The notes under the pieces are model-generated. The model was not told the DNA's origin and made no database searches. It was given only the letters and a program-made list of their open reading frames with translations. Of a stretch of DNA of 64,000 nt, positions 1 to 64,000 are shown one piece after another (position 1 is the first letter of the stretch; every line of letters begins with the position of its first letter). The stretch comes from Poriferisphaera corsica (GTDB lineage: Bacteria; Planctomycetota; Phycisphaerae; Phycisphaerales; Phycisphaeraceae). The stretch lies in the NCBI RefSeq assembly GCF_007747445.1, contig NZ_CP036425.1, forward strand, positions 62,001 through 126,000, read 5' to 3'. The translations under genes were made by a program, and so were the position numbers.

Positions 1-184
1 GTGGGTGGATGTAGATTGTGGCGCGAGTTCTTTGCTGGTGCAATTTCGGGAACAATGTGATTGAGGAAAGCATGATCGGCTTGCTATGTGGTAAGCCGAG
101 AAGTGTTGTTTTGAGGAGAGATTAGTACGGATTGGAATGTTGTTTGTTTATTAATTTGATGCACTGAAGATAGAGGAAAATGAG

Positions 185-2425
185 ATGAAAAAATTATTAT
201 GTCTGTGTTTATTTTTGTTATCAATAATGGGGGGGACGTTGTTTGCGGATGCAAGTGATAGTGTGTTGGCGTATTGGCGGTATGATGGGCTTACACAAAG
301 CGTTTCGGGTGTTCCGTATTATCAAAATGATCATTCGGGAAGTGGAAACCATCTACGTAATTCAAATGGCCAGCAAGTTTATTACTCAAGTTCTGTGCCT
401 TTTGATATTGTCCCAGAAACTTTATGGGAAAATTATCTAAGTTATTGGTTAGTTGAAACTGATATCACGCAATTGGCAAAATTTAATACTGACTATGTTA
501 ATTATCCTTTGCCAAGTTCGCCTTCCCCAGATATTACGACAGCCAATTATGATTTAATGACAGTGGAACTAAATTATTATCCACAATTTACCGATTCATC
601 TGGAAATCCGAATCTAAACGTTGGTGATATACGTAGTCTTTTATCATGCTATCTAAAGGATGGTAGTGGTTATGTCAGTCAACCCTTTGCGGTTGCAATG
701 TTTGCCATTCAGGACCCGGTCAGTAGCGATGTACTGGGGAAATTCGTGACGGCTTATATTGATAACAGCAACAATATGCATTTTATTGAAGTGCCGGTTA
801 ACGATTGTATTGTGGCGAACGCTGCTAATGAAAAGTGGTATAGCATTCGTGTTGTTAAAAGTAATACAGCTTTTGAATTATGGGTCGATGGTGAACTAAA
901 AGCATCGGAGGCCATCTCAGGCGCGCAAACCACATTTAAGGCGCGTGGATCAGGTGAGATTTATCAGTGGAATTTAGGATATGGGCGAGATCATATCAAT
1001 GGTATTGATGGTTATACAGCTTATGGCAGATTAGATGAGATCAGAATTTCTAACAAGGTCGTTGATCAAAGTAATCTTTTGGAAACATACACTTGGAATG
1101 TTAAAGAAGAATTTAACGGGTCGGGCCCGTTTCGTAGTGTTGTGAATTTTAATGGTGCGCTGTGGGGCGTTCGAAATGGCCCGCATGAGATCGTTGAGTT
1201 GATTAATGGTGAGTATGTTGTCAAAAATCTGAACGATGGTAATAATGCAATCCATCTGTTTCGAAGTACGGATAACGGCAAGACATGGCAGCGTATGAGA
1301 GATCTGTATTATACAGATACTGACTTACGTGATCCTTCGCTATGGGCGGGTACTGTCACGGAAAGTGGTGGCACAGCGACAGCTAAGCTGCTGTTAGCTT
1401 ACGGGATTGTTAATAAAACGACAAAAAATTTCTCAGTCAAGGTTGGTATTGTGGATGGCGCATCGGCCACTACGTTGCCGAACAATTTGTCGTCGCCAAA
1501 TCTGAATAGCTCTTCAATCAAAACGATTGCAACTGGTGCTAATATTACGATCAACAAAGTGCCGAATGATCCCAATCAAGGTACCATGCCGTACCATACG
1601 TTTGTGGGGGCGCCATTTATTCTTCAAACGGGGGACAATTCTTTTCAAGTGTATTATGACAACGAGACAATAACACCATCAGACTATAATAGCGGCAATG
1701 GGTATCAGCAGATTACATGGCGAAAATTAGAATTTAACAATGGGTCGATTGTATTGCCTAGTGCTTCGCCAATATTTAATGATATTCCTATCGGAGCAAC
1801 TGGTTTGACTCGTGATGGTATGGCGACTGCGGTATCCCTTGGTAGTAATAAAATTATAGCGGTGATGGAAGGGATTAAAACAGAGACTTATCGAAGTGAT
1901 AACCAGGATAAGCCTAATGATTTTAATGTCGTGCGTTCGGTGGTATCGAATGATGGCGGTGTAACTTGGACGAATCGATCGATTATTTATGAATCTTCTA
2001 AGAAGGGGCCGGATGGTCGTACGTATAATGCGTATTGTCCTTACGCGACAAAAGTTGGTAGAGATGGCATTGCGGTGGTTTTCTGTACGGATGAGGATAA
2101 GAAATTATTGGAGATTCGGCCGGATGAATCATTTATGTCACCGAGTATGCGATCTTCATCCATTAAATTTGGTTTGCTCAATGATAATCATGATGGTTTT
2201 GCGCATGTAGAAACTGTACACTCCATGTTCCCGGAGGGTGTGGTTGATCCATCTTCGCCGGTTTGGCGGCGATATAAAGAGGGTCTAGCAATCGAAACGA
2301 TTGAAGATTCTCATAATTATCACCCCGTACTATTTGATGGGAAGCAAAATAAACAGCTGCATTGTCTTGTTGACTTTTTTGGGGGCAAGCAACGCGGGTA
2401 TTTGATTGGTAGTCCTGAAAAATAA
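185..2425 (+). CDS. Secreted LamG-like / sialidase-like (BNR repeat) protein
   Basis: This is a 746-residue exported protein. The N-terminus is a signal peptide (MKK, then a hydrophobic run to about residue 21, with cleavage near FADA). Residues about 25-300 resemble a LamG/concanavalin-like carbohydrate-binding domain. From about 310 onward the protein looks like a sialidase-type beta-propeller with two visible Asp-boxes, STDNGKTW near residue 360 and SNDGGVTW near 588. In known families this architecture belongs to exo-sialidases and related glycan hydrolases that act outside the cell. The catalytic Arg triad and Tyr/Glu pair cannot be placed by eye, so the substrate is unknown. No PEP-CTERM tail is visible. 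A strong terminator follows directly, and the gene appears to stand alone. Confidence 0.7.
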   Translation: MKKLLCLCLFLLSIMGGTLFADASDSVLAYWRYDGLTQSVSGVPYYQNDHSGSGNHLRNSNGQQVYYSSSVPFDIVPETLWENYLSYWLVETDITQLAKFNTDYVNYPLPSSPSPDITTANYDLMTVELNYYPQFTDSSGNPNLNVGDIRSLLSCYLKDGSGYVSQPFAVAMFAIQDPVSSDVLGKFVTAYIDNSNNMHFIEVPVNDCIVANAANEKWYSIRVVKSNTAFELWVDGELKASEAISGAQTTFKARGSGEIYQWNLGYGRDHINGIDGYTAYGRLDEIRISNKVVDQSNLLETYTWNVKEEFNGSGPFRSVVNFNGALWGVRNGPHEIVELINGEYVVKNLNDGNNAIHLFRSTDNGKTWQRMRDLYYTDTDLRDPSLWAGTVTESGGTATAKLLLAYGIVNKTTKNFSVKVGIVDGASATTLPNNLSSPNLNSSSIKTIATGANITINKVPNDPNQGTMPYHTFVGAPFILQTGDNSFQVYYDNETITPSDYNSGNGYQQITWRKLEFNNGSIVLPSASPIFNDIPIGATGLTRDGMATAVSLGSNKIIAVMEGIKTETYRSDNQDKPNDFNVVRSVVSNDGGVTWTNRSIIYESSKKGPDGRTYNAYCPYATKVGRDGIAVVFCTDEDKKLLEIRPDESFMSPSMRSSSIKFGLLNDNHDGFAHVETVHSMFPEGVVDPSSPVWRRYKEGLAIETIEDSHNYHPVLFDGKQNKQLHCLVDFFGGKQRGYLIGSPEK

Positions 2426-2457
2426 AAATTAGTTGCATAGATCTATAAAATGATGAA

Positions 2458-2487
2458 ACGCGCAGCAAAGGGCTGCGCGTTTTTTTT
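2458..2487 (+). terminator. Rho-independent terminator after the sialidase-like gene
   Basis: A perfect 9-bp stem (2458-2466 with 2472-2480) closes a 5-nt loop and is followed by eight T residues. Confidence 0.9.
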
Positions 2488-2545
2488 ATGTTTGGACGTT
2501 GTAGATGGTGTGGCAGAGTGGAGTTGGATAAAAAGGGGTAGGGGG

Positions 2546-4168
2546 TTATGCGTTGGCGTAGCGGGCGCGGAGGATAATGCGGGCGGTAGCGAAGAAGAGG
2601 AAAAGGAAGAAGATGATCGGAGCGGCGATGCCGACAAAGAGCTGTAAGGTTTGGGGGTCGGCATAGAAGGAATACTGGCCGACCTTGAAATCGAGGTGAC
2701 GATAGATGGGTTTGAAGAAGTTAGCTTGCGTGATGAGGATGGTGATGTTGATGAGGATGGGGTAGAAGAAGAGGAAGAGGAGGACGGGTGCGGCGGCGAG
2801 GTTGGCGATATGCATGGCGAGGTGTGGGCGGAGGCGGCGGGCGGTGATGAGGATGGAAGCTGTGTTTAGGAGTGCGATGATTTGGATGAGTGAGTAGAGG
2901 ATGAGCAGGGGTAGAAAAAGAAGGGGTAGGAGTGAGATGAGGCTTTCGATGTAGTTGATAAAGGTGTTGGGGAAATTGTAGGGATTGGTGTTTGCGAGAA
3001 TTGGAAAGCAGAGAAGGGTGATGAGAGGGGTCATGAGGAGCGTTGCGAGGAGGATGACGCGGGCGGTGTGGTGGTGTGTCTGTGGAGGGGTTAGTGTTTG
3101 GAGGGATCGGCCAAGGGATGAAGGGGTGAGTAGGAATTGATAGGCGAGAGCGGGGATCGTGAGGATTTTTTTAAGAAGGGTGGGAGCGCGGTGGATGGGA
3201 TCGCCTATGCGATGGTTAGATGGTATGGATAAAGAGATAGGCTGGCCACATTCTGGGCACCCCCGGAAGTTGTCTTCCTGTGTGTTTACGGTCGCTGGAG
3301 CGGTGAGGGTTGCGGTGGCTACCGATTGGGGTTGTGTGGTGAGTGATGTTGATTCGGATATCGATTGTTGATCGGTGTGGAAGCTGTCCAACTTTCGGGG
3401 ATTCTGGGGGGGGCTGGGGGGCTGGGGGGAGAAGATGGGGTAGTTGCAGGATTCGCATGAGGCGGGCCAAGAAGAACGGGGGGGGGCCGGACGGCGGTGG
3501 GTGAAGATGCGGAGGAGGGTGAGGAGGATCATGGAAAACAGAAGAGGCGTGAACCAATACGAGGTGGAATTGATGAAGTGGATGCGATGGCGATATGGGG
3601 AATCATTTATTTGTTGTTCGTGAGCGACGTATCGGGATTCCCAATCAGCGTAGATATTCCGCTCTTCATCGCTAAGATCGCCAATTATGTTGTAGCCGTA
3701 TGATTCACTTGGGTCGGGGTTTTGCGTGAGCCAGTTGCTTCGTTGTTGTGTGATGTAGCTGTTTTCAAGCTGGCTTGGGGTGACGAGGGCGGTGAGGGCG
3801 AGAGTGAGGATAAAGAGTATGAGTGGGATGAAATAGGCGGTGCGCTTGTAGGCGGAGATGTAGGCAAAGCGGAAGGGGAGATGGGGGGCTGCTGTGCGCG
3901 GGGTGAAGAAGAGGGCGATGATGGGGAGGATCAAGGTGAGTGCTATGAGCATGATGAGGAAAGGAGGGAGATAAAGATCCGAGGCAGCAAGGTAAGCGTT
4001 GGTGAATGAAGAGATGAAATAGGCGTTGGTCTGATAGGTTGAGTAATCGAAGTAGATGTAGCTGAGAATGATGATGAGTGGTGCGAGGATGAAGGAGGCT
4101 AAGAGGGTCAGGATTGTGGGGAGGGAGAGGAAAAGGAAAAGTAGAGAAAGGTGTGTGGTACGTTTCAT
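2546..4168 (-). CDS. Multi-pass membrane protein with a split zinc ribbon
   Basis: This 540-residue protein has about six to eight strongly hydrophobic segments: two N-terminal, others near residues 100-115 and 205-220, and three or four in the C-terminal half. A cytoplasm-like loop carries two CxxC knuckles, C238/C241 (CESC) and C304/C307 (CPEC). This matches the single zinc ribbon often seen in planctomycete membrane proteins, but here the knuckles are separated by about 62 residues of Pro/Ser/Thr-rich low complexity. The spacer is encoded by a very G-rich stretch of the + strand. The function is unknown. The coding strand is C-rich while co-located + strand genes are G-rich, so composition follows position, not transcription. 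It lies downstream of the gene ending at 4308, behind a terminator. Confidence 0.65.
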   Translation of the reverse strand: MKRTTHLSLLFLFLSLPTILTLLASFILAPLIIILSYIYFDYSTYQTNAYFISSFTNAYLAASDLYLPPFLIMLIALTLILPIIALFFTPRTAAPHLPFRFAYISAYKRTAYFIPLILFILTLALTALVTPSQLENSYITQQRSNWLTQNPDPSESYGYNIIGDLSDEERNIYADWESRYVAHEQQINDSPYRHRIHFINSTSYWFTPLLFSMILLTLLRIFTHRRPAPPRSSWPASCESCNYPIFSPQPPSPPQNPRKLDSFHTDQQSISESTSLTTQPQSVATATLTAPATVNTQEDNFRGCPECGQPISLSIPSNHRIGDPIHRAPTLLKKILTIPALAYQFLLTPSSLGRSLQTLTPPQTHHHTARVILLATLLMTPLITLLCFPILANTNPYNFPNTFINYIESLISLLPLLFLPLLILYSLIQIIALLNTASILITARRLRPHLAMHIANLAAAPVLLFLFFYPILINITILITQANFFKPIYRHLDFKVGQYSFYADPQTLQLFVGIAAPIIFFLFLFFATARIILRARYANA

Positions 4169-4241
4169 GGTGGGCCCGGAATGTTGGTGTTGATGCTGGT
4201 CGTTGAGGTTATTTTAAGAGATTGGCGGATGGGTTGTCATG

Positions 4242-4268
4242 AAAAAACCTCGCGATTGAGCGAGGTTT
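4242..4268 (-). terminator. Terminator for the 6095-4308 gene
   Basis: A 9-bp perfect stem (4245-4253 with 4260-4268) is followed on the minus strand by a run of T (A4242-A4247 on the + strand). Confidence 0.85.
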
Positions 4269-4307
4269 ATGGATGGCGGATTGATATTGATTATTAGTTG
4301 GATGAGT

Positions 4308-6095
4308 TTACTGAGTGGGGATGAGTTTTTGTAGGGTTGTGGCGATGTTCGGGCCGAAGAGGTCGGTGTCTTTCGCAATGATTTGGCCTGTTGGGGAGAT
4401 GAGGTAGATGCATGCAAAATCGGATGCGCCGAGTGTTTGGGTTGCAGCATCGTCGGCGGCGTTGGGGAGTAGAACGACGGGCCAATCGGTTTTGTTTTCG
4501 TAGGTTTTTGGATCGTAAGGGTCGAAGTCGGGTGAATCTTTGAATAGGAATGAGAAGAATTTGACGTTGGGATTGGATTTGAATTGTTGGTAGGCGGTGT
4601 TGACGTCGGCGATTTGAGAGAAGGCGAAGCCGTTGAAAGCAGGGGAGAAGTCAAGGAGGACGTACTTGCCGCGGTAGTCGTTGAGGTTGAATGATTGGTT
4701 ATCGTTTAGATATTTGGCTGTAATTTGTGGGGCGGCATTGCCAGTGTCTAACGATGCGTTAGGCGCGCTGAGGGGAATAGTGCCAAGGTTGAGGACGAGT
4801 GGCGGGTTTTCTGTGGGGATATTGATGGTTTTGCGGAGAGTTTTGTTGTCAGAGTTATCGAGGACGTTTTCAAGTTTGTTGACAAAGGAGATATTGGCTG
4901 AGAGTGAGAGTTCAGCTGGGATGATAGATTGGAAGGTGAAAGAGCCATCGGGAAAGAGGGTTGATGAGTAATTCTTGAGAGGTTGTTTGGAGGAGAGCTC
5001 AATCGTTGCGGAGTAGAACTTGGGAAGTGGTGTGTGGTCGTAGTTGATGATTTTGCCGGTGATGATGGTATTGTCGAAGTCAAACTTAAGGACAGGGAAT
5101 TTGTCCGACTGGACTTTGATGAGGTTGTTTTGGATGACAGTATCAGGACGGTATGGGTCGTCTTGGATGATGTTTGCGTTGATGAATTGGAAGGGCATGT
5201 AATCGAAGAGGAACGAACCATCGGTCTTGGTGCGGGTTTTGAACGAGAGAAGGATATTAGTGGGTTTGAAAGTGTCTTCTATGGCGCCGGGGGCGTAGAG
5301 TGGGCCGTTGATTTTGATGAGCTGGCCGGCGATGGGTTTGTCTTTGAGTTTGATTGAGCCGGTGAGAGGTTGCCATTCACCGAGCGTAATGCTGTTGGGT
5401 TGATCGGTATCGAGATCTTTTTGTTCGAGTAGTTGGTAGCCTTGTGGCGAGAGGATGAGGAGGCGGAACTTTTCGTTGTGAGGTGGGAGCGTGAAGGAGC
5501 CGTCGAGGTTGGAGTTGTAGATGAGGAGTGGCTTTTTGTTTGTGTGAGAAGCTTCGATATCGGCAGAGGGGTTGAATTGTTCGAAGATTGGGCCGGAGAT
5601 TGTGACGCGAGTATCGTCGATGACAGGGATGAGTTGTGCGTTGTAGACAGGGTTGCCAGACGGGGAGAGGATCGTGCCGGTGATGTTGGCGGCAGGTTTG
5701 AGTTTGATCGACCAGGTTGAGTTGAGGGTATCAAGTTCCCATTCGTGAGAGTACTGGGGGAGATAGCCGGGTGCGGTGATGTAGAAGGCGTAATGAGCGA
5801 GTGGCTCAGTGGTACGGATCTTGAATGTGTTTTCAGTGATACGGACGTTGAATGGGGCGAAGGATTTGAGGGGGTACCAAGTGGTGTCGAGTTTGGAGGG
5901 ATCACGGTAGCCAATGGTGATGTCGAAGTTATAGATTGGGGAGCCGGTATCGGCATCGGTGACAGTTGCGGCGATTGCAGTTGTTTGTTTTTTGGTGGGC
6001 GCTTTGAATGCGGCGGAGAGGTCGAGCTGGGCTGCGGCGGGTGCGCAGAGTAGCGTGAGTGTGAGAAGGAATGAAAGGGTGTGGCGGATGGTCAT
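4308..6095 (-). CDS. Exported protein with carboxypeptidase-regulatory-like repeats and a Cys-less thioredoxin fold
   Basis: The protein has 595 residues. A signal peptide (MTIRHTLSFLL..., cleavage near APAAA-Q) precedes several beta-rich modules of the carboxypeptidase regulatory-like type (for example VTDADTGSPIYNFDITI and ITGTILSPSGNPVYNAQ). The last ~140 residues form a TlpA/AhpC-TSA-like thioredoxin fold: after GKYVLLDF, where relatives have WCGPC, this protein reads FNGFA. Both redox cysteines are therefore absent, and a disulfide exchange role is unlikely. Probably it is a periplasmic or surface scaffold or binding protein (inference). It is transcribed away from the MarR operon, with a terminator just downstream. 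Confidence 0.65.
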   Translation of the reverse strand: MTIRHTLSFLLTLTLLCAPAAAQLDLSAAFKAPTKKQTTAIAATVTDADTGSPIYNFDITIGYRDPSKLDTTWYPLKSFAPFNVRITENTFKIRTTEPLAHYAFYITAPGYLPQYSHEWELDTLNSTWSIKLKPAANITGTILSPSGNPVYNAQLIPVIDDTRVTISGPIFEQFNPSADIEASHTNKKPLLIYNSNLDGSFTLPPHNEKFRLLILSPQGYQLLEQKDLDTDQPNSITLGEWQPLTGSIKLKDKPIAGQLIKINGPLYAPGAIEDTFKPTNILLSFKTRTKTDGSFLFDYMPFQFINANIIQDDPYRPDTVIQNNLIKVQSDKFPVLKFDFDNTIITGKIINYDHTPLPKFYSATIELSSKQPLKNYSSTLFPDGSFTFQSIIPAELSLSANISFVNKLENVLDNSDNKTLRKTINIPTENPPLVLNLGTIPLSAPNASLDTGNAAPQITAKYLNDNQSFNLNDYRGKYVLLDFSPAFNGFAFSQIADVNTAYQQFKSNPNVKFFSFLFKDSPDFDPYDPKTYENKTDWPVVLLPNAADDAATQTLGASDFACIYLISPTGQIIAKDTDLFGPNIATTLQKLIPTQ

Positions 6096-6344
6096 GCTGG
6101 ATCTCCGGATGATTCGTTGTTGTGGGTTGCGGGTGGCGTGGTTGCTGGTATCTGTAAGTTGTTGATATGCAGGTAGATGCTGTGGCTGTCTATTTGTTTG
6201 GTCATAAGCAGGTCCGTGAATCGGCCTGGTTGGTTATCTGAGCCGTCCATCATAAAAGAGGAGGGCGGTTGATCGCAAGATTGGTACGTGGATTTGGGGG
6301 TAAGGGTTCGGTTTCTGATTATGTGAGGAAGGTTTTAAGGGGTG

Positions 6345-6372
6345 TTGATTTAGTTTTTCGAATAGTTAGAAT
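6345..6372 (+). promoter_or_regulatory. Putative sigma70-type promoter of the marR-MATE operon
   Basis: A -35-like TTGATT (6345-6350) and a -10-like TAGAAT (6367-6372) are separated by 16 nt. The -10 lies inside the inverted repeat at 6363-6381, as expected for an autorepressed promoter. Confidence 0.5.
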
Positions 6373-6381
6373 ATCTAACTA
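6363..6381. promoter_or_regulatory. Candidate MarR operator
   Basis: An inverted repeat with perfect 8-bp arms, TAGTTAGA (6363-6370) and TCTAACTA (6374-6381), is separated by 3 bp. Size and AT-rich symmetry are typical of MarR-family operators, and it overlaps the -10 element ahead of a MarR gene. Confidence 0.65.
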
Positions 6382-6515
6382 AAATAGTCTCTGGCAGTGC
6401 ATATCGGTGTTGGGACCGAAGGCGTGTTGGATAAGAAAGATTGTGATGCGACAGGCGCATTTGGGTGGATTGGGTGGCAGTAAAATGAATCTATCTTTTT
6501 AATGAGGAAGATGTG

Positions 6516-6977
6516 ATGGAGCAGCGGCTTAAAGAGATCATTGACGTGAGTGAGGAACTGGGTGATTGCTTGGTTTTCAATGCGATTAGTCGTGTTGATC
6601 GAGCGGGGAAGGACGCATTGTCGGGGTTAACGGGACGGCAGATTCATGTGGTGGTGGGTTTGTCGAAGATCGAGCCATGCAGTTTGAAAGCTGCGGCAAA
6701 GCGGATGGGTGTAAGCGATGCGAGTGCGAGTGTGATGGTGGACACATTAGTGGGGAAGGGGATGCTCAGGCGGGTGAGGGATGAGCATGATCGACGAAAG
6801 GTGTTGATTAGCCTGACGGATGAGGTGAGGCAGAGTATGGAGGAGATTGATGAGGAGATTTGGGCGACGTATGTGAGATTTACAAAGAAGTTAGATGATG
6901 ATGTGCTGGACAGGTGGCATGCGGTGATGGGGGAATTAAAGGAGGTTCTCGATGAGTGCCGAGACGAGTTTGAATGA
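6516..6977 (+). CDS. MarR-family transcriptional regulator
   Basis: A 153-residue winged-helix regulator. The core LTGRQIHVVVGLSKIEPCS followed by LKAAAKRMGVSDASASVMVDTLVGKGMLRR is the MarR helix-turn-helix, and RDEHDRRKVLISLTDE is the wing. The ATG at 6516 was chosen over the GTG at 6513 because AGGA at 6505-6508 then sits 7 nt upstream. The gene overlaps the following MATE exporter by 26 bp, so the two are surely cotranscribed. The usual model for such pairs is that the regulator represses the operon until a small toxic ligand releases it from the inverted repeat at 6363-6381. The ligand cannot be predicted from sequence. Confidence 0.85.
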   Translation: MEQRLKEIIDVSEELGDCLVFNAISRVDRAGKDALSGLTGRQIHVVVGLSKIEPCSLKAAAKRMGVSDASASVMVDTLVGKGMLRRVRDEHDRRKVLISLTDEVRQSMEEIDEEIWATYVRFTKKLDDDVLDRWHAVMGELKEVLDECRDEFE

Positions 6978-8352
6978 GCAAGCCGAAATGGCAGTGGGGA
7001 AGATGGCACATTTAGGTGAGAAGCCGGTGCTGGGTTTGTTGATGGGTTTCTTTGCGCCGGCGATGGTGGGGATGATGACGCACGCGCTTTATAACTTGGT
7101 GGACAAGATTTATGTGGGACAGGGTGTAGGCGCGATAGGTTTGGGAGCATTGACGGTGGTGTTTCCGGTCATGATGGTGGGGTTTGGTGTGTCGTTGTTG
7201 TATGGGGCGGGGGGTGCTGCGCTGATTAGTTTACGGATGGGCGAGGGGAAGGTGAGGGAAGCGGAGAAGTATTTGAGTGGTGCGATTGGGATGTCGTTGT
7301 TGATGGGGGTGGTGTTGGTGGGTGTGGTGATGTGGTGGCAGGAGGATGTGTTGCGATTGTTCGGGGCGAACGATGAGTTGATGGGCGATGCGAAGGCATA
7401 TTTATTTTGGATATTGGTTGGATTTCCGATGTTGTCGGCAGGTTTTGTGATGAATTTCGCGATAAGAGCGGAGGGGCGCCCGACGGTTTCGGTGGTGATT
7501 ATGATGATTTCGACCGTGGTGAACATCGTTCTGGATCCGATTTTGATTTTTGGGTTGGAGATGGGTGTTGCGGGTGCGGCGCTGGCGACGTGTTTATCAC
7601 AGACGGTAACGTTGATGTTGGGGGTGGTTTATTATGCGGGTGGTTGGAGTGTGTTGAAGGTGAAGATGAGGTTGTTGTTGCCACGTTGGGGGGTATTGCG
7701 GCCGATGTTGCTGTTAGGTTTGCCGGCCTGTTTGGCTGATGCGCTTTTTGCGGTGCAGCAGCTGTTTATGAATCAGAAGTTGGTTGAGCATGGTGGGACG
7801 ATGGGTGTTGCGGCGATGGGTGTTATTTTTGGGGTGATGACAGTGGCGGTGATGCCGATGTTTGCGATGGGGGATGGGCTGCAGCCGGTGGTTGGGTTTA
7901 ACTACGGGGCGAAGTTGTACGGGCGGGTGAGGGAAGCATTGCTTTGGACGAGTGGATTGGTGTGGTTATTGGGTGGTGTGATGATTTTGCCGGTGGTGGT
8001 TTGGCCAGAATTGTTTGTGTGGATGTTTACGGGTGGTGATGAAGCTTTGATGGTGGAATCAGTGCGGGGATTGAGGGTGTTTAGCTTAGGGGTACCGTTG
8101 TTTGGGATGTGTTTTGTGATGACGCGATACTACCAGGCGATCGGTCGTGGGGGGATTGCGATGGTGTTGTCGACATTGAAGCCGTTGGTGATGTTTGTGC
8201 CGCCGCTGTATGTGATGGCGTGGTTGTGGGGGATGAAGGGCGTGTGGGCTAGTGAACCTGTTAGCGGTGTATTGAGTATGGTTGTGGTGGGTTGGGTGAT
8301 GCTGTTGGAGCTGCGATCTGGTCGCGGTGAAGCGGCTGCGGTGGAGGCGTGA
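6952..8352 (+). CDS. MATE-family multidrug/Na+ (H+) antiporter
   Basis: A 466-residue integral membrane protein with about twelve hydrophobic segments arranged as two similar halves. The opening FAPAMVGMMTHALYNLVDKIYVGQGVGAIGLGALTVVFP is the signature of the MATE/DinF group, with a matching second-half start near GLPACLADALFAVQQLFMNQKLV. It would export cationic drugs or metabolites using an ion gradient. Translation begins inside the end of the MarR gene (26-bp overlap), which ties export to that regulator. No clear terminator follows; a T-run at 8402-8410 has no obvious stem. Confidence 0.85.
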   Translation: MSAETSLNEQAEMAVGKMAHLGEKPVLGLLMGFFAPAMVGMMTHALYNLVDKIYVGQGVGAIGLGALTVVFPVMMVGFGVSLLYGAGGAALISLRMGEGKVREAEKYLSGAIGMSLLMGVVLVGVVMWWQEDVLRLFGANDELMGDAKAYLFWILVGFPMLSAGFVMNFAIRAEGRPTVSVVIMMISTVVNIVLDPILIFGLEMGVAGAALATCLSQTVTLMLGVVYYAGGWSVLKVKMRLLLPRWGVLRPMLLLGLPACLADALFAVQQLFMNQKLVEHGGTMGVAAMGVIFGVMTVAVMPMFAMGDGLQPVVGFNYGAKLYGRVREALLWTSGLVWLLGGVMILPVVVWPELFVWMFTGGDEALMVESVRGLRVFSLGVPLFGMCFVMTRYYQAIGRGGIAMVLSTLKPLVMFVPPLYVMAWLWGMKGVWASEPVSGVLSMVVVGWVMLLELRSGRGEAAAVEA

Positions 8353-8703
8353 GTGTCAGGTGAGGGCGCAGTGTGAGATGGCGGGGAGGGGTACAGTTTG
8401 AGTTTTTTTTGATTGAAGGGGAGCAATTAAATCAGGATGATCTGGTACTGATTTGTAAGTTATTTCTATAAATGATGTTATTGTGGGAAATGGTCTGTGT
8501 TTTCAAGGGGTATGTGGGATGATTATTTTTGTTTATGTCACAAAACGGGGGTATGATGAGGGGACGGGTTGATTGTGAGATGGTGTATGAGGGGCGGATT
8601 TTGGGGTGTGCGGTTATGTTGCATTGGTATTGGTGGGGAGGTTGACGCGTTGAGATGTAAGCAGCGTGTCATGAGATCATGGAATTATGGAAGGTCGTGG
8701 AAG
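8353..8703. other. Gene-free stretch before the aminotransferase
   Basis: About 350 bases. It includes a T-rich run (8402-8410) and a weak hairpin with 7-bp arms around 8428-8453. An in-frame TTG upstream at 8569 would lengthen the aminotransferase by 45 residues that do not resemble the family, so I treat 8569-8703 as untranslated. Confidence 0.45.
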
Positions 8704-10020
8704 ATGAGCGAGCAGCCGTCAAAGAAGTTTGGGTTTTCGAGTCGAGGTCGTCGTAGTGTGGATCAGCCGATCAGTTATCTGATTGCGAAGGCGGTTGAGA
8801 ATCCTGATTTGATTTCATTGGCTGCGGGGCTGGTGGATTATGAGACACTTCCGGGTGAGGAAAGTTTGGAAATCCTGAAGGATATTTTGGGCGATAAGAA
8901 GCGTAGCGAAGCGGCGTTGCAGTATGGTATGACTGAGGGATCGGGCGAGCTTCGTGATGAGCTATATAAGCATTTCTGCGAGTTGGAGGGGATGAGCGAA
9001 GCTGAGTTTACGGGCAGTGCGAAGGATATTGTTGTGAGCACAGGCTCGCAGCAGTTGTTGCATATGTTGGCGGACTTGGTTTTGGATGAAGGGGATGTGG
9101 TGATCAGTAGTTGGCCGAGCTATTTTGTGTTTACCGGTGTGCTGTCGGCAATGGGTTCGACGGTACGCAGTGTGGACATTGATGAAGGTGGGATGAAGCC
9201 AGAAGAGTTGGACAAGATGCTGGCGAGCTATGAAGCAACGGGGCAGTTGGATCGCGTGAAGATGGTGTACCTTGTGAGTTACCATCAAAATCCAACGGGT
9301 ATCACGTTGGCTGAAGAGCGGAAGCCTGAGATTTTGGAGATCGTTAAGAAGTACTCGAAGAATCATAAGATTTTGATTATTGAGGATGCTGCTTATCGTG
9401 AGTTGACGTATGGGGGGAAGGCGCCGGCGTCGATGAAGGTTTGGGATAAGGACAATGAGTATGTGGCATTGCTGCAGACGTTCAGCAAGCCGTTTGCGCC
9501 GGGGTACAAGACGGGCTATGGTTTGATACCAACGGACTTGATTGACGGTTTGATATTAAACAAGGGTGGGCGTGACTTTGGTTCGAGCAATTTGGCTCAG
9601 CACGTTTTGGCGGAGGCGATGAGGCGGGGTGTGTTTAAGAAGCATGTGGAGAAGCTTTGTGCGAAGTATGCTGAGAAGCGTGACGCGATGTTAGAAGCGC
9701 TTGAGAAGTACGTTGGGCCGCTTGCGCCAAATGAGATTGAATGGACAAATCCGAGTGGCGGTTTGTATGTTTGGCTGACGCTTCCAGAGGGTATTGATAC
9801 GGGTAAGGATGGAAAGCTATTTGCGAAGAAATTGGAGAAGGGTGTGATTGGTGTGCCGGGTGTTTACTGTTATCCGGATGACCCGGCGAGAGAGATTCCG
9901 GTGAATAAGATTCGCTTGAGTTTCGGTACGCCGACGAAGGAACAGGTTGTTGAAGGTATCAAACGCTTAGGCGAGGCGATCGCTCACGTTCTTGAAGAAG
10001 AAGGTGTGGCGAAGAAATAA
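8704..10020 (+). CDS. PLP-dependent aminotransferase, class I/II (2-aminoadipate/MocR-like)
   Basis: A 438-residue fold-type I PLP enzyme. The motif TFSKPFAPGYKTGYG carries the Schiff-base lysine (K262), followed by the phosphate-contacting region; LVSYHQNPTGITL and IIEDAAYRELTYGG contain the cofactor Asn and Asp of this superfamily, and the C-terminus has KIRLSF, where Arg binds the substrate carboxylate. It is closest in layout to 2-aminoadipate or aromatic aminotransferases without the GntR domain of MocR proteins. ATG 8704 was chosen because homology begins at once and AAGG lies at 8691-8694. The amino donor is unresolved. A terminator follows, and it is probably monocistronic. Confidence 0.8.
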   Translation: MSEQPSKKFGFSSRGRRSVDQPISYLIAKAVENPDLISLAAGLVDYETLPGEESLEILKDILGDKKRSEAALQYGMTEGSGELRDELYKHFCELEGMSEAEFTGSAKDIVVSTGSQQLLHMLADLVLDEGDVVISSWPSYFVFTGVLSAMGSTVRSVDIDEGGMKPEELDKMLASYEATGQLDRVKMVYLVSYHQNPTGITLAEERKPEILEIVKKYSKNHKILIIEDAAYRELTYGGKAPASMKVWDKDNEYVALLQTFSKPFAPGYKTGYGLIPTDLIDGLILNKGGRDFGSSNLAQHVLAEAMRRGVFKKHVEKLCAKYAEKRDAMLEALEKYVGPLAPNEIEWTNPSGGLYVWLTLPEGIDTGKDGKLFAKKLEKGVIGVPGVYCYPDDPAREIPVNKIRLSFGTPTKEQVVEGIKRLGEAIAHVLEEEGVAKK

Positions 10021-10046
10021 TTCCTTGTTATCCAGATGAAATAATG

Positions 10047-10075
10047 AACGCTGGCCGAGTGGCCGGCGTTTTTTT
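10047..10075 (+). terminator. Terminator after the aminotransferase
   Basis: A 10-bp stem (10047-10056 with 10061-10070, one G-T wobble), a GAGT loop and a run of seven T. Confidence 0.9.
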
Positions 10076-10114
10076 GTATGGGGTGATGCGTGTAGATGAG
10101 TTAGAATATCGGGC

Positions 10115-11533
10115 ATGATGGAATGGAAAGCATTATTGAATGGTGAACGGTTTTATGACGCGAGTCGAGGGGCAGGTGATGTACGTTCAGAATTGCAACG
10201 TGATTATGATCGGGCGCTATTTTCGAGTGCGGTAAGGCGATTGCAGCATAAAGCGCAGGTATTTCCGCTTGAGCCGAATGATAAGGTGAGGAATAGGTTG
10301 ACGCATTCGCATGAGGTGAGTTGTATTGCGCGGAGTTTGGCGGAGAGATGGGTTAGTGGATATGGGGCTAACCGAGGGTTAGACGAGGAGGTTCGATTGG
10401 GGGTGCCTGTGGTGTGTGCGACGGTGGGGTTGTTGCATGATTTGGGGAACCCGCCGTTTGGCCATGCTGGCGAGATGGCGATTGCGGAGTGGTTTGAAAG
10501 GCATGACGAAGAGGTATTTGGGGGTGTATTAGATGAGGATGATAAGGAAGCGATATGGGTGAGAGAAGATTTTTTGAAGTTTGAAGGTAATGCGCAGACG
10601 ATGCGGATCATCTTAAAATTGCAAAGTATTTTGGGGGATAGTGGCTTGAATTTGACGTATGGGACGTTGAGTGCATGTCGTAAGTATGTCGGGCGGTCGA
10701 TCGATGTCTGCAAGGATGATCAGGGGTATAAGAAGCCGGGCTTTTTTTGGTATGAGCGGGAGCGTGTTCGCAAAGTGGAAATACGGACGGATTGTGTTGG
10801 TGATGATGGGCGCGGGGTAAGGCATCCGTTGACGTACTTAGTCGAGGCTGCGGATGATATTGTCTATAGCACAGTTGATTTGGAAGACGCTTTAAGTAAA
10901 GGGGTTTTGAATTGGGAGATGTTAAAAAAAGAGCTGTTAAGGCGAGTGAAAGATGCGGGACAGAAAAATGTTTTAGCTGAGATTATTGAGCAGATTGATG
11001 AGCGTCTTGAAAAATATATTGTTGTGGATGTTGCCACGGAAAGAAATACGGTTGCAGGGCAATTATTGCGAACGATGTTGATTGGCCGATTTATCGAATC
11101 GATGGTTAGAGCGTTTGATGAACACTATGATGCGATTATGAAAGGTGAGTTTGGCGATGAGTTGGTTGCGGTTAGTGATGTGTGTGAGATCGTTAAAGCA
11201 TGTAAAGGGGTTGGGTTTGATCATATATATGTGATTGTGGCTAACTCAAAGTTAGAGGTCATGGGTCGAAAAGTGATTCATGATTTGATGGATCTTTTTT
11301 GGGATGCAGTAAAGGATTATGAAGGTCGTGATAGTCTAAAGGGGAGTGGGTATGGTGAAAAAGTTTGGCGTATTATGTCGGCTAATTATCGGGGGTTATT
11401 TGAGACGTGGTATGAACAAGCGGATAGTGAGCTGGAGCGTCAAATCTTGAAGCTGCATCTGGTAACAGATTATGTTTGTGGCATGACGGATCATTATGCA
11501 AGGGAGTTGCATCGCGAATTGCTTGGGTGGTAA
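10115..11533 (+). CDS. dgt: dGTP triphosphohydrolase-like HD-domain protein
   Basis: A 472-residue HD-superfamily phosphohydrolase. The signatures are RRLQHKAQVF, NRLTHSHEVSCIARSL (metal His66) and VGLLHDLGNPPFGHAGE (HD pair H108-D109), followed by the late conserved YLVEAADDIVYSTVDLEDAL. This is the arrangement of dGTPase/dNTPase enzymes, which cleave dNTP to deoxynucleoside and triphosphate and thereby trim dNTP pools. The length suits the group between E. coli Dgt (505) and shorter dNTPases. Start is at ATG 10115 or 10118, just behind the aminotransferase terminator. The exact nucleotide preference is not readable from the sequence. Confidence 0.85.
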   Translation: MMEWKALLNGERFYDASRGAGDVRSELQRDYDRALFSSAVRRLQHKAQVFPLEPNDKVRNRLTHSHEVSCIARSLAERWVSGYGANRGLDEEVRLGVPVVCATVGLLHDLGNPPFGHAGEMAIAEWFERHDEEVFGGVLDEDDKEAIWVREDFLKFEGNAQTMRIILKLQSILGDSGLNLTYGTLSACRKYVGRSIDVCKDDQGYKKPGFFWYERERVRKVEIRTDCVGDDGRGVRHPLTYLVEAADDIVYSTVDLEDALSKGVLNWEMLKKELLRRVKDAGQKNVLAEIIEQIDERLEKYIVVDVATERNTVAGQLLRTMLIGRFIESMVRAFDEHYDAIMKGEFGDELVAVSDVCEIVKACKGVGFDHIYVIVANSKLEVMGRKVIHDLMDLFWDAVKDYEGRDSLKGSGYGEKVWRIMSANYRGLFETWYEQADSELERQILKLHLVTDYVCGMTDHYARELHRELLGW

Positions 11534-11892
11534 GACGTGAAGGTTGTGTAAGCAACATGTTATCAGTGGTGAGTAAGTGTATCACCTGATTCCTAGGATC
11601 AGGTTGCATTTGCGCGCATTAACATAGGACGGGTTAGATCATTTTTATTAATTTGGTTGTTGGTCATGAAATTTAGGTGTTGATACTGAGTAGGGGTACT
11701 GTTGAGGGTGTGGGTGGTCGTACATGTTTACCCAATAAAAGTAAAAAAAGTCTTGAAAATAAGGGTTATTGAACGATTTCTTGGCAAGGTAGGTGGAAAG
11801 TTCGTGTTGTGGCTCAAAGATCTATGAGACGCAGACAACAATCCGAGTGGATTTACGGTGTCTGTCGAGAAATCTTGTGAAAGGTGAATGTT
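11534..11892. other. Intergenic stretch between dgt and the DUF378 gene
   Basis: 359 bases. A hairpin at 11584-11604 has perfect 7-bp arms around a CCTAGG-containing loop but lacks a following T-run, so it is at best a weak terminator for dgt. Nothing else is recognisable. Confidence 0.4.
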
Positions 11893-12114
11893 ATGAAGTC
11901 GATTGATGTGATAGCAGCAATTCTGCTGGTGATCGGTGGTTTGAACTGGGCGTTGGTTGGTTTGTTCCAGTTTGATCTGGTTGCCGCAATCTTTGGTGGC
12001 GTGGACACGTTCCTCGCACGTCTGGTGTATATCGTTGTTGGTGCTGCTGCTGTATGGCAGATTGCACAATTCAAAGCGATCCAGATCCGCTGGAGCCAGA
12101 CAAGCATGAACTAA
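11893..12114 (+). CDS. DUF378 family small membrane protein
   Basis: A 73-residue protein with two transmembrane helices. The start MKSIDVIAAILLVIGGLNWALVGLF followed by DLVAAIFGG and LARLVYIVVGAAAVWQI is the complete DUF378 (YuzA-like) pattern. The function of the family is unknown. ATG 11893 is preferred to GTG 11884 because the ribosome-binding site AAGGTG (11881-11886) lies 7 nt before it. It is followed by its own terminator, then by two fasciclin genes in the same direction. Co-occurrence of DUF378 with fasciclin genes may be meaningful, but I infer this only from position. Confidence 0.85.
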   Translation: MKSIDVIAAILLVIGGLNWALVGLFQFDLVAAIFGGVDTFLARLVYIVVGAAAVWQIAQFKAIQIRWSQTSMN

Positions 12115-12156
12115 AAGGTCATGCGAGTAAAGGATTGAAAGTTGATAACGGATTAG

Positions 12157-12188
12157 GCTGATGCGCACGGAAGTGTGTATCAGCTTTT
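12157..12188 (+). terminator. Terminator after the DUF378 gene
   Basis: A 12-bp stem (12157-12168 with 12173-12184, two G-T wobbles), a GGAA tetraloop and four T. Confidence 0.8.
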
Positions 12189-12229
12189 CATGTTTAAGGG
12201 GTGAGTGTTGGTAATAAGGTGGTCATGCA

Positions 12230-12865
12230 ATGGCTAATGGGTTAAGAAAAAAATACAACGCCATGATTGATGCACGCTACTTTTGGTTTGTCGTGTTGAT
12301 GATGTTATGTATGTTTTTGGGTTTTGGTGTTGTGTTGTTTATCAGTGAACGTGCGTTTGGTGAGTCTGTATTTGAAGAGGATGGGCCATTCTTGCTTAGA
12401 GAGAGAAGCAATGTGTATGAGGTTGTTGAGGAGCACGATCGGTTTTCGGTTTTTGAAACGTTGGTGAAGCACGCGAAATTGGTAGATGAATTAGAGGGGG
12501 AGGGGCCGATGACATTATTTGCGCCGACAGATGATGCGTTTGAGGATATGGAGAAGGGGATGCTTAATGCATTGTTTATGGAAAAGAATCGTGGATTATT
12601 GGTGAAAGTGATTGTTTATCACTTGTCGCCGCGGATTTTCCTGGCTGCGGATGTTGTGAATGAAGAAGAGTTGCCAACAATCGAGGGCGAGAAGTTGGTG
12701 GTGGAGATACGTGGTGATGATGTTTATTTGAATGGAAAAGAATTGGTCGGAACAGATGTTGTCACGGGGAATGGTGTTGTTCACGCAATCGATGGGGTGC
12801 TTATTCCTAGAACAGTATTAGAAAAGTTGAATGAGAATGATGATCGAGAAAAGGACGAGTCGTAG
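12230..12865 (+). CDS. Membrane-anchored fasciclin (FAS1) domain protein
   Basis: 211 residues. An N-terminal cytoplasmic stub (MANGLRKKYN) is followed by one transmembrane helix at about residues 19-40. A single FAS1 domain fills about 65-200: the H1 motif FAPTDDAFEDM, the YH-containing IVYHLSPRIF, and the H2 motif NGVVHAIDGVLIP are all present. FAS1 domains act in cell adhesion or as extracellular protein-binding modules; here the domain would face the periplasm or surface. The next gene, at 12963, encodes a second FAS1 protein attached by lipid rather than by a helix. The linker around 45-65 is rich in acidic residues. Confidence 0.85.
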   Translation: MANGLRKKYNAMIDARYFWFVVLMMLCMFLGFGVVLFISERAFGESVFEEDGPFLLRERSNVYEVVEEHDRFSVFETLVKHAKLVDELEGEGPMTLFAPTDDAFEDMEKGMLNALFMEKNRGLLVKVIVYHLSPRIFLAADVVNEEELPTIEGEKLVVEIRGDDVYLNGKELVGTDVVTGNGVVHAIDGVLIPRTVLEKLNENDDREKDES

Positions 12866-12962
12866 GTGAACTGAGCTATATAGAAGCGATAGCGTGGCTA
12901 ATACGTTGAGGTTGCGCGTCGTTGAATGATTAGTGACAGATAGCACTGATAGGAGAAAAGTC

Positions 12963-13577
12963 ATGTTTAAGATTGAAAAGTTGAAAACAATAGGGTTAAT
13001 GTTAGCGATGACGTTGCCGTTGGGTTTGGTCGCGTGTAGTGGTGAGACTCAGCAGAGTAGCCGTGATTCGGTTGAGATGGATGATCAATCGATGATGAAT
13101 CGACGCGACGCAGATAGAAATGCGTCAATGGGAATGGATGAGCCAAGCACGATTGTGAATGTAGTTATTGATCGTCCTCAGTTCGAAACATTGGCAACAG
13201 CGGTGAGTGAAGCGCAGTTGAAGAGTGCTTTGGAAGCCTCAGGGCCATATACGTTATTTGCACCAACCAATGATGCGTTTAATGCATTGCCTAGCGGTGT
13301 GCTTCAGAAGCTTCTCAAGCCTGAGAACCGTGGCAAACTGCAGATGGTTTTGAAGTTCCACGTGGTACGTGGTTACTTCCCAGCTGACAAGGTGATGAAG
13401 ACTTCACGTATGTTGACGTTGGAAGGTCAATCGTTGAGCGTGGATGTGCGTGGTAATGAGGTTTATATTGATGGCGCGCGCGTAACGCAGACGAATCTGG
13501 ATGCGAAAAATGGTGTCGTTCATCAGATCGATAAGGTTTTATTACCTACCGGTTTTGATGTGAATTCTCTGAACTAA
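12963..13577 (+). CDS. Fasciclin (FAS1) domain lipoprotein
   Basis: 204 residues. A signal peptide ends in the lipobox LVAC-S, so the mature protein should be lipidated on its cysteine. A polar linker rich in Met, Asp and Ser follows, then one FAS1 domain with FAPTNDAFNALP, LKFHVVRGYF and NGVVHQIDKVLLP. ATG 12963 was chosen because AGGAG lies about 8 nt upstream and the signal peptide begins there; an upstream GTG at 12933 has neither. It is closely related to the preceding FAS1 protein at 12230 but diverged throughout, so the duplication is not recent. Confidence 0.88.
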   Translation: MFKIEKLKTIGLMLAMTLPLGLVACSGETQQSSRDSVEMDDQSMMNRRDADRNASMGMDEPSTIVNVVIDRPQFETLATAVSEAQLKSALEASGPYTLFAPTNDAFNALPSGVLQKLLKPENRGKLQMVLKFHVVRGYFPADKVMKTSRMLTLEGQSLSVDVRGNEVYIDGARVTQTNLDAKNGVVHQIDKVLLPTGFDVNSLN

Positions 13578-13610
13578 CAAAGTTTGGAAGAGAAAATTGA
13601 TATTAAAGAG

Positions 13611-13641
13611 GCTCCCCTGGAAATGCTGGGGGAGCTTTTTT
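13611..13641 (+). terminator. Terminator after the FAS1 lipoprotein
   Basis: A 7-bp stem GCTCCCC (13611-13617) with GGGGAGC (13629-13635), then six T. It lies inside a longer open frame upstream of trmB, which argues against that extension being coding. Confidence 0.85.
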
Positions 13642-13674
13642 ATTTTGATCTGTTGGTGTGCTATGCTTTGCATC

Positions 13675-14337
13675 ATGAGCAGTAACATGACTTCAAGCCA
13701 TAAGCAGGACGTTGGTAAGCACGGATTCGAAGCTTCGGATTTACCGCCATTTGAGGATGGCGCGTTAGATGTGTTGAAATATTTCGGTTTTATCGACATA
13801 TCTTTGCCTCTTGAGATCGAGATTGGGTCTGGTAAAGGCACATTCTTAATACAGCAGGCTCCCCAAGCACCTGAGATCAATTATTTGGGAATCGAATACG
13901 CGAAAGCGTATTGGCGTCATGCGGCTGATCGGATGAGAAGGCACAATCTGCCGAATGTAAGGATGCTGCATGCCGAGGCGGGGTTCTTTTTGCGGAATTA
14001 TGTGGCAGATGATTCTGTACAGCAGTTTCATATCTATTTCCCAGATCCTTGGCCGAAAGCGAGGCATAACAAGCGACGGCTGGTACAAGAGGGGTTCTTG
14101 CGGGAAGTGTGGAGTAAGTTGAAGGTGGGTGGGCAGATCAGCTTAGCGACAGATCACCTAGACTATTTTGCATGGATGGAAGAACATGCTGCGAAGGTGA
14201 CAGATCTCTTTGAGCGGCATGAGTTTGTGTCGCCAGAGAGTGCGGGTGAGGGGGAATTGGTGGGGACGAACTTTGAACGGAAGTATCGTGAAGAGGGCAG
14301 GGAGTTTAATGGGATGATCCTCAAACGGATTGGATAG
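13675..14337 (+). CDS. trmB: tRNA (guanine-N7-)-methyltransferase
   Basis: About 220 residues. The SAM-binding motif LEIEIGSGKGTFLIQQA and the family hallmark FHIYFPDPWPKARHNKRRL identify TrmB, which methylates G46 in the variable loop of tRNAs using SAM. The late motif GTNFERKYREEGR also fits. The frame is open upstream to 13597, but that part runs through a terminator hairpin and resembles nothing. ATG 13675 (MSSNMTSS) or ATG 13687 are the sensible starts; neither has a strong Shine-Dalgarno sequence. The gene is flanked by secreted-protein genes and is probably expressed alone. Confidence 0.9.
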   Translation: MSSNMTSSHKQDVGKHGFEASDLPPFEDGALDVLKYFGFIDISLPLEIEIGSGKGTFLIQQAPQAPEINYLGIEYAKAYWRHAADRMRRHNLPNVRMLHAEAGFFLRNYVADDSVQQFHIYFPDPWPKARHNKRRLVQEGFLREVWSKLKVGGQISLATDHLDYFAWMEEHAAKVTDLFERHEFVSPESAGEGELVGTNFERKYREEGREFNGMILKRIG

Positions 14338-14512
14338 CTATAAGTTTGAAGCTGATAGGGGATTATGTGAGCAAAGATTAGAAAAAAGAGGGTGGAGAGG
14401 TGGGATGGATGTTTACGTTTTGGGTGGAGTTGGAGTATGATGTGTGGCGCCTGTCGAAGGACGAATACTTAGGCAAATAGACGCAGTCTTTATCTATCTG
14501 GAGATTTTGATC

Positions 14513-14995
14513 ATGTTGAAACGAATTGCGAGTGTGCTGGTTGTGGCAATTGTGGCAGGCGGCTTTGTCGCTGGTTGTGCCAATAGCCCGAAGGCTGCAG
14601 AAGGCCCCGAGCACAGCATGTCTGAACCTGTCGCAATCAAGAAGGCTCAGGCCGGTTCTGACGAAGCGTTGAACACGGCTGGTGTTCAGGTTGTGAACAG
14701 TGATGTTGAACTAAATGAGTTGGGTGCAGATCTTGATCTTCAGCCTAACTTTGATGAAGAGTCGGTTGTGATCGTCTCTTTGGGTGAGCAGAACACCGGT
14801 GGTTACTGGGTTGAGATTACCGGCGTTCAACAAGTCGGCGATACACTCTATGTTCAGGGTGTTGCTAATCAACCAGCTGAAGACGAGATGACGACTCAAG
14901 TTATTGAGTACCCATACGCTGCGGTTGTAGTCGACAAGGTTGATGCTGTGAACGTGATTCCTGACCTTGACCAGGTTTCTGGCAAGAAAAAATAA
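14513..14995 (+). CDS. PrcB-like lipoprotein
   Basis: 160 residues. The signal peptide ends in lipobox VAGC-A near residue 22. The mature part carries VIVSLGEQNTGGYWVEITGV, the core of the PrcB C-terminal domain, a small beta-rich module first described in a treponemal protease complex and widespread in secreted bacterial proteins. No protease gene is adjacent. ATG 14513 has GGAG about 9 nt upstream; an in-frame start at 14444 would bury the signal peptide and is rejected. A strong terminator closes the unit. Confidence 0.75.
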   Translation: MLKRIASVLVVAIVAGGFVAGCANSPKAAEGPEHSMSEPVAIKKAQAGSDEALNTAGVQVVNSDVELNELGADLDLQPNFDEESVVIVSLGEQNTGGYWVEITGVQQVGDTLYVQGVANQPAEDEMTTQVIEYPYAAVVVDKVDAVNVIPDLDQVSGKKK

Positions 14996-15026
14996 TCGGG
15001 ACGCATCATTGCGAAAACTGAATATT

Positions 15027-15059
15027 AAAGACGCCGCTCGTTGAGCGGCGTCTTTTTTT
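15027..15059 (+). terminator. Terminator after the PrcB-like gene
   Basis: A GC-rich stem of about 12 bp (GACGCCGCT pairing with AGCGGCGTC plus flanking A-T pairs), a short loop and a run of seven T. Confidence 0.9.
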
Positions 15060-15201
15060 AGTGGTAGTTGATCGGGGAGAGCAAGTTGCGATAGGCCGAT
15101 AACTTGAGTGGAACAGCGTTGGTGAGCTGGGAAGATAGCGTAGTCCGGTAAAAATCGCGCGTGAACGTGGGTGCGACTGATTGGGCCGATATTGTTGGTG
15201 T

Positions 15202-16641
15202 ATGGCAGACAATGCAAAACAACGGAAAACGCAACGTAACAGGACAGAACCTGTTGCACGTTTGGGTGCTTATAAAGAGCGGCCAAACGTGTTGATGTTG
15301 ACGCATCGTGTGCCTTATCCGCCGGATCGCGGTGATCGAATCCGCAGTTATCATTTATTGAAAGAGCTAAGCCGTCATTTCAATGTTTCGCTTGCATCAT
15401 TCACAGAAGAAGATGTTACGGTTGAGCAAAAGACGAAATTGGATCGTTTAACCAGACGGTTTGCGATACAGCGTCTCAATAGAAATCAGAAATATTTTAG
15501 AGCAGGCATGAGCTTGCTAAAGGGGAAACCGATCACGACATCGGTGTTTTACGATGCAAATTTGGCGAAACAACTTCGCCAATGGCATACAGAGGTACGG
15601 TTTGATGCGGTGGTGACATTTTGCTCGGGTATGGTCCAGCATGCTCGGGATATTGTTGGTGGTCGATTGCAAGCAGGATGCAATATTCATGGCGGGGGAT
15701 TGCATCTGCTTGATTTAGTGGATGTGGATTCGGTGAAGTGGGCGAATTTGGCTCGGCAATCCAGTTTCTTGAAACGCATTATTTTTCAGCGTGAGTCCAA
15801 ATTGTTACGAGAAGTTGAGCTGGGTTTACATGACCGAATTGATGTGTTGAGCGTGGTAAGCAAGGCTGAGCTTGAGGTCTATGAGCAGATTAGAGAGCAT
15901 CATTGTTCAGTTTCTCCGTCGGTGGATAGTGTTGTGGCGAGCCATCTTCATGGCTTTGATCAAAAAGGCTTGCGGGCGTTTGCGGTAACTAACGGTGTCG
16001 ATCTTGATTACTTTAAAGCAAGGTTTGATAAAGGGGCTGCATGCTACAACATCGTTTTTGTGGGTGTATTGGATTATCAGCCTAATATTGAGGCTGTTCA
16101 GTGGTTTGCTACGCAGGTGATGCCACGGATTCGTGATCGTGTACCTGATGCGAAATTTATAGTGGTGGGTAAGCGGCCAGCAGAAGCGGTAAGAGTGCTA
16201 GATGGATACATGGGAACGAAAGTCGTGGGTGAGGTTCCAGATGTGCGACCCCATGTATATGATGCGGCCGTGGTCGTTGCTCCGCTGAAAATTGCGCCAG
16301 GCGTGCAGAATAAAGTTTTAGAAGCGATGGCAATGCAGCGTGTGGTGGTCTGTTCACCCGAGGCCGCGAAGGGCATTGATGCGATGGTTGGGCGGGATCT
16401 GCTCACTGCGGATACTGTTGCTCAGTATGCAGATACGATCACAGGGCTTTTAAGAAATCCAGCTGCACGCGAAGCGATCAGTCAAGCCGCTCGATATCGT
16501 GTTGAGATCGGGTACGATTGGCATGCTGTTCTCAATCCGCTCTCACAATATCTAATGCGAAGTGTGCGCCCGAAGGCCAAAAAATCACAGTCTAAACAGG
16601 CGATCTCCAAGGTGACGCAAGCAACTCGATTGGCAGCCTAG
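15202..16641 (+). CDS. Glycosyltransferase of the PEP-CTERM/XrtA-associated (TIGR03087-like) type
   Basis: 479 residues, GT-B fold, GT4-like. The N-terminal LMLTHRVPYPPDRGDRIRSYHLLKELSR, the central DLVDVDSVKWANLA and SVVSKAELE, and the C-terminal ANIEAVQWFA-like region with APLKIAPGVQNKVLEAMAM match the sugar transferase found beside exosortase/PEP-CTERM loci. It would add sugars to an exopolysaccharide or to a lipid carrier at the cytoplasmic membrane. ATG 15202 begins MADNAKQ; a TTG at 15181 is less likely. No exosortase is adjacent, but a PEP-CTERM substrate is encoded at 54835-56238. The last ~25 residues are Lys/Ser-rich and may be unstructured. Confidence 0.8.
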   Translation: MADNAKQRKTQRNRTEPVARLGAYKERPNVLMLTHRVPYPPDRGDRIRSYHLLKELSRHFNVSLASFTEEDVTVEQKTKLDRLTRRFAIQRLNRNQKYFRAGMSLLKGKPITTSVFYDANLAKQLRQWHTEVRFDAVVTFCSGMVQHARDIVGGRLQAGCNIHGGGLHLLDLVDVDSVKWANLARQSSFLKRIIFQRESKLLREVELGLHDRIDVLSVVSKAELEVYEQIREHHCSVSPSVDSVVASHLHGFDQKGLRAFAVTNGVDLDYFKARFDKGAACYNIVFVGVLDYQPNIEAVQWFATQVMPRIRDRVPDAKFIVVGKRPAEAVRVLDGYMGTKVVGEVPDVRPHVYDAAVVVAPLKIAPGVQNKVLEAMAMQRVVVCSPEAAKGIDAMVGRDLLTADTVAQYADTITGLLRNPAAREAISQAARYRVEIGYDWHAVLNPLSQYLMRSVRPKAKKSQSKQAISKVTQATRLAA

Positions 16642-17035
16642 TTGCGTAGTGCTCTCGTTTATCGGGGGTGTGTAAAACATAAATCTAGAAAAAATATAAG
16701 CTTGTGGAAAAAGAGCAGCTTGTCACAATCGTCATATCTTTCCTAGGAATCAGCCAAAACTATCTTTATATATAGGTTATGGCGATTTATATACGTGTTA
16801 TATATTTATCGTTTCGCCGTTAATCGTTCTCAAGATGCAAAAATATACGTTTATCGTCCATTTAGTGCGTCTAGTTGCTGTATTTCGAATGGATACGGGA
16901 TTGAAACATGCTGATTTCAGGTATTAATCCTACTAATTTTACGGTTTTAGAGCATATTTGGCGTGTAATCTGATTTTGTTAGGCGAGCAAAACGCTCTTG
17001 TGGAAAGGGCAGCCCAAGTATGTAAGTTCCGTTAA
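16642..17035. other. AT-rich intergenic region before pyruvate kinase
   Basis: 394 bases with runs of TATATA (around 16770-16810). A short imperfect direct repeat, CTTGTGGAAA followed by a GCAGC-containing segment, occurs near 16700 and 16997. A small hairpin GAGC/GCTC lies at about 16984-16996. I assign no promoter with confidence. Confidence 0.4.
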
Positions 17036-18682
17036 ATGGAACCTCGTTCGCTAGAACAGAATTTGAAACATACTACAATCTCGGCCATGCATTGGCGCGA
17101 GAACCCATTTTTACTGACGAAGATACTGGCCACAGTTGGCCCTGCTTGTAATACTCCCGAGAAATTCGCGGAGATGATCAAGTCAGGCGTTCGTGTGGCA
17201 CGGATTAACTTTTCACATGGTAGCTTTGAGGATTTTGAACAATCACTCAATGTGGTCCGTGAGGCTTCCAAACAGACCGGCATTCCAATCGGTGTGCTGG
17301 GCGATCTGTGTGGCCCCAAAATCCGAACCAAAGAATTCGAGCATGGCGGCATCGTTCTTAATTCCGATGACTCCGTCCGGATCGTCGCAGATGAGTCCGT
17401 GATCGGTAACAGATGCGAAGAATCAGGCGTCTCTACCATATCAACCAATTACGGCTTGATGGTTGACGAGATTAAACCCAACGAACGCATCTTTATTAAT
17501 GATGGTGCGGTCAGGCTTCGGGTCAATTCGATATGCGGCGAAGGCAAAGAGAAATATCTTGATTGCCAGTGTATCGTTGGCGGCTTGGTTTCAAATAAAA
17601 AGGGAATCAACCTCCCCGATTCAGACATCTCAACGCCATCTGTTACGGATTGGGATAAAGAGTGTGTTACATGGGCGGTTAAACATGATCTTGATTACCT
17701 GGCGCTTAGCTTCGTCCGTACTGCTGTTGATATCAGTACGCTGAATGCGTTACTGAGACAGCATGGTTGCGATAACAATGGTCGTGGTGGCCGAAAGCAT
17801 TTACCGATTATTGCAAAGATTGAGAAGCCACAAGCGATTGACGATCTAGATCGCATTTGCGAGAAAGCGAATGCTGTGATGGTTGCACGCGGTGATCTTG
17901 GTGTGGAAATGGATATGGCCGAAGTGCCCGTGATCCAGAAGAAAATTATCGCTAGGGCACACGACTGGGGTAAGCCAGTAATCGTGGCAACTCAAATGCT
18001 TCAGAGCATGATCAATGAAGCAACGCCGACACGTGCCGAAGTGAGTGATGTTGCCGGCGCGATCATGGAAGGTGCTGATGCTGTCATGCTCAGCGGCGAA
18101 ACCGCAGTTGGTCGTTATCCACTTGAGGCAACAGCCGTGATGGCGCGCACCGCTCGTATCACTGAAAAAGAAGCAAGCAGGGAACGCAGTCATCAGCATT
18201 CGAAACCACCCAAGAAGCTTCAGGAAAATAAACGCCGCACACCAGCACTTGCACACGGTGTTAGTGTAATTGTCAGAGACTTACAAGCGAAGTATGTTGT
18301 CGTCTGGACGGAATTAGGCGGTACAGCACAATACATGTCTCAAAATCGTTTGTGTGTGCCAATCATCGCGCTTAGTGCCGATCAACGAACACTTCGGCAG
18401 ATGGCATTGTTTTTTGGCGTCTTCCCGATGTATATGGATCGACCCAATGATAGTCAGGAGCTGACTGCAGCGCTTGATAAGCTCATGCTCTTGTATGCAT
18501 GGAGTGATGTCGGTGAGCCAGTTGTCGTCTGTCAGGGGGAACCACTCGGAACTCCCGGTATCACCAATACGATTCGCATTCATTATGTTGGTGATGTGCA
18601 ACGCATGGATTGGCATGACGAGGAAGAGGAATCAAAACAGATATCCTCTGACACGATTGCTCAAAAAATACTTGATCAATAA
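17036..18682 (+). CDS. pyk: Pyruvate kinase
   Basis: 548 residues. It converts phosphoenolpyruvate and ADP to pyruvate and ATP at the end of glycolysis. The N-terminal TKILATVGPACNTPEKFAEMIKSGVRVARINFSHG, the catalytic-lysine region IAKIEKPQAIDDLDRI, MVARGDLGVEM, and the long signature ATPTRAEVSDVAGAIMEGADAVMLSGETAVG are all intact. The C-terminal regulatory domain is present (residues about 400-520), with extra charged residues between (about 377-405). ATG 17036 adds about 17 residues compared with ATG 17087, where family similarity begins; either is possible. The stop codon directly abuts the stop of the opposite-strand response regulator. Confidence 0.95.
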   Translation: MEPRSLEQNLKHTTISAMHWRENPFLLTKILATVGPACNTPEKFAEMIKSGVRVARINFSHGSFEDFEQSLNVVREASKQTGIPIGVLGDLCGPKIRTKEFEHGGIVLNSDDSVRIVADESVIGNRCEESGVSTISTNYGLMVDEIKPNERIFINDGAVRLRVNSICGEGKEKYLDCQCIVGGLVSNKKGINLPDSDISTPSVTDWDKECVTWAVKHDLDYLALSFVRTAVDISTLNALLRQHGCDNNGRGGRKHLPIIAKIEKPQAIDDLDRICEKANAVMVARGDLGVEMDMAEVPVIQKKIIARAHDWGKPVIVATQMLQSMINEATPTRAEVSDVAGAIMEGADAVMLSGETAVGRYPLEATAVMARTARITEKEASRERSHQHSKPPKKLQENKRRTPALAHGVSVIVRDLQAKYVVVWTELGGTAQYMSQNRLCVPIIALSADQRTLRQMALFFGVFPMYMDRPNDSQELTAALDKLMLLYAWSDVGEPVVVCQGEPLGTPGITNTIRIHYVGDVQRMDWHDEEEESKQISSDTIAQKILDQ

Positions 18683-20182
18683 TCAGCTCAGTTGATCGGG
18701 ATTGCGAAGTCCATAAGATTTAATTTTTCGATAAATCGTTGCCTCTGATATTTCTAGATGCTTTGCAGCTTTACCCGGTGAGCCTTGGCACAATTGAATC
18801 GCGTGTTCAATCGCTCGTCGTTCTAACTCTGCAATAGGGACAATATCTTCTGGTTTTTTAGCGTGATCAGGGTTGTAGGGTAGCGCGGGCGTTGTCGGAC
18901 TTGGGAATGTATCTGTATGCTCTTTGATGGATTGTAGAGATTCAGAATTATTGGATTCAGATTTAACAGACGGCTGCTCCATCGGATGCAAAATATCGTG
19001 TGGCAGCATATCCAGTTCCAATGTCGTCGCATCATTTAAAACAACCACACGTTCAATCGTATTCAACAACTCACGCACATTGCCTGGCCATCGATAATGT
19101 TCAATTGCGGCTAATGCAGCAGATGAAATCTCATTAAACGATTTACCGTATTTTTCAGAGTAATCATATAGAGCATGCATTGCGATTAATGGGATATCAC
19201 CATCACGATTACGCAGCGGCGGGACTTCTATAGGTATCACAGATAATCGGTAATACAAATCTTCACGAAATCGATGATTTAGAACTTCTTCTAGTGGGTG
19301 TCGATTGGTCGCACTAATCAATCTGACATCTGCAGTATGGACAACCGTAGAACCAAGTCGATTGAATTTATGTTCTTGAGCAAACCGTAATATTTTTGGC
19401 TGCAACTCAAGCGGCATTTCTGTTACTTCATCCAAAAACAACGTCCCAGTGTCAGCATCTTCGCATGCGCCTGTACGCATTCGATCCGCACCCGTAAATG
19501 CCCCCTTCTCATGGCCAAACAGCATCGACTCAATTAAGGTGGCGGGTAAAGCTGCCGTATTCAGCGCAATCATTGGGTTAGGTACACGATGTGAACGGTT
19601 ATGAATCGCATGAGCAATGAGTTCCTTGCCCGTTCCAGATTCTCCATGAATCAAAACTGCTACATCAGTTGGTGCGACCTTGCTGATCATATGAAACAAC
19701 TTTTGCATTTGTTCTGATCTGCCGAGGATTCCTTCATATCTCGCATTTGTATGTGTAGCAGCTGAAATATGATCAGGATCTTTTACCGTTTCGATTAAAT
19801 GGTAATGTTCAATTGCACGGCTGATCGTTTGAATCAAAATATGTTCTTTGATCGGTTTACTCAAAAAATCGAAAGCGCCACTTCTCATCGCATTCACAAT
19901 TAAATCAGGTGTATCATGCGCAGTTAATAAAATGACAGGTGCGTCAGGGTTGGCCGCATGTAATGGAGCGATCAAATCCAGCGAAGTTTCATCGCCCAAC
20001 CGATAATCTAATAAAACAACATTTGCTGACGGATTATTGGATGGAAAAGCTTTTTGTGCCTGCTCAAATGAATAAGCGCAAGTTAACTGTACCGGTATTT
20101 TCCGTAGCATGAACCGTACCAAACGATGAATCTGTACATCATCATCAATCAAAAGCACATTAATTATTGGCGTTTGACTCAT
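18683..20182 (-). CDS. NtrC-family sigma54-dependent response regulator
   Basis: 499 residues in three domains. Receiver (1-125): acidic pocket D13-D15, phospho-acceptor D59 in LLDYRLG, conserved Thr in LLTAHD and K109. AAA+ domain (about 150-385): Walker A GESGTGKE at 180-187, sigma54-contacting GAFTGA at 227-232, Walker B GTLFLDE at 246-252. A C-terminal Fis-type helix-turn-helix (about 455-495) follows a polar linker. It should activate sigma54 promoters when phosphorylated. No histidine kinase is adjacent, so the partner lies elsewhere. Its stop is immediately next to that of pyk. Confidence 0.92.
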   Translation of the reverse strand: MSQTPIINVLLIDDDVQIHRLVRFMLRKIPVQLTCAYSFEQAQKAFPSNNPSANVVLLDYRLGDETSLDLIAPLHAANPDAPVILLTAHDTPDLIVNAMRSGAFDFLSKPIKEHILIQTISRAIEHYHLIETVKDPDHISAATHTNARYEGILGRSEQMQKLFHMISKVAPTDVAVLIHGESGTGKELIAHAIHNRSHRVPNPMIALNTAALPATLIESMLFGHEKGAFTGADRMRTGACEDADTGTLFLDEVTEMPLELQPKILRFAQEHKFNRLGSTVVHTADVRLISATNRHPLEEVLNHRFREDLYYRLSVIPIEVPPLRNRDGDIPLIAMHALYDYSEKYGKSFNEISSAALAAIEHYRWPGNVRELLNTIERVVVLNDATTLELDMLPHDILHPMEQPSVKSESNNSESLQSIKEHTDTFPSPTTPALPYNPDHAKKPEDIVPIAELERRAIEHAIQLCQGSPGKAAKHLEISEATIYRKIKSYGLRNPDQLS

Positions 20183-20452
20183 AACCTGATTATTGACCCA
20201 ACCTTATTGCGAATACCCATTCTACTCACACCTTTAGTATCGGAATGATAGGCATTGCTCTCAATATGCGCTTATGTCATAATTAACCCGGACGTCGATC
20301 AGTTCCAAAGAACAACCATTGATACGACTGATATGATGCCTCAATCAGTCTGCGGTCAATTGATGACAAACTTATGTAACCGATACAAAGCATAACCAGC
20401 ATTTTGGTTATTGCTTTATTTGTGTGTTAGCCTGCTATTCAAGAGATAGTGT

Positions 20453-21862
20453 GTGAAAAATATGGCAGATCAAAATCACAAAGCAACAACAGGCGACCAA
20501 ATCGAGTTGATGGATCCAACGGGTTTCATCGTTCCCGCTCGCCTGATTATTCTGGGATTACCCATTATCGCCTCAATGATATCGCGCACCATTATGGGGT
20601 TTGTCGATTTCATTATGGTTTCACAGCTCGGAACAGATGCACAAGCCGCCATTATCCCTGCAGGCATCCTACTGTTTTGTGTTCTTGCATTTGGTATGGG
20701 GTTACTTAGCGTCGTAAATACATTTGTCGCACAAAACTACGGCCGAGGTGAAAAAGCATCTTGCAGTGCATATACATGGCAAGGTGTTTATATTTCAATT
20801 GTTATCGGTTTCTTTGTGCTGCCTGGCTGGTACCTCGCAAATCCATTTTTCGCATGGGTTGGCCATGAATTTGAAGTTGCCAAAATGGAGGCGATCTATG
20901 TTCAGATAGGAGTTCTCGGTGTCGCCCCAACACTGATCTGTGTGGCTGTCTCAAATTTTTTTAACGGAATTCATAAACCTGTTATTGGATTCTGGGCAGC
21001 CGTCATCGGTAATATCATTAATGTGATCGCAAACTATGCCCTAATCTTTGGAAAGTTTGGATTGCCCACTATGGGTATCGCAGGGGCAGCTTGGGGCACT
21101 TTTGGCGCCGCTATCATACAAATGCTTATCTTGCTTGGTTGGTTTTTGCTCCCACGCTTTCAACGTGAATACGCAACGGCAGTTGAATCTCGCATCAATC
21201 TTGCACGCTTATATGACATTATCCGCATAGGTTTTCCTGCAGGTGTCCAATTCATGATGGATGTTTTGTCCTTCACCGTCTTTACACTTTTCCTCATCGG
21301 GCGATTTGGTACGGAGCAGCTAGCAGCAAATAACCTGACATTTAAATGCCTTGAAATTAGCTTTATGCCTGTTGTCGGCATGGGAGTTGCTCTTACTGCT
21401 GCAATCGGTAAATCCATTGGTGAAGGTCGACTTCGATTAGCACGTATTCAGGCACGTTGGGTATGCGGTATGAGTGTTGCCTATATGGGCTGCATTGCAG
21501 CGTCTTTAATTTTGTTTAACCACCAATTTGCTGGCCTACTCAGTGATGATCCCGAAGTCATACTATGGGCGAGTCGGATGCTCATAATCTGCGCAGTTTT
21601 TCAAGTTTTCGATGCTGTTGGCATTACATACAGCAGCGCTTTACGTGGTGCTGGAGATACTTTTGTGCCCGCAATAATGATGGTGACAAATGCATTCATT
21701 GTTTTTATGGGAGGTGGCTTCATCATGGTTTACTATTTCCCGCAACTTCAAAGCATGGGACCGTGGTATGCCGCAACCGCCTACATCTGTATTCTGGGAA
21801 TCGCCTATAGCATTCGATTTGCATTTGGCGCTTGGGAAAGGATCACCATCACCTCACGTTAA
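20453..21862 (+). CDS. MATE-family efflux transporter (NorM-like)
   Basis: 469 residues with about twelve transmembrane segments. The MATE fold is shown by LIILGLPIIASMISRTIMGFVDFIMVSQLGTDAQAA at the N-terminus, by GVSNFFNG- and KPVIGFWAAVIGNIINVIANYALIFG-type stretches in the middle, and by the related second half beginning near IIRIGFPAGVQFMMDVLSFTVF. It probably exports cationic compounds in exchange for Na+ or H+. It is only distantly like the MATE protein at 6952 and has no adjacent regulator. GTG 20453 and ATG 20462 are both possible starts; neither has a good Shine-Dalgarno. It converges on the AT-rich island. Confidence 0.85.
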   Translation: MKNMADQNHKATTGDQIELMDPTGFIVPARLIILGLPIIASMISRTIMGFVDFIMVSQLGTDAQAAIIPAGILLFCVLAFGMGLLSVVNTFVAQNYGRGEKASCSAYTWQGVYISIVIGFFVLPGWYLANPFFAWVGHEFEVAKMEAIYVQIGVLGVAPTLICVAVSNFFNGIHKPVIGFWAAVIGNIINVIANYALIFGKFGLPTMGIAGAAWGTFGAAIIQMLILLGWFLLPRFQREYATAVESRINLARLYDIIRIGFPAGVQFMMDVLSFTVFTLFLIGRFGTEQLAANNLTFKCLEISFMPVVGMGVALTAAIGKSIGEGRLRLARIQARWVCGMSVAYMGCIAASLILFNHQFAGLLSDDPEVILWASRMLIICAVFQVFDAVGITYSSALRGAGDTFVPAIMMVTNAFIVFMGGGFIMVYYFPQLQSMGPWYAATAYICILGIAYSIRFAFGAWERITITSR

Positions 21863-21870
21863 TCATCCGT

Positions 21871-22179
21871 TTAGCGTTTTATAGGATCAGAAGGTATTTC
21901 TACTACTAGTGCAGATCTGCCACGTTTTTTTGTCTTTCTCGTTTGGCCAGTATCTTCATTCATGCGCTTTAACATCAATGTTGCCACGTCAGGCGCAATG
22001 TCTTCTGGTATCTGCCCCAATATTATCTGCTGCACAACTCTATCCTGATCACAAAACCAACCAAGCACACGAGAAACCATTTCCTTCTGTGTCATACCAT
22101 TCCAATTACGTAATTTCTCTAAGCGATCCTTGTTAGTAGCAGTTAATTCAATATTCAAATTTTGGCGGGGTTCATTCAT
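21871..22179 (-). CDS. Small ribbon-helix-helix-like protein
   Basis: 102 residues. The N-terminal part (LNIELTATNKDRLEKLRNWNGMTQKEMVSRVLGWF) has the beta-strand, helix, turn, helix spacing of MetJ/Arc/CopG-type DNA-binding proteins; the C-terminus is basic (KTKKRGRS) and could contact DNA or RNA. ATG 22179 was chosen because AGGG lies 8 nt upstream, and an earlier in-frame ATG at 22194 overlaps that site. Such proteins act as small repressors or antitoxins, but no obvious toxin is adjacent. It is the first gene of an AT-rich segment that runs to about 24180. Confidence 0.5.
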   Translation of the reverse strand: MNEPRQNLNIELTATNKDRLEKLRNWNGMTQKEMVSRVLGWFCDQDRVVQQIILGQIPEDIAPDVATLMLKRMNEDTGQTRKTKKRGRSALVVEIPSDPIKR

Positions 22180-22321
22180 TATAGAATCCCTCATATGCTT
22201 TTAGTATGGAAATGAAACACAATATGTAGTGTACTTCTGGCGAGATAATATGCAATTGCGTATAAATGCGTATTAATGTGTTTTTGTTGTATGTGGTCAA
22301 TTATACTTCATATCATTCAAC

Positions 22322-22352
22322 AAAAAACCTCACTATTCATATAAGTGAGGTT
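22322..22352 (-). terminator. Terminator for the Cys-rich orphan gene
   Basis: A 9-bp perfect stem (22326-22334 with 22344-22352) with a T-run on the minus strand (A22322-A22327 on +). Confidence 0.85.
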
Positions 22353-22376
22353 ATCCTTTTGAGCTGGAGTGTACAT

Positions 22377-23150
22377 TTATTTACTTTGTACTGATGCTTC
22401 CTTTGATTTGGCTTCCTCATAAATTTGAATCAATGACGAGCACAGATCGGTTATCGTTACAAGTAAGTATATTTGTGAACAGTTTAACTGTACTGAATGA
22501 TCTATAGTCAAAGTAAGTGATGCAAAAGAATTTTGATACTTAAAGCTTTCATCTGCCCATAAACATGTACTAGGCATGATGTTCAAAATCGATTTACCTG
22601 TACATGTATTATTTAGTACATCTGGGTTTTGATAGTTTATTAATACTTTCGGTTGTTTAATCTTTGGATGGTACTCGAAACAACACGATTCAAGATGCAG
22701 TAAAGCCAACAACTGTTTTTCAATCTCATTAATAAAATTACGAATCTCAATTTGATCAATAATTTCCAAATTTGTAGCGATCCAATTCATAAAACAATCA
22801 ATTTTACCCGCATCATCAGCCACTATTTGTCTAGAATTACGTTCTAAATGCATATTAAGATTAGTAATTCTTGAAATATATAAGTGCTTGCTAGACTCAA
22901 TATGCTTCTGATATTTCTGAATAATTTGATATGCCAAAAAAGCAATAATTTGTCTTATCTGTCTTTCACTAGTAAGCATGTTAATGTCAATACGGCAAAT
23001 GTCATGTCTGCAAATACATGCTATTTCCTGCCGATTAAAAAACAGCGCTTCTTCAGTAATATTCAAATCATATCCTATATCATCAATGCAAATTCTCATC
23101 TTCAGGTCCAGCCATATCAAGTTGTGTATACTCGATCCATCAAGCAACAC
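22377..23150 (-). CDS. Unrecognised AT-rich, Cys-containing protein
   Basis: 257 residues, not recognised. It has no signal peptide and no membrane segment. It contains ten cysteines, scattered without a clear metal-binding pattern (CIDD, CICRHDIC, CCFEYH, CTGKS). Helical stretches around 60-100 and 125-160 alternate with beta-like hydrophobic stretches near the C-terminus. A GTG start at 23150 has AAAGGA about 7 nt upstream; an internal ATG at 23099 lacks one. Codon use is markedly AT-rich compared with flanking genes, suggesting horizontal transfer. A real terminator follows, which supports it being a gene. Confidence 0.5.
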   Translation of the reverse strand: MLLDGSSIHNLIWLDLKMRICIDDIGYDLNITEEALFFNRQEIACICRHDICRIDINMLTSERQIRQIIAFLAYQIIQKYQKHIESSKHLYISRITNLNMHLERNSRQIVADDAGKIDCFMNWIATNLEIIDQIEIRNFINEIEKQLLALLHLESCCFEYHPKIKQPKVLINYQNPDVLNNTCTGKSILNIMPSTCLWADESFKYQNSFASLTLTIDHSVQLNCSQIYLLVTITDLCSSLIQIYEEAKSKEASVQSK

Positions 23151-24191
23151 AACGGCTTCCTTTCGATACAGTCCTGGTATCGAATACCATGCCTTGAGAC
23201 TTTTGCCCTATGACTACCAATCAAAATTAAGATGAAACAACCCCGCCTGAGATATAATTGATTTGAATGATTGCTTCTAAAGTAATCTGATATCCTTCAC
23301 GCAGCAAGAAGATATTATCCTCATAGGATCAACCGTTATCGCACATATGGATACACATATCCCGCCAATATATACCATAGACAAAAATCATATAACTATG
23401 ATGAAGCAGACGCCTGCTAATAGTATTGATGCCTATCACCGCACAAATAATTACTAACAAGCCTAAGAGTATATTAGTGTATACAAATGTATTGACGTGG
23501 GCTTATGTGTTTTTTACTTTAGAGATAGATCAACAAGTGATAGCGAAATTTACTCCAAATCGCTTGTTGTAATCTAACACATCATTCGGAAAACAAAGCA
23601 TGAGCTCGGATGGTGATGAATCATATCTGAAAATGAATAATTAATAATAACTAGAATCTCCCAATTATTTGAAGGATAGCGCGGCGCAGCAAACCAAGTT
23701 ATGGAAGATTAATCTGAAATGGCCAAGGACGGCCCGCGTCGCTCATCAATTGACGTGGTGCAATTCACCATAGCCATACAGAATGAATTAATGACTGATA
23801 ATGTTTAGTTCGATAAATATCGTCCTAATTACGCCATAACGATTATGCCAACGCAGCCTCCCGATGCGACCTGTCATCGACCCACCCCAGCGACAACCAT
23901 CGGGAGGTATTTTTATAGTCATAAGTTGTTTTGACACGAAAATATCATAACGATCATAATTGGTTGTGGCAGCATAACCCAATGGTCAGAAATATGCTCA
24001 TGACGAGTGTTGCAGTCAACTTTTCAGTTATATTTTTATCGTATGCATACGACTCGTCCGAATGAAGCAATGTCAAGCGAATCTATTTGTTATCTATGAA
24101 ATTTCTTGATTGCGGTTAGTTAGTTCTTGGTCTCGTAAAAAAAATAAAAACCAAATTCATCCCTCTAGCATCAGCAAAGGAGTGCATCGTT
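23151..24191. other. Kilobase-long AT-rich gap with hairpins
   Basis: About 1,040 bases with no convincing gene. Two long inverted repeats are visible: 23531-23541 with 23559-23569 (11 bp, one wobble) and 23857-23866 with 23898-23907 (10 bp perfect, 31-nt loop, followed by TATTTTTA). A third, short one (GGCC/GGCC) lies near 23723. The second resembles the 3' end of a small RNA gene on the + strand. It may be the eroded remains of a mobile element. Confidence 0.45.
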
Positions 24192-24635
24192 ATGAATTGG
24201 CAGGGAATGCGTCATATCTTACGCAGTATTAAAGGTGGTGGTCTGATCCTCGTAGTGTGCGGTAGCGTCACACTCGCCGGCTGCAGCATGCTTTCAACTC
24301 GTTCCGCAAAAGTCAGCAACGATAGCAAGGCATTTAGCCAAAGCCTCGTTGCCTGTACTCAAGCAATACAACGTGGCAATCTCGAGAAAGCTGAAATGCT
24401 TCTCTCTGAAGCCCGTCCATCAGCAAAGAGTTCCAAGCAGCGCATGAAAATTAGAAGCCTTCAAGCACTCATCGAAGGGGCAGAAGCGCTTATGAACGGC
24501 AACGGTGAGCTCGCAGAAACACACTTTTCACGTATCGAAGATCCATATCTTCGCCGTGAAGTTCGTGTAAAAGCACGACAGGTCGACCTCAAAGTTCCAA
24601 TCACGCCTCTCGCAGCATACGGAGGTGGCCGATGA
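24192..24635 (+). CDS. TPR-like lipoprotein, first gene of the ExbBD-TonB-like locus
   Basis: 147 residues. The signal sequence ends in the lipobox LAGC-S (near residue 31), so it should be an anchored lipoprotein. The mature part is helical with TPR-like pairs (AFSQSLVACTQAIQRGNLEKAEMLLSEARPSA and SLQALIEGAEALMNGNGELAETHFSRI). ATG 24192 has AAAGGAG at 24176-24182. The stop overlaps the next start by 4 nt (ATGA), so translation is coupled. The role is unknown; by position it belongs to the membrane-energised envelope locus that follows. Confidence 0.7.
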   Translation: MNWQGMRHILRSIKGGGLILVVCGSVTLAGCSMLSTRSAKVSNDSKAFSQSLVACTQAIQRGNLEKAEMLLSEARPSAKSSKQRMKIRSLQALIEGAEALMNGNGELAETHFSRIEDPYLRREVRVKARQVDLKVPITPLAAYGGGR

Positions 24636-25678
24636 GAAAAATTACTTTTAGTAAAATCTCTCTTTTGGCGGTCGTCGGTGTTCTCGGCAGCATGACGCTT
24701 ATAAGCGATATCAATGCAGCTGAAGTAATCGATATCCGTTCGAAAAAGAGTAAAAGTACACTAGATCTTGAAGGGTACGACTTCGGCCATGTTGTCGAAA
24801 AGCTCGCAACATCTATTGATCCATTAGAACGCGAAATGGAAACCAGCTTCACCACTTTTGTTGAGGCAGTCAATGATGCAGAACAGCTGCTTGCTGAAGG
24901 CAATACACGTAATGCACTAGAAAAATGTGAAGTTGCAGTCGAGAGTGTTCTCAAGGCACGTGAAAACGTTTTAAATCCCATGTGGGACGGCCAAACTTAT
25001 CTTACCGAACAGATCGGTTGGGTTCGTATGCGTCTTGCCCGAGCACTAGAAGCAGAAGGCAAAGCAAGTGATCTAAACCCAGATGCTCGGTCAGAGAAAC
25101 TTCTCGATAATATAGCCAAGCGAATTCCAGAGGAAAAGGATCCTGTTCGCAAGAAATGGCTTGTCGCACATTATCGCACCGTTCGTGATCTTGCCAAGAT
25201 CAAACGGATGACTGATCGTCTCTCTCCCGATCAGCGTAAACTCTGGGTGAACGTGCTCAGCGTTCTCGATGAAGCTTCGCTTGCTCATCAACAAGTCCTT
25301 ATGGGTACGGAAGTTCTTTTTGCTCAGTTCGAATCGACTGCAGTACGTTTAGATGAATATCTCACCTTGCTTGATACCGTTGATGGTGCCTCTGAGCTCC
25401 TTGATATGGTGCGTGGTATCGGTGGTTCATCAGGCGAAATCAGCGCATTCACGTCAAGTATGACTCAGCTTCAGGATCAACTTAGCGGCTTCAACACCGC
25501 TGTTGAAAATGCGCTGCAGGAAAGTATGTTCGAACTCGAATCGACCATCGATTCCATTCAGCCTAGCGATGACGGTATGTACTCCTCAAATGGTAACCGG
25601 ACCGGTTTTGGTAGCACTAACGAAGATGAAGAGCTTTCAGCTCGCATCATGAAGCTCCAGGAAACCGAAGGACGTTAA
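24632..25678 (+). CDS. Exported alpha-helical protein
   Basis: 348 residues. A signal peptide with cleavage near INAA-E leaves a mature protein that is almost wholly helical, with coiled-coil-like heptads around 60-110 and 245-310. No catalytic motif is visible. Repeated helices such as AEQLLAEGNTRNALEKCEVAVESVLKARENV suggest a TPR-like or scaffold function in the periplasm. The start is fused to the preceding lipoprotein gene by a 4-nt overlap. A strong terminator lies 20 nt after the stop, so the ExbB part of the locus may need its own promoter or read-through. Confidence 0.65.
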   Translation: MRKITFSKISLLAVVGVLGSMTLISDINAAEVIDIRSKKSKSTLDLEGYDFGHVVEKLATSIDPLEREMETSFTTFVEAVNDAEQLLAEGNTRNALEKCEVAVESVLKARENVLNPMWDGQTYLTEQIGWVRMRLARALEAEGKASDLNPDARSEKLLDNIAKRIPEEKDPVRKKWLVAHYRTVRDLAKIKRMTDRLSPDQRKLWVNVLSVLDEASLAHQQVLMGTEVLFAQFESTAVRLDEYLTLLDTVDGASELLDMVRGIGGSSGEISAFTSSMTQLQDQLSGFNTAVENALQESMFELESTIDSIQPSDDGMYSSNGNRTGFGSTNEDEELSARIMKLQETEGR

Positions 25679-25697
25679 AGGGAATAAGAGGGCGCAG

Positions 25698-25729
25698 GCC
25701 GGCCACCCCATGGGGATGGCTGGCTTTTT
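25698..25729 (+). terminator. Terminator inside the ExbBD-TonB-like locus
   Basis: GCCGGCCA pairs with TGGCTGGC (one wobble) and the hairpin is extended by CCCC/GGGG; it is followed by five T. It separates the first two genes from the rest. Confidence 0.8.
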
Positions 25730-25773
25730 CCTCTCTTCTACGACAAAAGCAATCCATCCTTAAGGACATTGTG

Positions 25774-26292
25774 ATGAATAATCTCAACTTACTAAAAATC
25801 TCCTCAGCCGGCTGGTTGGTTGCAATGTTAGTCATTACAGCAATGCTAGCATTAACGACAAATCTGCAAGCTGAACCTAAGAATGTCGCGAAAGAGCGAG
25901 CTACCTATTACAAGCTTATCAATGAGCGTCAAGTAATTCGTCAACGCCTCGCGCAACTTGATCGTCGAGCCGCCCAACTTATGCAGCAAGGCCAGGACCC
26001 CGTTGTCCTCCATGCTGAGCAGGTTGGCTTACAAGACAAGCTTGATTTAATCGAACTCCGTTTGGAAATCGTTGCCGCACGACTGGGCTTCGATGTTCCA
26101 CTCAACGACCCTGTACAGCCAGAAGCTGAAGTTGTTGAAGAAGATCCTATCAGAGCAAAAGCGAACCGCGCATTTGAACGTGGACGTGATCGCACCATGA
26201 TCCGTCTCCGTGAAGACGCGAAACGCCTGCTTTCTTCTATTAACTTTTCACGTTTCCTTGCAGAACCGGTTGTTGACAAAAACAACTATTGA
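25774..26292 (+). CDS. Exported coiled-coil protein
   Basis: 172 residues. An N-terminal hydrophobic signal or anchor (about 10-30, then LQAEP) precedes a charged helical region, NERQVIRQRLAQLDRRAAQLM then QVGLQDKLDLIELRLEIVAARLGF, with good heptad periodicity. The C-terminal third is basic. ATG 25774 has AAGGA 7 nt upstream; GTG 25771 is less likely. It sits just upstream of the ExbB-like gene. A 10-bp hairpin at 26302-26331 follows but lacks a T-run, so it may be a processing or attenuation site. The function is unknown. Confidence 0.65.
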   Translation: MNNLNLLKISSAGWLVAMLVITAMLALTTNLQAEPKNVAKERATYYKLINERQVIRQRLAQLDRRAAQLMQQGQDPVVLHAEQVGLQDKLDLIELRLEIVAARLGFDVPLNDPVQPEAEVVEEDPIRAKANRAFERGRDRTMIRLREDAKRLLSSINFSRFLAEPVVDKNNY

Positions 26293-26301
26293 GCCGGTGT
26301 T

Positions 26302-26331
26302 GCCACAGATTGTAGACATATAGTCTGTGGC
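26302..26331 (+). other. Hairpin between the coiled-coil and exbB-like genes
   Basis: A 10-bp stem (26302-26311 with 26322-26331, one wobble) and a 10-nt loop. It is followed by ATTCCTCTC rather than a T-tract, so it may be a processing site or weak attenuator. Confidence 0.45.
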
Positions 26332-26417
26332 ATTCCTCTCAATCCGCAACAACACACAAGCCCTCGAAAGGGTTTAGAGAACCTACGCACGCTTGCAGAG
26401 CCTTGAAAGGATAGCCA

Positions 26418-26831
26418 ATGATCCGTATCTGGGATTACTTTGAACTTGGTGGCTTCATGATGTGGCCATTGCTCGTGTGCTCCATTCTCTTAGGAGCAGT
26501 ACTGATCGAACGTGTCATCGTCGTAGGCCTTTGGGGTGTTGTTTTCAAACGCCCGCTCACTAAACGTGTTTGGTGGGGGCATGGCCACATTCTTCGATTC
26601 TTCGAGGAAGTTCCGCCCGGCCTCGGCCTTCTCGGCACTATTATCGGCATCGTTCAAAGCTTTCATCTTGCTGACGGACAAGTCGCAGGTAGTGAAGTTG
26701 GTGCCGGACTCGCCGTTGCATGCATGACTACAATCTTTGGCCTCTCCATCGCGATCGTCGCAACCGTAGTTCGATATATGCTCGATGCCGCAGCCAATCG
26801 CGCTATCCACTTCGGCCAAGTTAAAGCGTAA
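26418..26831 (+). CDS. Shortened MotA/TolQ/ExbB-type proton channel protein
   Basis: 137 residues. TM1 (about 13-35: FMMWPLLVCSILLGAVLIERVIVV) is followed by a short cytoplasmic linker, then the conserved MotA_ExbB core PGLGLLGTIIGIVQSF (TM2) and GAGLAVACMTTIFGLSIAIVATVVRYML (TM3). These helices pack around an ExbD/TolR dimer and conduct protons. Normal ExbB and TolQ have 200-240 residues with a large cytoplasmic loop; that loop is almost absent here. AAAGGA lies about 9 nt before the ATG. The ExbD-like gene follows after 35 nt. Identity as an ExbB/TolQ relative is firm; the physiological partner is unknown. Confidence 0.85.
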   Translation: MIRIWDYFELGGFMMWPLLVCSILLGAVLIERVIVVGLWGVVFKRPLTKRVWWGHGHILRFFEEVPPGLGLLGTIIGIVQSFHLADGQVAGSEVGAGLAVACMTTIFGLSIAIVATVVRYMLDAAANRAIHFGQVKA

Positions 26832-26866
26832 ATACGAATACATAAACACTCTCACGGTACCAAACC

Positions 26867-27283
26867 ATGCTTCAAAAAGGCTTCATCGACATGCTCTTTA
26901 TACTCCTCTGTGCCACGATTGTTTTGCTCAGCGAATCAGTCCGAATCGGTACAGTGGATGCAAAGCCCGCAAAAGTCGGTGGTGGCGCCGTGACCGATAT
27001 CTCAGTAAACCAAGTCAGGATCGTTATCGTCAGACCCGACGAACTGATCTTTGAAGAGCAACCGTATGGAAATATGACCGATATAGCGAAAGCTAATCAA
27101 TGGTTAGGTGATGAATGTGCCGTCCTCATTCCCTCAATAGAGAATGTTACACATCACCGCATGATGGATGTATGGTCCAGCTTTCAGGAAGCGGGCTATC
27201 AGGTTAAATTCGGCGCCAAAGCTGTCAACGATGAGCAATCTGTCCCCACTAGGACCGTTGCCTCGACTGGTAGTGAGCAGTGA
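26867..27283 (+). CDS. ExbD/TolR-like protein
   Basis: 138 residues. A single N-terminal transmembrane helix, FIDMLFILLCATIVLL, begins only eight residues from the start and carries the Asp (D9) that in ExbD/TolR sits in the membrane and is protonated. The rest is a small periplasmic domain, with ISVNQVRIVIVRPDELIF matching the first strand pair of ExbD and a late AGYQVKFGAKAV resembling its final strand. The cytoplasmic N-terminus is shorter than usual. No good ribosome-binding site is seen, so it may be translated by coupling to the ExbB-like gene. Confidence 0.8.
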   Translation: MLQKGFIDMLFILLCATIVLLSESVRIGTVDAKPAKVGGGAVTDISVNQVRIVIVRPDELIFEEQPYGNMTDIAKANQWLGDECAVLIPSIENVTHHRMMDVWSSFQEAGYQVKFGAKAVNDEQSVPTRTVASTGSEQ

Positions 27284-27296
27284 TTGGGGGTGACGC

Positions 27297-28163
27297 TTGT
27301 CCCGTACTGTGTTGATATTAGGATTTTTTGTTTCGTTTCTTTTGCATGCGATCTTGATCGAACTCCCCTTGTTCAATAAACAGGACCGTTCGATCGATAT
27401 GCAGCAACTCGCAGCAGTCGTTGAACTCGCAAAAGTGATGAAGGAAATTGAACAGATCGAAGAGCCTCCTCAAGAGCAGGCCCCAGATCCCGAACCGGAA
27501 CCGGAAATCAAGCCTGAACCCGAGCCTGAACCAGAACCTGTTCAGCCGGAGCCCGAACCCGAGCCAGAGCCGCTCCAGGAACCCGAACCGGAACCGGAGC
27601 CTGTTCAACCTCCACAGCCACAGCCTGAACCCGAACCGCTTAAGATGGACAAGATTTTTGAAACACAGAAAGCTGAAGCTCCCGAAACCCCCGGCGACTT
27701 CGCAACAGGTAGCCAGGAAACTAAGCATAACCCCGAGCTTCGTATCGATTGGGGCTCTGCTCAAACCGCTCTCAATATCATCAAAAGCGGCGGAATGCGC
27801 CTCGTTGTCTATTCAGGTGCAGCAAGTTCGATTCACTATGAATACGTTAATCGAAGCGGACAATGGCGACGACAACGCCTAGCCGTCAATCGCAGACTCC
27901 GTTTTTCTAATCGAATCCGTATCGTTCAGGATGTCCCCGCATTCAGCAAAATCATCCAAGGCGACGATTGGAAAGAAAAGGACCGTCTCGCAATTATGGT
28001 CCCCCGTGATATCGAACAAATGCTTCAATCCGCACAGCTCACGGCCGCATCCACTCAGGGACTCACCATGAGAGATATCCATAGTTTCGCTGGCAGATTC
28101 CAACTCGTAAACAGCAATCAATTAAATTTTGATGTGACAGCAATTCGTGTACGCATGCAGTAA
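27297..28163 (+). CDS. TonB-like protein with SxxxH motif and Pro-Glu spacer
   Basis: 288 residues. The N-terminal membrane helix ([17 protein letters not shown]) contains S13xxxH17, the motif through which TonB couples to ExbBD. Residues about 57-115 are almost purely Pro-Glu repeats, the rigid spacer expected to cross the periplasm. The C-terminal ~145 residues are folded but do not show a recognisable TonB C-terminal domain (no YP motif). The start is TTG 27297, with GGGGGT about 5 nt upstream and the membrane helix starting at once. It follows ExbB- and ExbD-like genes. It probably transmits proton-motive energy to a non-standard outer partner (inference). Confidence 0.75.
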
Positions 28164-28183
28164 GCGTGAGAAAGGCAAGGAAC

Positions 28184-28930
28184 ATGAGCGGCAATAAAGA
28201 CGACAAAAAAATCAACCAAACCCTGTTTGGCGTCAACCTGCTCCTAATCATTATGCTCGTCGTTGGTATGATCGTCTATTTTAATATTAGACAGCAACGT
28301 AAGTCCGAATTTGAACAATTCAGACCAACCGATCAATCCGTCGCTGAGCAAAAGCAGTCAGATACCCAAACTCCACAAGTCGTTTCGACCGATAAGCTTG
28401 GGAAAGAACTGCCCAGTAGAAAAGCGAATCGATCCGGCGAATCGAACGCCTCCGCTTCCGGCAGCGCAACAAATGCTGACGGGATTCATGCGGCAGCGAA
28501 AGATTCTAAGGAAGAAATCAAAATGACCATGGCCGAAGATATCAAAGATATCATGGACCAGGACAGCAATGATGATCAAAACGTCATTGATGAAATGTCC
28601 ATCGACTATGACAACGGCTCCGACCTTCTCTCCGGAACAGATCGAGCCCGCCTCATACTCCTTGAAACCAAGGACATGAAGCTCGTTGATCAGCTTGTCG
28701 GCCAAGATGAACAAGATAAGAAAAATAAATCAGCGTCAAGATCCAAAAAATCAGCGCTTGAGCAAGCCGCTGAAAACTCTTCCGGCCGACGTCCCAACTA
28801 CGGCAAGGTACGCAAGGGACTTATCGGCGTCGCCGAAGCGCTCGTTAGACTCAATTCCAGAATCGTTGAAGTCGAACCTCTAAAGGAAGACGACGAAGAA
28901 GCCGTCACCTCTTTAGAGTATGGACCATAA
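28184..28930 (+). CDS. Single-pass membrane protein closing the ExbBD-TonB-like locus
   Basis: 248 residues. A short cytoplasmic N-terminus (MSGNKDDKKINQTLFG) leads into one transmembrane helix (VNLLLIIMLVVGMIVYF), then a long periplasmic region that is polar and low in complexity, rich in Asp, Ser, Lys and Gln, with a weakly helical C-terminus. ATG 28184 has a purine-rich AAAGGCAAGGA upstream; an in-frame GTG at 28166 does not. It follows the TonB-like gene by 20 nt. No family is recognised; the orientation matches the TonB-like protein, and it may be an accessory strut or regulator (inference). Confidence 0.6.
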   Translation: MSGNKDDKKINQTLFGVNLLLIIMLVVGMIVYFNIRQQRKSEFEQFRPTDQSVAEQKQSDTQTPQVVSTDKLGKELPSRKANRSGESNASASGSATNADGIHAAAKDSKEEIKMTMAEDIKDIMDQDSNDDQNVIDEMSIDYDNGSDLLSGTDRARLILLETKDMKLVDQLVGQDEQDKKNKSASRSKKSALEQAAENSSGRRPNYGKVRKGLIGVAEALVRLNSRIVEVEPLKEDDEEAVTSLEYGP

Positions 28931-28977
28931 AACGTGTATGTTCCTGCCTGAAACTATGCACGAACATGGTTTGGGAT

Positions 28978-29013
28978 GGGTCGGAGTCCACGAGTTGCTC
29001 CGACTCATTTTTT
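28978..29013 (+). terminator. Terminator of the ExbBD-TonB-like locus
   Basis: A 9-bp stem (28978-28986 with 28998-29006, including GTCGGAG/CTCCGAC) and a following run of six T. It overlaps the 3' end of the convergent NUDIX gene. Confidence 0.85.
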
Positions 29014-29743
29014 ATTTCCTCATCCCCAGTTTCCGCAATATCCCCAATGATATCGGCAATATCGTTCCAGCATTCTCTTCCACAAACTGCTCAATCTCAT
29101 TCAACCCCACCACATTAAACTCCCTATATTCATCGTTCTGCGCTTCATCTAGCCTTGCCACCATCGCCCTATAATCTAGTTTTGATCGAATCCGCGCACA
29201 CACTTCGAAGCTCGCTTCCTTCATATCTCTACCAAATCCGATCACGTCTACACCATCCATCTCCGCGACTTGCAGCCCTGTCTCTTCATGTAACTCTTTC
29301 ATGAGCAGTCGTTCATAATCCACCATCAATTTATCCGTATTCAAACATGTCGGATCAACCGCTCCTGACGGTGCAAGCTCCCACGCACCCGGATAACACA
29401 TCACCCGATCACTCCGCCGACCAAAAACCACATAATCTTCATGCGCAATAATCCCGCTAACACCCAATGGAATCAAGAACGTATTCTCAAACAGATACGG
29501 ATCATAACGGTGCGCGACATAATATTTATATTCAAACCATCGCCCCATGACCCGCCGTCGATCATAATCAATCACGCCAAATAATCGCCCGTTAAACAGC
29601 CCATCGCCTCGCTTTAGCTTCTCTTGCTCCCATATTTCATCCACAACCTTCGCAACCTTATCGTCTGGTTGCCACATCGCATTATCCACCACATTCACCT
29701 CAAATCCATCATCAATATCATTAATCCAATGTGTCTCATCCAT
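29012..29743 (-). CDS. NUDIX-fold hydrolase
   Basis: 243 residues. The NUDIX helix KELHEETGL is present, and its upstream Gly (PSGAVD) is separated from it by more residues than in the standard 23-residue box, as in larger NUDIX proteins that sense or hydrolyse NDP-sugars. IPLGVSGIIAHEDYVVFGRRSD is the first core strand pair. Enzymes of this fold cleave nucleoside diphosphates linked to another group; the substrate is unknown. ATG 29743 has AGGA about 8 nt upstream. It converges on the ExbBD-TonB-like locus and shares its terminator region. Confidence 0.75.
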   Translation of the reverse strand: MDETHWINDIDDGFEVNVVDNAMWQPDDKVAKVVDEIWEQEKLKRGDGLFNGRLFGVIDYDRRRVMGRWFEYKYYVAHRYDPYLFENTFLIPLGVSGIIAHEDYVVFGRRSDRVMCYPGAWELAPSGAVDPTCLNTDKLMVDYERLLMKELHEETGLQVAEMDGVDVIGFGRDMKEASFEVCARIRSKLDYRAMVARLDEAQNDEYREFNVVGLNEIEQFVEENAGTILPISLGILRKLGMRK

Positions 29744-29878
29744 CCGTCTATCCTACATCTACTCACATTAAAATCCCAACTTCAATTTTAACCGTGTCTC
29801 AATCGCTCTGCATGTTAAAATAGACACGACATATTTTTTAACGAATCATTTCTACTTTATCCCATTGGGAGCAAACGT

Positions 29879-31045
29879 TTGAACACGTGCATCGTACACG
29901 ACTGGATCGCCACATATGCGGGCTCAGAGAAAGTTGTTCAATCCATCTATAACACATTCCCTCAATCACATCTCGCCACGCTTTTCGCAAAACCCGGTCC
30001 ACTAAACCAGATGCACATGTCTAACTTACCGCTGCAAACAACCTTTTTGCAGAAACTTCCTTTGGCAAGCCGCTCCCACCGCTACCTTCTCCCGCTCATG
30101 CCCTTCGCAGTCGAGCAACTCGATCTTACTCCCTACGATCTTATCATCTCATCCGCCCACGCCGTCGCCAAAGGTATTATCACCTCACCTGATCAGCTTC
30201 ACATCTGCTACATGCATACCCCCACACGCTACGCATGGGATCTACAAAACCAATACCTTTCGTCTAAGTCTCTCAAAACGAAACTACTAAACCCATTAAT
30301 GCGCCTTGCGCTTCATCGTTTCCGCATCTGGGATCAACTTGCCGGCCAGCGTCCTGACCTTATCATCGCCAACTCTCATTACATCGCACGTCGTATTCAA
30401 AAAATCTACAAACGCGCCGCACACGTGATCTATCCGCCCGTTGACGTCGATCGCTTCAAACCGCAAACCAATCGAGACAGCTTCTTCCTGACGGTCACAC
30501 GCGCCGTTCCTTATAAACGCTTAGATCTTATCGTGCGTGCTTTCAATCAAACCAACCACACCCTCAAGATTGTCGGCTCGGGACCGCAACTCTCATACCT
30601 TAAAAAAATCGCTAAACCCAACATTCAATTCCTCGAGCATCAACCCGACAAGACAGTGACAGAACTCATGCAAACTTGCCGCGCGTTTGTTTTTACTGCT
30701 CTAGAAGATTTTGGGATCTCTCCCGTCGAGGCCATGGCCGCTGGCGCTCCTGTCATTGCACTCGGCCAAGCAGGCACAGCCGAAACAGTTATCCATCAAT
30801 CCACTGGCCTCCTCTTCCCCGAACAAACCCCTCAACACCTCCTCGCCGCCATCAATCAGTTCACAGATACCTCAACAAATTTCGACCCAAACTATATCGC
30901 CAACCACGCGCAGCAATTCTCTATTCAACGCTTTGAGTCACAAATTAAAACATATATCCAAGAACAATATCATCTCTTCCAGGAGCGTAAAAATGAACAT
31001 CTTCAAGCCCAGCCTCACCTCCTCTCCGCCGCATCCCAAAATTAA
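29879..31045 (+). CDS. GT4-family glycosyltransferase (mannosyltransferase-like)
   Basis: 388 residues. CIVHDWIATYAGSEKVVQSIYNTFP is the usual opening of WbaZ/WbpZ-type GT4 enzymes; later HICYMHTPTRYAWD, FLTVTRAVPYKRLDLIVRAFNQ, and DFGISPVEAMAAGAPVIALGQAGTAETV complete the GT-B fold with the donor-binding EX7E-type stretch. It would transfer a sugar from a nucleotide donor at the cytoplasmic membrane. The start is TTG 29879, with GGGAG about 8 nt upstream and homology from residue 3. The 3' end overlaps the next gene by 53 nt, so the two form an operon. Confidence 0.88.
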   Translation: MNTCIVHDWIATYAGSEKVVQSIYNTFPQSHLATLFAKPGPLNQMHMSNLPLQTTFLQKLPLASRSHRYLLPLMPFAVEQLDLTPYDLIISSAHAVAKGIITSPDQLHICYMHTPTRYAWDLQNQYLSSKSLKTKLLNPLMRLALHRFRIWDQLAGQRPDLIIANSHYIARRIQKIYKRAAHVIYPPVDVDRFKPQTNRDSFFLTVTRAVPYKRLDLIVRAFNQTNHTLKIVGSGPQLSYLKKIAKPNIQFLEHQPDKTVTELMQTCRAFVFTALEDFGISPVEAMAAGAPVIALGQAGTAETVIHQSTGLLFPEQTPQHLLAAINQFTDTSTNFDPNYIANHAQQFSIQRFESQIKTYIQEQYHLFQERKNEHLQAQPHLLSAASQN

Positions 31046-31625
31046 ATATATCACTGATCTTTTACTGATCCTTGTGACTTCCCCAGTCCTTATCCCCCTC
31101 TACTTTTTCATCACTCTACTAATCCGTCTTCAATCCCCCGGCTCCATTCACTACACCACCACAAAAATGAATCATCGCGGGCAACCCATACGCACAACAC
31201 AATTCCGAACATTTCATTCCTCCGCCGATCACCTCGTCCATGAATTCCATCAGCGCTACGCTCACCTCCATCACACACTCACACCCGACCAACAAGCCTA
31301 CCAACCGCGCTACACCCGCATCGGCCGTCTCCTCACTCGTACAAACCTCCACAACCTTCCTCTGCTGTTAAACGTCATCACCGGCCAAATGTCTCTTGTC
31401 GGTCTCACTCCCCGCTTTCGTGAACAACCTACGACGCAGAGCATTATTACTCCAAAAACAACCACCGGCATCCTCAGCCTGTGGCACCTCGCACAACATC
31501 GAGGCTCCCCTTCGCATCATCGTTATCGATACGACAACCTCTACCTCCAAAACCAATCTCTCGCACTTGATCTCAAAATTCTTTTCCGCACAATTACGCA
31601 ATCTCTTCATCTATTTTACGGTTAG
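30993..31625 (+). CDS. Bacterial sugar transferase (undecaprenyl-phosphate phosphoglycosyltransferase)
   Basis: 210 residues. A membrane helix (ITDLLLILVTSPVLIPLYFFITLLIRL) is followed by the typical catalytic segment: TTKMNHRGQPIRTTQFRTF, then YTRIGRLLTRTNLHNLPLLLNVITGQMSLVGLTPRF. Proteins of this family load the first sugar-1-phosphate onto undecaprenyl phosphate. It is short and lacks the N-terminal multi-helix domain of WbaP. ATG 30993 has AGGAG 7 nt upstream and lies inside the end of the preceding GT4 gene. A longer open frame back to 30711 is only the shifted frame of that gene. It is terminated by the hairpin at 31631. Confidence 0.8.
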   Translation: MNIFKPSLTSSPPHPKIKYITDLLLILVTSPVLIPLYFFITLLIRLQSPGSIHYTTTKMNHRGQPIRTTQFRTFHSSADHLVHEFHQRYAHLHHTLTPDQQAYQPRYTRIGRLLTRTNLHNLPLLLNVITGQMSLVGLTPRFREQPTTQSIITPKTTTGILSLWHLAQHRGSPSHHRYRYDNLYLQNQSLALDLKILFRTITQSLHLFYG

Positions 31626-31630
31626 TAATA

Positions 31631-31664
31631 AAAAAAATGAGCGTCCAACTTTGGACACTCATTT
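31631..31664. terminator. Bidirectional terminator between convergent genes
   Basis: A 14-bp stem with one mismatch (31635-31648 with 31651-31664). An A-run on the + strand (31631-31637) gives a T-run for the minus-strand lipoprotein gene; the + side is weaker. Confidence 0.75.
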
Positions 31665-31706
31665 CAATAAACCGTATCTAACGCCCTCTCCCCCCACAAT
31701 TCATAA

Positions 31707-32801
31707 TTACCCAGCCGGCAGCGTCAGCAGTGGCGCCATCAGACCCGTGTCCCTTGATTGTAGATTAAACAAATAAGTTAGTAGTGCAAACGTCCGTTTC
31801 GATTCCTTATCATCATCCGAGATGTAATAGTATCGCTCTCTGAACCAAATCTTTACAAACGCTTCTTGCGGGTCACTATTCGTTGAATATATAGCCAGTA
31901 AATGGTCTTCCACTTCTTCCGACATACTCATCAGCATCTCTTCAACCACATACCCCTTCTCGATATCTTCTTGCGATGCCATCACTGTCCTGCTCAGCCC
32001 CATCAAAATTGTTAAGATCGACTTAGTTTGCACCGCAAGCTCCATCCCATTCCGCTGTACCGGGCTTGTCACCAGTGTAAACTTTGTCGCTGTTTGGCTC
32101 AGACCCAATAACTGCTTCGCTCGCTTCGCCAGATCCTTCTCATCATCCGACATCCCAGCAGGCGGCACGAACAACACAACCGTCGATCCTTCTTGTTCAA
32201 CACGGATATCCAGCATCCCCCGTTCTTGCATCGCCTTCAACATGATCAACAGTTCATGAAACTCATCCAGCCCAGATTCGCTCGCTTGATTTTTGGTTGT
32301 CCCCGTGATTGCTCTGTTCTTTATCCCATTCACCTGGTCCACACACATCTCAAATAAGTGGTCCACCGGCCAGCCCGATTGTGAAATATATATCAACGTG
32401 ATCGGATCAATCGGCTTCAACAGCCTTTCCGTAAACTCCTCACCAACCAAAGGCGAATATGTGATCGTCGGCGCTTCTCGGAACATGCCTTCCAACTGGA
32501 ACGGAACTTCCCACAACCCGCTCACGCCATCACCATTGGCGATGAACCCGCCAAACGATGAAATCTCCAACTGATACTGCTGCAAGATCGAGTTCACTTC
32601 CACAAAATGTGGCGTTCCTCCGTACCGCATCCTCACCAAATTTTGCAATAGTTGTGTATTCCACGACTGTGCGATCGACTCGTTGTAATCAAACCGGTCA
32701 GGCCCAATCGTTGTTGGCCCATACGCCCGACAACCCACCATTCCCCCCGTTATCACCAATAGACAACCAACTGCCAGCAGTCCGATCAGCAACCTTTTCA
32801 T
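31707..32801 (-). CDS. Lipoprotein of unknown function
   Basis: 364 residues. The signal peptide ends in MVGC-R, a lipobox. The mature start, with YNESIAQSWNTQLLQNLVRMRYGGTPHFVEVNSILQQYQLE, resembles a conserved family of hypothetical lipoproteins that I recognise only by pattern, not by function. The remainder is mixed alpha/beta with no catalytic motif. It is flanked by a terminator at its 3' end and by about 300 bp of unremarkable DNA before yebC, so it is probably monocistronic. It may be involved in envelope upkeep, but this is a guess from location only. Confidence 0.6.
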   Translation of the reverse strand: MKRLLIGLLAVGCLLVITGGMVGCRAYGPTTIGPDRFDYNESIAQSWNTQLLQNLVRMRYGGTPHFVEVNSILQQYQLEISSFGGFIANGDGVSGLWEVPFQLEGMFREAPTITYSPLVGEEFTERLLKPIDPITLIYISQSGWPVDHLFEMCVDQVNGIKNRAITGTTKNQASESGLDEFHELLIMLKAMQERGMLDIRVEQEGSTVVLFVPPAGMSDDEKDLAKRAKQLLGLSQTATKFTLVTSPVQRNGMELAVQTKSILTILMGLSRTVMASQEDIEKGYVVEEMLMSMSEEVEDHLLAIYSTNSDPQEAFVKIWFRERYYYISDDDKESKRTFALLTYLFNLQSRDTGLMAPLLTLPAG

Positions 32802-33100
32802 GAGCCATCCTTTGCTCTTTATTCACTTATTTACTGCATTACCAATAAGATATGATCCGTGATCCAAAACGTAACGCTCAATGCCTACCTTCCCAATGAC
32901 CCCCATTAGCAAGATCACCACTGAGTTTCAGCATCATCCCCAGCATAATCCTCATAAATCTTTTGTATATAGCGAATAACACTTACTTTGCACCCGATTT
33001 CGTTAATACCCCGGCCAAGGACCACCGATTTTGCCTCTCAGCCCCCTTCTCATAAAATACCTTACTCAATTTCACACAGTCATTACCCACGGAGCTTCTC

Positions 33101-33847
33101 ATGGCCGGTCACAGTAAATGGGCGAATATCAAACACCGCAAGGGCCGTCAGGACGCTAAGCGTTCCAAAATCTGGTCCAAGTGTTCAAAAGCCATCATGG
33201 TCGCTGCCAAAAACGGTGGCGGCAACCCTGAAATGAACCTCGCCCTCCGATATGCCATCGACGAGGCCAAAGCTCAGAACATGCCCAAAGACACCATCGC
33301 CAATGCCATCAAAAAAGGCACCGGCGAAATGGATGGCGTGGTCTTCGAAACTATCGTCTACGAAGGCTACGGCCCCGCAGGTGTCGCCGTCATGGTCGAT
33401 ATCCTCACCGACAACCGTAACCGCACCGCAGCCGAACTACGCAAAATCTTCGAGCGAAGCGGCGGCAACCTCGGCGCAACCGGCTGCGTTGCCTACAACT
33501 TCGAACAAAAAGGCCAAATCTTTGTCGCCAAACAAGGCGCAGACGAAGAAGAGCTCATGATGGCCGCGCTCGAAGCCGGTGCAGACGATGTCTCCGGTGC
33601 CGATGAATCATTCGAAGTCCTCACTGAGCCCGCCGCATACACCGATGTCCGATCTGCTCTCGACACCGATTACACCATCGAGTCTGGCTCCGTCGCCATG
33701 ATCCCTCAACAAACCGTCGAGGTCACAGGCAAGGATGTCAATAAAGTCATGAACTTCATCGACGCTTTGGAAGACAACGATGACGTCCAAAAAGTTCATG
33801 CAAACTTCGATATATCCGACGAAGACCTCGCCGCACTCGAAGACTAA
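33101..33847 (+). CDS. yebC: YebC/PmpR-family regulatory protein (TACO1-like)
   Basis: 248 residues. The N-terminal MAGHSKWANIKHRKGRQDAKRSKIWSKCSKAIMVAAKNGGGNPEMN is the invariant family signature, and the three-domain length is standard. YebC proteins were first seen as DNA-binding regulators and are now also linked to translation through proline stretches (established for some members). GGAG lies about 7 nt before the ATG. The gene is followed after 74 nt by acylphosphatase in the same direction and is probably cotranscribed with it. Confidence 0.95.
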   Translation: MAGHSKWANIKHRKGRQDAKRSKIWSKCSKAIMVAAKNGGGNPEMNLALRYAIDEAKAQNMPKDTIANAIKKGTGEMDGVVFETIVYEGYGPAGVAVMVDILTDNRNRTAAELRKIFERSGGNLGATGCVAYNFEQKGQIFVAKQGADEEELMMAALEAGADDVSGADESFEVLTEPAAYTDVRSALDTDYTIESGSVAMIPQQTVEVTGKDVNKVMNFIDALEDNDDVQKVHANFDISDEDLAALED

Positions 33848-33921
33848 GCCGCGCCAACTCATAACCCACTGGTCAACGAAGCGAGTAATTTCGCAAGACA
33901 CACTAAAACATAAAGACAAAT

Positions 33922-34209
33922 ATGATTCGTTACACAGTCCACTACATCGGCCGCGTTCAGGGGGTTGGATTCCGTTACACCTGCGTTAATATCGCACACC
34001 GTTTCCACGTCGCCGGTTACGCTCAAAATCTTCCCGATGGCTCCGTTAAACTCGTCGCAGAAGGTGAAAAATCCGAAGTTCTCACTTTCATCGACACCAT
34101 CACTGAACGCATGTCCCGCAATATCGATACCGAAGATCGCACCACCACAGAACCCACCAATGAGTTCGGCGACCCCGCAAGCCCCGATACTTTTACCATC
34201 CGCTATTAA
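33922..34209 (+). CDS. acyP: Acylphosphatase
   Basis: 95 residues, the usual size. [42 protein letters not shown] carries the catalytic Arg of GFRY and the Asn of VAGYAQN that position and hydrolyse acyl phosphates. The alpha/beta sandwich order is normal; the loop after [12 protein letters not shown] is a little polar and the C-terminus ends FTIRY. A hairpin with arms 34256-34264 and 34268-34276 follows. Confidence 0.9.
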
Positions 34210-34255
34210 GTCACCCCCAAAAAGATACAACCACAAACAAACCAAACTTTTCAAG

Positions 34256-34276
34256 CCCACGACCGCTGGTCGTGGG
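34256..34276 (+). terminator. GC-rich hairpin after acylphosphatase
   Basis: A perfect 9-bp stem, CCCACGACC with GGTCGTGGG, and a 3-nt loop. It is followed by GTGTCTTAC, not a T-run, and resembles hairpins near 39861 and 42504. Confidence 0.6.
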
Positions 34277-34313
34277 GTGTCTTACAACCCAACATTTATT
34301 CGCCTGCAACTCC

Positions 34314-35594
34314 TTATTCTCCCACAATTAAATCCACCGCCCGTTTCACACCATCTTCGCCTGCAATCTGCCCCGCCATATTCTCACAATTCGACTTCAT
34401 CTCCGCATCCCCAACCATCTCCTCTAACCGCGCCGCTACGCGCTCAACCGTAAACTTCTTCGGCGCAATCCAATCCCCCGCCCCCAGCTCCTTCACCCGC
34501 TGCCCATTGTCCGGCTGATCATGCGCCAATGGCATAATTATTTGCGGTACTCCGCTCCCCAAACACCGCGCTGTCGTTCCCACGCCCCCATGATGCATCA
34601 CCACACTCACCCTTTTAAACAACACGTCAAACGGCGCATACTCGCACCACATCTCCCGCCCTTCTTTTAATTCGCATATCTGCTCCGGGTATCCCGTCAT
34701 TACCAACGCCCGTCTTCCGATCTTTCGACAAGCCTCAACACCCACCTCAATAAATTTCCCACCAAACACATTCGCACTCCCCGGTGTAATCACCACCGGC
34801 CTATCCCCCCCACTTCCCCCCTCATCTCCCCCATTCAAAAAAGCTTCCAATTCAGCGCTTAGACCCGCCTTTTCCTCATCATCCCAAACGGGAAACCCCA
34901 CCACCTCACTCACCCGTGGCCACTCCTCTCCCTTCTCCGCAAACCACTCCGGAAACATTCCCAAAACCAAATCCGGCGAATGCCCCCAATCTCTAAAAAT
35001 GCCTTTTTTAACAGGCTCAATCCCATGCTCAACCTGCCATTCATTCAGCGGCTTTCTCACCACACCATCCAACAATAAATCCGCGACACCATAAAACCCC
35101 CGGTTTACCCATCGTGGCAATTTCCGCATGTCCGGCCCATACACACTAAAACGAGGTGGCTTGCGGGTGTCCCGGAAAACCAATGGCTGCAAATGCACCG
35201 TCACCAACCTAAACCCCCATTGCTCCCGCGCCAACCTTGCGCCAAATACAAGCATAGACGCAATCACGACCAAATCTTCTCCATGTTTCTCATACTCATT
35301 CCTAACCACTGCATAGCTCGGATCGATCAACTCCCCAATCTTCTCAGCCACCATAAACGATGCCTTCCACGGATGCCAGATATCCGGATTCCGCACACTC
35401 TCCTCATATAGTGCATCATCCCCCGCACCAATAAATTCAATCCCAATCCTTTCCGCCATCTCCCTCGTCCCCGGCCGAGAGCAGAACGCAACATCCTCAC
35501 CCCGTCGTTTCAATTCCTCACACAACCCAAGCATCGGAAAGACATCCCCATAACTCCCAAACGTCATCACAACATAGCGCTTTTTTCTGTTCAT
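34314..35594 (-). CDS. UGT/MGT-like glycosyltransferase (GT1/GT28 type)
   Basis: 426 residues. FGSYGDVFPMLGLCEELKRRGEDVAFC at the N-terminus is the acceptor-side Rossmann start of UGT-like enzymes. The C-terminal VVMHHGGVGTTARCLGSGVPQIIMPLAHDQPDNGQRV is the classical donor-binding signature with HHGGVGTT and the DQ pair. Enzymes of this type glycosylate lipids, sterols or other small molecules. No signal peptide is present, so it should act in the cytoplasm on a membrane lipid. A Gly-rich acidic insertion (NGGDEGGSGGD) is unusual. It stands alone on the minus strand. Confidence 0.88.
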   Translation of the reverse strand: MNRKKRYVVMTFGSYGDVFPMLGLCEELKRRGEDVAFCSRPGTREMAERIGIEFIGAGDDALYEESVRNPDIWHPWKASFMVAEKIGELIDPSYAVVRNEYEKHGEDLVVIASMLVFGARLAREQWGFRLVTVHLQPLVFRDTRKPPRFSVYGPDMRKLPRWVNRGFYGVADLLLDGVVRKPLNEWQVEHGIEPVKKGIFRDWGHSPDLVLGMFPEWFAEKGEEWPRVSEVVGFPVWDDEEKAGLSAELEAFLNGGDEGGSGGDRPVVITPGSANVFGGKFIEVGVEACRKIGRRALVMTGYPEQICELKEGREMWCEYAPFDVLFKRVSVVMHHGGVGTTARCLGSGVPQIIMPLAHDQPDNGQRVKELGAGDWIAPKKFTVERVAARLEEMVGDAEMKSNCENMAGQIAGEDGVKRAVDLIVGE

Positions 35595-35810
35595 CTCCCT
35601 ATTCTAGCATTAGAACAACTTGCGTGACTATTCGCAGGTTTTTCCTAAGTAAGCAAACAGCACAACAGCTTACGATGCCTCATCAAATCGTAAACCACTT
35701 TCTGGTCAATAAGTGAGTATTTACGAATAACGCTCTAGATGCGCCTCGTGATATCCCACATATTTCCCAATCCTATAATCAATACATCACACCCACATCA
35801 ACGCGCATTA

Positions 35811-35843
35811 AAAACGCGGCCAAGCATCTCGCTTAGCCGCGTT
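35811..35843 (-). terminator. Terminator for the small exported protein at 35860
   Basis: A 13-bp stem with one mismatch (35813-35825 with 35831-35843), 5-nt loop, and a T-run on the minus strand side. Confidence 0.8.
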
Positions 35844-35859
35844 CATCCATCATTTAATT

Positions 35860-36168
35860 TTATTTAGGTGATCTAAACGAGCGAGCCGCCGCACGGATAC
35901 GCTTCGTTCGCTTATCCGTCTTTACTGCAGCACGATCTAACTTTACGTTATCCGTAAACCGCATCTCCCCGCGGTATGCTGCCTGACGCTTCTTAATAAT
36001 CTTTTCAACCGCAGCGCTGACCTTGCTATGTGCCTGATCGCCAGCATAAGCTTTCGATGCAAACCCACCGCCCAACACACCAATGCTCAGCGTAGCTGCA
36101 ATCACAGTATGCTTAACAAACAAACCCAAACCCGATCGTGTTTCCCGTTTTTCTTGCAATCTCATCAT
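35860..36168 (-). CDS. Small exported protein, paralogue of the one at 37915-38148
   Basis: About 102 residues. A basic N-terminus (MMRLQEKRETRSGLG) leads to a signal peptide cleaved near KAYA-G. The mature part, starting GDQAHSKVSAAVEKIIKKRQAAYRGEMRFTDN, is short, basic and Ala-rich. It aligns with the protein at 37915-38148 at AH.K, AV, R, Y and a final F.D. ATG 36168 or 36165 is preferred since GGAG lies 4-6 nt upstream. The same GGAGAYCAT-ATG arrangement is seen before the genes at 37848 and 38148. Function unknown. Confidence 0.6.
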   Translation of the reverse strand: MMRLQEKRETRSGLGLFVKHTVIAATLSIGVLGGGFASKAYAGDQAHSKVSAAVEKIIKKRQAAYRGEMRFTDNVKLDRAAVKTDKRTKRIRAAARSFRSPK

Positions 36169-36411
36169 GATCTCCATTTCTACAATTCAGCCTGTGAAAG
36201 CCCTCCAATGGTGCTCCCACGTGTTATCGCGTTTCCCGAGTTACTATGCATAGCCCATTGGGGCCAGTTTTTATTTCATCGTCAATTCAGAAATTTTGCG
36301 CAGCGCCTATAAAAAGCAATTGCAAGATTCTGAGTACAGATGGGTCACCAACCCCCCGCTTCATTCCAAACAACCCGCTAAACAGTTGAGATCAACACAC
36401 TTAAGTAAAAT

Positions 36412-36445
36412 AAAAAAAACGTCGATGCCCAGCCCAGCATCGACG
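36412..36445 (-). terminator. Terminator after the DUF1348-like gene
   Basis: A 9-bp stem (36420-36428 with 36437-36445) with a long A-run on the + strand (36412-36419), i.e. T-run on the minus strand. Confidence 0.85.
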
Positions 36446-36476
36446 CTCACAATGCAGTGATTTGCTCAATCAGTTT

Positions 36477-36890
36477 TTATAGTCGCCGATCACTTTCACT
36501 AATCTTGACATCATTCGCGCTCATGTCGCGCCGTCTCATCAGCCCTTCCTCATCAAACTCCCAATGTTCATTCCCATGTGTCCGGTACCACTGCCCCGCC
36601 GCATCTCGCCACTCATACTCAAACCGAACACTGATCCGGTTACCCGTATAACACCACAACTCCTTCATCAGCTTATAGTCCAGTTCTTTCTCCCATTTGT
36701 GAGTCAAAAACGTGACGATCGCCTCACGTCCTTGAAAAAACTCACCTCGATTCCTCCAATCACTATCCACGGTATAAGCCTTCGATACACGCTCAGGATC
36801 GCGTGAGTTCCACGCATCTTCCGCTAACTTCACTTTCAGCCGCGCCGTCTCCTCCGTGAATGGTGGTTTGATGCTCATCTTTTTATCCAT
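36477..36890 (-). CDS. DUF1348 / SnoaL-like (NTF2-fold) protein
   Basis: 137 residues. [71 protein letters not shown] is the typical DUF1348 core, a compact NTF2-like cone fold that often binds small hydrophobic compounds; the enzyme activity is not established. ATG 36890 was chosen because AAAGGT lies 8 nt upstream and the family length (about 135) fits; the frame stays open upstream to 37019 but that part overlaps the preceding gene. It sits 73 nt after the alpha/beta hydrolase in the same direction, so the pair is probably an operon. Confidence 0.8.
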
Positions 36891-36963
36891 CTTTATGACC
36901 TTTATTTCATAGTTAGAAAATATACGCAGCCGTGCAACACACCAATAGCCACGCAGAACGCTC

Positions 36964-37848
36964 CTAACGGTTGTTTCTGTCCATAAACGCCCGGATCCGT
37001 TCCGCGATAAAATCGCCATCCTCCTCTAGCGCAAAGTGACCCGTGTCTAACAAATGAAATTCCAAATCCTTGATGTCGTCTTTGTACGGATACGCGCCTT
37101 CAGCAGGAAATATGACATCATTCTTCCCCCACATCAGCAGCATCGGCGGCTGATGCTCTCGGAAATATCGCTGCCATTTCGGATACTCCTTCACATTGCT
37201 CCCATAGCTATAGAACATGGCTAGTTGAATCTCCTGATTCCCTGGCCGATCCAAACGCGCCTGATCCAAAACCCATACATCAGGATTAATCATTTCCGCA
37301 TTTCGCGCACCTTCCACGTACTGCCACTTCGTTGCTTCGAGTGTTAATAAGCTCCGAAGGGCATCCCCGTTTTCTTTGCTCCGATCCGCCCAATAAGCTT
37401 TCAGTGGTTTCCAGAAATCGCTTAATCCTTCTTCATAAGCATTACCGTTTTGAACAATAATCCCATCCACCCGATCCGGATGCTTGGATGCGAGGCGGTA
37501 GCCGATCGGTGCGCCGTAATCCATCACATAAAGTGTGTATGAATTCAAATCCATTTTTTCCGTGAATTTCTCAACCATATCCGCCATGTGCGCGAACGTG
37601 TACTCAAATTCATCAACACGAGGCATGCTACTGTTGCCATAACCCACATAGTCCGGCGCAATCACGTGATACTTATCTGCCAGTGCAGGGATCAGATTTC
37701 TGAACATCTGTGAGCTGGTCGGAAAGCCGTGCAGCAAAAGCACAATCGGCTTGCCGCGTTTCCCCGCTTCACGATAAAAAATCTCCTGCCCCATTATCTC
37801 AACGGTTTTGTATTGAATTTCCGGTACGAGCATTTTTTCTGTTTCCAT
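36964..37848 (-). CDS. Alpha/beta hydrolase (epoxide hydrolase / haloalkane dehalogenase-like)
   Basis: 294 residues. [17 protein letters not shown] is the oxyanion-hole region. The nucleophile elbow reads [14 protein letters not shown], so the nucleophile is Asp, as in epoxide hydrolases and dehalogenases, not Ser. GKNDVIFP and TGHFALEE supply the acid and catalytic His. Such enzymes attack an epoxide or C-halogen bond via an Asp ester. The ATG at 37848 is preferred because GGAGACC lies just upstream; that sequence recurs before two small exported proteins nearby. DUF1348 follows; the divergent TetR gene at 38550 is a candidate regulator. Confidence 0.85.
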
Positions 37849-37914
37849 CATGGTCTCCTTTATTTTTTAAGAGGTAGCCTTTGTATTTTGCCGCCAAGAG
37901 GCGGCTCCCAGATA

Positions 37915-38148
37915 TCAATCGTTAAAGTGTGCGATCTCAAAGCGAGTGTGATATTTAGTATGGCGGTGGATAATGGTTTGCTGAACCGCGTTATTTGCTT
38001 TGAGGTGGGCTCCATCCGCAGCATGCGATTCAGATGCGAGTGCGCCGCCGGTGATTGTGGCGAAAACGGCTGCGCCGCCGAGGAATAGTTTTGCTCTGGG
38101 TCTTGTGCTGCGGTTTTGCGCACATTTTTGAAACTTAAGCAATTTCAT
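37915..38148 (-). CDS. Small exported protein, paralogue of the one at 35860
   Basis: 77 residues. MKLLKFQKCAQNRSTRPRA is a basic leader; the hydrophobic core follows, with cleavage near SHAA-D, and the mature part ADGAHLKANNAVQQTIIHRHTKYHTRFEIAHFND is only about 34 residues with several His. It aligns with the start of the mature protein encoded at 35860. ATG 38148 has GGAG 6 nt upstream; the TTG at 38160 does not. A perfect 6-bp GCCGCC hairpin at 37890-37905 separates it from the alpha/beta hydrolase, but the two could still be cotranscribed. Function unknown. Confidence 0.55.
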   Translation of the reverse strand: MKLLKFQKCAQNRSTRPRAKLFLGGAAVFATITGGALASESHAADGAHLKANNAVQQTIIHRHTKYHTRFEIAHFND

Positions 38149-38222
38149 GATGGTCTCCAAATTGATTGTGAAAATTGAAAAACGTGGTTTTTGGATGGCT
38201 TTTCAATAAGGTTTTTATGTAT

Positions 38223-38232
38223 ACTGTACAGT
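38223..38232. promoter_or_regulatory. Palindrome upstream of the small exported protein/hydrolase unit
   Basis: A perfect 10-bp palindrome ACTGTACAGT inside TATACTGTACAGTCTATA. It shares the TATACT half-site with the palindrome at 38372 and lies between the divergent TetR gene and the minus-strand genes. Confidence 0.4.
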
Positions 38233-38371
38233 CTATATGTTATAGGTTTTATTTCAGGTTGGGGAACTATTTTTATTGTCATTATTCAAAATATTATGAA
38301 AATAAGAATAAAATGGCTGTTTAAGGCGTGTGGCAAGGAATATTTGGGTTGGTTTGGACATGTATTATATG

Positions 38372-38387
38372 TATACTAATTAGTATA
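38372..38387. promoter_or_regulatory. Candidate TetR operator
   Basis: A perfect 16-bp palindrome, TATACTAATTAGTATA, 160 bp upstream of the TetR-family gene. Size and symmetry fit a TetR-family operator. Confidence 0.5.
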
Positions 38388-38549
38388 ATTAATCGCGATG
38401 ATGAGGTGAGTGAGGATGCGCATGTTTGTGTGAGCAGGAAGCAGGGGGTGTTGGGTTAAGTTGGTGCTGATTCGTGGGGGGGGTGTGGGTATAGGGGGGA
38501 CGTGTAGGTGTTTGTAGGTGTGTATGATGGGGGGATAAGGAGTTTTGAT

Positions 38550-39287
38550 ATGCCGCCGAGTCGTCGAGATGATCTTGTGAATGCTGCTGTGGACGTGTTT
38601 TACAGACACGGGTTCCATAAAACGAATATTGATCAGGTGTTGGAGGTGGGGGGGATTAGTCGGATGACGTTATATAACCATTTTGAGTCGAAGGAGGCGT
38701 TGGTGGTTGCGGCGCTTCGGCAGCGTGATGAGCAGTTTCGTGAGTTGATGTTGAAGGGAGCAGATGAGGCGATTGATCGATATGAAGGCGCACTTGCGCG
38801 CGCGGTTGAGGCGCGGGCGAAGGGTGGGGAAAACGGGGCTGTTGGGCTTGAGAGCGTGATGGATTGTGAGGGGGGCGAGTGTGGGGCGGATGAATGGGTG
38901 AGGGAAATGTCGCTTGGCCGGCGCAAAGGGGTGTGGCGGATTATTGGGTTGTTTGATTTTCATTGTGGGTGGTTTGAAGAAGAACAGTTTTCGGGGTGCA
39001 TGTTTATTAATGCGTCGGCGGCGTATGAGGATGCGGGCTGCGAGGTGCGCGGGGTGGCGAGTGAGCATAAACGAACGGTCGTTCGATTCCTGCGTAACCA
39101 GTGTGAAGAGGCGGGGTTAAGGAATCCATCAAGGTTGTCTGAGCAGTTGAATATTCTGTTGGACGGCGCGATTGTTGCGGCGCAGGTGGAGGGACAGGTC
39201 AGTGGAAATGAGATTGGTATGGGTGACTCAGGTGAGTGGGCGAAGCGGGCGGCGTTGGTGTTGATGCGGGAGGCGGCGCGCGATTGA
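38550..39287 (+). CDS. TetR-family transcriptional regulator
   Basis: 245 residues. MPPSRRDDLVNAAVDVFYRHGFHKTNIDQVLEVGGISRMTLYNHFESKEALVVAALRQRD is a standard TetR helix-turn-helix, including the YxHF signature. The C-terminal ligand domain is larger than average and carries a Cys cluster (CEGGECGADEW), unusual for the family. ATG 38550 was chosen because AAGGAG lies about 8 nt upstream; a GTG at 38508 is open but unlikely. It is divergent from the small exported protein and hydrolase genes, which it may control through the palindromes at 38223 and 38372. Confidence 0.85.
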   Translation: MPPSRRDDLVNAAVDVFYRHGFHKTNIDQVLEVGGISRMTLYNHFESKEALVVAALRQRDEQFRELMLKGADEAIDRYEGALARAVEARAKGGENGAVGLESVMDCEGGECGADEWVREMSLGRRKGVWRIIGLFDFHCGWFEEEQFSGCMFINASAAYEDAGCEVRGVASEHKRTVVRFLRNQCEEAGLRNPSRLSEQLNILLDGAIVAAQVEGQVSGNEIGMGDSGEWAKRAALVLMREAARD

Positions 39288-40162
39288 GGTGATGTGCTGG
39301 TGTGATGATGAGTCGTTCGATAGGCTTTGGGCTTGGATGGCTATCCATTTTGTGCGCACAGATGGCGCGCACGTTTTGTACAGATTTAGGTGGGTGGTTG
39401 TGGCAAGTGATGACAGCTTAGATGATTAAAGCAATTGACGGGCTGGCTTGTTGCGCGCACAGAAATGGAAGGGCGGTGCACACAAATGCGCTTGTTTTTA
39501 AGGGTTTTTAGGTTGCAAATGGTTGTGGTGGGTGAGGTTAGGCTTTGAAGTTGGGGGAAACCATTGGTTTTAAGAAATGGCGTGTTTGGGCCAAACTTTG
39601 GTGAGCTTTGGTGAGAAAAGGTTAAGGTTTTGAGAGTTTTGATGCGTTTTTTGAGCACATGCGCAGAACGTGCGCGCTGAGCGGTTTAGTTTGTGCGCGC
39701 GTCTAGTTGAGGTGTGTCTCGCAAGTGAAAATTTGGAACGATTGCAGATTTGAGGGGTTTATGTCGGGGCGGCTAATGGTGTTTTGGCTGGGCTTGTCGT
39801 GTACAACGAAGTGGGTATTTAGTGTTGCAGGCGATTGATGGTTGATTATTAAAAACACCCCATAACCGGCGGTCATGGCTTGAAGAAGTTTGGATGAGCG
39901 TTTTCTTTTGGGCTGATGACGAGTTGGAGGTTTGGGAGTCATGCGTGAAAGAAATAAAAATGATCGGTAGGAGCGAAGAAGTAAAAGATACAAAGGGAGG
40001 AAACAGAGATGAAACAGGGGGGAGATGAGGGGGGAGATGAGGGGGGATGGGGTGGGGTATAAGAAATGGTGGTGTGGTATGCGGCAAGGTGGTATGTTGT
40101 TTGGTGGTTGAATTAACTCTGTTGTTTATTAATAACTAACTCCTGATTAGAGGTGAGGTGTG
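39288..40162. other. Gene-free region with TGTGCGC repeats and G-runs
   Basis: About 870 bases. A palindrome TGTGCGCACA (39351-39360) and related GCGCGCACA, GTGCACACA and TGTGCGCGC elements recur up to about 39700. A hairpin at about 39860-39877 resembles the one at 34256. Near 40017-40056, runs of four to six G separated by AGATGA form a near-perfect tandem repeat. No coding region is convincing on either strand. Confidence 0.5.
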
Positions 40163-42475
40163 ATGATGAGTCAGATGAAGCTGATTGCGTTGTTTGTGTT
40201 AATGGTCTTGGCTGGTGGTGCTGGGAGTTGGGGGGCTGAGGCTGATGGTGGTGATCCGTTGGGGTTGGGCGAGTTGAAAGCGCGGGGGGAGAAATTGGAG
40301 GTGAGTTGGGTGGTGTTAGCGGGTTTGCCGAATGAGCTGTTGGGGGGTGGGGTGAGAGCGGATGGTACGGATGCGGCGGGTTTGGATCGGGATTATTTGA
40401 AAGGCCTTGATGGGGTCGGGGGTGAGGCGGAAGTGGTGCTGCGTGATGGGATGGTGGTGAGGTATCAGGATGATAAGACGGGTCGACTATGGGAGGCGAA
40501 GGCGGCGCGGATGAATCGTAAGCTGGGTGAGGTGGTGAATTTTCAGGATTTGGTGACGGCGAGTGATCGGCGAGTGGGGTATGCATATGGTGAGATTGCG
40601 GCGAAGGAGGCGGGGCAGGTTTATGCGGTGTTTGGTTCGGATGACCGAGCAGTGGTTTGGGTGAATGGTGAGCAGGTGCATGCGTTTCGCAAGCATGGCC
40701 GATCGATGGCGCTGGGGGATGATGCGTTTGCGTTTGAGGTGAAGCGAGGCGTGAACCGGGTGATGGTCAAGGTTGAGAATGGGACAGGGGATTGGGGATT
40801 TGTGTGGGATTTGATGACCCGGGGTGAGCAGGAGGCGATGCACCGGCGGCAGCAGTTGAAGGTGAAGGTTGAGCGGCTGGCGGGGATGCGTGTGGTGGGT
40901 TTGGGGGATGAAGGTGCGTATCAGTTTCATGTGGGTGATGGCGCGTTTCCTGAGTTAGGTTTTGAAAACGAGACGATGGCTGCGGAGGTGCTGGGTGACT
41001 ATGCGCTGCGTGTGAGGTGGTTTGATGGTGAGGCAAATGAGGTTGAGAAGCCTGTAGGCGTGGGGCGATATGGTGCGGTGATTGAGGTGTTGAGTGATGA
41101 GGTCAGTGTTACGCGGGGTTATCCATTTTATGGTTTGCCTGATGGGTATGAGAAGGCGGGTTTGCTGGGCGAAATAGATGGTGATTATTTAGAGATGGTT
41201 GGGATCGATCGCGCGGTATTGACGGATGGGGAGGCGATGATGGGAGTTGAGCAGGTCTGGCGGCAGGAAGATCTGGTGGCGAAGCAGCAGCGGCGAGCTC
41301 GCGTGCTGGGCGCGCTGCATGCTTGGGGTGAACAGAGGAAGGCGGGGGCTGAGTGGGAGGAATGGTTGAATACGCGGATCATGAGTAGTGATTATCTGTT
41401 GAAGGTTAAATTGAAGGCTGATGGGATTGAGGCTAAGCCTAACCGAAGGATAGAGGGGCCGCGTGTGATAGGTGCGGATGAGGAGCGTGGGATGATGGTG
41501 CATGAGGGGGGATTGTCTGAGGCTGGTTTTAAAGAGGGGTTTAAGGAAGCGATTGCGGAGGTGTGTCAGACGTGGAGTGATGAGGGGGGCGAGCCGTTTA
41601 CGGTGATGGTGGTGAGGAAGGGTGTGATTGGTTATCGAGGGGCGCACTATCCGAAGGATAGTCGGGTGATTGATGAGAAGACGCGGTTTCATGTGGCGTC
41701 GATCTCGAAGTTGCTGTTTAGCTCGGTGTTATCGATGGCGCGATATGAGGGGTTGATCGATGTGGAAGATGCGTTGGGGCTGTATTTAAAGGGGTTTGCA
41801 AGGGAGGGAGAGAAGATGATGTCGGTACGGATGTGTATGATGCATTCGGCGGGGACGGAAGGGCATGGGAATTATGGTGGGATGGGGAATTTATGGTTTG
41901 AGGAGAATGTGAAGGGAATGTTGCCGAGTTTGGAGCCTGGGGTGAGGGTGAAGTATAACGGGCTGAGTTTGAATTTGGTGGGACGCACGCTAGAGGTGAT
42001 GGGGGGTGTAAGTTTTGAGCGATATATGCAGAAGAAGCTGTATGGGCCGTTGGGGTGTGTGGATACGGATGTGTATGACACGTCGTTTGGTACGAATACG
42101 ACGGCGCGAGATATGGCGGTGGTGGGACAGATGTTGTTGAATGGTGGGAAGTATGGGGCGTTGAAGTTTTTTGATGAGAAAACGCGGGACGAGATGTTGC
42201 CAGTACGGAGGGGTGATGTGTTTGAGAAGATGAGCGAATATGATGATGAGTATGGTTTGGGATCGAATTGGTATCGCGATGTGCATGAGGATGAAGCGCG
42301 AACGAAGTTACGGTTTGGCAAGCGGATGTTTGGACATGGGTCTGCGACGTCGTCGATTTTTCGGGTTGATTTAGATCATGGGCTGGTTATAACGATGGCG
42401 CGGCCGGGGGGCGGGAAGGATTATGAGGAGCATTACCAAGCGTTTTTCCATACGATCGCGGACTACATGGAGTGA
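40163..42475 (+). CDS. Large exported class C beta-lactamase-like serine hydrolase
   Basis: 770 residues. A signal peptide (LIALFVLMVLAGGAG, cleavage near WGA-E) precedes a beta-rich region. Residues about 140-210 (YAYGEIAAKEAGQVYAVFGSDDRAVVWVNGEQV...RGVNRVMVKVEN) look like the sugar-binding domain seen in large secreted planctomycete proteins. The hydrolase domain begins near 450: S513-I-S-K516 is the SxxK nucleophile motif, and HGSATSSIF supplies the HxG box. The YxN motif reads Y598-N-G, a departure. It is more likely an esterase or D-aminopeptidase than a lactamase. Starts 40160-40166 are close together behind AGAGGTG. Confidence 0.75.
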   Translation: MMSQMKLIALFVLMVLAGGAGSWGAEADGGDPLGLGELKARGEKLEVSWVVLAGLPNELLGGGVRADGTDAAGLDRDYLKGLDGVGGEAEVVLRDGMVVRYQDDKTGRLWEAKAARMNRKLGEVVNFQDLVTASDRRVGYAYGEIAAKEAGQVYAVFGSDDRAVVWVNGEQVHAFRKHGRSMALGDDAFAFEVKRGVNRVMVKVENGTGDWGFVWDLMTRGEQEAMHRRQQLKVKVERLAGMRVVGLGDEGAYQFHVGDGAFPELGFENETMAAEVLGDYALRVRWFDGEANEVEKPVGVGRYGAVIEVLSDEVSVTRGYPFYGLPDGYEKAGLLGEIDGDYLEMVGIDRAVLTDGEAMMGVEQVWRQEDLVAKQQRRARVLGALHAWGEQRKAGAEWEEWLNTRIMSSDYLLKVKLKADGIEAKPNRRIEGPRVIGADEERGMMVHEGGLSEAGFKEGFKEAIAEVCQTWSDEGGEPFTVMVVRKGVIGYRGAHYPKDSRVIDEKTRFHVASISKLLFSSVLSMARYEGLIDVEDALGLYLKGFAREGEKMMSVRMCMMHSAGTEGHGNYGGMGNLWFEENVKGMLPSLEPGVRVKYNGLSLNLVGRTLEVMGGVSFERYMQKKLYGPLGCVDTDVYDTSFGTNTTARDMAVVGQMLLNGGKYGALKFFDEKTRDEMLPVRRGDVFEKMSEYDDEYGLGSNWYRDVHEDEARTKLRFGKRMFGHGSATSSIFRVDLDHGLVITMARPGGGKDYEEHYQAFFHTIADYME

Positions 42476-42500
42476 GATGAGAGATGAAGATGAAACAATG

Positions 42501-42526
42501 ACACCCCACGGCTGACGATCGTGGGG
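42501..42526 (+). terminator. Hairpin after the serine hydrolase
   Basis: CCCCACG pairs with CGTGGGG around CTGACGAT (about 42504-42525), followed by TTGTTGTG. It belongs to the same family as the hairpin at 34256 and lies between convergent genes. Confidence 0.5.
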
Positions 42527-42587
42527 TTGTTGTGCGCAGGTTTATGAGCGTATCCACAGTTAGATGAAACGAAAAAGGGGGGGATGG

Positions 42588-43646
42588 TTAGAGGTCGAGC
42601 TTGGTTTGGATTGATTTGACCATGCGGAAGAGAGATGCGTTTTTTTTGCAAAGATCGCGGAGCTGGTAGATGAGGGAGATGGGGAAGAGGCGGATGATGA
42701 GGAATGATAGATGGTCACGTTTGTAGCGGATCCAGCTGCGGCGGATGACGTTGTAGAGCTTGGTGAGGGACTCGTTGTGCTGGGACGCTTTTTCTTTGAA
42801 GACGAGGAGGGAGGAGAATGAGATTTCGTTACGGGTGACACGTTTGGCGGCGCGGTGGATGGGTGAGTTTTTGCCCCAGAAGTGTTGTGCGATGGCGGGG
42901 AATTTATCGAGTGCGAGTTCGACGCGGCCGGCGATGCCGAGGTAGAGGAATGAATCGTTCTCGCCACGCTTGAGGAAGACGGGGTCGGGGTAGTACCAGA
43001 GTGTGAGATTGTTTTTGGCGATGGCGTAAGCTTTGGCCTGAATGATCCAGCAGGAGTCGTGGAATTCGGTGCATGGATCAGCGGCGAGCCAATCGTTGCG
43101 GTTGACGATGATGGAGGAGATGAAGCTGAAGAGGGCGGTGGAAGTGAGCGAGCGGGAGAGGTAGTCGTTGAGTTCGGCAGGGTCTGACCAGTTATAGGTT
43201 TTGTGTTTGTCGGCTGAGTTTAAGATGTCGTGCGAGGTGATGGGGTTGAGGTTGTAGTCGCAGAGCATGAAGTTGAGGATGGCGATATTCCACTGGCCGG
43301 TGAGGTTTTGGAAGATGAGATCGATGGCACCTGGTGAGAGGACGTCGTCGGCGGAGAAGAGCCAACAGTAGTCGCTTTGCGCGAGTTCGACGGATTTGAG
43401 GATATCTCGATCGACGCCGCAACGTTTGTCGCGCTTGAAGAAGGTGAGTCGGGGGAAGCGTTGTTGATACTCGTGGATGATCTGGTCGGTGTTGTCGGTG
43501 GAGTTGCCGTCGACAATGACGATTTCGATGTGGCCGTTGTCTTGAGAGATGATGGAGTCAAGTGTTTGTGGAAGGAACTGGCCGAAGTTGTAGGTGGGGA
43601 TACAGAAAGAGAGACGGGGCTTGTTGGGTTCTGGTTTAGGATTCAA
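42588..43646 (-). CDS. GT2-family glycosyltransferase
   Basis: 352 residues. LSFCIPTYNFGQFLPQTLDSIISQ and IEIVIVDGNSTDNTDQIIHEYQ form the GT-A nucleotide-sugar-binding start of GT2 enzymes; CWLFSADDVLSPGAIDLI holds the ADD form of the metal-binding DXD motif. The C-terminus (RYKRDHLSFLIIRLFPISLIYQLRDL) is amphipathic and may sit on the membrane. It is transcribed opposite to the polysaccharide cluster that follows and probably belongs to it functionally. The donor and acceptor are unknown. Confidence 0.88.
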   Translation of the reverse strand: MNPKPEPNKPRLSFCIPTYNFGQFLPQTLDSIISQDNGHIEIVIVDGNSTDNTDQIIHEYQQRFPRLTFFKRDKRCGVDRDILKSVELAQSDYCWLFSADDVLSPGAIDLIFQNLTGQWNIAILNFMLCDYNLNPITSHDILNSADKHKTYNWSDPAELNDYLSRSLTSTALFSFISSIIVNRNDWLAADPCTEFHDSCWIIQAKAYAIAKNNLTLWYYPDPVFLKRGENDSFLYLGIAGRVELALDKFPAIAQHFWGKNSPIHRAAKRVTRNEISFSSLLVFKEKASQHNESLTKLYNVIRRSWIRYKRDHLSFLIIRLFPISLIYQLRDLCKKNASLFRMVKSIQTKLDL

Positions 43647-43827
43647 AGTGCAGGCTTTCGTGGTGTGATACTCGCTAAAGTGTTAAGGTTCTTAGTAAGA
43701 ATAAAAGAAAGATTGCGACGTTAGTGTTTGAGGGTAAGCTATGTGTGGATGCGTGTTATCGAGCAGGTGGTCATTTACAGATGGAAAAATGTGATTTCAG
43801 CTTTGGAATAAGAAAAGGGGTGATTGA

Positions 43828-44754
43828 ATGATTCAGGGATTCAAGCGGAAAGTCTGGGGCTTGATGGGACGCGTGCAGCGTAGTTGGTGCTATTTTAAGA
43901 TACTTCTGAGGGATGTCTATGATAGTTATGTTGGTGGGAAATGTGAGGCGGCAACGACGAAGTGGGGATTTAAGATGGTGGGGTCGCGGTCGCAGCATCA
44001 TGTGGCGATGCAGCGGGGAGAGTTTGAATTAGATGAGATTGCAGTGTTGGGTAAATTGCTTGACGATGTTGATGTATTTGTTGATGTGGGAGCAAATATT
44101 GGATATTTCAGTTGTTTTGCGAGAAATCGAGGTGTGAAGGTGGTAGCGATTGAGCCGCTTCAGAAGAATTTTCAGCATCTGTGTGAAAATATGTATTTGA
44201 ATGGTTGGGATGATATTGACCTGTTTTCATTTGGTTTGTCGGACAGACGAGGAGTCGAAGTGATGTATGGCGCTTCAAGTACGGGTGCTTCGTTCATTGA
44301 GAAATGGGCTGGGGCTTCGTCAAAATTTAAACGCTTTGCTGCGATGACGACGTTAGATAGGTTAATCGAGGAAGAATACCTAGGTAGTAAACATTTGATC
44401 AAAATGGATATCGAAGGTTACGAATATCACGCGTTACGTGGGGCTAATCGAGTGATAGAAGGTGATCAAGAAAGCGGAGAGAAGCCGATCTGGCTGATTG
44501 AGATAACGATGAATGAATATCATCCAGATGGTGTAAATCCCTGTTTTTTAAGGACATTTGAATTATTTTTTGAATCTGGTTATCGATGCTTACTTCTTGA
44601 TGAGAATGCTGAAGAGGTGGATGAAGAGATGGTTAAAACTTGGGTTAAAGAAAGAAGTACGGGGAGATTGGCGGTTAATTATTTGTTTGTTGCGGTGGGT
44701 CGATTTGAAGAAGTTGTGGGCAAGATTAAAAGTATTGAGTATCAACTTGGATAG
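43828..44754 (+). CDS. FkbM-family methyltransferase
   Basis: 308 residues. VFVDVGANIGYFSCFARNRGVKVVAIEPLQKNFQHLCENMYLNGW is the SAM-binding core and LIKMDIEGYEYHALRGANRVI is the second conserved block of the FkbM group. These enzymes O-methylate sugars in polysaccharides and antibiotics. The purine-rich AAAAGGGG about 10 nt upstream serves as ribosome-binding site. It heads the + strand polysaccharide cluster but is separated from the next gene by nearly 500 bp, so it may be expressed separately. Confidence 0.85.
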   Translation: MIQGFKRKVWGLMGRVQRSWCYFKILLRDVYDSYVGGKCEAATTKWGFKMVGSRSQHHVAMQRGEFELDEIAVLGKLLDDVDVFVDVGANIGYFSCFARNRGVKVVAIEPLQKNFQHLCENMYLNGWDDIDLFSFGLSDRRGVEVMYGASSTGASFIEKWAGASSKFKRFAAMTTLDRLIEEEYLGSKHLIKMDIEGYEYHALRGANRVIEGDQESGEKPIWLIEITMNEYHPDGVNPCFLRTFELFFESGYRCLLLDENAEEVDEEMVKTWVKERSTGRLAVNYLFVAVGRFEEVVGKIKSIEYQLG

Positions 44755-45246
44755 GGTTATATTCTGAGTGTGGTTTGTGGTGGTGTATGTTTTTAAAGTG
44801 TGTTGCGAAATTACTGACATGATGATTAATGATTTGATGTTGAATGATTAGTAGATATCAATGATCTGCTGATGAACATAGACTAGATCATGTGTTAAGT
44901 GTATACGTTTATTGCTTTAAAAAAGAAGTGTGGTTGTTCTATTTGTTTGATTCATATTTGTTTAAAGCTTCTTGCGTAGTATGCACATGTTAACCTTAGG
45001 GTTGATGTGATGGCATGTGGCGATTTAATTTGTTTGTCATGTGTTTGTTTATGTTTTGTGTCTATGCATGTAGTTGGTTTCTTTAGTTCATGCGATGATC
45101 AAACGATTGTTTGATTGTGTTTGTTGATGGCATATCGAAGCACGTTGATGCGTGTTGTTTGATGGGACATTCTGCGAAGGACGCAGTGTGTTGTGTGATG
45201 TGCTATTACGTTGATTCACCTGATGAGTTCATCATAAAGGATTGTT
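44755..45246. other. T-rich intergenic stretch in the polysaccharide cluster
   Basis: 492 bases, T-rich on the + strand, without a plausible gene. AAAGGA (about 45236-45241) is the ribosome-binding site for the next gene. I see no terminator or operator that I can assign. Confidence 0.45.
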
Positions 45247-46551
45247 ATGCGCGCGTACGACTTGCCGAAAGCGGAAGGCATTGGGACGAAAGTTGATGAG
45301 CGTGTTGCGGCGGGAGAGATATACCGAGAACGCGAGAATTGCAGGGTTTGTGGGACGCGGTTAGAGAAGGGCGTGGTTGATTTAGGGATGCAGGCGATGA
45401 CGGGGATATTTCCGAAGGATGCGGCGAGTGATCCGCCGTTCGGGCCGTTGAGTCTGGGTTTCTGTACAGGGTGTACGTTAGTGCAGTTGTGTCATGATTA
45501 TGATTCGGGGCTGATGTATGGTGAGAACTATGGGTATCGATCGGGGCTGAATAAAAGTATGGTTGTGCACCTTGAAAAGAAGGTGTCGTATTTGAAGCGA
45601 TTAGTCGGACTCGAGGCGGGCGATTGGGTATTGGATATTGGGAGCAATGACGGTACATCGTTGAATGCATACGGGGGGATGGGTTTGAATCGGGTTGGGA
45701 TTGATCCGACGAGTGAAAAGTTTTTGAAGTACTACGAGCAAGATATACAGGTGGTGCATGATTTTTTCTCGGCTGAAAATTACTGGGGGGTGAGTGGGGG
45801 TGAGAAGGCGAAGTTGGTGACATCGATCGCGATGTTTTATGACTTGCCTGATCCGGTGAAGTTTGCACGTGATATTTGTGAGGTGCTGGATGATGAGGGG
45901 GTATGGCATTTTGAGCAGAGTTATTTGCCGGCAATGTTGCGGACGAGTTCGTATGACACGATCTGTCAGGAGCATTTGTTGTATTACAGTGTGCATAGCA
46001 TTGAACGGATATTAGATCGTGCGGGGATGAAGATTTTGGATTTGTCGTTTAATGATGTGAATGGTGGAAGTTTTGCGGTGAGCGCGGTGAAGAAGGGTAG
46101 TGAGCGTTCGTGTAATCATGCGGTGATTGAGTGGGCGATGCGGTCAGAGATGATGTTGGGTGTGACGGGAGTTGGGGTGTTTGAACGGTTCCAGAAGAAG
46201 ATTGATTTACAAAGGGATTTGCTGCTGGATTTGTTGATGCGGATAAAGCGGGCGGGTCAGGTTGTTGTGGGGTATGGGGCATCGACGAAGGGGAATGTGT
46301 TGTTGCAGTATTCGGGGATTGATGAGGAATTGGTGAGGGCAGTTGGTGAGATTAATCCGGACAAGTTTGGGTGCGTGACGCCGGGGAGTCATATACCGAT
46401 TATGTCGGACGGTGATGTGAGAGCGATGAAGCCGGATTACTTTTTGGTTTTGCCGTGGCATTTTCGCCATGACATATTGAATCGAGAGCAGGGTTACATG
46501 AATGATGGTGGGCATTTCATCTTCCCATTGCCGGAGGTCGAGGTTGTCTGA
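45247..46551 (+). CDS. NDP-sugar C-methyltransferase-like protein
   Basis: 434 residues. An N-terminal zinc site (CRVCG... and CTGC, about residues 33-80) is followed by a SAM-binding Rossmann domain (VLDIGSNDGTSLNAYGGMGLNRVGIDPT) and a C-terminal domain with VVVGYGASTKGNVLLQYSGI. This three-part order is that of the C-methyltransferases that act on NDP-keto-sugars, such as TylCIII. It would make a branched deoxysugar for the surface polysaccharide. AAAGGA lies about 6 nt before the ATG. Its end overlaps the start of the epimerase-like gene by 8 nt. Confidence 0.85.
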   Translation: MRAYDLPKAEGIGTKVDERVAAGEIYRERENCRVCGTRLEKGVVDLGMQAMTGIFPKDAASDPPFGPLSLGFCTGCTLVQLCHDYDSGLMYGENYGYRSGLNKSMVVHLEKKVSYLKRLVGLEAGDWVLDIGSNDGTSLNAYGGMGLNRVGIDPTSEKFLKYYEQDIQVVHDFFSAENYWGVSGGEKAKLVTSIAMFYDLPDPVKFARDICEVLDDEGVWHFEQSYLPAMLRTSSYDTICQEHLLYYSVHSIERILDRAGMKILDLSFNDVNGGSFAVSAVKKGSERSCNHAVIEWAMRSEMMLGVTGVGVFERFQKKIDLQRDLLLDLLMRIKRAGQVVVGYGASTKGNVLLQYSGIDEELVRAVGEINPDKFGCVTPGSHIPIMSDGDVRAMKPDYFLVLPWHFRHDILNREQGYMNDGGHFIFPLPEVEVV

Positions 46552-47545
46552 GAAGATTCATTTAATTGTGGGGCATGAGGGACAAGATGGAAGGTTATTA
46601 CGTGAGTATTTTGATGAGCAGGGGAAACTATGGATCGGGGTCGGGCGGCGTGGTGTTGCGTGCTCGGCGGGGCTGAACGTTGGGTTTGAGCGGATAGATG
46701 TGCGTGATGAAAAAGAAGTGGGATGGTTGATGCGCGAGGTCGGGCCACGAGAGGTTTATTATTTAGCGGCGCATCATCATGCATCTGTAGGGAAGGGGAG
46801 TCGTGATAGAGAGGTTGATGATTTAAGAGAGGGGTTGGAATGTGGGTTTGATGTGAATGTGCGGGGGGTGGTGAATTTCCTGGATGCGATTGAGCGGTAT
46901 GTGAAGGGGGCGAGGTTGTTTTATGCGAGTAGTTCGTTGGTGTATGGGGCGCCTCGTGGTGGGGTGAGGATTAGTGAATCGACGGTGAGGGAGCCGAGCG
47001 AGGTTTATGGGGTTGAGAAGCTGTATGCGATGCAGATGTGTGAGGCGTATCGGAAACGCGGTGTTTATGCGGCAGTGGGGATGTTGTTTAACCATGAGTC
47101 GATCTATCGGAAGCCGATGTTTTTTACACGGAAGGTTGTGGATGGTGTTGCGCGGATCAAGCTGGGTTTGAGTGATGAATTGGTGGTGGGGGATATGAAT
47201 GCGGTTGTTGATTGGTTGTATGCGGGAGATGTTGTAAAAGCGATGGTCAAGGTTTTGGGGCAGTGTGACGAGCCACGAGAGTATGTGATCGCGTCGGGAG
47301 TTGGGCATTGTACGGGTGATTTTGTGCGGCATGCTTTTGAGTGTGTGGGCTTGGAGATGGAGAAATATGTGCGTAGTGAAGGGTTGGCGATGAGGCGGCG
47401 GAACAGTGGTCGGGTGGGTGATGCGAGTCGGATTATGAGTGTGACGGATTGGCGGCCGGGGGTGTGTTTCGAGGAGTTGGTGGAGACGATGACGGCACAG
47501 GCGATTGTGCTGCAGGAAAGGGCTCATGGATCAATCATTGGTTAA
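46544..47545 (+). CDS. GDP-mannose 4,6-dehydratase-like SDR enzyme
   Basis: 333 residues. The N-terminal IHLIVGHEGQDGRLLREYF is a variant of the GxxGQDG NAD-binding motif of GMD enzymes; SSSLVYG has the catalytic Ser and YGVEK (YxxxK) the Tyr/Lys pair. It probably forms the 4-keto-6-deoxy sugar on which the preceding C-methyltransferase acts. I chose TTG 46544 because GGAGGT at 46533-46538 lies 5 nt upstream and homology starts there; an ATG at 46502 is possible but adds unmatched residues. The end overlaps the Wzx-like gene by 20 nt. Confidence 0.78.
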   Translation: MSEKIHLIVGHEGQDGRLLREYFDEQGKLWIGVGRRGVACSAGLNVGFERIDVRDEKEVGWLMREVGPREVYYLAAHHHASVGKGSRDREVDDLREGLECGFDVNVRGVVNFLDAIERYVKGARLFYASSSLVYGAPRGGVRISESTVREPSEVYGVEKLYAMQMCEAYRKRGVYAAVGMLFNHESIYRKPMFFTRKVVDGVARIKLGLSDELVVGDMNAVVDWLYAGDVVKAMVKVLGQCDEPREYVIASGVGHCTGDFVRHAFECVGLEMEKYVRSEGLAMRRRNSGRVGDASRIMSVTDWRPGVCFEELVETMTAQAIVLQERAHGSIIG

Positions 47546-49151
47546 AGAGAAAAATGCTGAGGCTGTGGGTGGGTCGTTGCGTCGGCTGAGCGTAAATATT
47601 TTTGCGGGCAGTACGGCGACGGTGTTGCAAACGTGTGCAAATATTTTGTTGTTACCTATATATATCAAGTATTTGGGGATGATGGGGATTGGAGTATTGG
47701 GTGTTTTTCAGGTGATCGCGAATGTACTGCGATTATTTGATATGGGATTGTCTGCATCGCTGAGTAAGCAAGTTGCAGAGGAAAGAAGCGGGGTGTGGGA
47801 TGGGGTGTCTTTTATTCATGTGGTGAGAACCTATGAGGTGGTGTTTTATTTGTTGGCGGTGTTGATGTTTGTGCTGGGTAGTCTTGGGGTATGGATGATT
47901 GGTGGGACATGGTTGGGGGTAGAGCGGTTTGGAGGTATGCGGATTGAGGTTTTGTTGTTGATTGCGTGTGGTGTTGCGACGCTTCGATGGTGCGCAGGGA
48001 TTTATCATGCGGCGCTGGTTGGAAGAGAACGGATTGTAACGAGTAATGTAATTCGATTGATTGATGTTATGGTCTATCATACGGTTAGCTTGAGTTTGCT
48101 GGTTGGGTTTGAAGGTGATGTTGGGGTGAAGGCGTTCTTTGTGGGTGTTTTGGTGTGTGCTGGGCTGTATTGGGTGTTGTCGTTTGCGAGTATTTGGGCG
48201 GGGCGATTGAGGGAAATGATGAGGGCGAATTTTGATTTGCAGGTTTTATTAGGGACGTGGGATTTTGCGGCGGCGATGCTGGGGATTATGTTGGTGAGTA
48301 CGGTGTTGACGCAGATGGATCGTGTGTTGGTGAGTGGGGTGATGGGTCTTGAAGTGTTTGGTTATTACACTTTGGCGATGACTATTGGTAGTGGGATTAT
48401 TAGTGTGTTGTCGTTGCCGATATATAATGCGATGTTTCCACGGTTTGTGGGGATGTTAAAGAAGGGGCATTTGGGGGCATGTCGAAGGCAATATATTTAT
48501 ACGATGTGTTTGTTGACGGTGGTGTTGCTGCCGATGTTGGGGTTCGTCTATTTATATAGTGGTGAATTCATCTATGTTTGGACGGCGGAGTTGGAGGTAG
48601 CGCGATTTTTGAAGCCGGTGCTATTTGTGTTGGTGTTGGGGCCGGCGCTCAATGTGTTTGTTGTGCCGGCATATACGGTACTGTTGGCGGGCGGGTACGA
48701 GAAACATGCTTTGGTTGTGGGGATTGCGCTTACGATATATGCGTTTGTGGCATACTGGGTTGGGCTACATTGGTGGGGTTTGTATGGTCTGGGTATCGCG
48801 GCGGCGGTGTTGTATTTTTTGAATGTGATTTTACTGTCAGGGATTATGTCACGTAAGTTGTTAGGTGGCGTGGTCGGACGGTATTTGGTAATGGGGATGC
48901 TGCCAGGATGCGCATTGATTGTGTTGAGCGGGTACGTTGTTGAATTGTTTAATGTTGGTGACGGAGTAGGACGGTTTGAGCTGCTTATGGTGTTGGTGGG
49001 TAAAGGCGTATTTATGTTGTTGGTTGTAGGTGGTGGGATGATGTTCTTTTGGCGTTTAATGGATGCTCGCAGGAATGCCGAGCTGGGTGATAATGAGGGT
49101 GGGGTCATGGAGGGTGTTGCGCATGATTACGTTGCTAAAGAATCAGTCTGA
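47526..49151 (+). CDS. Wzx-like polysaccharide flippase
   Basis: 541 residues with about fourteen hydrophobic segments. VNIFAGSTATVLQTCANILLLPIYIKYLGMMGIGVLGVFQVI is the MOP-superfamily start used by Wzx O-unit flippases. The repeated pattern of helices and the position among glycosyltransferases support a role in moving lipid-linked oligosaccharide across the inner membrane. ATG 47526 has AGGAAAGG upstream; the frame opens at 47505 inside the previous gene. It overlaps the next methyltransferase by 29 nt. Confidence 0.85.
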   Translation: MDQSLVKEKNAEAVGGSLRRLSVNIFAGSTATVLQTCANILLLPIYIKYLGMMGIGVLGVFQVIANVLRLFDMGLSASLSKQVAEERSGVWDGVSFIHVVRTYEVVFYLLAVLMFVLGSLGVWMIGGTWLGVERFGGMRIEVLLLIACGVATLRWCAGIYHAALVGRERIVTSNVIRLIDVMVYHTVSLSLLVGFEGDVGVKAFFVGVLVCAGLYWVLSFASIWAGRLREMMRANFDLQVLLGTWDFAAAMLGIMLVSTVLTQMDRVLVSGVMGLEVFGYYTLAMTIGSGIISVLSLPIYNAMFPRFVGMLKKGHLGACRRQYIYTMCLLTVVLLPMLGFVYLYSGEFIYVWTAELEVARFLKPVLFVLVLGPALNVFVVPAYTVLLAGGYEKHALVVGIALTIYAFVAYWVGLHWWGLYGLGIAAAVLYFLNVILLSGIMSRKLLGGVVGRYLVMGMLPGCALIVLSGYVVELFNVGDGVGRFELLMVLVGKGVFMLLVVGGGMMFFWRLMDARRNAELGDNEGGVMEGVAHDYVAKESV

Positions 49152-49821
49152 GGTTGAGTCAGCAGTTACGTTTTTGAATGAACGTAAGATCCCGTTGCAT
49201 TTCACACGGCAGAAAAATTGGGATCATGTTTGTGTGGTGAATGAACTCAATCGAGTGAAGCGAGATGTGAAGGTTTTAGATATGGGTTCTGGGGATGGTT
49301 ATACGCTGCGGTTATTGCGTAAATTGGGGTATCGAAAAATTCAAGGGATAGATTTTAGTAAGCCAATTTTGAGACGACGTCAGAGATGGTTGCGGAAGTT
49401 TTGGCCGTTTGGTTATACGGGGGAACATGATATTGTGGTTGGAGATTTGTGTGATACGCCGTTTGAGGATGAGGGGTTTGACGTACTGACGTGCGTGTCG
49501 GTGATAGAGCATGGGGTTGATTTGGAGCGGTTTTTTAGAGAATGTGGGAGGCTATTAAAGAATGAGGGGAAGTTGATTGTCACGTTTGATTACTGGCATG
49601 ATTTTGATCAAGGGTTATTGGTTGAGGAGCGGATTTTCGATTTGCCGTGGTGTGTGTTTAATACAGAGATGGTTGATGAAATGATTGGTATGGCGGCCCA
49701 ATACGGATTAGTGGTTGCTGGAGAGCGTGAGATGCCACGGTGTGAGGAAACGACGGTTCGGTATCGCGGTTTTGATTACACGTTTATGTGCGTCATATTT
49801 GAAAAGATGAATACGACATGA
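49123..49821 (+). CDS. SAM-dependent methyltransferase (class I)
   Basis: 232 residues. VKVLDMGSGDGYTLRLLRKLGYRKIQGIDFSKP is motif I with the adenine-binding acidic residue after it; DIVVGDLCDTPFEDEGFDVLTCVSVIEHG is motif II/III. This is the small Methyltransf_11 pattern. The substrate is probably a sugar in the polysaccharide made by this cluster. ATG 49123 has GGAGGG at 49109-49114, 8 nt upstream; the frame is open from 49063 but that part is inside the flippase gene. The stop overlaps the next start by 4 nt (ATGA). Confidence 0.85.
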   Translation: MITLLKNQSEVESAVTFLNERKIPLHFTRQKNWDHVCVVNELNRVKRDVKVLDMGSGDGYTLRLLRKLGYRKIQGIDFSKPILRRRQRWLRKFWPFGYTGEHDIVVGDLCDTPFEDEGFDVLTCVSVIEHGVDLERFFRECGRLLKNEGKLIVTFDYWHDFDQGLLVEERIFDLPWCVFNTEMVDEMIGMAAQYGLVVAGEREMPRCEETTVRYRGFDYTFMCVIFEKMNTT

Positions 49822-50897
49822 GATTGCTGATCTTGACAGGTCGGATAGAGGGATGTGGGATTGGGATGTACGCCAAGCATTTAGCTGCGCATTTGAGTCG
49901 TGTCGGTGTGGATGTGGTGTTGGGATGCGTAGGGGATGGCAAGGGAGGTTGGGTGAGTGATGAAGATGGTGTGCGTGTTGTGCGGATAGATGTGCGGCGA
50001 GGAGTAGGGATGTGGGATGTGTTGGATAGGTGGAAGCCAGAGGTTGTTCATATACAGTATCCATCGAGTGAATCGTTGGCGTTGTATCTGTTTTATAAGG
50101 CGCTTAAACGGTTTTATCGGCGTGTGCCGATTGTGACGACGTTACATGAACGGCCTAATAGTTGGCGTGTTTGGCCGATTGTATGGGGGGCGAAGGTGGT
50201 GATTAGTCCGAGATGGGCGAAGCTGATGTGGGGATGGAAAATCGCCACAATGAAGCGGATGGTACATATTGCGAATGCCAGTATGTTGCCGAGTGCGAAG
50301 GTTGGGCGGGGTGGACGTGAGAAGCTGAGAGAGAAATGGGGTGTAGGAAAGAAGAAATTGGTGTTGTCGTTTGGCTTTTTGACGCCTGCGAATGAAACTG
50401 AACTATTGTTCCAGATTTGTGATGTGCGAAAACATCGGCTGGTCGTGTCGGGACGGGCGTTTGAGCAGACAGAAGCTTACCACGCGGCGTTGCGAGATCG
50501 GTGCGGTGAATATGGTTGGGATGCTGCTGAGGTGTTTTGTGGTTATCTGGATGGTCAACGGCTATCGGATTTGATGGAGGTGAGTGATGCGATTGTGTTG
50601 CCATATCGGGATGGTGGAGATGATTGGAATACGTCTTTGCTGGCGGCGATGGAGCATGAAACGTTTAAGCTGACGACATCGAAGAAAAGGCGGGGGTATG
50701 AATCAGAGACGAATACGTATTATGCGCGGATAGGTGATTTGGATGAGATGAAGAAAGCGCTGGAGAGGTATATTGGGGTGCGAGGTGGGGATGTGAGGCA
50801 AGGCCGGCAATGGGAGGATGTGGCGTCGGAGCATATGGAGGTATATGGGCGGTATATGAATGTTATTGAATGGTGTGAGGCTGTGGAGAGATCGTGA
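49818..50897 (+). CDS. GT4-like glycosyltransferase ending the polysaccharide cluster
   Basis: 359 residues. LLILTGRIEGCGIGMYAKHLAAHLSRVGVDVVLG is the acceptor-side Rossmann start, VVHIQYPSSESLALYLFYKAL the second strand and helix, and the C-terminal half holds VVSGRAFEQTEAYHAALRDR and IVLPYRDGGDDWNTSLLAAMEHE in the donor-binding place. The GT4 EX7E motif is not clear, so I call it GT4-like only. Translation is coupled to the methyltransferase through a 4-nt overlap. A strong terminator follows and ends the operon. Confidence 0.8.
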   Translation: MRLLILTGRIEGCGIGMYAKHLAAHLSRVGVDVVLGCVGDGKGGWVSDEDGVRVVRIDVRRGVGMWDVLDRWKPEVVHIQYPSSESLALYLFYKALKRFYRRVPIVTTLHERPNSWRVWPIVWGAKVVISPRWAKLMWGWKIATMKRMVHIANASMLPSAKVGRGGREKLREKWGVGKKKLVLSFGFLTPANETELLFQICDVRKHRLVVSGRAFEQTEAYHAALRDRCGEYGWDAAEVFCGYLDGQRLSDLMEVSDAIVLPYRDGGDDWNTSLLAAMEHETFKLTTSKKRRGYESETNTYYARIGDLDEMKKALERYIGVRGGDVRQGRQWEDVASEHMEVYGRYMNVIEWCEAVERS

Positions 50898-50898
50898 A

Positions 50899-50927
50899 AA
50901 AGCCAACATCACTGTGATGTTGGCTTT
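50899..50927 (+). terminator. Terminator of the polysaccharide operon
   Basis: A near-perfect stem of about 13 bp (AAAGCCAACATCA with its complement) around a short loop. It begins 2 nt after the stop codon. Confidence 0.85.
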
Positions 50928-50962
50928 GAATTTACCTTGAATATAAGTCACGGAGTATGCCG

Positions 50963-51131
50963 TCAAAATCTACCTGATTTGAGGCAGCACTTTTTGAAAG
51001 CGTTTGTTTGAGCCGCAGGGGCAGGGGTCGTTTCGACCAAGTTTTTCTTCGAGGATTTTGTTAGCGTGAACGATGCGTATGCCGCGTTTGACGTTGGTTT
51101 CGGATGGGAAACCACGTTTGCGTTTACTCAT
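50963..51131 (-). pseudogene. SEC-C motif miniprotein interrupted by a one-base frameshift
   Basis: The open frame from ATG 51131 to 50970 gives 53 residues: basic [13 protein letters not shown], a short helix, then [21 protein letters not shown] followed by VLPQIR. Family members continue FKKCC. If one A is skipped in the AAAAA tract at about 50991-50995, the reading becomes [10 protein letters not shown] and ends at 50963, restoring the second CC pair of the zinc-binding SEC-C motif. It is either an assembly error in a homopolymer, a real mutation, or a programmed shift. SEC-C motifs bind zinc and, in SecA, the chaperone SecB. No function is known for the mini-version. Confidence 0.7.
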
Positions 51132-51138
51132 CGGCCAG

Positions 51139-51171
51139 TTAAAAATTGTCCTTGTGGTATTTATTTGCCAT
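51139..51171 (-). CDS. Possible leader peptide before the SEC-C gene
   Basis: ATG 51171, with a perfect GGAGGTG 4 nt upstream, opens a ten-codon frame ([10 protein letters not shown]) that stops at 51139, only 7 nt before the SEC-C ATG. The SEC-C start lacks a good ribosome-binding site, so translation could be coupled through this mini-frame. Confidence 0.35.
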
Positions 51172-51207
51172 GGTGCACCTCCGTGGTTGGGTGGCAAGAG
51201 AACATTG

Positions 51208-51239
51208 AAAAAGCCAGCATCGTGAAGATACTGGCTTTG
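51208..51239 (-). terminator. Terminator downstream of tRNA-Asn
   Basis: AAAGCCAG (about 51210-51217) pairs with CTGGCTTT (51231-51238), and the minus strand runs into a T-tract. It is similar in its stem to the terminator at 50899. Confidence 0.75.
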
Positions 51240-51249
51240 AAGTTTTAAG

Positions 51250-51322
51250 CTCCCCCGGCTGGACTCGAACCAGCAACCTGCGGATTAACAGTCCGACGCT
51301 CTACCAATTGAGCTACAGGGGA
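51250..51322 (-). tRNA. tRNA-Asn (anticodon GTT)
   Basis: Minus strand, 73 nt without an encoded CCA. The acceptor stem pairs TCCCCTG with CGGGGGA (one G-T wobble). The D-arm is AGCTCAATTGGTAGAGC. The anticodon stem-loop CGGACTGTTAATCCG has GTT in a C-T-[GTT]-A-A loop. The T-arm is CTGGTTCGAGTCCAG. The discriminator base is G. Confidence 0.97.
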
Positions 51323-51871
51323 TCGCTAAGGCTTGGAATTTTAAGCATAAACAGGATTTGAAGCAAATTGTGGGGAGGTATACCCGTGGTACAGTTTAGA
51401 GGTGAGGGGAGATCGGGATGTGCTTGGGCAAGGTGCCGTCGCATGATGGTTATAAGTTATTTTAGAATAGGAATTTAAAGGTCAATGATTTTGGGCTGTT
51501 GAGGTGAGGTTTTGGCGAGAATCTCAGTCTCGATTGAATGGTTGAGGGGTCTTGATAACGTGTGGAAAGGGGGGTATGTGTGCGTTGTGTCATCAAGTTG
51601 AACTTGAAGAAAAAGAGCTTTAAATGACTGCCGTATATTGGGTTGTGTAAGTTTATGTTATATAAGGGTTTGCGGGTTTATGGGTGATGCGACTTTTACG
51701 TACTCGTAGATGGTAAGGCTGATTGATATACTTGGAGTATGGGTTCAAGAGGGGAATATGTGGGATCTGGGGAAGATTTATAAGATATGACGTTGTGTGT
51801 GGGTGCTGTGAATGACCCGTGTGGTAAAAGATGCGGAGAAATTGTCTGCATCGGAATGAAGGGTTTAGACA
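51323..51871. other. Gene-free stretch between tRNA-Asn and the hypothetical gene
   Basis: 549 bases without a plausible gene. A hairpin at about 51829-51852 has GATGCGGA pairing with TCTGCATC (one wobble) and could lie in the leader of the gene at 51872. The promoter of the tRNA, on the minus strand, should lie just above 51322 but I cannot place it. Confidence 0.4.
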
Positions 51872-52657
51872 ATGGCTACAAGCTTTGGTGCTTTATGCAC
51901 TGATTTTTATATTAATCAGAAATTGGCGATGAAACTCGAGCTGCCGCGAGATCGGGAGACCGTGTTGCACTTTTTTGATCGCATGAAGCGGTCGATGCCT
52001 GAGATGCGGAAGTTTCGTCATTATGAAGGTGAGCTGGCGCTTGAGAGTGCGCGGCTTGATGCACGTTACAAATGGTTGGCGCTGTGCAAGAATCAAATCC
52101 GTGCGGGGCAAGTGAATCCTGAGACGATGAAGGAAGCGTATGACTACCATAAATTGATTATGGAGTTGAGCCCGCATTTTCTGACACTCAGTCCACTGGA
52201 TATTGATTATGTGGAGGTGCTTTTTGGGTTTGATCTAGAGTGCGAACGGAATCACGATGATGTGATTTATGAGGCTTTGTATACCGGTTCGCCGCTTGCA
52301 GAGTTGTTGTATAGTGAGCATGGGAAGGTGATGGATGTGCAGCCGTCGTTGGGTGGTACGTTAACTGAGCGAGGGGATCTGCAGGTTTATTATGAGATTA
52401 AGAGTCGGCAGAAGAGTCGAAGGGGTTCGAGTCAAGCGTTTCGAGATCAGCCGTTGAGCGTGTTTTTGACGATGCGGAAGTATGAGCCGGTGGGTGATGT
52501 TCGGGATCTGGGGAAGGTGTTTAGTGAGTTGTGTGGTTATGGTGAGCAGTTGGCGATGGATAAATTGGTGCCGCATGTGATTCAGCCTATTAGTCAGTAT
52601 ATAACGACGGGTGGGCATGATTCGGGGCCTGATCATGGCGGTGGGATGTATCAATAA
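51872..52657 (+). CDS. Hypothetical protein, not recognised
   Basis: 261 residues, soluble, no signal peptide or membrane segment. Residues 1-140 are mainly helical and charged (LELPRDRETVLHFFDRMKRSMPEMRKFRHYEGELALESARLDARYKWLALCKNQIRAGQVN); 140-240 are mixed. The tail is Gly/His-rich (TTGGHDSGPDHGGGMYQ), which could bind metal. The layout suggests a conserved cytoplasmic protein, but I cannot assign a family. It stands between a gene-free stretch and its own terminator. Confidence 0.65.
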   Translation: MATSFGALCTDFYINQKLAMKLELPRDRETVLHFFDRMKRSMPEMRKFRHYEGELALESARLDARYKWLALCKNQIRAGQVNPETMKEAYDYHKLIMELSPHFLTLSPLDIDYVEVLFGFDLECERNHDDVIYEALYTGSPLAELLYSEHGKVMDVQPSLGGTLTERGDLQVYYEIKSRQKSRRGSSQAFRDQPLSVFLTMRKYEPVGDVRDLGKVFSELCGYGEQLAMDKLVPHVIQPISQYITTGGHDSGPDHGGGMYQ

Positions 52658-53016
52658 ATTTAAGAAAAGACAGTGTTTTATAGACCCGCTGAGATGAGGC
52701 GGGTTTTTTTGTTGGCGTGTGGGTAAAGGCAAAAAGGCAGATAAAAAAAACTGGGCGGAGAATAAAAGTCTTGCCCTCGAACCATGGGTGTGCAACAATT
52801 GCTCAAAACATACGTGACCACGTGTGTCAATAGATGGAACAATGAAGAGGCCAGAGGCTAGCCGGGCGTGACGAATGAGTCGGGTATCAGGTTGATAAAC
52901 CGGCTTAGCTGATGGTCGAAAATGGTGTATGGAACAACGATGCGTCGGTTGTGACCGGTGCGGTGTTGTCAGTAGGTATGGTGTGTGTTTCGCTACTCTT
53001 TGACAGGACGCTATCT
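52658..53016. other. Leader region of the first GH-A-like gene
   Basis: About 360 bases. Besides the terminator at 52684 there is a hairpin ACATACGT/ACGTGTGT at 52808-52827 with one wobble. AGGA about 9 nt before the ATG at 53017 serves as ribosome-binding site. No riboswitch class was recognised. Confidence 0.4.
52684..52710 (+). terminator. Terminator after the hypothetical gene at 51872
   Basis: ACCCGC (52684-52689) pairs with GCGGGT (52699-52704) around a 9-nt loop and is followed by seven T. Confidence 0.85.
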
Positions 53017-54459
53017 ATGAGCAGGTTCACAAAATTGTTTGTAACAGGTTGTGCGGGGCTTTTGTCGTTATCACTGTGCAGCGGATTGCTAGCTGTTGAC
53101 GAGGGAGTGGAAAAGCAGAAGCCGATGACGAGTGAGTTTATTGGGGTGAATGATCATGCGATCCGATTCAAGCCCAAGCTTAATGCGCCGTTGATCAAAG
53201 ATTTTATGGGGATCAATGGCCATACGTTTCAAATGAATGCGTCGATCTATAGTCCACTAGTCAAGAATGCTCGAGATTTTCATGGGATTAATTGGGATCT
53301 GGCGGATGACTCAAGTAGAAAAACAACATTTCCTATCGCAGCAAACGGGACTGATTGGAATATTATTTATGGTAGTTGGCTCGGTTCCGGCATGACGGTT
53401 GATGTGTCATTAATGATTCATCGTTTTACGGAAAAAGATTGGAAGAATGTCGAAGTTGATGCACCTGCGTACGCAAAGGCTTTTGCTGAATTTTTTGGGC
53501 CAACTAAAGGCAATGGGCTTGTGTCTTCGATCGAGATTGGTAACGAAACGAAAACATACAACGACGAGTTTTACTTGAAGGTTTTCAAGTTGATGGCTAA
53601 GGCAATTCGTGATGCGGATCCAGCGATTCGGATTTTACCTGCTTCAGTACAGTATCGTGAAAGCTCTAAATACCATCGTAATGTTGAGGTATTGCGCAAT
53701 GATATTGATTTGTTTGATGTATTAAATGTTCACACTTATCCCTTCTTAAAGAAGTGGCCCAGCTATGAAATGACTTATCCTGAGCATCAAGAAATTGAAT
53801 ACCTCAAATCGGTTAAAGGTATTATTGAGTGGCGTGACAAGTATGCGAAGGATAAAGAGATTTGGATTACTGAATTTGGTTGGGATTCATCTACTCAAAA
53901 GCCGAATCCAAATGGTAATTGGAAAGATTGGGTTTGTGTAACTGATCGTCAGCAAGCTCAGTACATTGCTCGTTCGTACCTTATTTTTGCGGGTATGAAG
54001 GTTGATCGTGCGTATCTGTTTTGGTTTGATGATAATGATGTGCCCCAGTTGTTTGGTTCATCGGGTGTGACGCGCATGGGTAAGCCGAAAGAATCATACT
54101 GGAGTATGGAGCAAATCCAGCGTTTATTGGGTGAATATCGGTTTGATCGTAAGATCAAAGAGACAGAAAATGTATACGCATACGCTTATGTTAATGGGTC
54201 GGATGCGAATGAAGAGATATGGGCGATTTGGTCACCTACTGGTGAGGATCGTGTTGCTGAGGTTGTATTAAACGGCTTTGAGGGACAGGTCGAATGGGTT
54301 AAGCCAATGGCTGTGGGGCGTACAGGTGATTGGCACGGCGATGTTGTTTACGATGATCATATTAGTGATAAGCCAAATGGTGGATGCAAAGTCGTTAATC
54401 GTAGCCAACTAAAAGTGACCATTAGTGAATCGCCGATCTATGTGAAAATTAATAAATAA
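53017..54459 (+). CDS. Exported clan GH-A-like glycoside hydrolase (no PEP-CTERM)
   Basis: 480 residues. The signal peptide (LFVTGCAGLLSLSLCSGLLA) precedes a (beta/alpha)8-type catalytic domain. The two catalytic Glu positions of clan GH-A are clear: acid/base E177 in EIGNE and nucleophile E286 in WITEFGW. VHTYPFL and YLFWFDDND line the active site. A small beta domain follows at about 390-480 (WAIWSPTG...VEWVKPMAVG). The family is not assigned. ATG 53017 was chosen because AGGA lies about 9 nt upstream and the signal peptide starts there; the frame is open to 52912. It is paralogous to the next gene but has no C-terminal sorting signal. Confidence 0.8.
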   Translation: MSRFTKLFVTGCAGLLSLSLCSGLLAVDEGVEKQKPMTSEFIGVNDHAIRFKPKLNAPLIKDFMGINGHTFQMNASIYSPLVKNARDFHGINWDLADDSSRKTTFPIAANGTDWNIIYGSWLGSGMTVDVSLMIHRFTEKDWKNVEVDAPAYAKAFAEFFGPTKGNGLVSSIEIGNETKTYNDEFYLKVFKLMAKAIRDADPAIRILPASVQYRESSKYHRNVEVLRNDIDLFDVLNVHTYPFLKKWPSYEMTYPEHQEIEYLKSVKGIIEWRDKYAKDKEIWITEFGWDSSTQKPNPNGNWKDWVCVTDRQQAQYIARSYLIFAGMKVDRAYLFWFDDNDVPQLFGSSGVTRMGKPKESYWSMEQIQRLLGEYRFDRKIKETENVYAYAYVNGSDANEEIWAIWSPTGEDRVAEVVLNGFEGQVEWVKPMAVGRTGDWHGDVVYDDHISDKPNGGCKVVNRSQLKVTISESPIYVKINK

Positions 54460-54834
54460 TAATCTCCAATGTATTTGATGTTCGTGTTTATAAGCAACTC
54501 AATTGAGTTGCTTTTTTATACGGATATAAATAAGTATGCTTGCTGTAGTCAACGAGGCATGTATAGATTCATGCTGTAAAAATAGTGTTAAACATATTTT
54601 TTTAGCTGATACAGGTAGGCAAATTGACAATGTTTTTTAGTAAATATTGTTAATAGTATTTCGTTTAGCAAAACTAACTTAGTAGAATTAAATTATTATA
54701 AATAACAAAACAGAATATGTTGTGAAGTATTTCTAACTTCATTTATAGTTAGAAACATTGAAATTTCATTTAAATGAGTTCACATTGTTCTTTTGTGGAA
54801 CAGTGAGGTTGTTATACCTATTTGGAGAGCTGAG
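54460..54834. other. AT-rich region between the hydrolase paralogues
   Basis: 375 bases. After the terminator at 54492 comes very AT-rich DNA. A hairpin at 54730-54755 pairs TTTCTAACT with AGTTAGAAA (9 bp, no T-run) and may be an operator for the gene at 54835; its half-sites resemble those of the MarR operator at 6363. Confidence 0.4.
54492..54519 (+). terminator. Terminator between the two glycoside hydrolase genes
   Basis: A perfect self-complementary stem AAGCAACTCAATTGAGTTGCTT (54492-54513; two or three inner pairs open to form the loop) followed by T. Confidence 0.85.
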
Positions 54835-56238
54835 ATGCAAAAAAATTGGAGTCGTGTGGGTCGTGAAATCGTCGTTTTGGTGATCGCATATGTGTCAATG
54901 ATGTCGACACTATATGCTTCGGAACCTTTGATGAAGGATTTTGTTGGTATTAATGGTCATACGGTATTATTCAAGCCAGAGGTCTATAGTCCCGTTTCAA
55001 AATTGGCTCGTGATTATCATAGTTTTTCTTGGGATGTGGGTAATGATTCTGCAAATGCGACCAGTTTCCCTTTTGCACAAAATGGTGTGAATTGGGAGTC
55101 GTTATATAGTAAGTGGAATGCACAGGGAATTGATTCACATGTCAGCATCATGTTTAATCATTTTCAAAAAGCATCTGATTGGACAAATATTGCCGCGGAT
55201 GCAAAGGCATATGGTCGTGCCATTGCACAGTATTTTGGCCCGACGGTTGGCAATGGACTGATTAAAACAATTGAGATCGGTAATGAGCCACACGATATGG
55301 ATGATGAGCTTTATGTGAAGATATTTCGAAATATGGCGATGGGTATTCGTGAGGTCGATTCAAATCTGAAAATTTCGACAGCCGCTGTTGGAATTAATCC
55401 GCAGAGCAAATACATCAAAGATATTGAAATAATGAAAAGTGTGATTGATTATGTTGATATTATCAGTGTGCACACTTATCCGAATCTTACGAGATGGCCT
55501 TATTACGATGTTAGTCATCCTGAAGATGATCGGATGAGCTATCTTGAAAATGTACGTGATGTCATCGATTGGCGAAATAATTTTGCAGAAGGTAGAGAAG
55601 TTTGGGTGACTGAATTTGGCTACGATGCGCCATCATCCAATGCGAGTACGCCAAACGGCTGGGAAAAGTGGCGGGGTGATGTAACAGAACGTCAACAAGC
55701 GCAGTATCTCGTACGATCCTACATGGCTTTTGCTGAGATGGATGTTGAGCGTGCGTATATGTTTTGGTTTGATGATGATGATAAGGCGATGCTGCATGGT
55801 TCGAAGGGGATTACTCGTCATGGCGTACCCAAAGAATCATATTGGGCAATGAAGCAAATGCAGGAAAAATTGGGTGACTATCGTTTTGAAGGTATCATCG
55901 AATCAGATACTGATGCTTATATCTATTCATTTGTTAGTGGGGAAAATGAACACGATAAAATATGGGTGATGTGGTCGCCAACGGGAGATGGTTTGGAAAT
56001 AGATTTGGATGTAAGCCTTTTGGGTGCTCAAGTTGAATGGGTTGAATCGATGGCGTATAGCCAATTTGGTGATTGGTCTTCGGATTTTGAATTGCTTAAT
56101 GACAATATTCAGATCATAGTTGGCGAATCACCTGTCTATGTGAAATTGCTTGTAGTACCTGAGCCCGGTGTTTTGATAGTGATTCTAGGAATTATTGGTG
56201 TGCTTAGTATGAAACGCTGTCGATTTACGTTGGCTTAA
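54835..56238 (+). CDS. Exported clan GH-A-like glycoside hydrolase with PEP-CTERM signal
   Basis: 467 residues. A signal peptide (IVVLVIAYVSMMSTLYA-S) precedes the same fold as the upstream neighbour, with acid/base E151 in EIGNEP and nucleophile E260 in VTEFGYD, and VHTYPNL and YMFWFDDDD in the same places. The C-terminus is a PEP-CTERM sorting signal: VPEPG, a hydrophobic helix (VLIVILGIIGVLSM), and the basic end KRCR. It should be processed by an exosortase and attached to the surface or exopolysaccharide. ATG 54835 has GGAGAG 6 nt upstream. The polysaccharide target is unknown. Confidence 0.88.
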   Translation: MQKNWSRVGREIVVLVIAYVSMMSTLYASEPLMKDFVGINGHTVLFKPEVYSPVSKLARDYHSFSWDVGNDSANATSFPFAQNGVNWESLYSKWNAQGIDSHVSIMFNHFQKASDWTNIAADAKAYGRAIAQYFGPTVGNGLIKTIEIGNEPHDMDDELYVKIFRNMAMGIREVDSNLKISTAAVGINPQSKYIKDIEIMKSVIDYVDIISVHTYPNLTRWPYYDVSHPEDDRMSYLENVRDVIDWRNNFAEGREVWVTEFGYDAPSSNASTPNGWEKWRGDVTERQQAQYLVRSYMAFAEMDVERAYMFWFDDDDKAMLHGSKGITRHGVPKESYWAMKQMQEKLGDYRFEGIIESDTDAYIYSFVSGENEHDKIWVMWSPTGDGLEIDLDVSLLGAQVEWVESMAYSQFGDWSSDFELLNDNIQIIVGESPVYVKLLVVPEPGVLIVILGIIGVLSMKRCRFTLA

Positions 56239-56398
56239 TTAATAAAACGTCAAACCACGCCATTTATTCGCTTTTGTGTCGTAGGGCATGAGGCAGGATA
56301 GGTGGCGTTTTTTATTGCGATGGTAATTTTATAATCATGTTGATATTGAATGTATTTCAGATTTATGATGTTTACGAGAGATATATTGTGGATAGCCG

Positions 56399-57283
56399 AT
56401 GAATATTCAGGCGGTATTACGCGTTAGATATATAAACATGAGTAAATCAAGCGATCACAACGACTGGAATGAAGAAGATGATGCTAAGCATTTGTCAGCG
56501 AGTTCTGGCGATGAGGATGTACCTTCAAAGTTACCGGACGCAGGTACGCTGAAATCGGGTAACAAAAACCAGCCAAGCAGAATGGCTTTACGTGCGGCTG
56601 AATTGCGTGATGCTAACATTCGGGTTTTGACACTTTTGTGGTGCTTATGGCTGTTGGGTGCATGGTTGGTCGTTGCGTTGCTAGGTGGTGGTAATGAGGG
56701 CGTTCGGTGGATGGTTTTTGGCGCAGCGATTGGATTGTTTGGTGTATGGCCAGCATTTCGGCTGAGTAGTATTGGGAGCCGCTGGCTTGTTCGGAAAAAG
56801 AAGTATTTAATGGTGGGCGAGGTCTTTATGGAGTGGTTGAGCTTAATTGTCGTTTTGCAGGCCGTTATTTGGCCGCTACAAATTACTGGTGGCTGGTATA
56901 TTGAACAAACTATTTTGATTAATGGGCTATTGATCGGTTGGAGTTTGCTTACTGGCATTGTCGTTGCTTGTGGTGCAATGTCGGTTCATGGTTCACGAAG
57001 AATTATTGCGATGTTGATTTGTATGGTGTTGGTTTTTGGTTTGGCTTTACTTGAGTTCACACCCTTGCAACGGCTGCTAACTGTTGAGGTTACAGGAACT
57101 AATTACACATTCAGTGTGGTTAATTCCTTGGAACAGCTTTGGCTTCTCAGTGCTGGCGACGGTGGGCTCGGGCTTGATGTTTATGACAAAGAAATCTGGT
57201 GGATAACGATTGGTGCGGTGATGGGATTGGGGATATGCGGCTGGGTTGTTCTGAAGATGATCGTATCGACCAAAGCAAAATAA
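56399..57283 (+). CDS. Multi-pass membrane protein, not recognised
   Basis: 294 residues (or 281 from ATG 56438). The first ~75 residues are polar and acidic; after that come about six hydrophobic segments (WCLWLLGAWLVVALL, VFGAAIGLFGVWPAF, LIVVLQAVIWPL, LLIGWSLLTGIVVACGA, IIAMLICMVLVFGLALL, IGAVMGLGICGWVVLKMIV). No motif is recognised. ATG 56438 starts MSKSSDHNDW and looks the better beginning, but neither start has a strong ribosome-binding site. It lies between the hydrolase pair and greA, in the same direction, without visible operon links. Confidence 0.6.
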   Translation: MNIQAVLRVRYINMSKSSDHNDWNEEDDAKHLSASSGDEDVPSKLPDAGTLKSGNKNQPSRMALRAAELRDANIRVLTLLWCLWLLGAWLVVALLGGGNEGVRWMVFGAAIGLFGVWPAFRLSSIGSRWLVRKKKYLMVGEVFMEWLSLIVVLQAVIWPLQITGGWYIEQTILINGLLIGWSLLTGIVVACGAMSVHGSRRIIAMLICMVLVFGLALLEFTPLQRLLTVEVTGTNYTFSVVNSLEQLWLLSAGDGGLGLDVYDKEIWWITIGAVMGLGICGWVVLKMIVSTKAK

Positions 57284-57657
57284 TGTTCGTGGTAAAAAGA
57301 TTGTGATATCTATTGTCGTTAATTACGACGCTTGCGGATGTCGTGGAATAAAGATGGCTTGATGGGGATGGTGGGATCTGTAAAAATGTCATGGTATGTT
57401 GTGATACACTACAGTTCTGGTTGCATATAATCGCAGTGCAGAATCGTGGTTAGGGAGATTTGGGGGCTTGGATTGTGTGGTCAATCTTGGGGTAATGGGC
57501 TTGTATACCCGTGAGGTGAGGTCCGGTAAGGAACCGCCGCAAAACAGTGGTCAACCGAACGTGATTTCGGTTACGATATTGATTTGAAAGAAACATGTAA
57601 AAATACCGGCTGGGAAGTCGCCAGACCCCAGAATAGCCGATGAAGGGAGTAGTGATC
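57284..57657 (+). promoter_or_regulatory. Promoter and long structured leader of greA
   Basis: A -10 element TATAAT lies at 57426-57431. The transcript would begin near 57438 and run about 220 nt before the greA start. The leader folds into several small hairpins: GATTG/CAATC near 57471, GGGTA/TACCC near 57491, a longer one centred on GGTCCGGTAAGGAACC near 57520, CCGAA/TTCGG near 57556, and CTGG/CCAG near 57610. I cannot assign it to a known RNA family. Confidence 0.5.
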
Positions 57658-58122
57658 GTGGAATTCGTGACTGCAGAAGAAAAAGAAACGCTGGAAAAGC
57701 GTTTGGGAGAATTGAAGAGTAGACGACCAGAGATCACAGCACGCATCGCGGAAGCGCGAGCTGATGGCGATCTCAAGGAAAACGCTGACTATCACGCTGC
57801 ACGTGATGATCAGGGTATGAACGAAGCCGAAATTCGTCGTTTGGAAGAGCGTCTCACCAACGTTTCGGTTGCCGCTGCAGAAGATATTCCCGATGACATG
57901 GTTTTCCTCGGTGCCGTCGTGAAGCTCCGTGATCTCGATGACGACGACGAAGATCTTTATAAGCTGGTCGGCGAAGCCTCAGGTAATTTTGATGCAGACG
58001 AAATCGAAGTTACCGCTAGCAGCCCAATGGGTGAAGCCTTGATGAAAGCTCGCGTTGGTGAAACCGTTAAGGTTGATCTGCCTCGTGGTGAAAAGCGTTT
58101 TGAGATCATTGAAATTCTCTGA
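57658..58122 (+). CDS. greA: Transcription elongation factor GreA
   Basis: 154 residues. The N-terminal coiled coil carries the acidic tip ARADGDLKENADYHAARDDQGMNEAEIRRLEERL, whose Asp-Glu pair stimulates RNA polymerase to cut backtracked RNA; the C-terminal globular domain follows (YKLVGEASGNFDADE...SPMGEALMKARVGETVKVDLP). GTG 57658 was chosen because AAGGGAG at 57643-57649 lies 8 nt upstream and the resulting length suits GreA (about 158); an ATG at 57640 contains that ribosome-binding site within its own codons. It is preceded by the long leader at 57284. Confidence 0.93.
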   Translation: MEFVTAEEKETLEKRLGELKSRRPEITARIAEARADGDLKENADYHAARDDQGMNEAEIRRLEERLTNVSVAAAEDIPDDMVFLGAVVKLRDLDDDDEDLYKLVGEASGNFDADEIEVTASSPMGEALMKARVGETVKVDLPRGEKRFEIIEIL

Positions 58123-58251
58123 TCGATATGCAGGATGATTTTCACGATTTAATCAGGTCACGTTCAGACGTTTGGGCAGCCAGATTACCTTAGAAAGATC
58201 TGGTTTCCCCTCATCCCAATCAGCAGGATTGATACACCCTGCCTTAGTTTT

Positions 58252-58277
58252 TGAGCTACTATTCAATGTGTAGCTCA
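58252..58277 (+). other. Hairpin downstream of greA
   Basis: A perfect 8-bp stem, TGAGCTAC with GTAGCTCA, and a 10-nt loop. There is no T-run behind it, so termination by this element alone is doubtful. Confidence 0.35.
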
Positions 58278-58388
58278 GTGATTTGGATGATGACTCATCA
58301 CGCACCCCGCACTGGGCTTCGTATGTCAAAGGATCTTGTATCCTGACAGGTCAAACAATCACACGTCTATACCCTAATGGGGCATGAC

Positions 58389-60239
58389 ATGAACAGACAC
58401 CGAATCATCAAATTACTTGGCGTTGCTGGCATCCTTATCATAGGAATGGATCAGCTTCACGCGCAGCAAGCAGTTAACCAATCGGGCCAAGCCCTTGATG
58501 CCAATCAACAGATTGGTACCGGCGGTCTCAACGAACCGAGATTCCAAGAGGACTATCGTCTCCGTAACGACCTCGTCACTGACAATGTTCCCGGTCTTCG
58601 CGGCTTCCGGGGTGTTGTCGGCTACACCGCACCCGGTGTTTTTGGTTTCACAAACGAAGACACCGACCCACTCTTCCGATTCCGCGCTCAAAGCCTCGCA
58701 TCCAGCCCCTCCAGACTCGATGCCGTACAGATCGGCCGCTCCGGCGCAGAAGACTACCAAGGCATCAGTATCTACGGCACATTCACCGATATCCCACCCT
58801 TCCGAACCGGCGATAAAGTGCTCTCCGCTGTCGACCTCAAACCCGGTGTAGGCTACCAGGTCATCGCGCCAACGCGCACTGCGCGTGGCGTTGTAATCGA
58901 GACTGATGAAGGTGTTATTTCATATCGCCCACAAGCGAGCACGATCGGTATTTCTGAACTCCCACAAAGTGCGGGGCAACTTGAAGTACAGGCATCGCCT
59001 CTGCTCGGTGTCCGCCAATACCTCCGGTTGACCAACCCCACATTAGATACCACAAACCCAGAGTTCCCGACGCTCGCACAAGAAGAGCAAACAACACCAG
59101 AAGGCATCACCAGTGTCGATTACCGTGTCGAAGGCACACCAAATGCCGGCGTCGGCACGCTCGAAGCATTCACCGAACGCCCCGCGCAGATCGCACCTGG
59201 CTTAAGAATCGGCCAACAACTGCAAACGCAAATCACGCAACAAGGTGATGAAACAGAAGCTGAGCGGATTGAACGTCTGGAAGACAACCTATTTAATCCA
59301 CCGCTTAGTGATCGTCAGGCGAAGCCCGGTGACGATGTCTACGCCGATTTACTCAATGCAGCCAGAGAACAGAATAGCGACAAGACCAATCAGCTCCCAG
59401 AAAACACGTTTGGCACGCCGCCAACGCTTCCTGATGATGAGTCACAGCAGCAGGAGCAGGGGAATAATCCATACCAACCTCAGCTCCCAGAGCAAACGAC
59501 AACAGAAAAACAACTCAGCCCACTCGAACAAGCTATGTACGATGCCATCAACAAGCCTTCTGAAGAGGAAGTTGAGGCGGAAGAAGAAAAGGCCGCGCAG
59601 CAGCGTCGCCGCTTGAATATACCATCCAATACGGTTTACAGGCCTCGCACCACGCGTCCGACACAAGAGCAATATCAAAAGAGCTTGGACGAGTTGATGA
59701 ATCAGCTCGATTACAATTTACCGCGTATCGAAACCTTAGCTGGCACGAAGAATGATCGTTTTAACCGAGAACTTCGAACAGCTGAAAAAGAGCTTTCTGC
59801 GGGTCGATACTTTGCCGCTGAGGATGCTTATAGACGAGCAGTTCGCGAAAGACCAGAAAACCCACTCGCTCGCATCGGACTCATCCATGCGCAGCTTGGA
59901 GCGGGCTTGGTTCGCAGCTCTGCACACAATCTCCGCCTGCTCTTTGAGCAAAAACCCCAGCTCATTGCTGCACGGTACAACCCGAAGCTCCTCCCCACGC
60001 CACAGCGTGTTAAATGGGTGCAGGGTGAACTCGAAAACATGATCAGGGAAGGGCAGGGTGGAGCCGATCCCGGCCTGATGCTTGCCTATCTCGGTTACCA
60101 AATCGAATCCAAGCCTCTCGTTCGATACGGCCTTGCCGTCATTGAACGTATCACGCCCACAGATCCGCTTGTTCCCGTTCTGCGACGCATTTGGCTCGAT
60201 GAAAAGCCACAACTGTCACCTGCAGAACCGACCAAGTAA
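58389..60239 (+). CDS. Exported protein with TPR-like C-terminus
   Basis: 616 residues. A signal peptide (IIKLLGVAGILIIGMDQLHAQ) opens it. Residues about 60-260 are a beta-rich region with FRGVVGYTAPGVFGFTNEDTDPLFRFRA. A long Gln/Pro/Glu-rich linker with low complexity follows at about 290-420. The C-terminus (about 440-600) has TPR-like helices: ELRTAEKELSAGRYFAAEDAYRRAVRERPENPLARIGLIHAQLGAG. ATG 58389 has GGGG 6 nt upstream; ATG 58377 overlaps that. It ends at its own terminator. Function unknown; possibly an envelope scaffold. Confidence 0.65.
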   Translation: MNRHRIIKLLGVAGILIIGMDQLHAQQAVNQSGQALDANQQIGTGGLNEPRFQEDYRLRNDLVTDNVPGLRGFRGVVGYTAPGVFGFTNEDTDPLFRFRAQSLASSPSRLDAVQIGRSGAEDYQGISIYGTFTDIPPFRTGDKVLSAVDLKPGVGYQVIAPTRTARGVVIETDEGVISYRPQASTIGISELPQSAGQLEVQASPLLGVRQYLRLTNPTLDTTNPEFPTLAQEEQTTPEGITSVDYRVEGTPNAGVGTLEAFTERPAQIAPGLRIGQQLQTQITQQGDETEAERIERLEDNLFNPPLSDRQAKPGDDVYADLLNAAREQNSDKTNQLPENTFGTPPTLPDDESQQQEQGNNPYQPQLPEQTTTEKQLSPLEQAMYDAINKPSEEEVEAEEEKAAQQRRRLNIPSNTVYRPRTTRPTQEQYQKSLDELMNQLDYNLPRIETLAGTKNDRFNRELRTAEKELSAGRYFAAEDAYRRAVRERPENPLARIGLIHAQLGAGLVRSSAHNLRLLFEQKPQLIAARYNPKLLPTPQRVKWVQGELENMIREGQGGADPGLMLAYLGYQIESKPLVRYGLAVIERITPTDPLVPVLRRIWLDEKPQLSPAEPTK

Positions 60240-60260
60240 CAAACCCAAACAGCTATTTCA

Positions 60261-60290
60261 AAACACGGCCCATACGGTCGTGTTTTTTTT
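60261..60290 (+). terminator. Terminator after the TPR protein
   Basis: AACACGGCC pairs with GGTCGTGTT (one wobble) around CATAC and is followed by eight T. Confidence 0.88.
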
Positions 60291-60417
60291 ACATACCCTT
60301 AATTGGGTACTGTCATTCCCCCTTAATGCCACCATGCTGTCTCTCAAGTACGTCATTTCTGTTAATTTTTACTGTCACAGACCCCCTTATATTGCAATTC
60401 ACGCCTGAGGCTGTAAC

Positions 60418-62238
60418 TTGGCCATAATGAATGACTTTGAGTCACAAAACATCACTGGGGATTCGCTATCCACTGCCTCCCTCTTGGAGACTGTTACAGA
60501 GGGTGCGGTCGAGCGCGCAGGCGGCCTCCTCTCTCTACGTGACTTTCTTGACCTCAATTTACTCCAAGAAATCCAAGATAGCTTTACCGCAGTCACCCGC
60601 CTTTCAGCTCGTGTCGTTGATGAGGACGGTGATCCTGTCACTGCTGAAACCAAACGTGATGAGCGTGATGCATCAAACATCGCTCTCGCTCATCTCATCG
60701 GCCCGGAAGACATGGAAGAGGGTTTTCTACGCGCACCCATCATCGTGGAAGGTAAAGCGCTTGGCTCGATCATGGTTGAGCCCGAAACAACCGATTGCCA
60801 GCGTGATCCTAAATGCATTGAAAAATTCCGTTCCCTTGCATGCCGACTTGGTGTTGAACACAACAAGCTCGATGGTCTGATGAACGCTTTCGATCAATCA
60901 TTCGGCGCCTCCAGAGCCGCATCCATACAGCTCCTCTATCTGCTAGCTAATGCGATCGCGCGACTCTGCTACGAAGAATATCAATCTCGGCTTCGCGCCG
61001 AAGAGCTTTCTGTCCTCTATGAAGTTTCGCGTTCGCTTGCTGTAAGCCGTGATCTTCAACAAGTCCTTGATAAAGCAGCCAAGCTCATCGCTGAGGTGAT
61101 GAAGGTTAAAGCTGTCGGTATCCGTCTACTTGAGAAGAACAAGGATGCGAGCGAGGATCTTGTTCCAAAAGCCATCTACAACCTTTCTCCGCATTACCTT
61201 CAGCGTGGCACCATCCGACTCGATACCTGCAATATGTTTGGCGAGGTGATTGAAGGTGATGACATCTACGTGCGTGATATGCTCGATGATGATCGTGTTA
61301 TGTACCCTGGCGATGCCGCTGCCGAAGGCCTTCGCTCAATGCTCTGTGTTGGCCTCGTCTATCAGAACAAAGCTGTTGGTACACTTCAGCTTTTCACAGG
61401 CAACCTCCGCGAGTTTTCTCAATATGAGATCCGCCTCGCCCGCGCGATTGCTCAGCTGCTCGCCACCTCGGTCGAAACCGCCCGTCTTGAAGAGCAACGC
61501 AAAAAAGGCAAAGAAATGATGCGGCAAGTTCAACTCGCCGCTAGCGTTCAACGCCGCATGCTCCCCAAACGTGAACCCGACGTTGATCCATTCGACGTTG
61601 CTGCACGTTATGTTCCGTCGATGGAACTTGCCGGCGATTTCTACGACTACATCTTGCTCGATAACAACCTCGGCATCTCGATCGGTGATGTGGTCGGTAA
61701 AGGTGTTGCAGCCGCGCTTCTCATGGCCTCTGCCAAAGCCAGTATTCGTGCATACGCACAAGACCTCTACGATATCGATGAGATCATGCAACGTGTTAAC
61801 GAAGCACTCATCCGTGACACACTCACTAGTGAGTTTGCCACCATTTGGTACGGCGTCCTCGACCCTAAACACATGCGCCTGACTTACTGCAACGGTGGTC
61901 ATGAGCCACCTATTCTCATCCGAAAAGGTGCTATCCATCAGTTAGATGTCGGTGGCATGCTTGTTGGTGTTATGCCCGGACATCCTTACGAGAAAGGCCT
62001 TTGGGATCTTGAGTCTGGTGACATAATCATGCTCTACACCGATGGCCTGCTCGATGCCTTCAACACCGATGGCGAAAAGTTTGGACGTCAGCGTGCGATG
62101 AACGCATTGCTTACAGCTTCAAGAGAAAAGCAGAACGCTTCAGAAATGCTGAACCACGTCCTCTGGGAGATGCGCCAGTTTACAGGGATTCACCGCGCAA
62201 CAGACGACACTACAGTCGTCGTTGTCCGTGTGAAATAA
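60418..62238 (+). CDS. PocR-GAF-SpoIIE sensor phosphatase (PP2C type)
   Basis: 606 residues. Residues about 35-165 resemble a PocR-type ligand-binding domain (LQEIQDSFTAVTRLSARVVDEDGDPV) but without its usual cysteine cluster. A GAF domain follows at about 200-365, then an SpoIIE/PP2C phosphatase at about 385-605 with metal-binding acidic residues in AGDFYDY, IGDVVGKG, LYTDGL and DDTTVV. Such proteins dephosphorylate anti-sigma antagonists in response to a small ligand. No anti-sigma or STAS gene is adjacent. The start is TTG 60418, with GAGG 7 nt upstream; ATG 60427 lies too far from it. A bidirectional terminator follows. Confidence 0.85.
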   Translation: MAIMNDFESQNITGDSLSTASLLETVTEGAVERAGGLLSLRDFLDLNLLQEIQDSFTAVTRLSARVVDEDGDPVTAETKRDERDASNIALAHLIGPEDMEEGFLRAPIIVEGKALGSIMVEPETTDCQRDPKCIEKFRSLACRLGVEHNKLDGLMNAFDQSFGASRAASIQLLYLLANAIARLCYEEYQSRLRAEELSVLYEVSRSLAVSRDLQQVLDKAAKLIAEVMKVKAVGIRLLEKNKDASEDLVPKAIYNLSPHYLQRGTIRLDTCNMFGEVIEGDDIYVRDMLDDDRVMYPGDAAAEGLRSMLCVGLVYQNKAVGTLQLFTGNLREFSQYEIRLARAIAQLLATSVETARLEEQRKKGKEMMRQVQLAASVQRRMLPKREPDVDPFDVAARYVPSMELAGDFYDYILLDNNLGISIGDVVGKGVAAALLMASAKASIRAYAQDLYDIDEIMQRVNEALIRDTLTSEFATIWYGVLDPKHMRLTYCNGGHEPPILIRKGAIHQLDVGGMLVGVMPGHPYEKGLWDLESGDIIMLYTDGLLDAFNTDGEKFGRQRAMNALLTASREKQNASEMLNHVLWEMRQFTGIHRATDDTTVVVVRVK

Positions 62239-62264
62239 GACCTTCACATAATCCATTGAATTAA

Positions 62265-62295
62265 AAAAAGCCGTGATGTCGCATCACGGCTTTTT
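62265..62295. terminator. Bidirectional terminator between convergent genes
   Basis: A 14-bp perfect stem (62265-62278 with 62282-62295), TCG loop, T-run on both strands. Confidence 0.92.
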
Positions 62296-62315
62296 CTAAG
62301 TTTATATTTAATCAA

Positions 62316-63374
62316 TTATTTTATTGCTTCGCAGCAATCTTTCGAGTTGACCGGATCAGCCTTAGCGACTGCAAGGTTCCACTCTTTAAACTCGTTATAA
62401 ATATCTTCACCCGCATAACGTTTTGACAGGAAGTTACCAAACTCCCAAGTAATCGTTCGCGTGACATATTCTTCACCCAGCTCATACTGCTTGTCGTAGC
62501 GGGATTTCGGTGCCGAGTAGAAACGTAAATCATTACTCACCAAGGTCGTGATGTCTTCTTGCGTTGTGTAAGTGTGATCATCGAACGACGGGTTCTTGAT
62601 AAATGTTTCAACGTTATTCCAGAACACCATGTCATGCTTGTCCATGACTTCTTTGAAGCCCGGATAGTAATCGACCACATGCTCAGGCCGCAGGTTACGC
62701 GTGCAGCCCACACCGTCTTGCATGGCCACCACATCAAACATACGTTCAGTCAGGAATGAGTCCCACCAACTCGCTAATTCCGCAGGCGGGAAACGTAAGC
62801 TAAAGAATGGCGAAGTCAATACCGGCAGATCCGGAGCAATCGCTTTCAAATTCTTATACGTATTCGTACAGAAGTGCTTCAGCGAATCTTCGCGGCTTGT
62901 GTTTCGGCAATTGTCCTGGTCCGGCTCATATGAAACATAAAAACCAGCAATCGGAGCCACATCACCATATTGTTCATACAGCTCGTTGAACAGCACCTTT
63001 GAGATGTTTGTATCACGCTTGCACAAACGATCAAAATTCTTGTCATCAACATTCCAGAACTGATTGTTAATCTGGCCCGAAAGATAAATCGGCATCTTCG
63101 TGTCGCGACAAGCTTCCATCAACGGCGTCAACGTGTCACGTTCATGCCATGTCTCAAAATGATCTGAGAAATGGTACGTACAGCCGTAAATCATCGTACG
63201 TGCCGGAATCACAGTTGTGATGCCTGCTGCCTGCATATCCGTCAACTCTTCACACCACTGATCATAATTCAGATCAAGCAGATACTTGTCCAAATGCGTA
63301 CGTCGGGACAAGTCAATGAAGGTTGCCGAAATCTTGCCCCGCTTCGACGGTTCTGGGACATTTCTGAAACTCAT
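62316..63374 (-). CDS. DUF4434-like protein (glycoside-hydrolase-like TIM barrel)
   Basis: 352 residues. SATFIDLSRRTHLDKYLLDLNYDQWCEELTDMQAAGITTVIPARTMIYG is the pattern of DUF4434, a TIM-barrel family related to glycoside hydrolases. YVSYEPDQDN and FDVVAMQDGVGC supply the conserved acidic sites where catalytic Glu/Asp are expected. There is no signal peptide with ATG 63374 (MSFRNVPEPS); AGGA lies about 11 nt upstream. The frame is open to 63440, but this adds an unmatched Cys-rich stretch. The substrate is unknown, and it may be cytoplasmic. Confidence 0.75.
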   Translation of the reverse strand: MSFRNVPEPSKRGKISATFIDLSRRTHLDKYLLDLNYDQWCEELTDMQAAGITTVIPARTMIYGCTYHFSDHFETWHERDTLTPLMEACRDTKMPIYLSGQINNQFWNVDDKNFDRLCKRDTNISKVLFNELYEQYGDVAPIAGFYVSYEPDQDNCRNTSREDSLKHFCTNTYKNLKAIAPDLPVLTSPFFSLRFPPAELASWWDSFLTERMFDVVAMQDGVGCTRNLRPEHVVDYYPGFKEVMDKHDMVFWNNVETFIKNPSFDDHTYTTQEDITTLVSNDLRFYSAPKSRYDKQYELGEEYVTRTITWEFGNFLSKRYAGEDIYNEFKEWNLAVAKADPVNSKDCCEAIK

Positions 63375-63774
63375 GAGCGCTGAATCCTGTAATGAGGGTA
63401 CACATAAACACACCGGGTGCCGGCCTGCATCATACTTCACAAAACCCTCTCAGTCTAGAATGATAGTGTAAGAGTGGAAGAGATCATGAAAAAGTGTGGC
63501 GATTATAACAGTTATTTCGTGACTATCATTAAGTAATCGTATGAACGAAAGAGATATTAAAATTTTAAATATTTATAAAATATAGATTTATAATCATGAA
63601 ACAGTGTGGTATTTCAAGCTGTGTTTTGCGGCGTAACGAGTTAAACTGTGTCAAAATCGACTCACTTGTCTACTTAATATTTCCTCTGTCAAACTCAGAA
63701 TGACAAGTTTCATCGTTAAAATGTAACGGTGAGTATAAGACCTCCTCCTAGTTCGCAATAACCTCATCTCAGTT
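63375..63774. other. AT-rich gap between two minus-strand genes
   Basis: About 400 bases, AT-rich around 63530-63660. It should hold the promoter of the DUF4434 gene and the terminator of the gene entering from the right, but I cannot assign either. Confidence 0.4.
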
Positions 63775-64000
63775 TTACTGAGACACATCGACAAACTTAG
63801 GCAACCGCTTTGGGGTGTCCTTACGCATGAAGTACGACGACATCTCCAGCCGCTTCATTCCCTTCGGCAACGGCACATAATCCCTGTTCATCACATAATT
63901 AAACTCATCATCCAGCTTTTCCATGACGCCCTTGCCATATTTCCCTTCTAATGCTGCGATCACCACATCGTTGTAACCGTAAATCGACTTGTCAGGGTCC
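63775..64000 (-). CDS. 3' part of a gene cut by the window edge, not recognised
   Basis: The minus-strand frame is open from the window edge to a stop at 63775-63777 and gives at least 74 C-terminal residues, DPDKSIYGYNDVVIAALEGK onward to KRLPKFVDVSQ. The piece is soluble and charged, with a helix (DDVVIAALEGKYGKGVMEKLDDEFNYVM-like) and a basic C-terminal stretch. I do not recognise it. The true start lies beyond 64000; a GTG at 63966 is merely internal. Confidence 0.6.
   Translation of the reverse strand, partial: DPDKSIYGYNDVVIAALEGKYGKGVMEKLDDEFNYVMNRDYVPLPKGMKRLEMSSYFMRKDTPKRLPKFVDVSQ

Follow-up and report, generated by a model that had tools for sequence, protein, structure and literature searches.

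A seven-gene ExbB-ExbD-TonB-like locus of Poriferisphaera corsica as a putative envelope force transducer of sporadic occurrence in Phycisphaerae

RESULTS

Layout of the locus

The window analyzed here, a 64,000-nucleotide stretch of the genome of the marine bacterium P. corsica, was described in an earlier note as carrying seven co-directional genes at positions 24192 to 28930, read in order as a TPR-like lipoprotein, an exported helical protein, an exported coiled-coil protein, a small ExbB/TolQ core, an ExbD/TolR-like protein with the membrane Asp, a TonB-like protein with an SxxxH motif and a Pro-Glu spacer, and a single-pass membrane protein. All seven open reading frames are present on one strand (g1 to g7; Table 1), and g1 and g2 overlap by 4 bp. 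Hydropathy places an N-terminal hydrophobic segment in g1, g2, g3, g5, g6, and g7, and none of g1, g2, g3, and g7 reaches a curated family cut-off.

Table 1. Genes and hairpins of the locus (coordinates in the window)
Feature	Position	Strand	Remarks
g1, small lipoprotein, weakly TPR-like	24192..24635	+	147 aa; invariant Gly-Cys lipobox
g2, exported all-helical protein	24632..25678	+	348 aa; serves as the marker of the set
Terminator/attenuator-like hairpin followed by a T-run, between g2 and g3	25685..25735	+	From folding
g3, exported helical protein, probably coiled-coil	25774..26292	+	172 aa; GTG at 25771 possible
Hairpin with a 14-bp stem, g3-g4 intergenic region	26302..26332	+	From folding
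g4, minimal ExbB/TolQ	26418..26831	+	137 aa; PF01618
g5, ExbD/TolR, very short N-terminal tail	26867..27283	+	138 aa; PF02472 in homologues
g6, putative TonB-architecture force transducer	27297..28163	+	288 aa; TTG start
g7, single-pass membrane protein	28184..28930	+	248 aa; GTG at 28166 possible

The hairpin between g2 and g3 was found by folding (z = -3.13; 1 of 200 shuffles was as good) and is absent from the list returned by a consensus terminator scan. The g3-g4 hairpin had a z value of -4.87 (1/200 shuffles), and the counterparts of the two hairpins in strain ZRK32 had values of -2.13 (6/200) and -3.02 (2/200), respectively. The consensus scan gave no excess of promoter-like sites (8 versus 6.0 expected) or of terminator-like sites (8 versus 5.8 expected).

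Motor subunits and the TonB-architecture protein

The g4 product matched Pfam MotA_ExbB (PF01618) with an E value of 2.3e-13 and 50.5 bits against a cut-off of 22.9, in agreement with its reading as an ExbB/TolQ core. The NCBIfam exbB2 model spans 138 positions, so a length of 137 aa is by itself no unusual trait for an ExbB. Thr74 and Thr105 are invariant in all nine homologues and align with Thr148 and Thr181 of Escherichia coli ExbB, which we take to be, in position and in function, the pore threonines of TM2 and TM3. The window copy of g5, taken alone, matched the ExbD model (PF02472) below the Pfam cut-off (E = 8.5e-4); the model was matched by 9/9 g5 homologues (best E, 6.1e-6), and Asp8, which aligns with Asp25 of E. 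coli ExbD, is invariant in the same nine, so that the ExbD/TolR assignment and its membrane Asp hold. Probabilities from hhalign were 84% for g4 against ExbB and 82% for g5 against ExbD. As judged from the alignments, g4 and g5 keep the proton-path residues, and it is from these conserved residues that we infer that the locus is energized.

The g6 product consists of a transmembrane helix with the SxxxH motif, a Pro/Glu linker of ~100 residues, and a C-terminal domain of about 146 aa (at about 27723 to 28160). His17 is present in 9/9 homologues and Ser at position 13 in 8/9. The NCBIfam TonB model covered residues 9 to 146, that is, the helix and linker (E = 3.4e-8; 33.7 bits versus a cut-off of 315). 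Neither a TonB family nor a vWA match was obtained with nine full-length proteins or 10 C-terminal domains. With the same hhalign method as for g4 and g5, the C-terminal domain scored 0.3% against E. coli TonB, 0.2% against TolA, 0.6% against L094 (the other TonB-like protein of P. corsica), and 1.1% against the vWA transducer of P. corsica at L091. By these comparisons the domain matches no known family and is to be regarded as new. The missing Pfam match is weak evidence, because Pfam also overlooks L094 in the same genome; for this reason, and because the AF2 model of the domain, built from 2 sequences, was unusable (pLDDT, 38.7), the domain could still have a TonB fold that sequence methods miss.

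Accessory proteins

The Gly-Cys lipobox of g1 is invariant in 12/12 homologues, and the residue following the Cys is never Asp in these 12. Placement of lipoproteins in the outer membrane follows the +2 rule in E. coli, and by analogy g1 is probably an outer membrane lipoprotein. Its likeness to TPR proteins is weak: TPR_21 was matched in 2/12 homologues and HemY_N in 5/12, all below the cut-off (best E, 2.1e-4), and a profile search of PDB sequences gave only weak matches to designed proteins (3.7e-5) and BamD (0.019). The 12 aligned g2 homologues have a mean column identity of 51%. The AF2 model of g2, an exported protein, is all helix (pLDDT, 63.6) and had no match among PDB folds at E ≤ 0.001. 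With 11 homologues aligned, g3 reads as an exported helical protein, probably a coiled coil; its Pfam matches were single-member and at chance level. PDB sequence searches with the g1, g2, g3, and g6 profiles returned weak or low-complexity matches only. Of the seven, g7 diverges most; it has a short C-terminal helix common to the loci. In most loci, this one included, it is a single-pass protein, but the gene at that position in genome G004 has a signal-peptide-like start and a weak TPR match.

Conservation of the set

Nine loci in eight genomes carry the set in the same order, with g7 the least certain member, and in a ninth genome (G016) the set is split over two contigs. The order of g1 to g6 was read from BLAST in three loci and from profiles in the rest; g7 of G145 was assigned by reading, and the g7 matches in G004, G025, and G021 arise by construction. 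Because the g2-to-g7 profiles were partly built from loci found via g2, later profile matches are not fully independent. The shared order is more than chance, and the set is a real unit whose neighbors are kept together in relatives.

The same survey narrows the initial idea of a distinct energized system of planctomycetes. The system is distinct by the tests described below, but it is not general in the phylum, since g2 was found in 10/397 sampled genomes of the class and strong g2 matches in the phylum sample (3/392, all from the same family, with 2 more weak ones) are confined to Phycisphaerae. Strong g6 matches occurred in 8/397 class genomes, all within the 10 with g2. This sporadic occurrence indicates that the cassette is dispensable for most Phycisphaerae.

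Nor is the set a rigid seven-gene machine: G021 and G229, of one genus, keep g1-g2-g3-g7 without the ExbB-ExbD-TonB-like genes. An ExbB gene of G021 (L051), 40 kb from its g2, was considered as a cassette copy and rejected as a generic ExbB. The absence of the trio as a block in this genus would suit a reading in which the operon holds two units, a g1-g2-g3-g7 scaffold and an ExbB-ExbD-g6 passenger with a different task. We regard this as extremely unlikely, as the trio lies between g3 and g7 in nine loci, was never found without g2 in the sample (strong g6 matches, 8/8 inside g2 genomes), and gives trees whose well-supported groups agree with those of the accessory proteins. Support in these trees is too weak to separate loss of the motor from its gain.

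Comparison with known envelope machines

The P. corsica genome gave no match to the TonB-receptor plug, TonB_C, or TolB_N, and known Ton uptake and Tol-Pal therefore fit the locus poorly. Counting G016, the plug had no match in 8/9 motor-bearing genomes and is present in both motor-less genomes; TonB_C likewise had no match in 8/9, the single weak match being in G025 (E = 7.4e-5, in a 1,982-aa frame). TolB_N was found in 0/17 genomes searched, six of which lack g2. Together with the g6 domain, unrelated by profile, these results lead us to reject ordinary TonB uptake and Tol-Pal and, as far as the tests go, agree with the earlier note that this is neither cluster.

A divergent Ton system, energizing uptake through an outer membrane receptor so divergent that the plug model misses it, is a separate matter. 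The locus shares with TonB-ExbB-ExbD the motor subunits, the gene order, the SxxxH helix, and a Pro-rich linker to which the NCBIfam TonB model extends, and the case of L094 makes profile absence less than decisive. In contrast to TonB-ExbB-ExbD, however, the operon has no visible receptor gene, no detected TonB_C, four extra proteins that are no part of that system, and no receptors in most carriers; the plug is found in both genomes that lack the motor. We consider such a system quite unlikely.

A stand-in for Tol-Pal, stabilizing the outer membrane or constricting it at division or budding sites, is also an unlikely reading. In its favor are the TolQ/TolR-like motor in one operon with an outer-membrane-type lipoprotein and helical periplasmic proteins, the general lack of TolB_N, and the conspicuous outer membrane vesicles of P. 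corsica mentioned in parts of its description (PMC7783415). However, Tol-Pal absence does not track the cassette, because the six genomes without g2 also lack TolB_N; g2 itself is rare in the class; and the cassette differs from Tol-Pal in having no TolA domain and, by Pfam searches of the seven locus proteins, no OmpA-like Pal domain.

Force transducers with a vWA domain and TolQ/TolR motors have been reported in Planctomycetes, with function unknown (Mol Biol Evol 2025; PMC12204202). They resemble the present locus in combining an ExbB/TolQ-ExbD/TolR motor with a protein made of a transmembrane helix, a linker, and a globular domain that is neither TonB nor TolA, and in having a TPR protein nearby (PMC12204202). 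They differ in that the g6 domain is small and not vWA and, so far as parts of that report describe them, in having no partners like g2, g3, and g7. The vWA kind is represented in P. corsica by another locus (ExbB-ExbD-TPR-vWA, at L091), and on the hhalign value against the vWA protein of that locus we reject g6 as such a transducer.

The closest published plan is the Vibrio TonB2 system, which, in the parts of PMC6957404 that bear on it, is a TonB motor needing co-encoded exported coiled-coil-type and TPR proteins, with TtpB2 (DUF3450, leucine zipper), TtpC2, and TtpD2 (TPR). Set against that partial account, the cassette has no TtpC-type second ExbB, no DUF3450, and, in most carriers, no plug receptors. 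A DUF3450-type TonB2 system was rejected: DUF3450 was not one of the eight Pfam families to which at least one of the 11 g3 proteins gave a match, nor was it among the best 25 of 33 chance-level families for 12 g2 proteins.

Some distant loci have FlgO/CsgG-DUF4384-subtilase, LPP20, and FlgT_N-like proteins nearby, all of outer-membrane-associated type, which might point to a surface-movement or secretion motor of the Agl-Glt or GldLM kind. We find this very unlikely. Those neighbors lie outside the window, the full-length subtilase fusion is unmatched in the P. corsica genome at 1e-10, no known Glt or T9SS family was matched, and a flagellar MotAB locus (L093) may explain the motility noted in parts of PMC7783415.

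DISCUSSION

We think it somewhat better than an even chance that the locus encodes a trans-envelope force transducer, driven by the proton motive force and pulling on a lipoprotein/helical assembly; the proposal is built on sequence comparisons. It is best read as a counterpart of the vWA transducers already published, sporadic in occurrence and restricted to Phycisphaerae. Under such a mechanism, g4 (ring subunit) and g5 (axle subunit) would form a 5:2 motor, and g6 would dock at the side of the motor via its SxxxH helix, cross the periplasm, and pull with its new domain on an assembly formed by g2 with g3, which g1 would anchor to the outer membrane and g7 to the inner membrane. Because one genus retains g1, g2, g3, and g7 but not the motor, their assembly probably acts as a scaffold or tether able to work passively; in motor-bearing lineages, the motor may tension or reset it. 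The load would be an outer membrane task other than TonB-receptor uptake.

Few known machines bring energy to the bacterial outer membrane. More tentatively, as a possibility that we do not count as probable, the cassette might be a fourth class of proton-driven outer membrane force transducers beside TonB, TolA, and vWA: an envelope-spanning g1-g2-g3-g7 tether tensioned by an ExbB-ExbD-g6 motor that is separable from it and carries a new pulling domain, in bacteria in which no Ton receptor or TolB was found, one genus having kept the tether minus the motor. If this is true, the standard proton motor, combined with a pulling domain and four partners that are all new, would make up a further class and would show that one motor can serve different loads. 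With the naturally motor-less variant, powered and unpowered forms can readily be compared. Two carriers, P. corsica KS4 (PMC7783415) and strain ZRK32 (PMC10945688), are in culture according to parts of their descriptions, and the question is therefore open to testing.

Conservation of the seven-gene cassette

The earlier note had placed seven co-directional genes in one run, encoding a TPR-like lipoprotein (g1), an exported helical protein (g2), an exported coiled-coil protein (g3), an ExbB/TolQ core (g4), an ExbD/TolR-like protein (g5), a TonB-like protein (g6), and a single-pass membrane protein (g7). All seven open reading frames were found as described, and the cassette is real and co-inherited. 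Its own genome is one contig of 4,291,168 bp, of which the window spans bases 62001 to 126000. BLAST recovered g1 to g7 in order in sister genome G001 (strain ZRK32; CP066225, 5,234,020 bp), called Poriferisphaera heterotrophicis in PMC10945688, and g1 to g6 in order in G004 and G025. Profile searches added ordered sets in G362, G347, G145 (where g7 was recognized by reading), and two loci of G269. Counting the window, the set is kept in order at nine loci in eight genomes, so the conserved synteny raised by the earlier note holds. G016 carries g1-g2 at the end of one contig and g5-g6-g7 at the end of another. The genes mostly lie within 60 bp of one another, with exceptions that include the g3-g4 interval in G004 and G001. 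The weakest member is g7: its profile drew on candidates chosen by position at five loci, independent matches ranged from 5.9e-8 to 0.0093, and the protein in its place in G004 starts like a signal peptide.

G269 holds two divergent whole-cassette copies (L069 and L070), and in G025 another, shorter gene resembling g2 precedes g1 (L052, 10960 to 11898; profile E value, 6.8e-18). Two intergenic hairpins, at window positions 25685 to 25735 (followed by a T-run) and 26302 to 26332, are both kept in ZRK32; through them, g1-g2, g3, and the motor genes (g4-g5-g6) might be expressed at different levels.

A known motor family with new partners

In Pfam, g4 matched MotA_ExbB (E value, 2.3e-13). The window copy of g5 was ExbD-like but under the cut-off, and ExbD was matched in 9/9 homologues. 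Searches of the PDB with the g4 and g5 profiles returned ExbB, TolQ, PomA/MotA, and ExbD chains, ExbD at 0.0096 only. Thr74 and Thr105 of g4, aligned to Thr148 and Thr181 of Escherichia coli ExbB, and Asp8 of g5, aligned to ExbD Asp25, were unvarying in 9/9 sequences; the g6 helix had His17 in 9/9 and Ser13 in 8/9. Because these motor residues are conserved, we infer that the motor would use protons.

Among the window copies of the partner genes, g1, g2, and g7 gave Pfam matches that were all below curated cut-offs and g3 gave none. Homologues of g1 (n = 12), g2 (n = 12), and g3 (n = 11) gave scattered weak matches only; the scan of g7 homologues covered two loci besides the window. The window g6 matched no Pfam family, and NCBIfam TonB models reached only its residues 9 to 146 (helix and linker), far below model cut-offs.

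The last ~146 residues of g6 form a domain alignable over 10 homologues, with invariant residues that include W10, G11, and the PAF of “VPAF.” No TonB, TolA, or vWA family was matched in nine full g6 proteins or 10 g6 domains at E values up to 5. By hhalign, the domain scored 0.3% against E. coli TonB, 0.2% against TolA, 0.6% against the other TonB-like protein of its own genome, and 1.1% against that genome's vWA protein; whole g6 against whole TonB scored 53% over 16 columns, which lie outside the C-terminal domain. As a positive comparison, hhalign found ExbB at 84% and ExbD at 82%, and the method therefore works at such distance for those families. The domain gave a single chance match in the PDB and an unusable structure model (pLDDT, 38.7). 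The TonB-like protein of locus L094 was also missed by Pfam, though its C-terminal end is TonB-like by eye. The g6 domain may share a fold with the compared proteins beyond the reach of sequence.

The motor family is already known, and the g6 domain and the four partners are new. A literature search, in sources available in part, found no paper describing the seven-gene cassette; TonB, ExbB, and TolQ are unmentioned in the text of PMC11266412 on Phycisphaerae genomes, as are ExbB, ExbD, and TonB in the accessible part of PMC10945688. TolQ/TolR-motor systems with a C-terminal vWA domain have been reported, Planctomycetes included, and more such systems are expected (PMC12204202, section 8), so the idea of further transducer classes is already in print. 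The cassette likely has a force-transducing role.

Distribution and a motor-less variant

g2 was present in 6/61 relatives, in 10/397 genomes of the class, and, at 1e-3, in 5/392 of the phylum sample (three strong); the samples overlap. Close g4 matches (E ≤ 1e-30) occurred in 4/61 relatives, the remaining ExbB matches there being generic. Of 19/397 class genomes matched by g6, eight were strong and all lay inside the 10 g2 genomes; the other 11 were weak (2.6e-6 or worse) and restricted to the helix and linker. This overlap gave a hypergeometric p of 3e-15, a test that is not independent because the profile rows came from g2 loci and the genomes are related.

In two genomes of one genus, G021 and G229 (the latter assembled as a single contig), the set is reduced to g1-g2-g3-g7: ExbB-ExbD-g6 is missing from the interval between g3 and g7, and the g6 search of the 397 class genomes found no g6 elsewhere in them. 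The motor-less state may reflect either loss or ancestral absence. Accessory and motor trees agree on the well-supported groups (G000,G001) and (G145,G269a,G269b), where G000 is the window's own genome; their other branches are weak.

Ton, Tol-Pal, and other motor loci

Receptor and Tol components were sought in 17 genomes: nine motor-bearing, two motor-less, and six without g2. Plug domains occurred in five (G145, G021, G229, G019, and G031), of which only G145 is motor-bearing; eight of the nine motor-bearing genomes, the window's own included, therefore have no plug. TonB_C was found in 4/17 genomes, among motor-bearing ones as just one weak match (G025). TolB_N was found in 0/17, absent alike from carriers and noncarriers of the cassette. 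Five MotA/ExbB genes were counted in the own genome, and those other than g4 lie in settings differing from the cassette; the L091 operon fits the vWA transducer class of PMC12204202, and L094 lies in a genome without plug receptors.

Other motor loci of the window's genome and cassette neighbors in other genomes
Feature	Locus and coordinates	Genome
ExbB with two ExbD	L090	Own
ExbB-ExbD-TPR (877 aa)-vWA (600 aa) operon	L091 5636-11412	Own (G000:C1)
ExbB adjoining DsbD-like gene	L092	Own
Flagellar MotAB	L093	Own
ExbD adjoining 314-aa TonB-like protein, unrecognized by Pfam	L094 6398-7810	Own
Sigma-factor-like gene and small membrane protein, directly after cassette	L067 11541-12907; L068 4380-5871; L069 5428-6815	
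FlgO/CsgG-DUF4384-subtilase fusion, LPP20, and caspase-domain proteins	L069 11025-16727; L049 1120-5482; L089 240-2465	

Neighbors of the cassette

Comparison of 452 flanking open reading frames gave four families recurring in at least three loci. A divergent sigma-factor-like gene (Sigma70_r4_2 at 5.7e-4, under the cut-off) and a small membrane protein lie 3′ of g7 in G347, G145, and G269. The sigma-like gene was found in 4/17 genomes, all motor-bearing (G016, G145, G269, and G347), and not in the own genome. G269 and G016 have a FlgO/CsgG-DUF4384-subtilase and an LPP20 protein next to the cassette; in G347 only a subtilase adjoins it, and in G145 a FlgT_N-like protein does. These neighbors, none of which lies near the window cassette, suggest no more than an outer-membrane context for the lineages that have them. 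Also adjoining the cassette in G269 and G016 are proteins that combine a caspase domain with an FGE-sulfatase or WD40 part.
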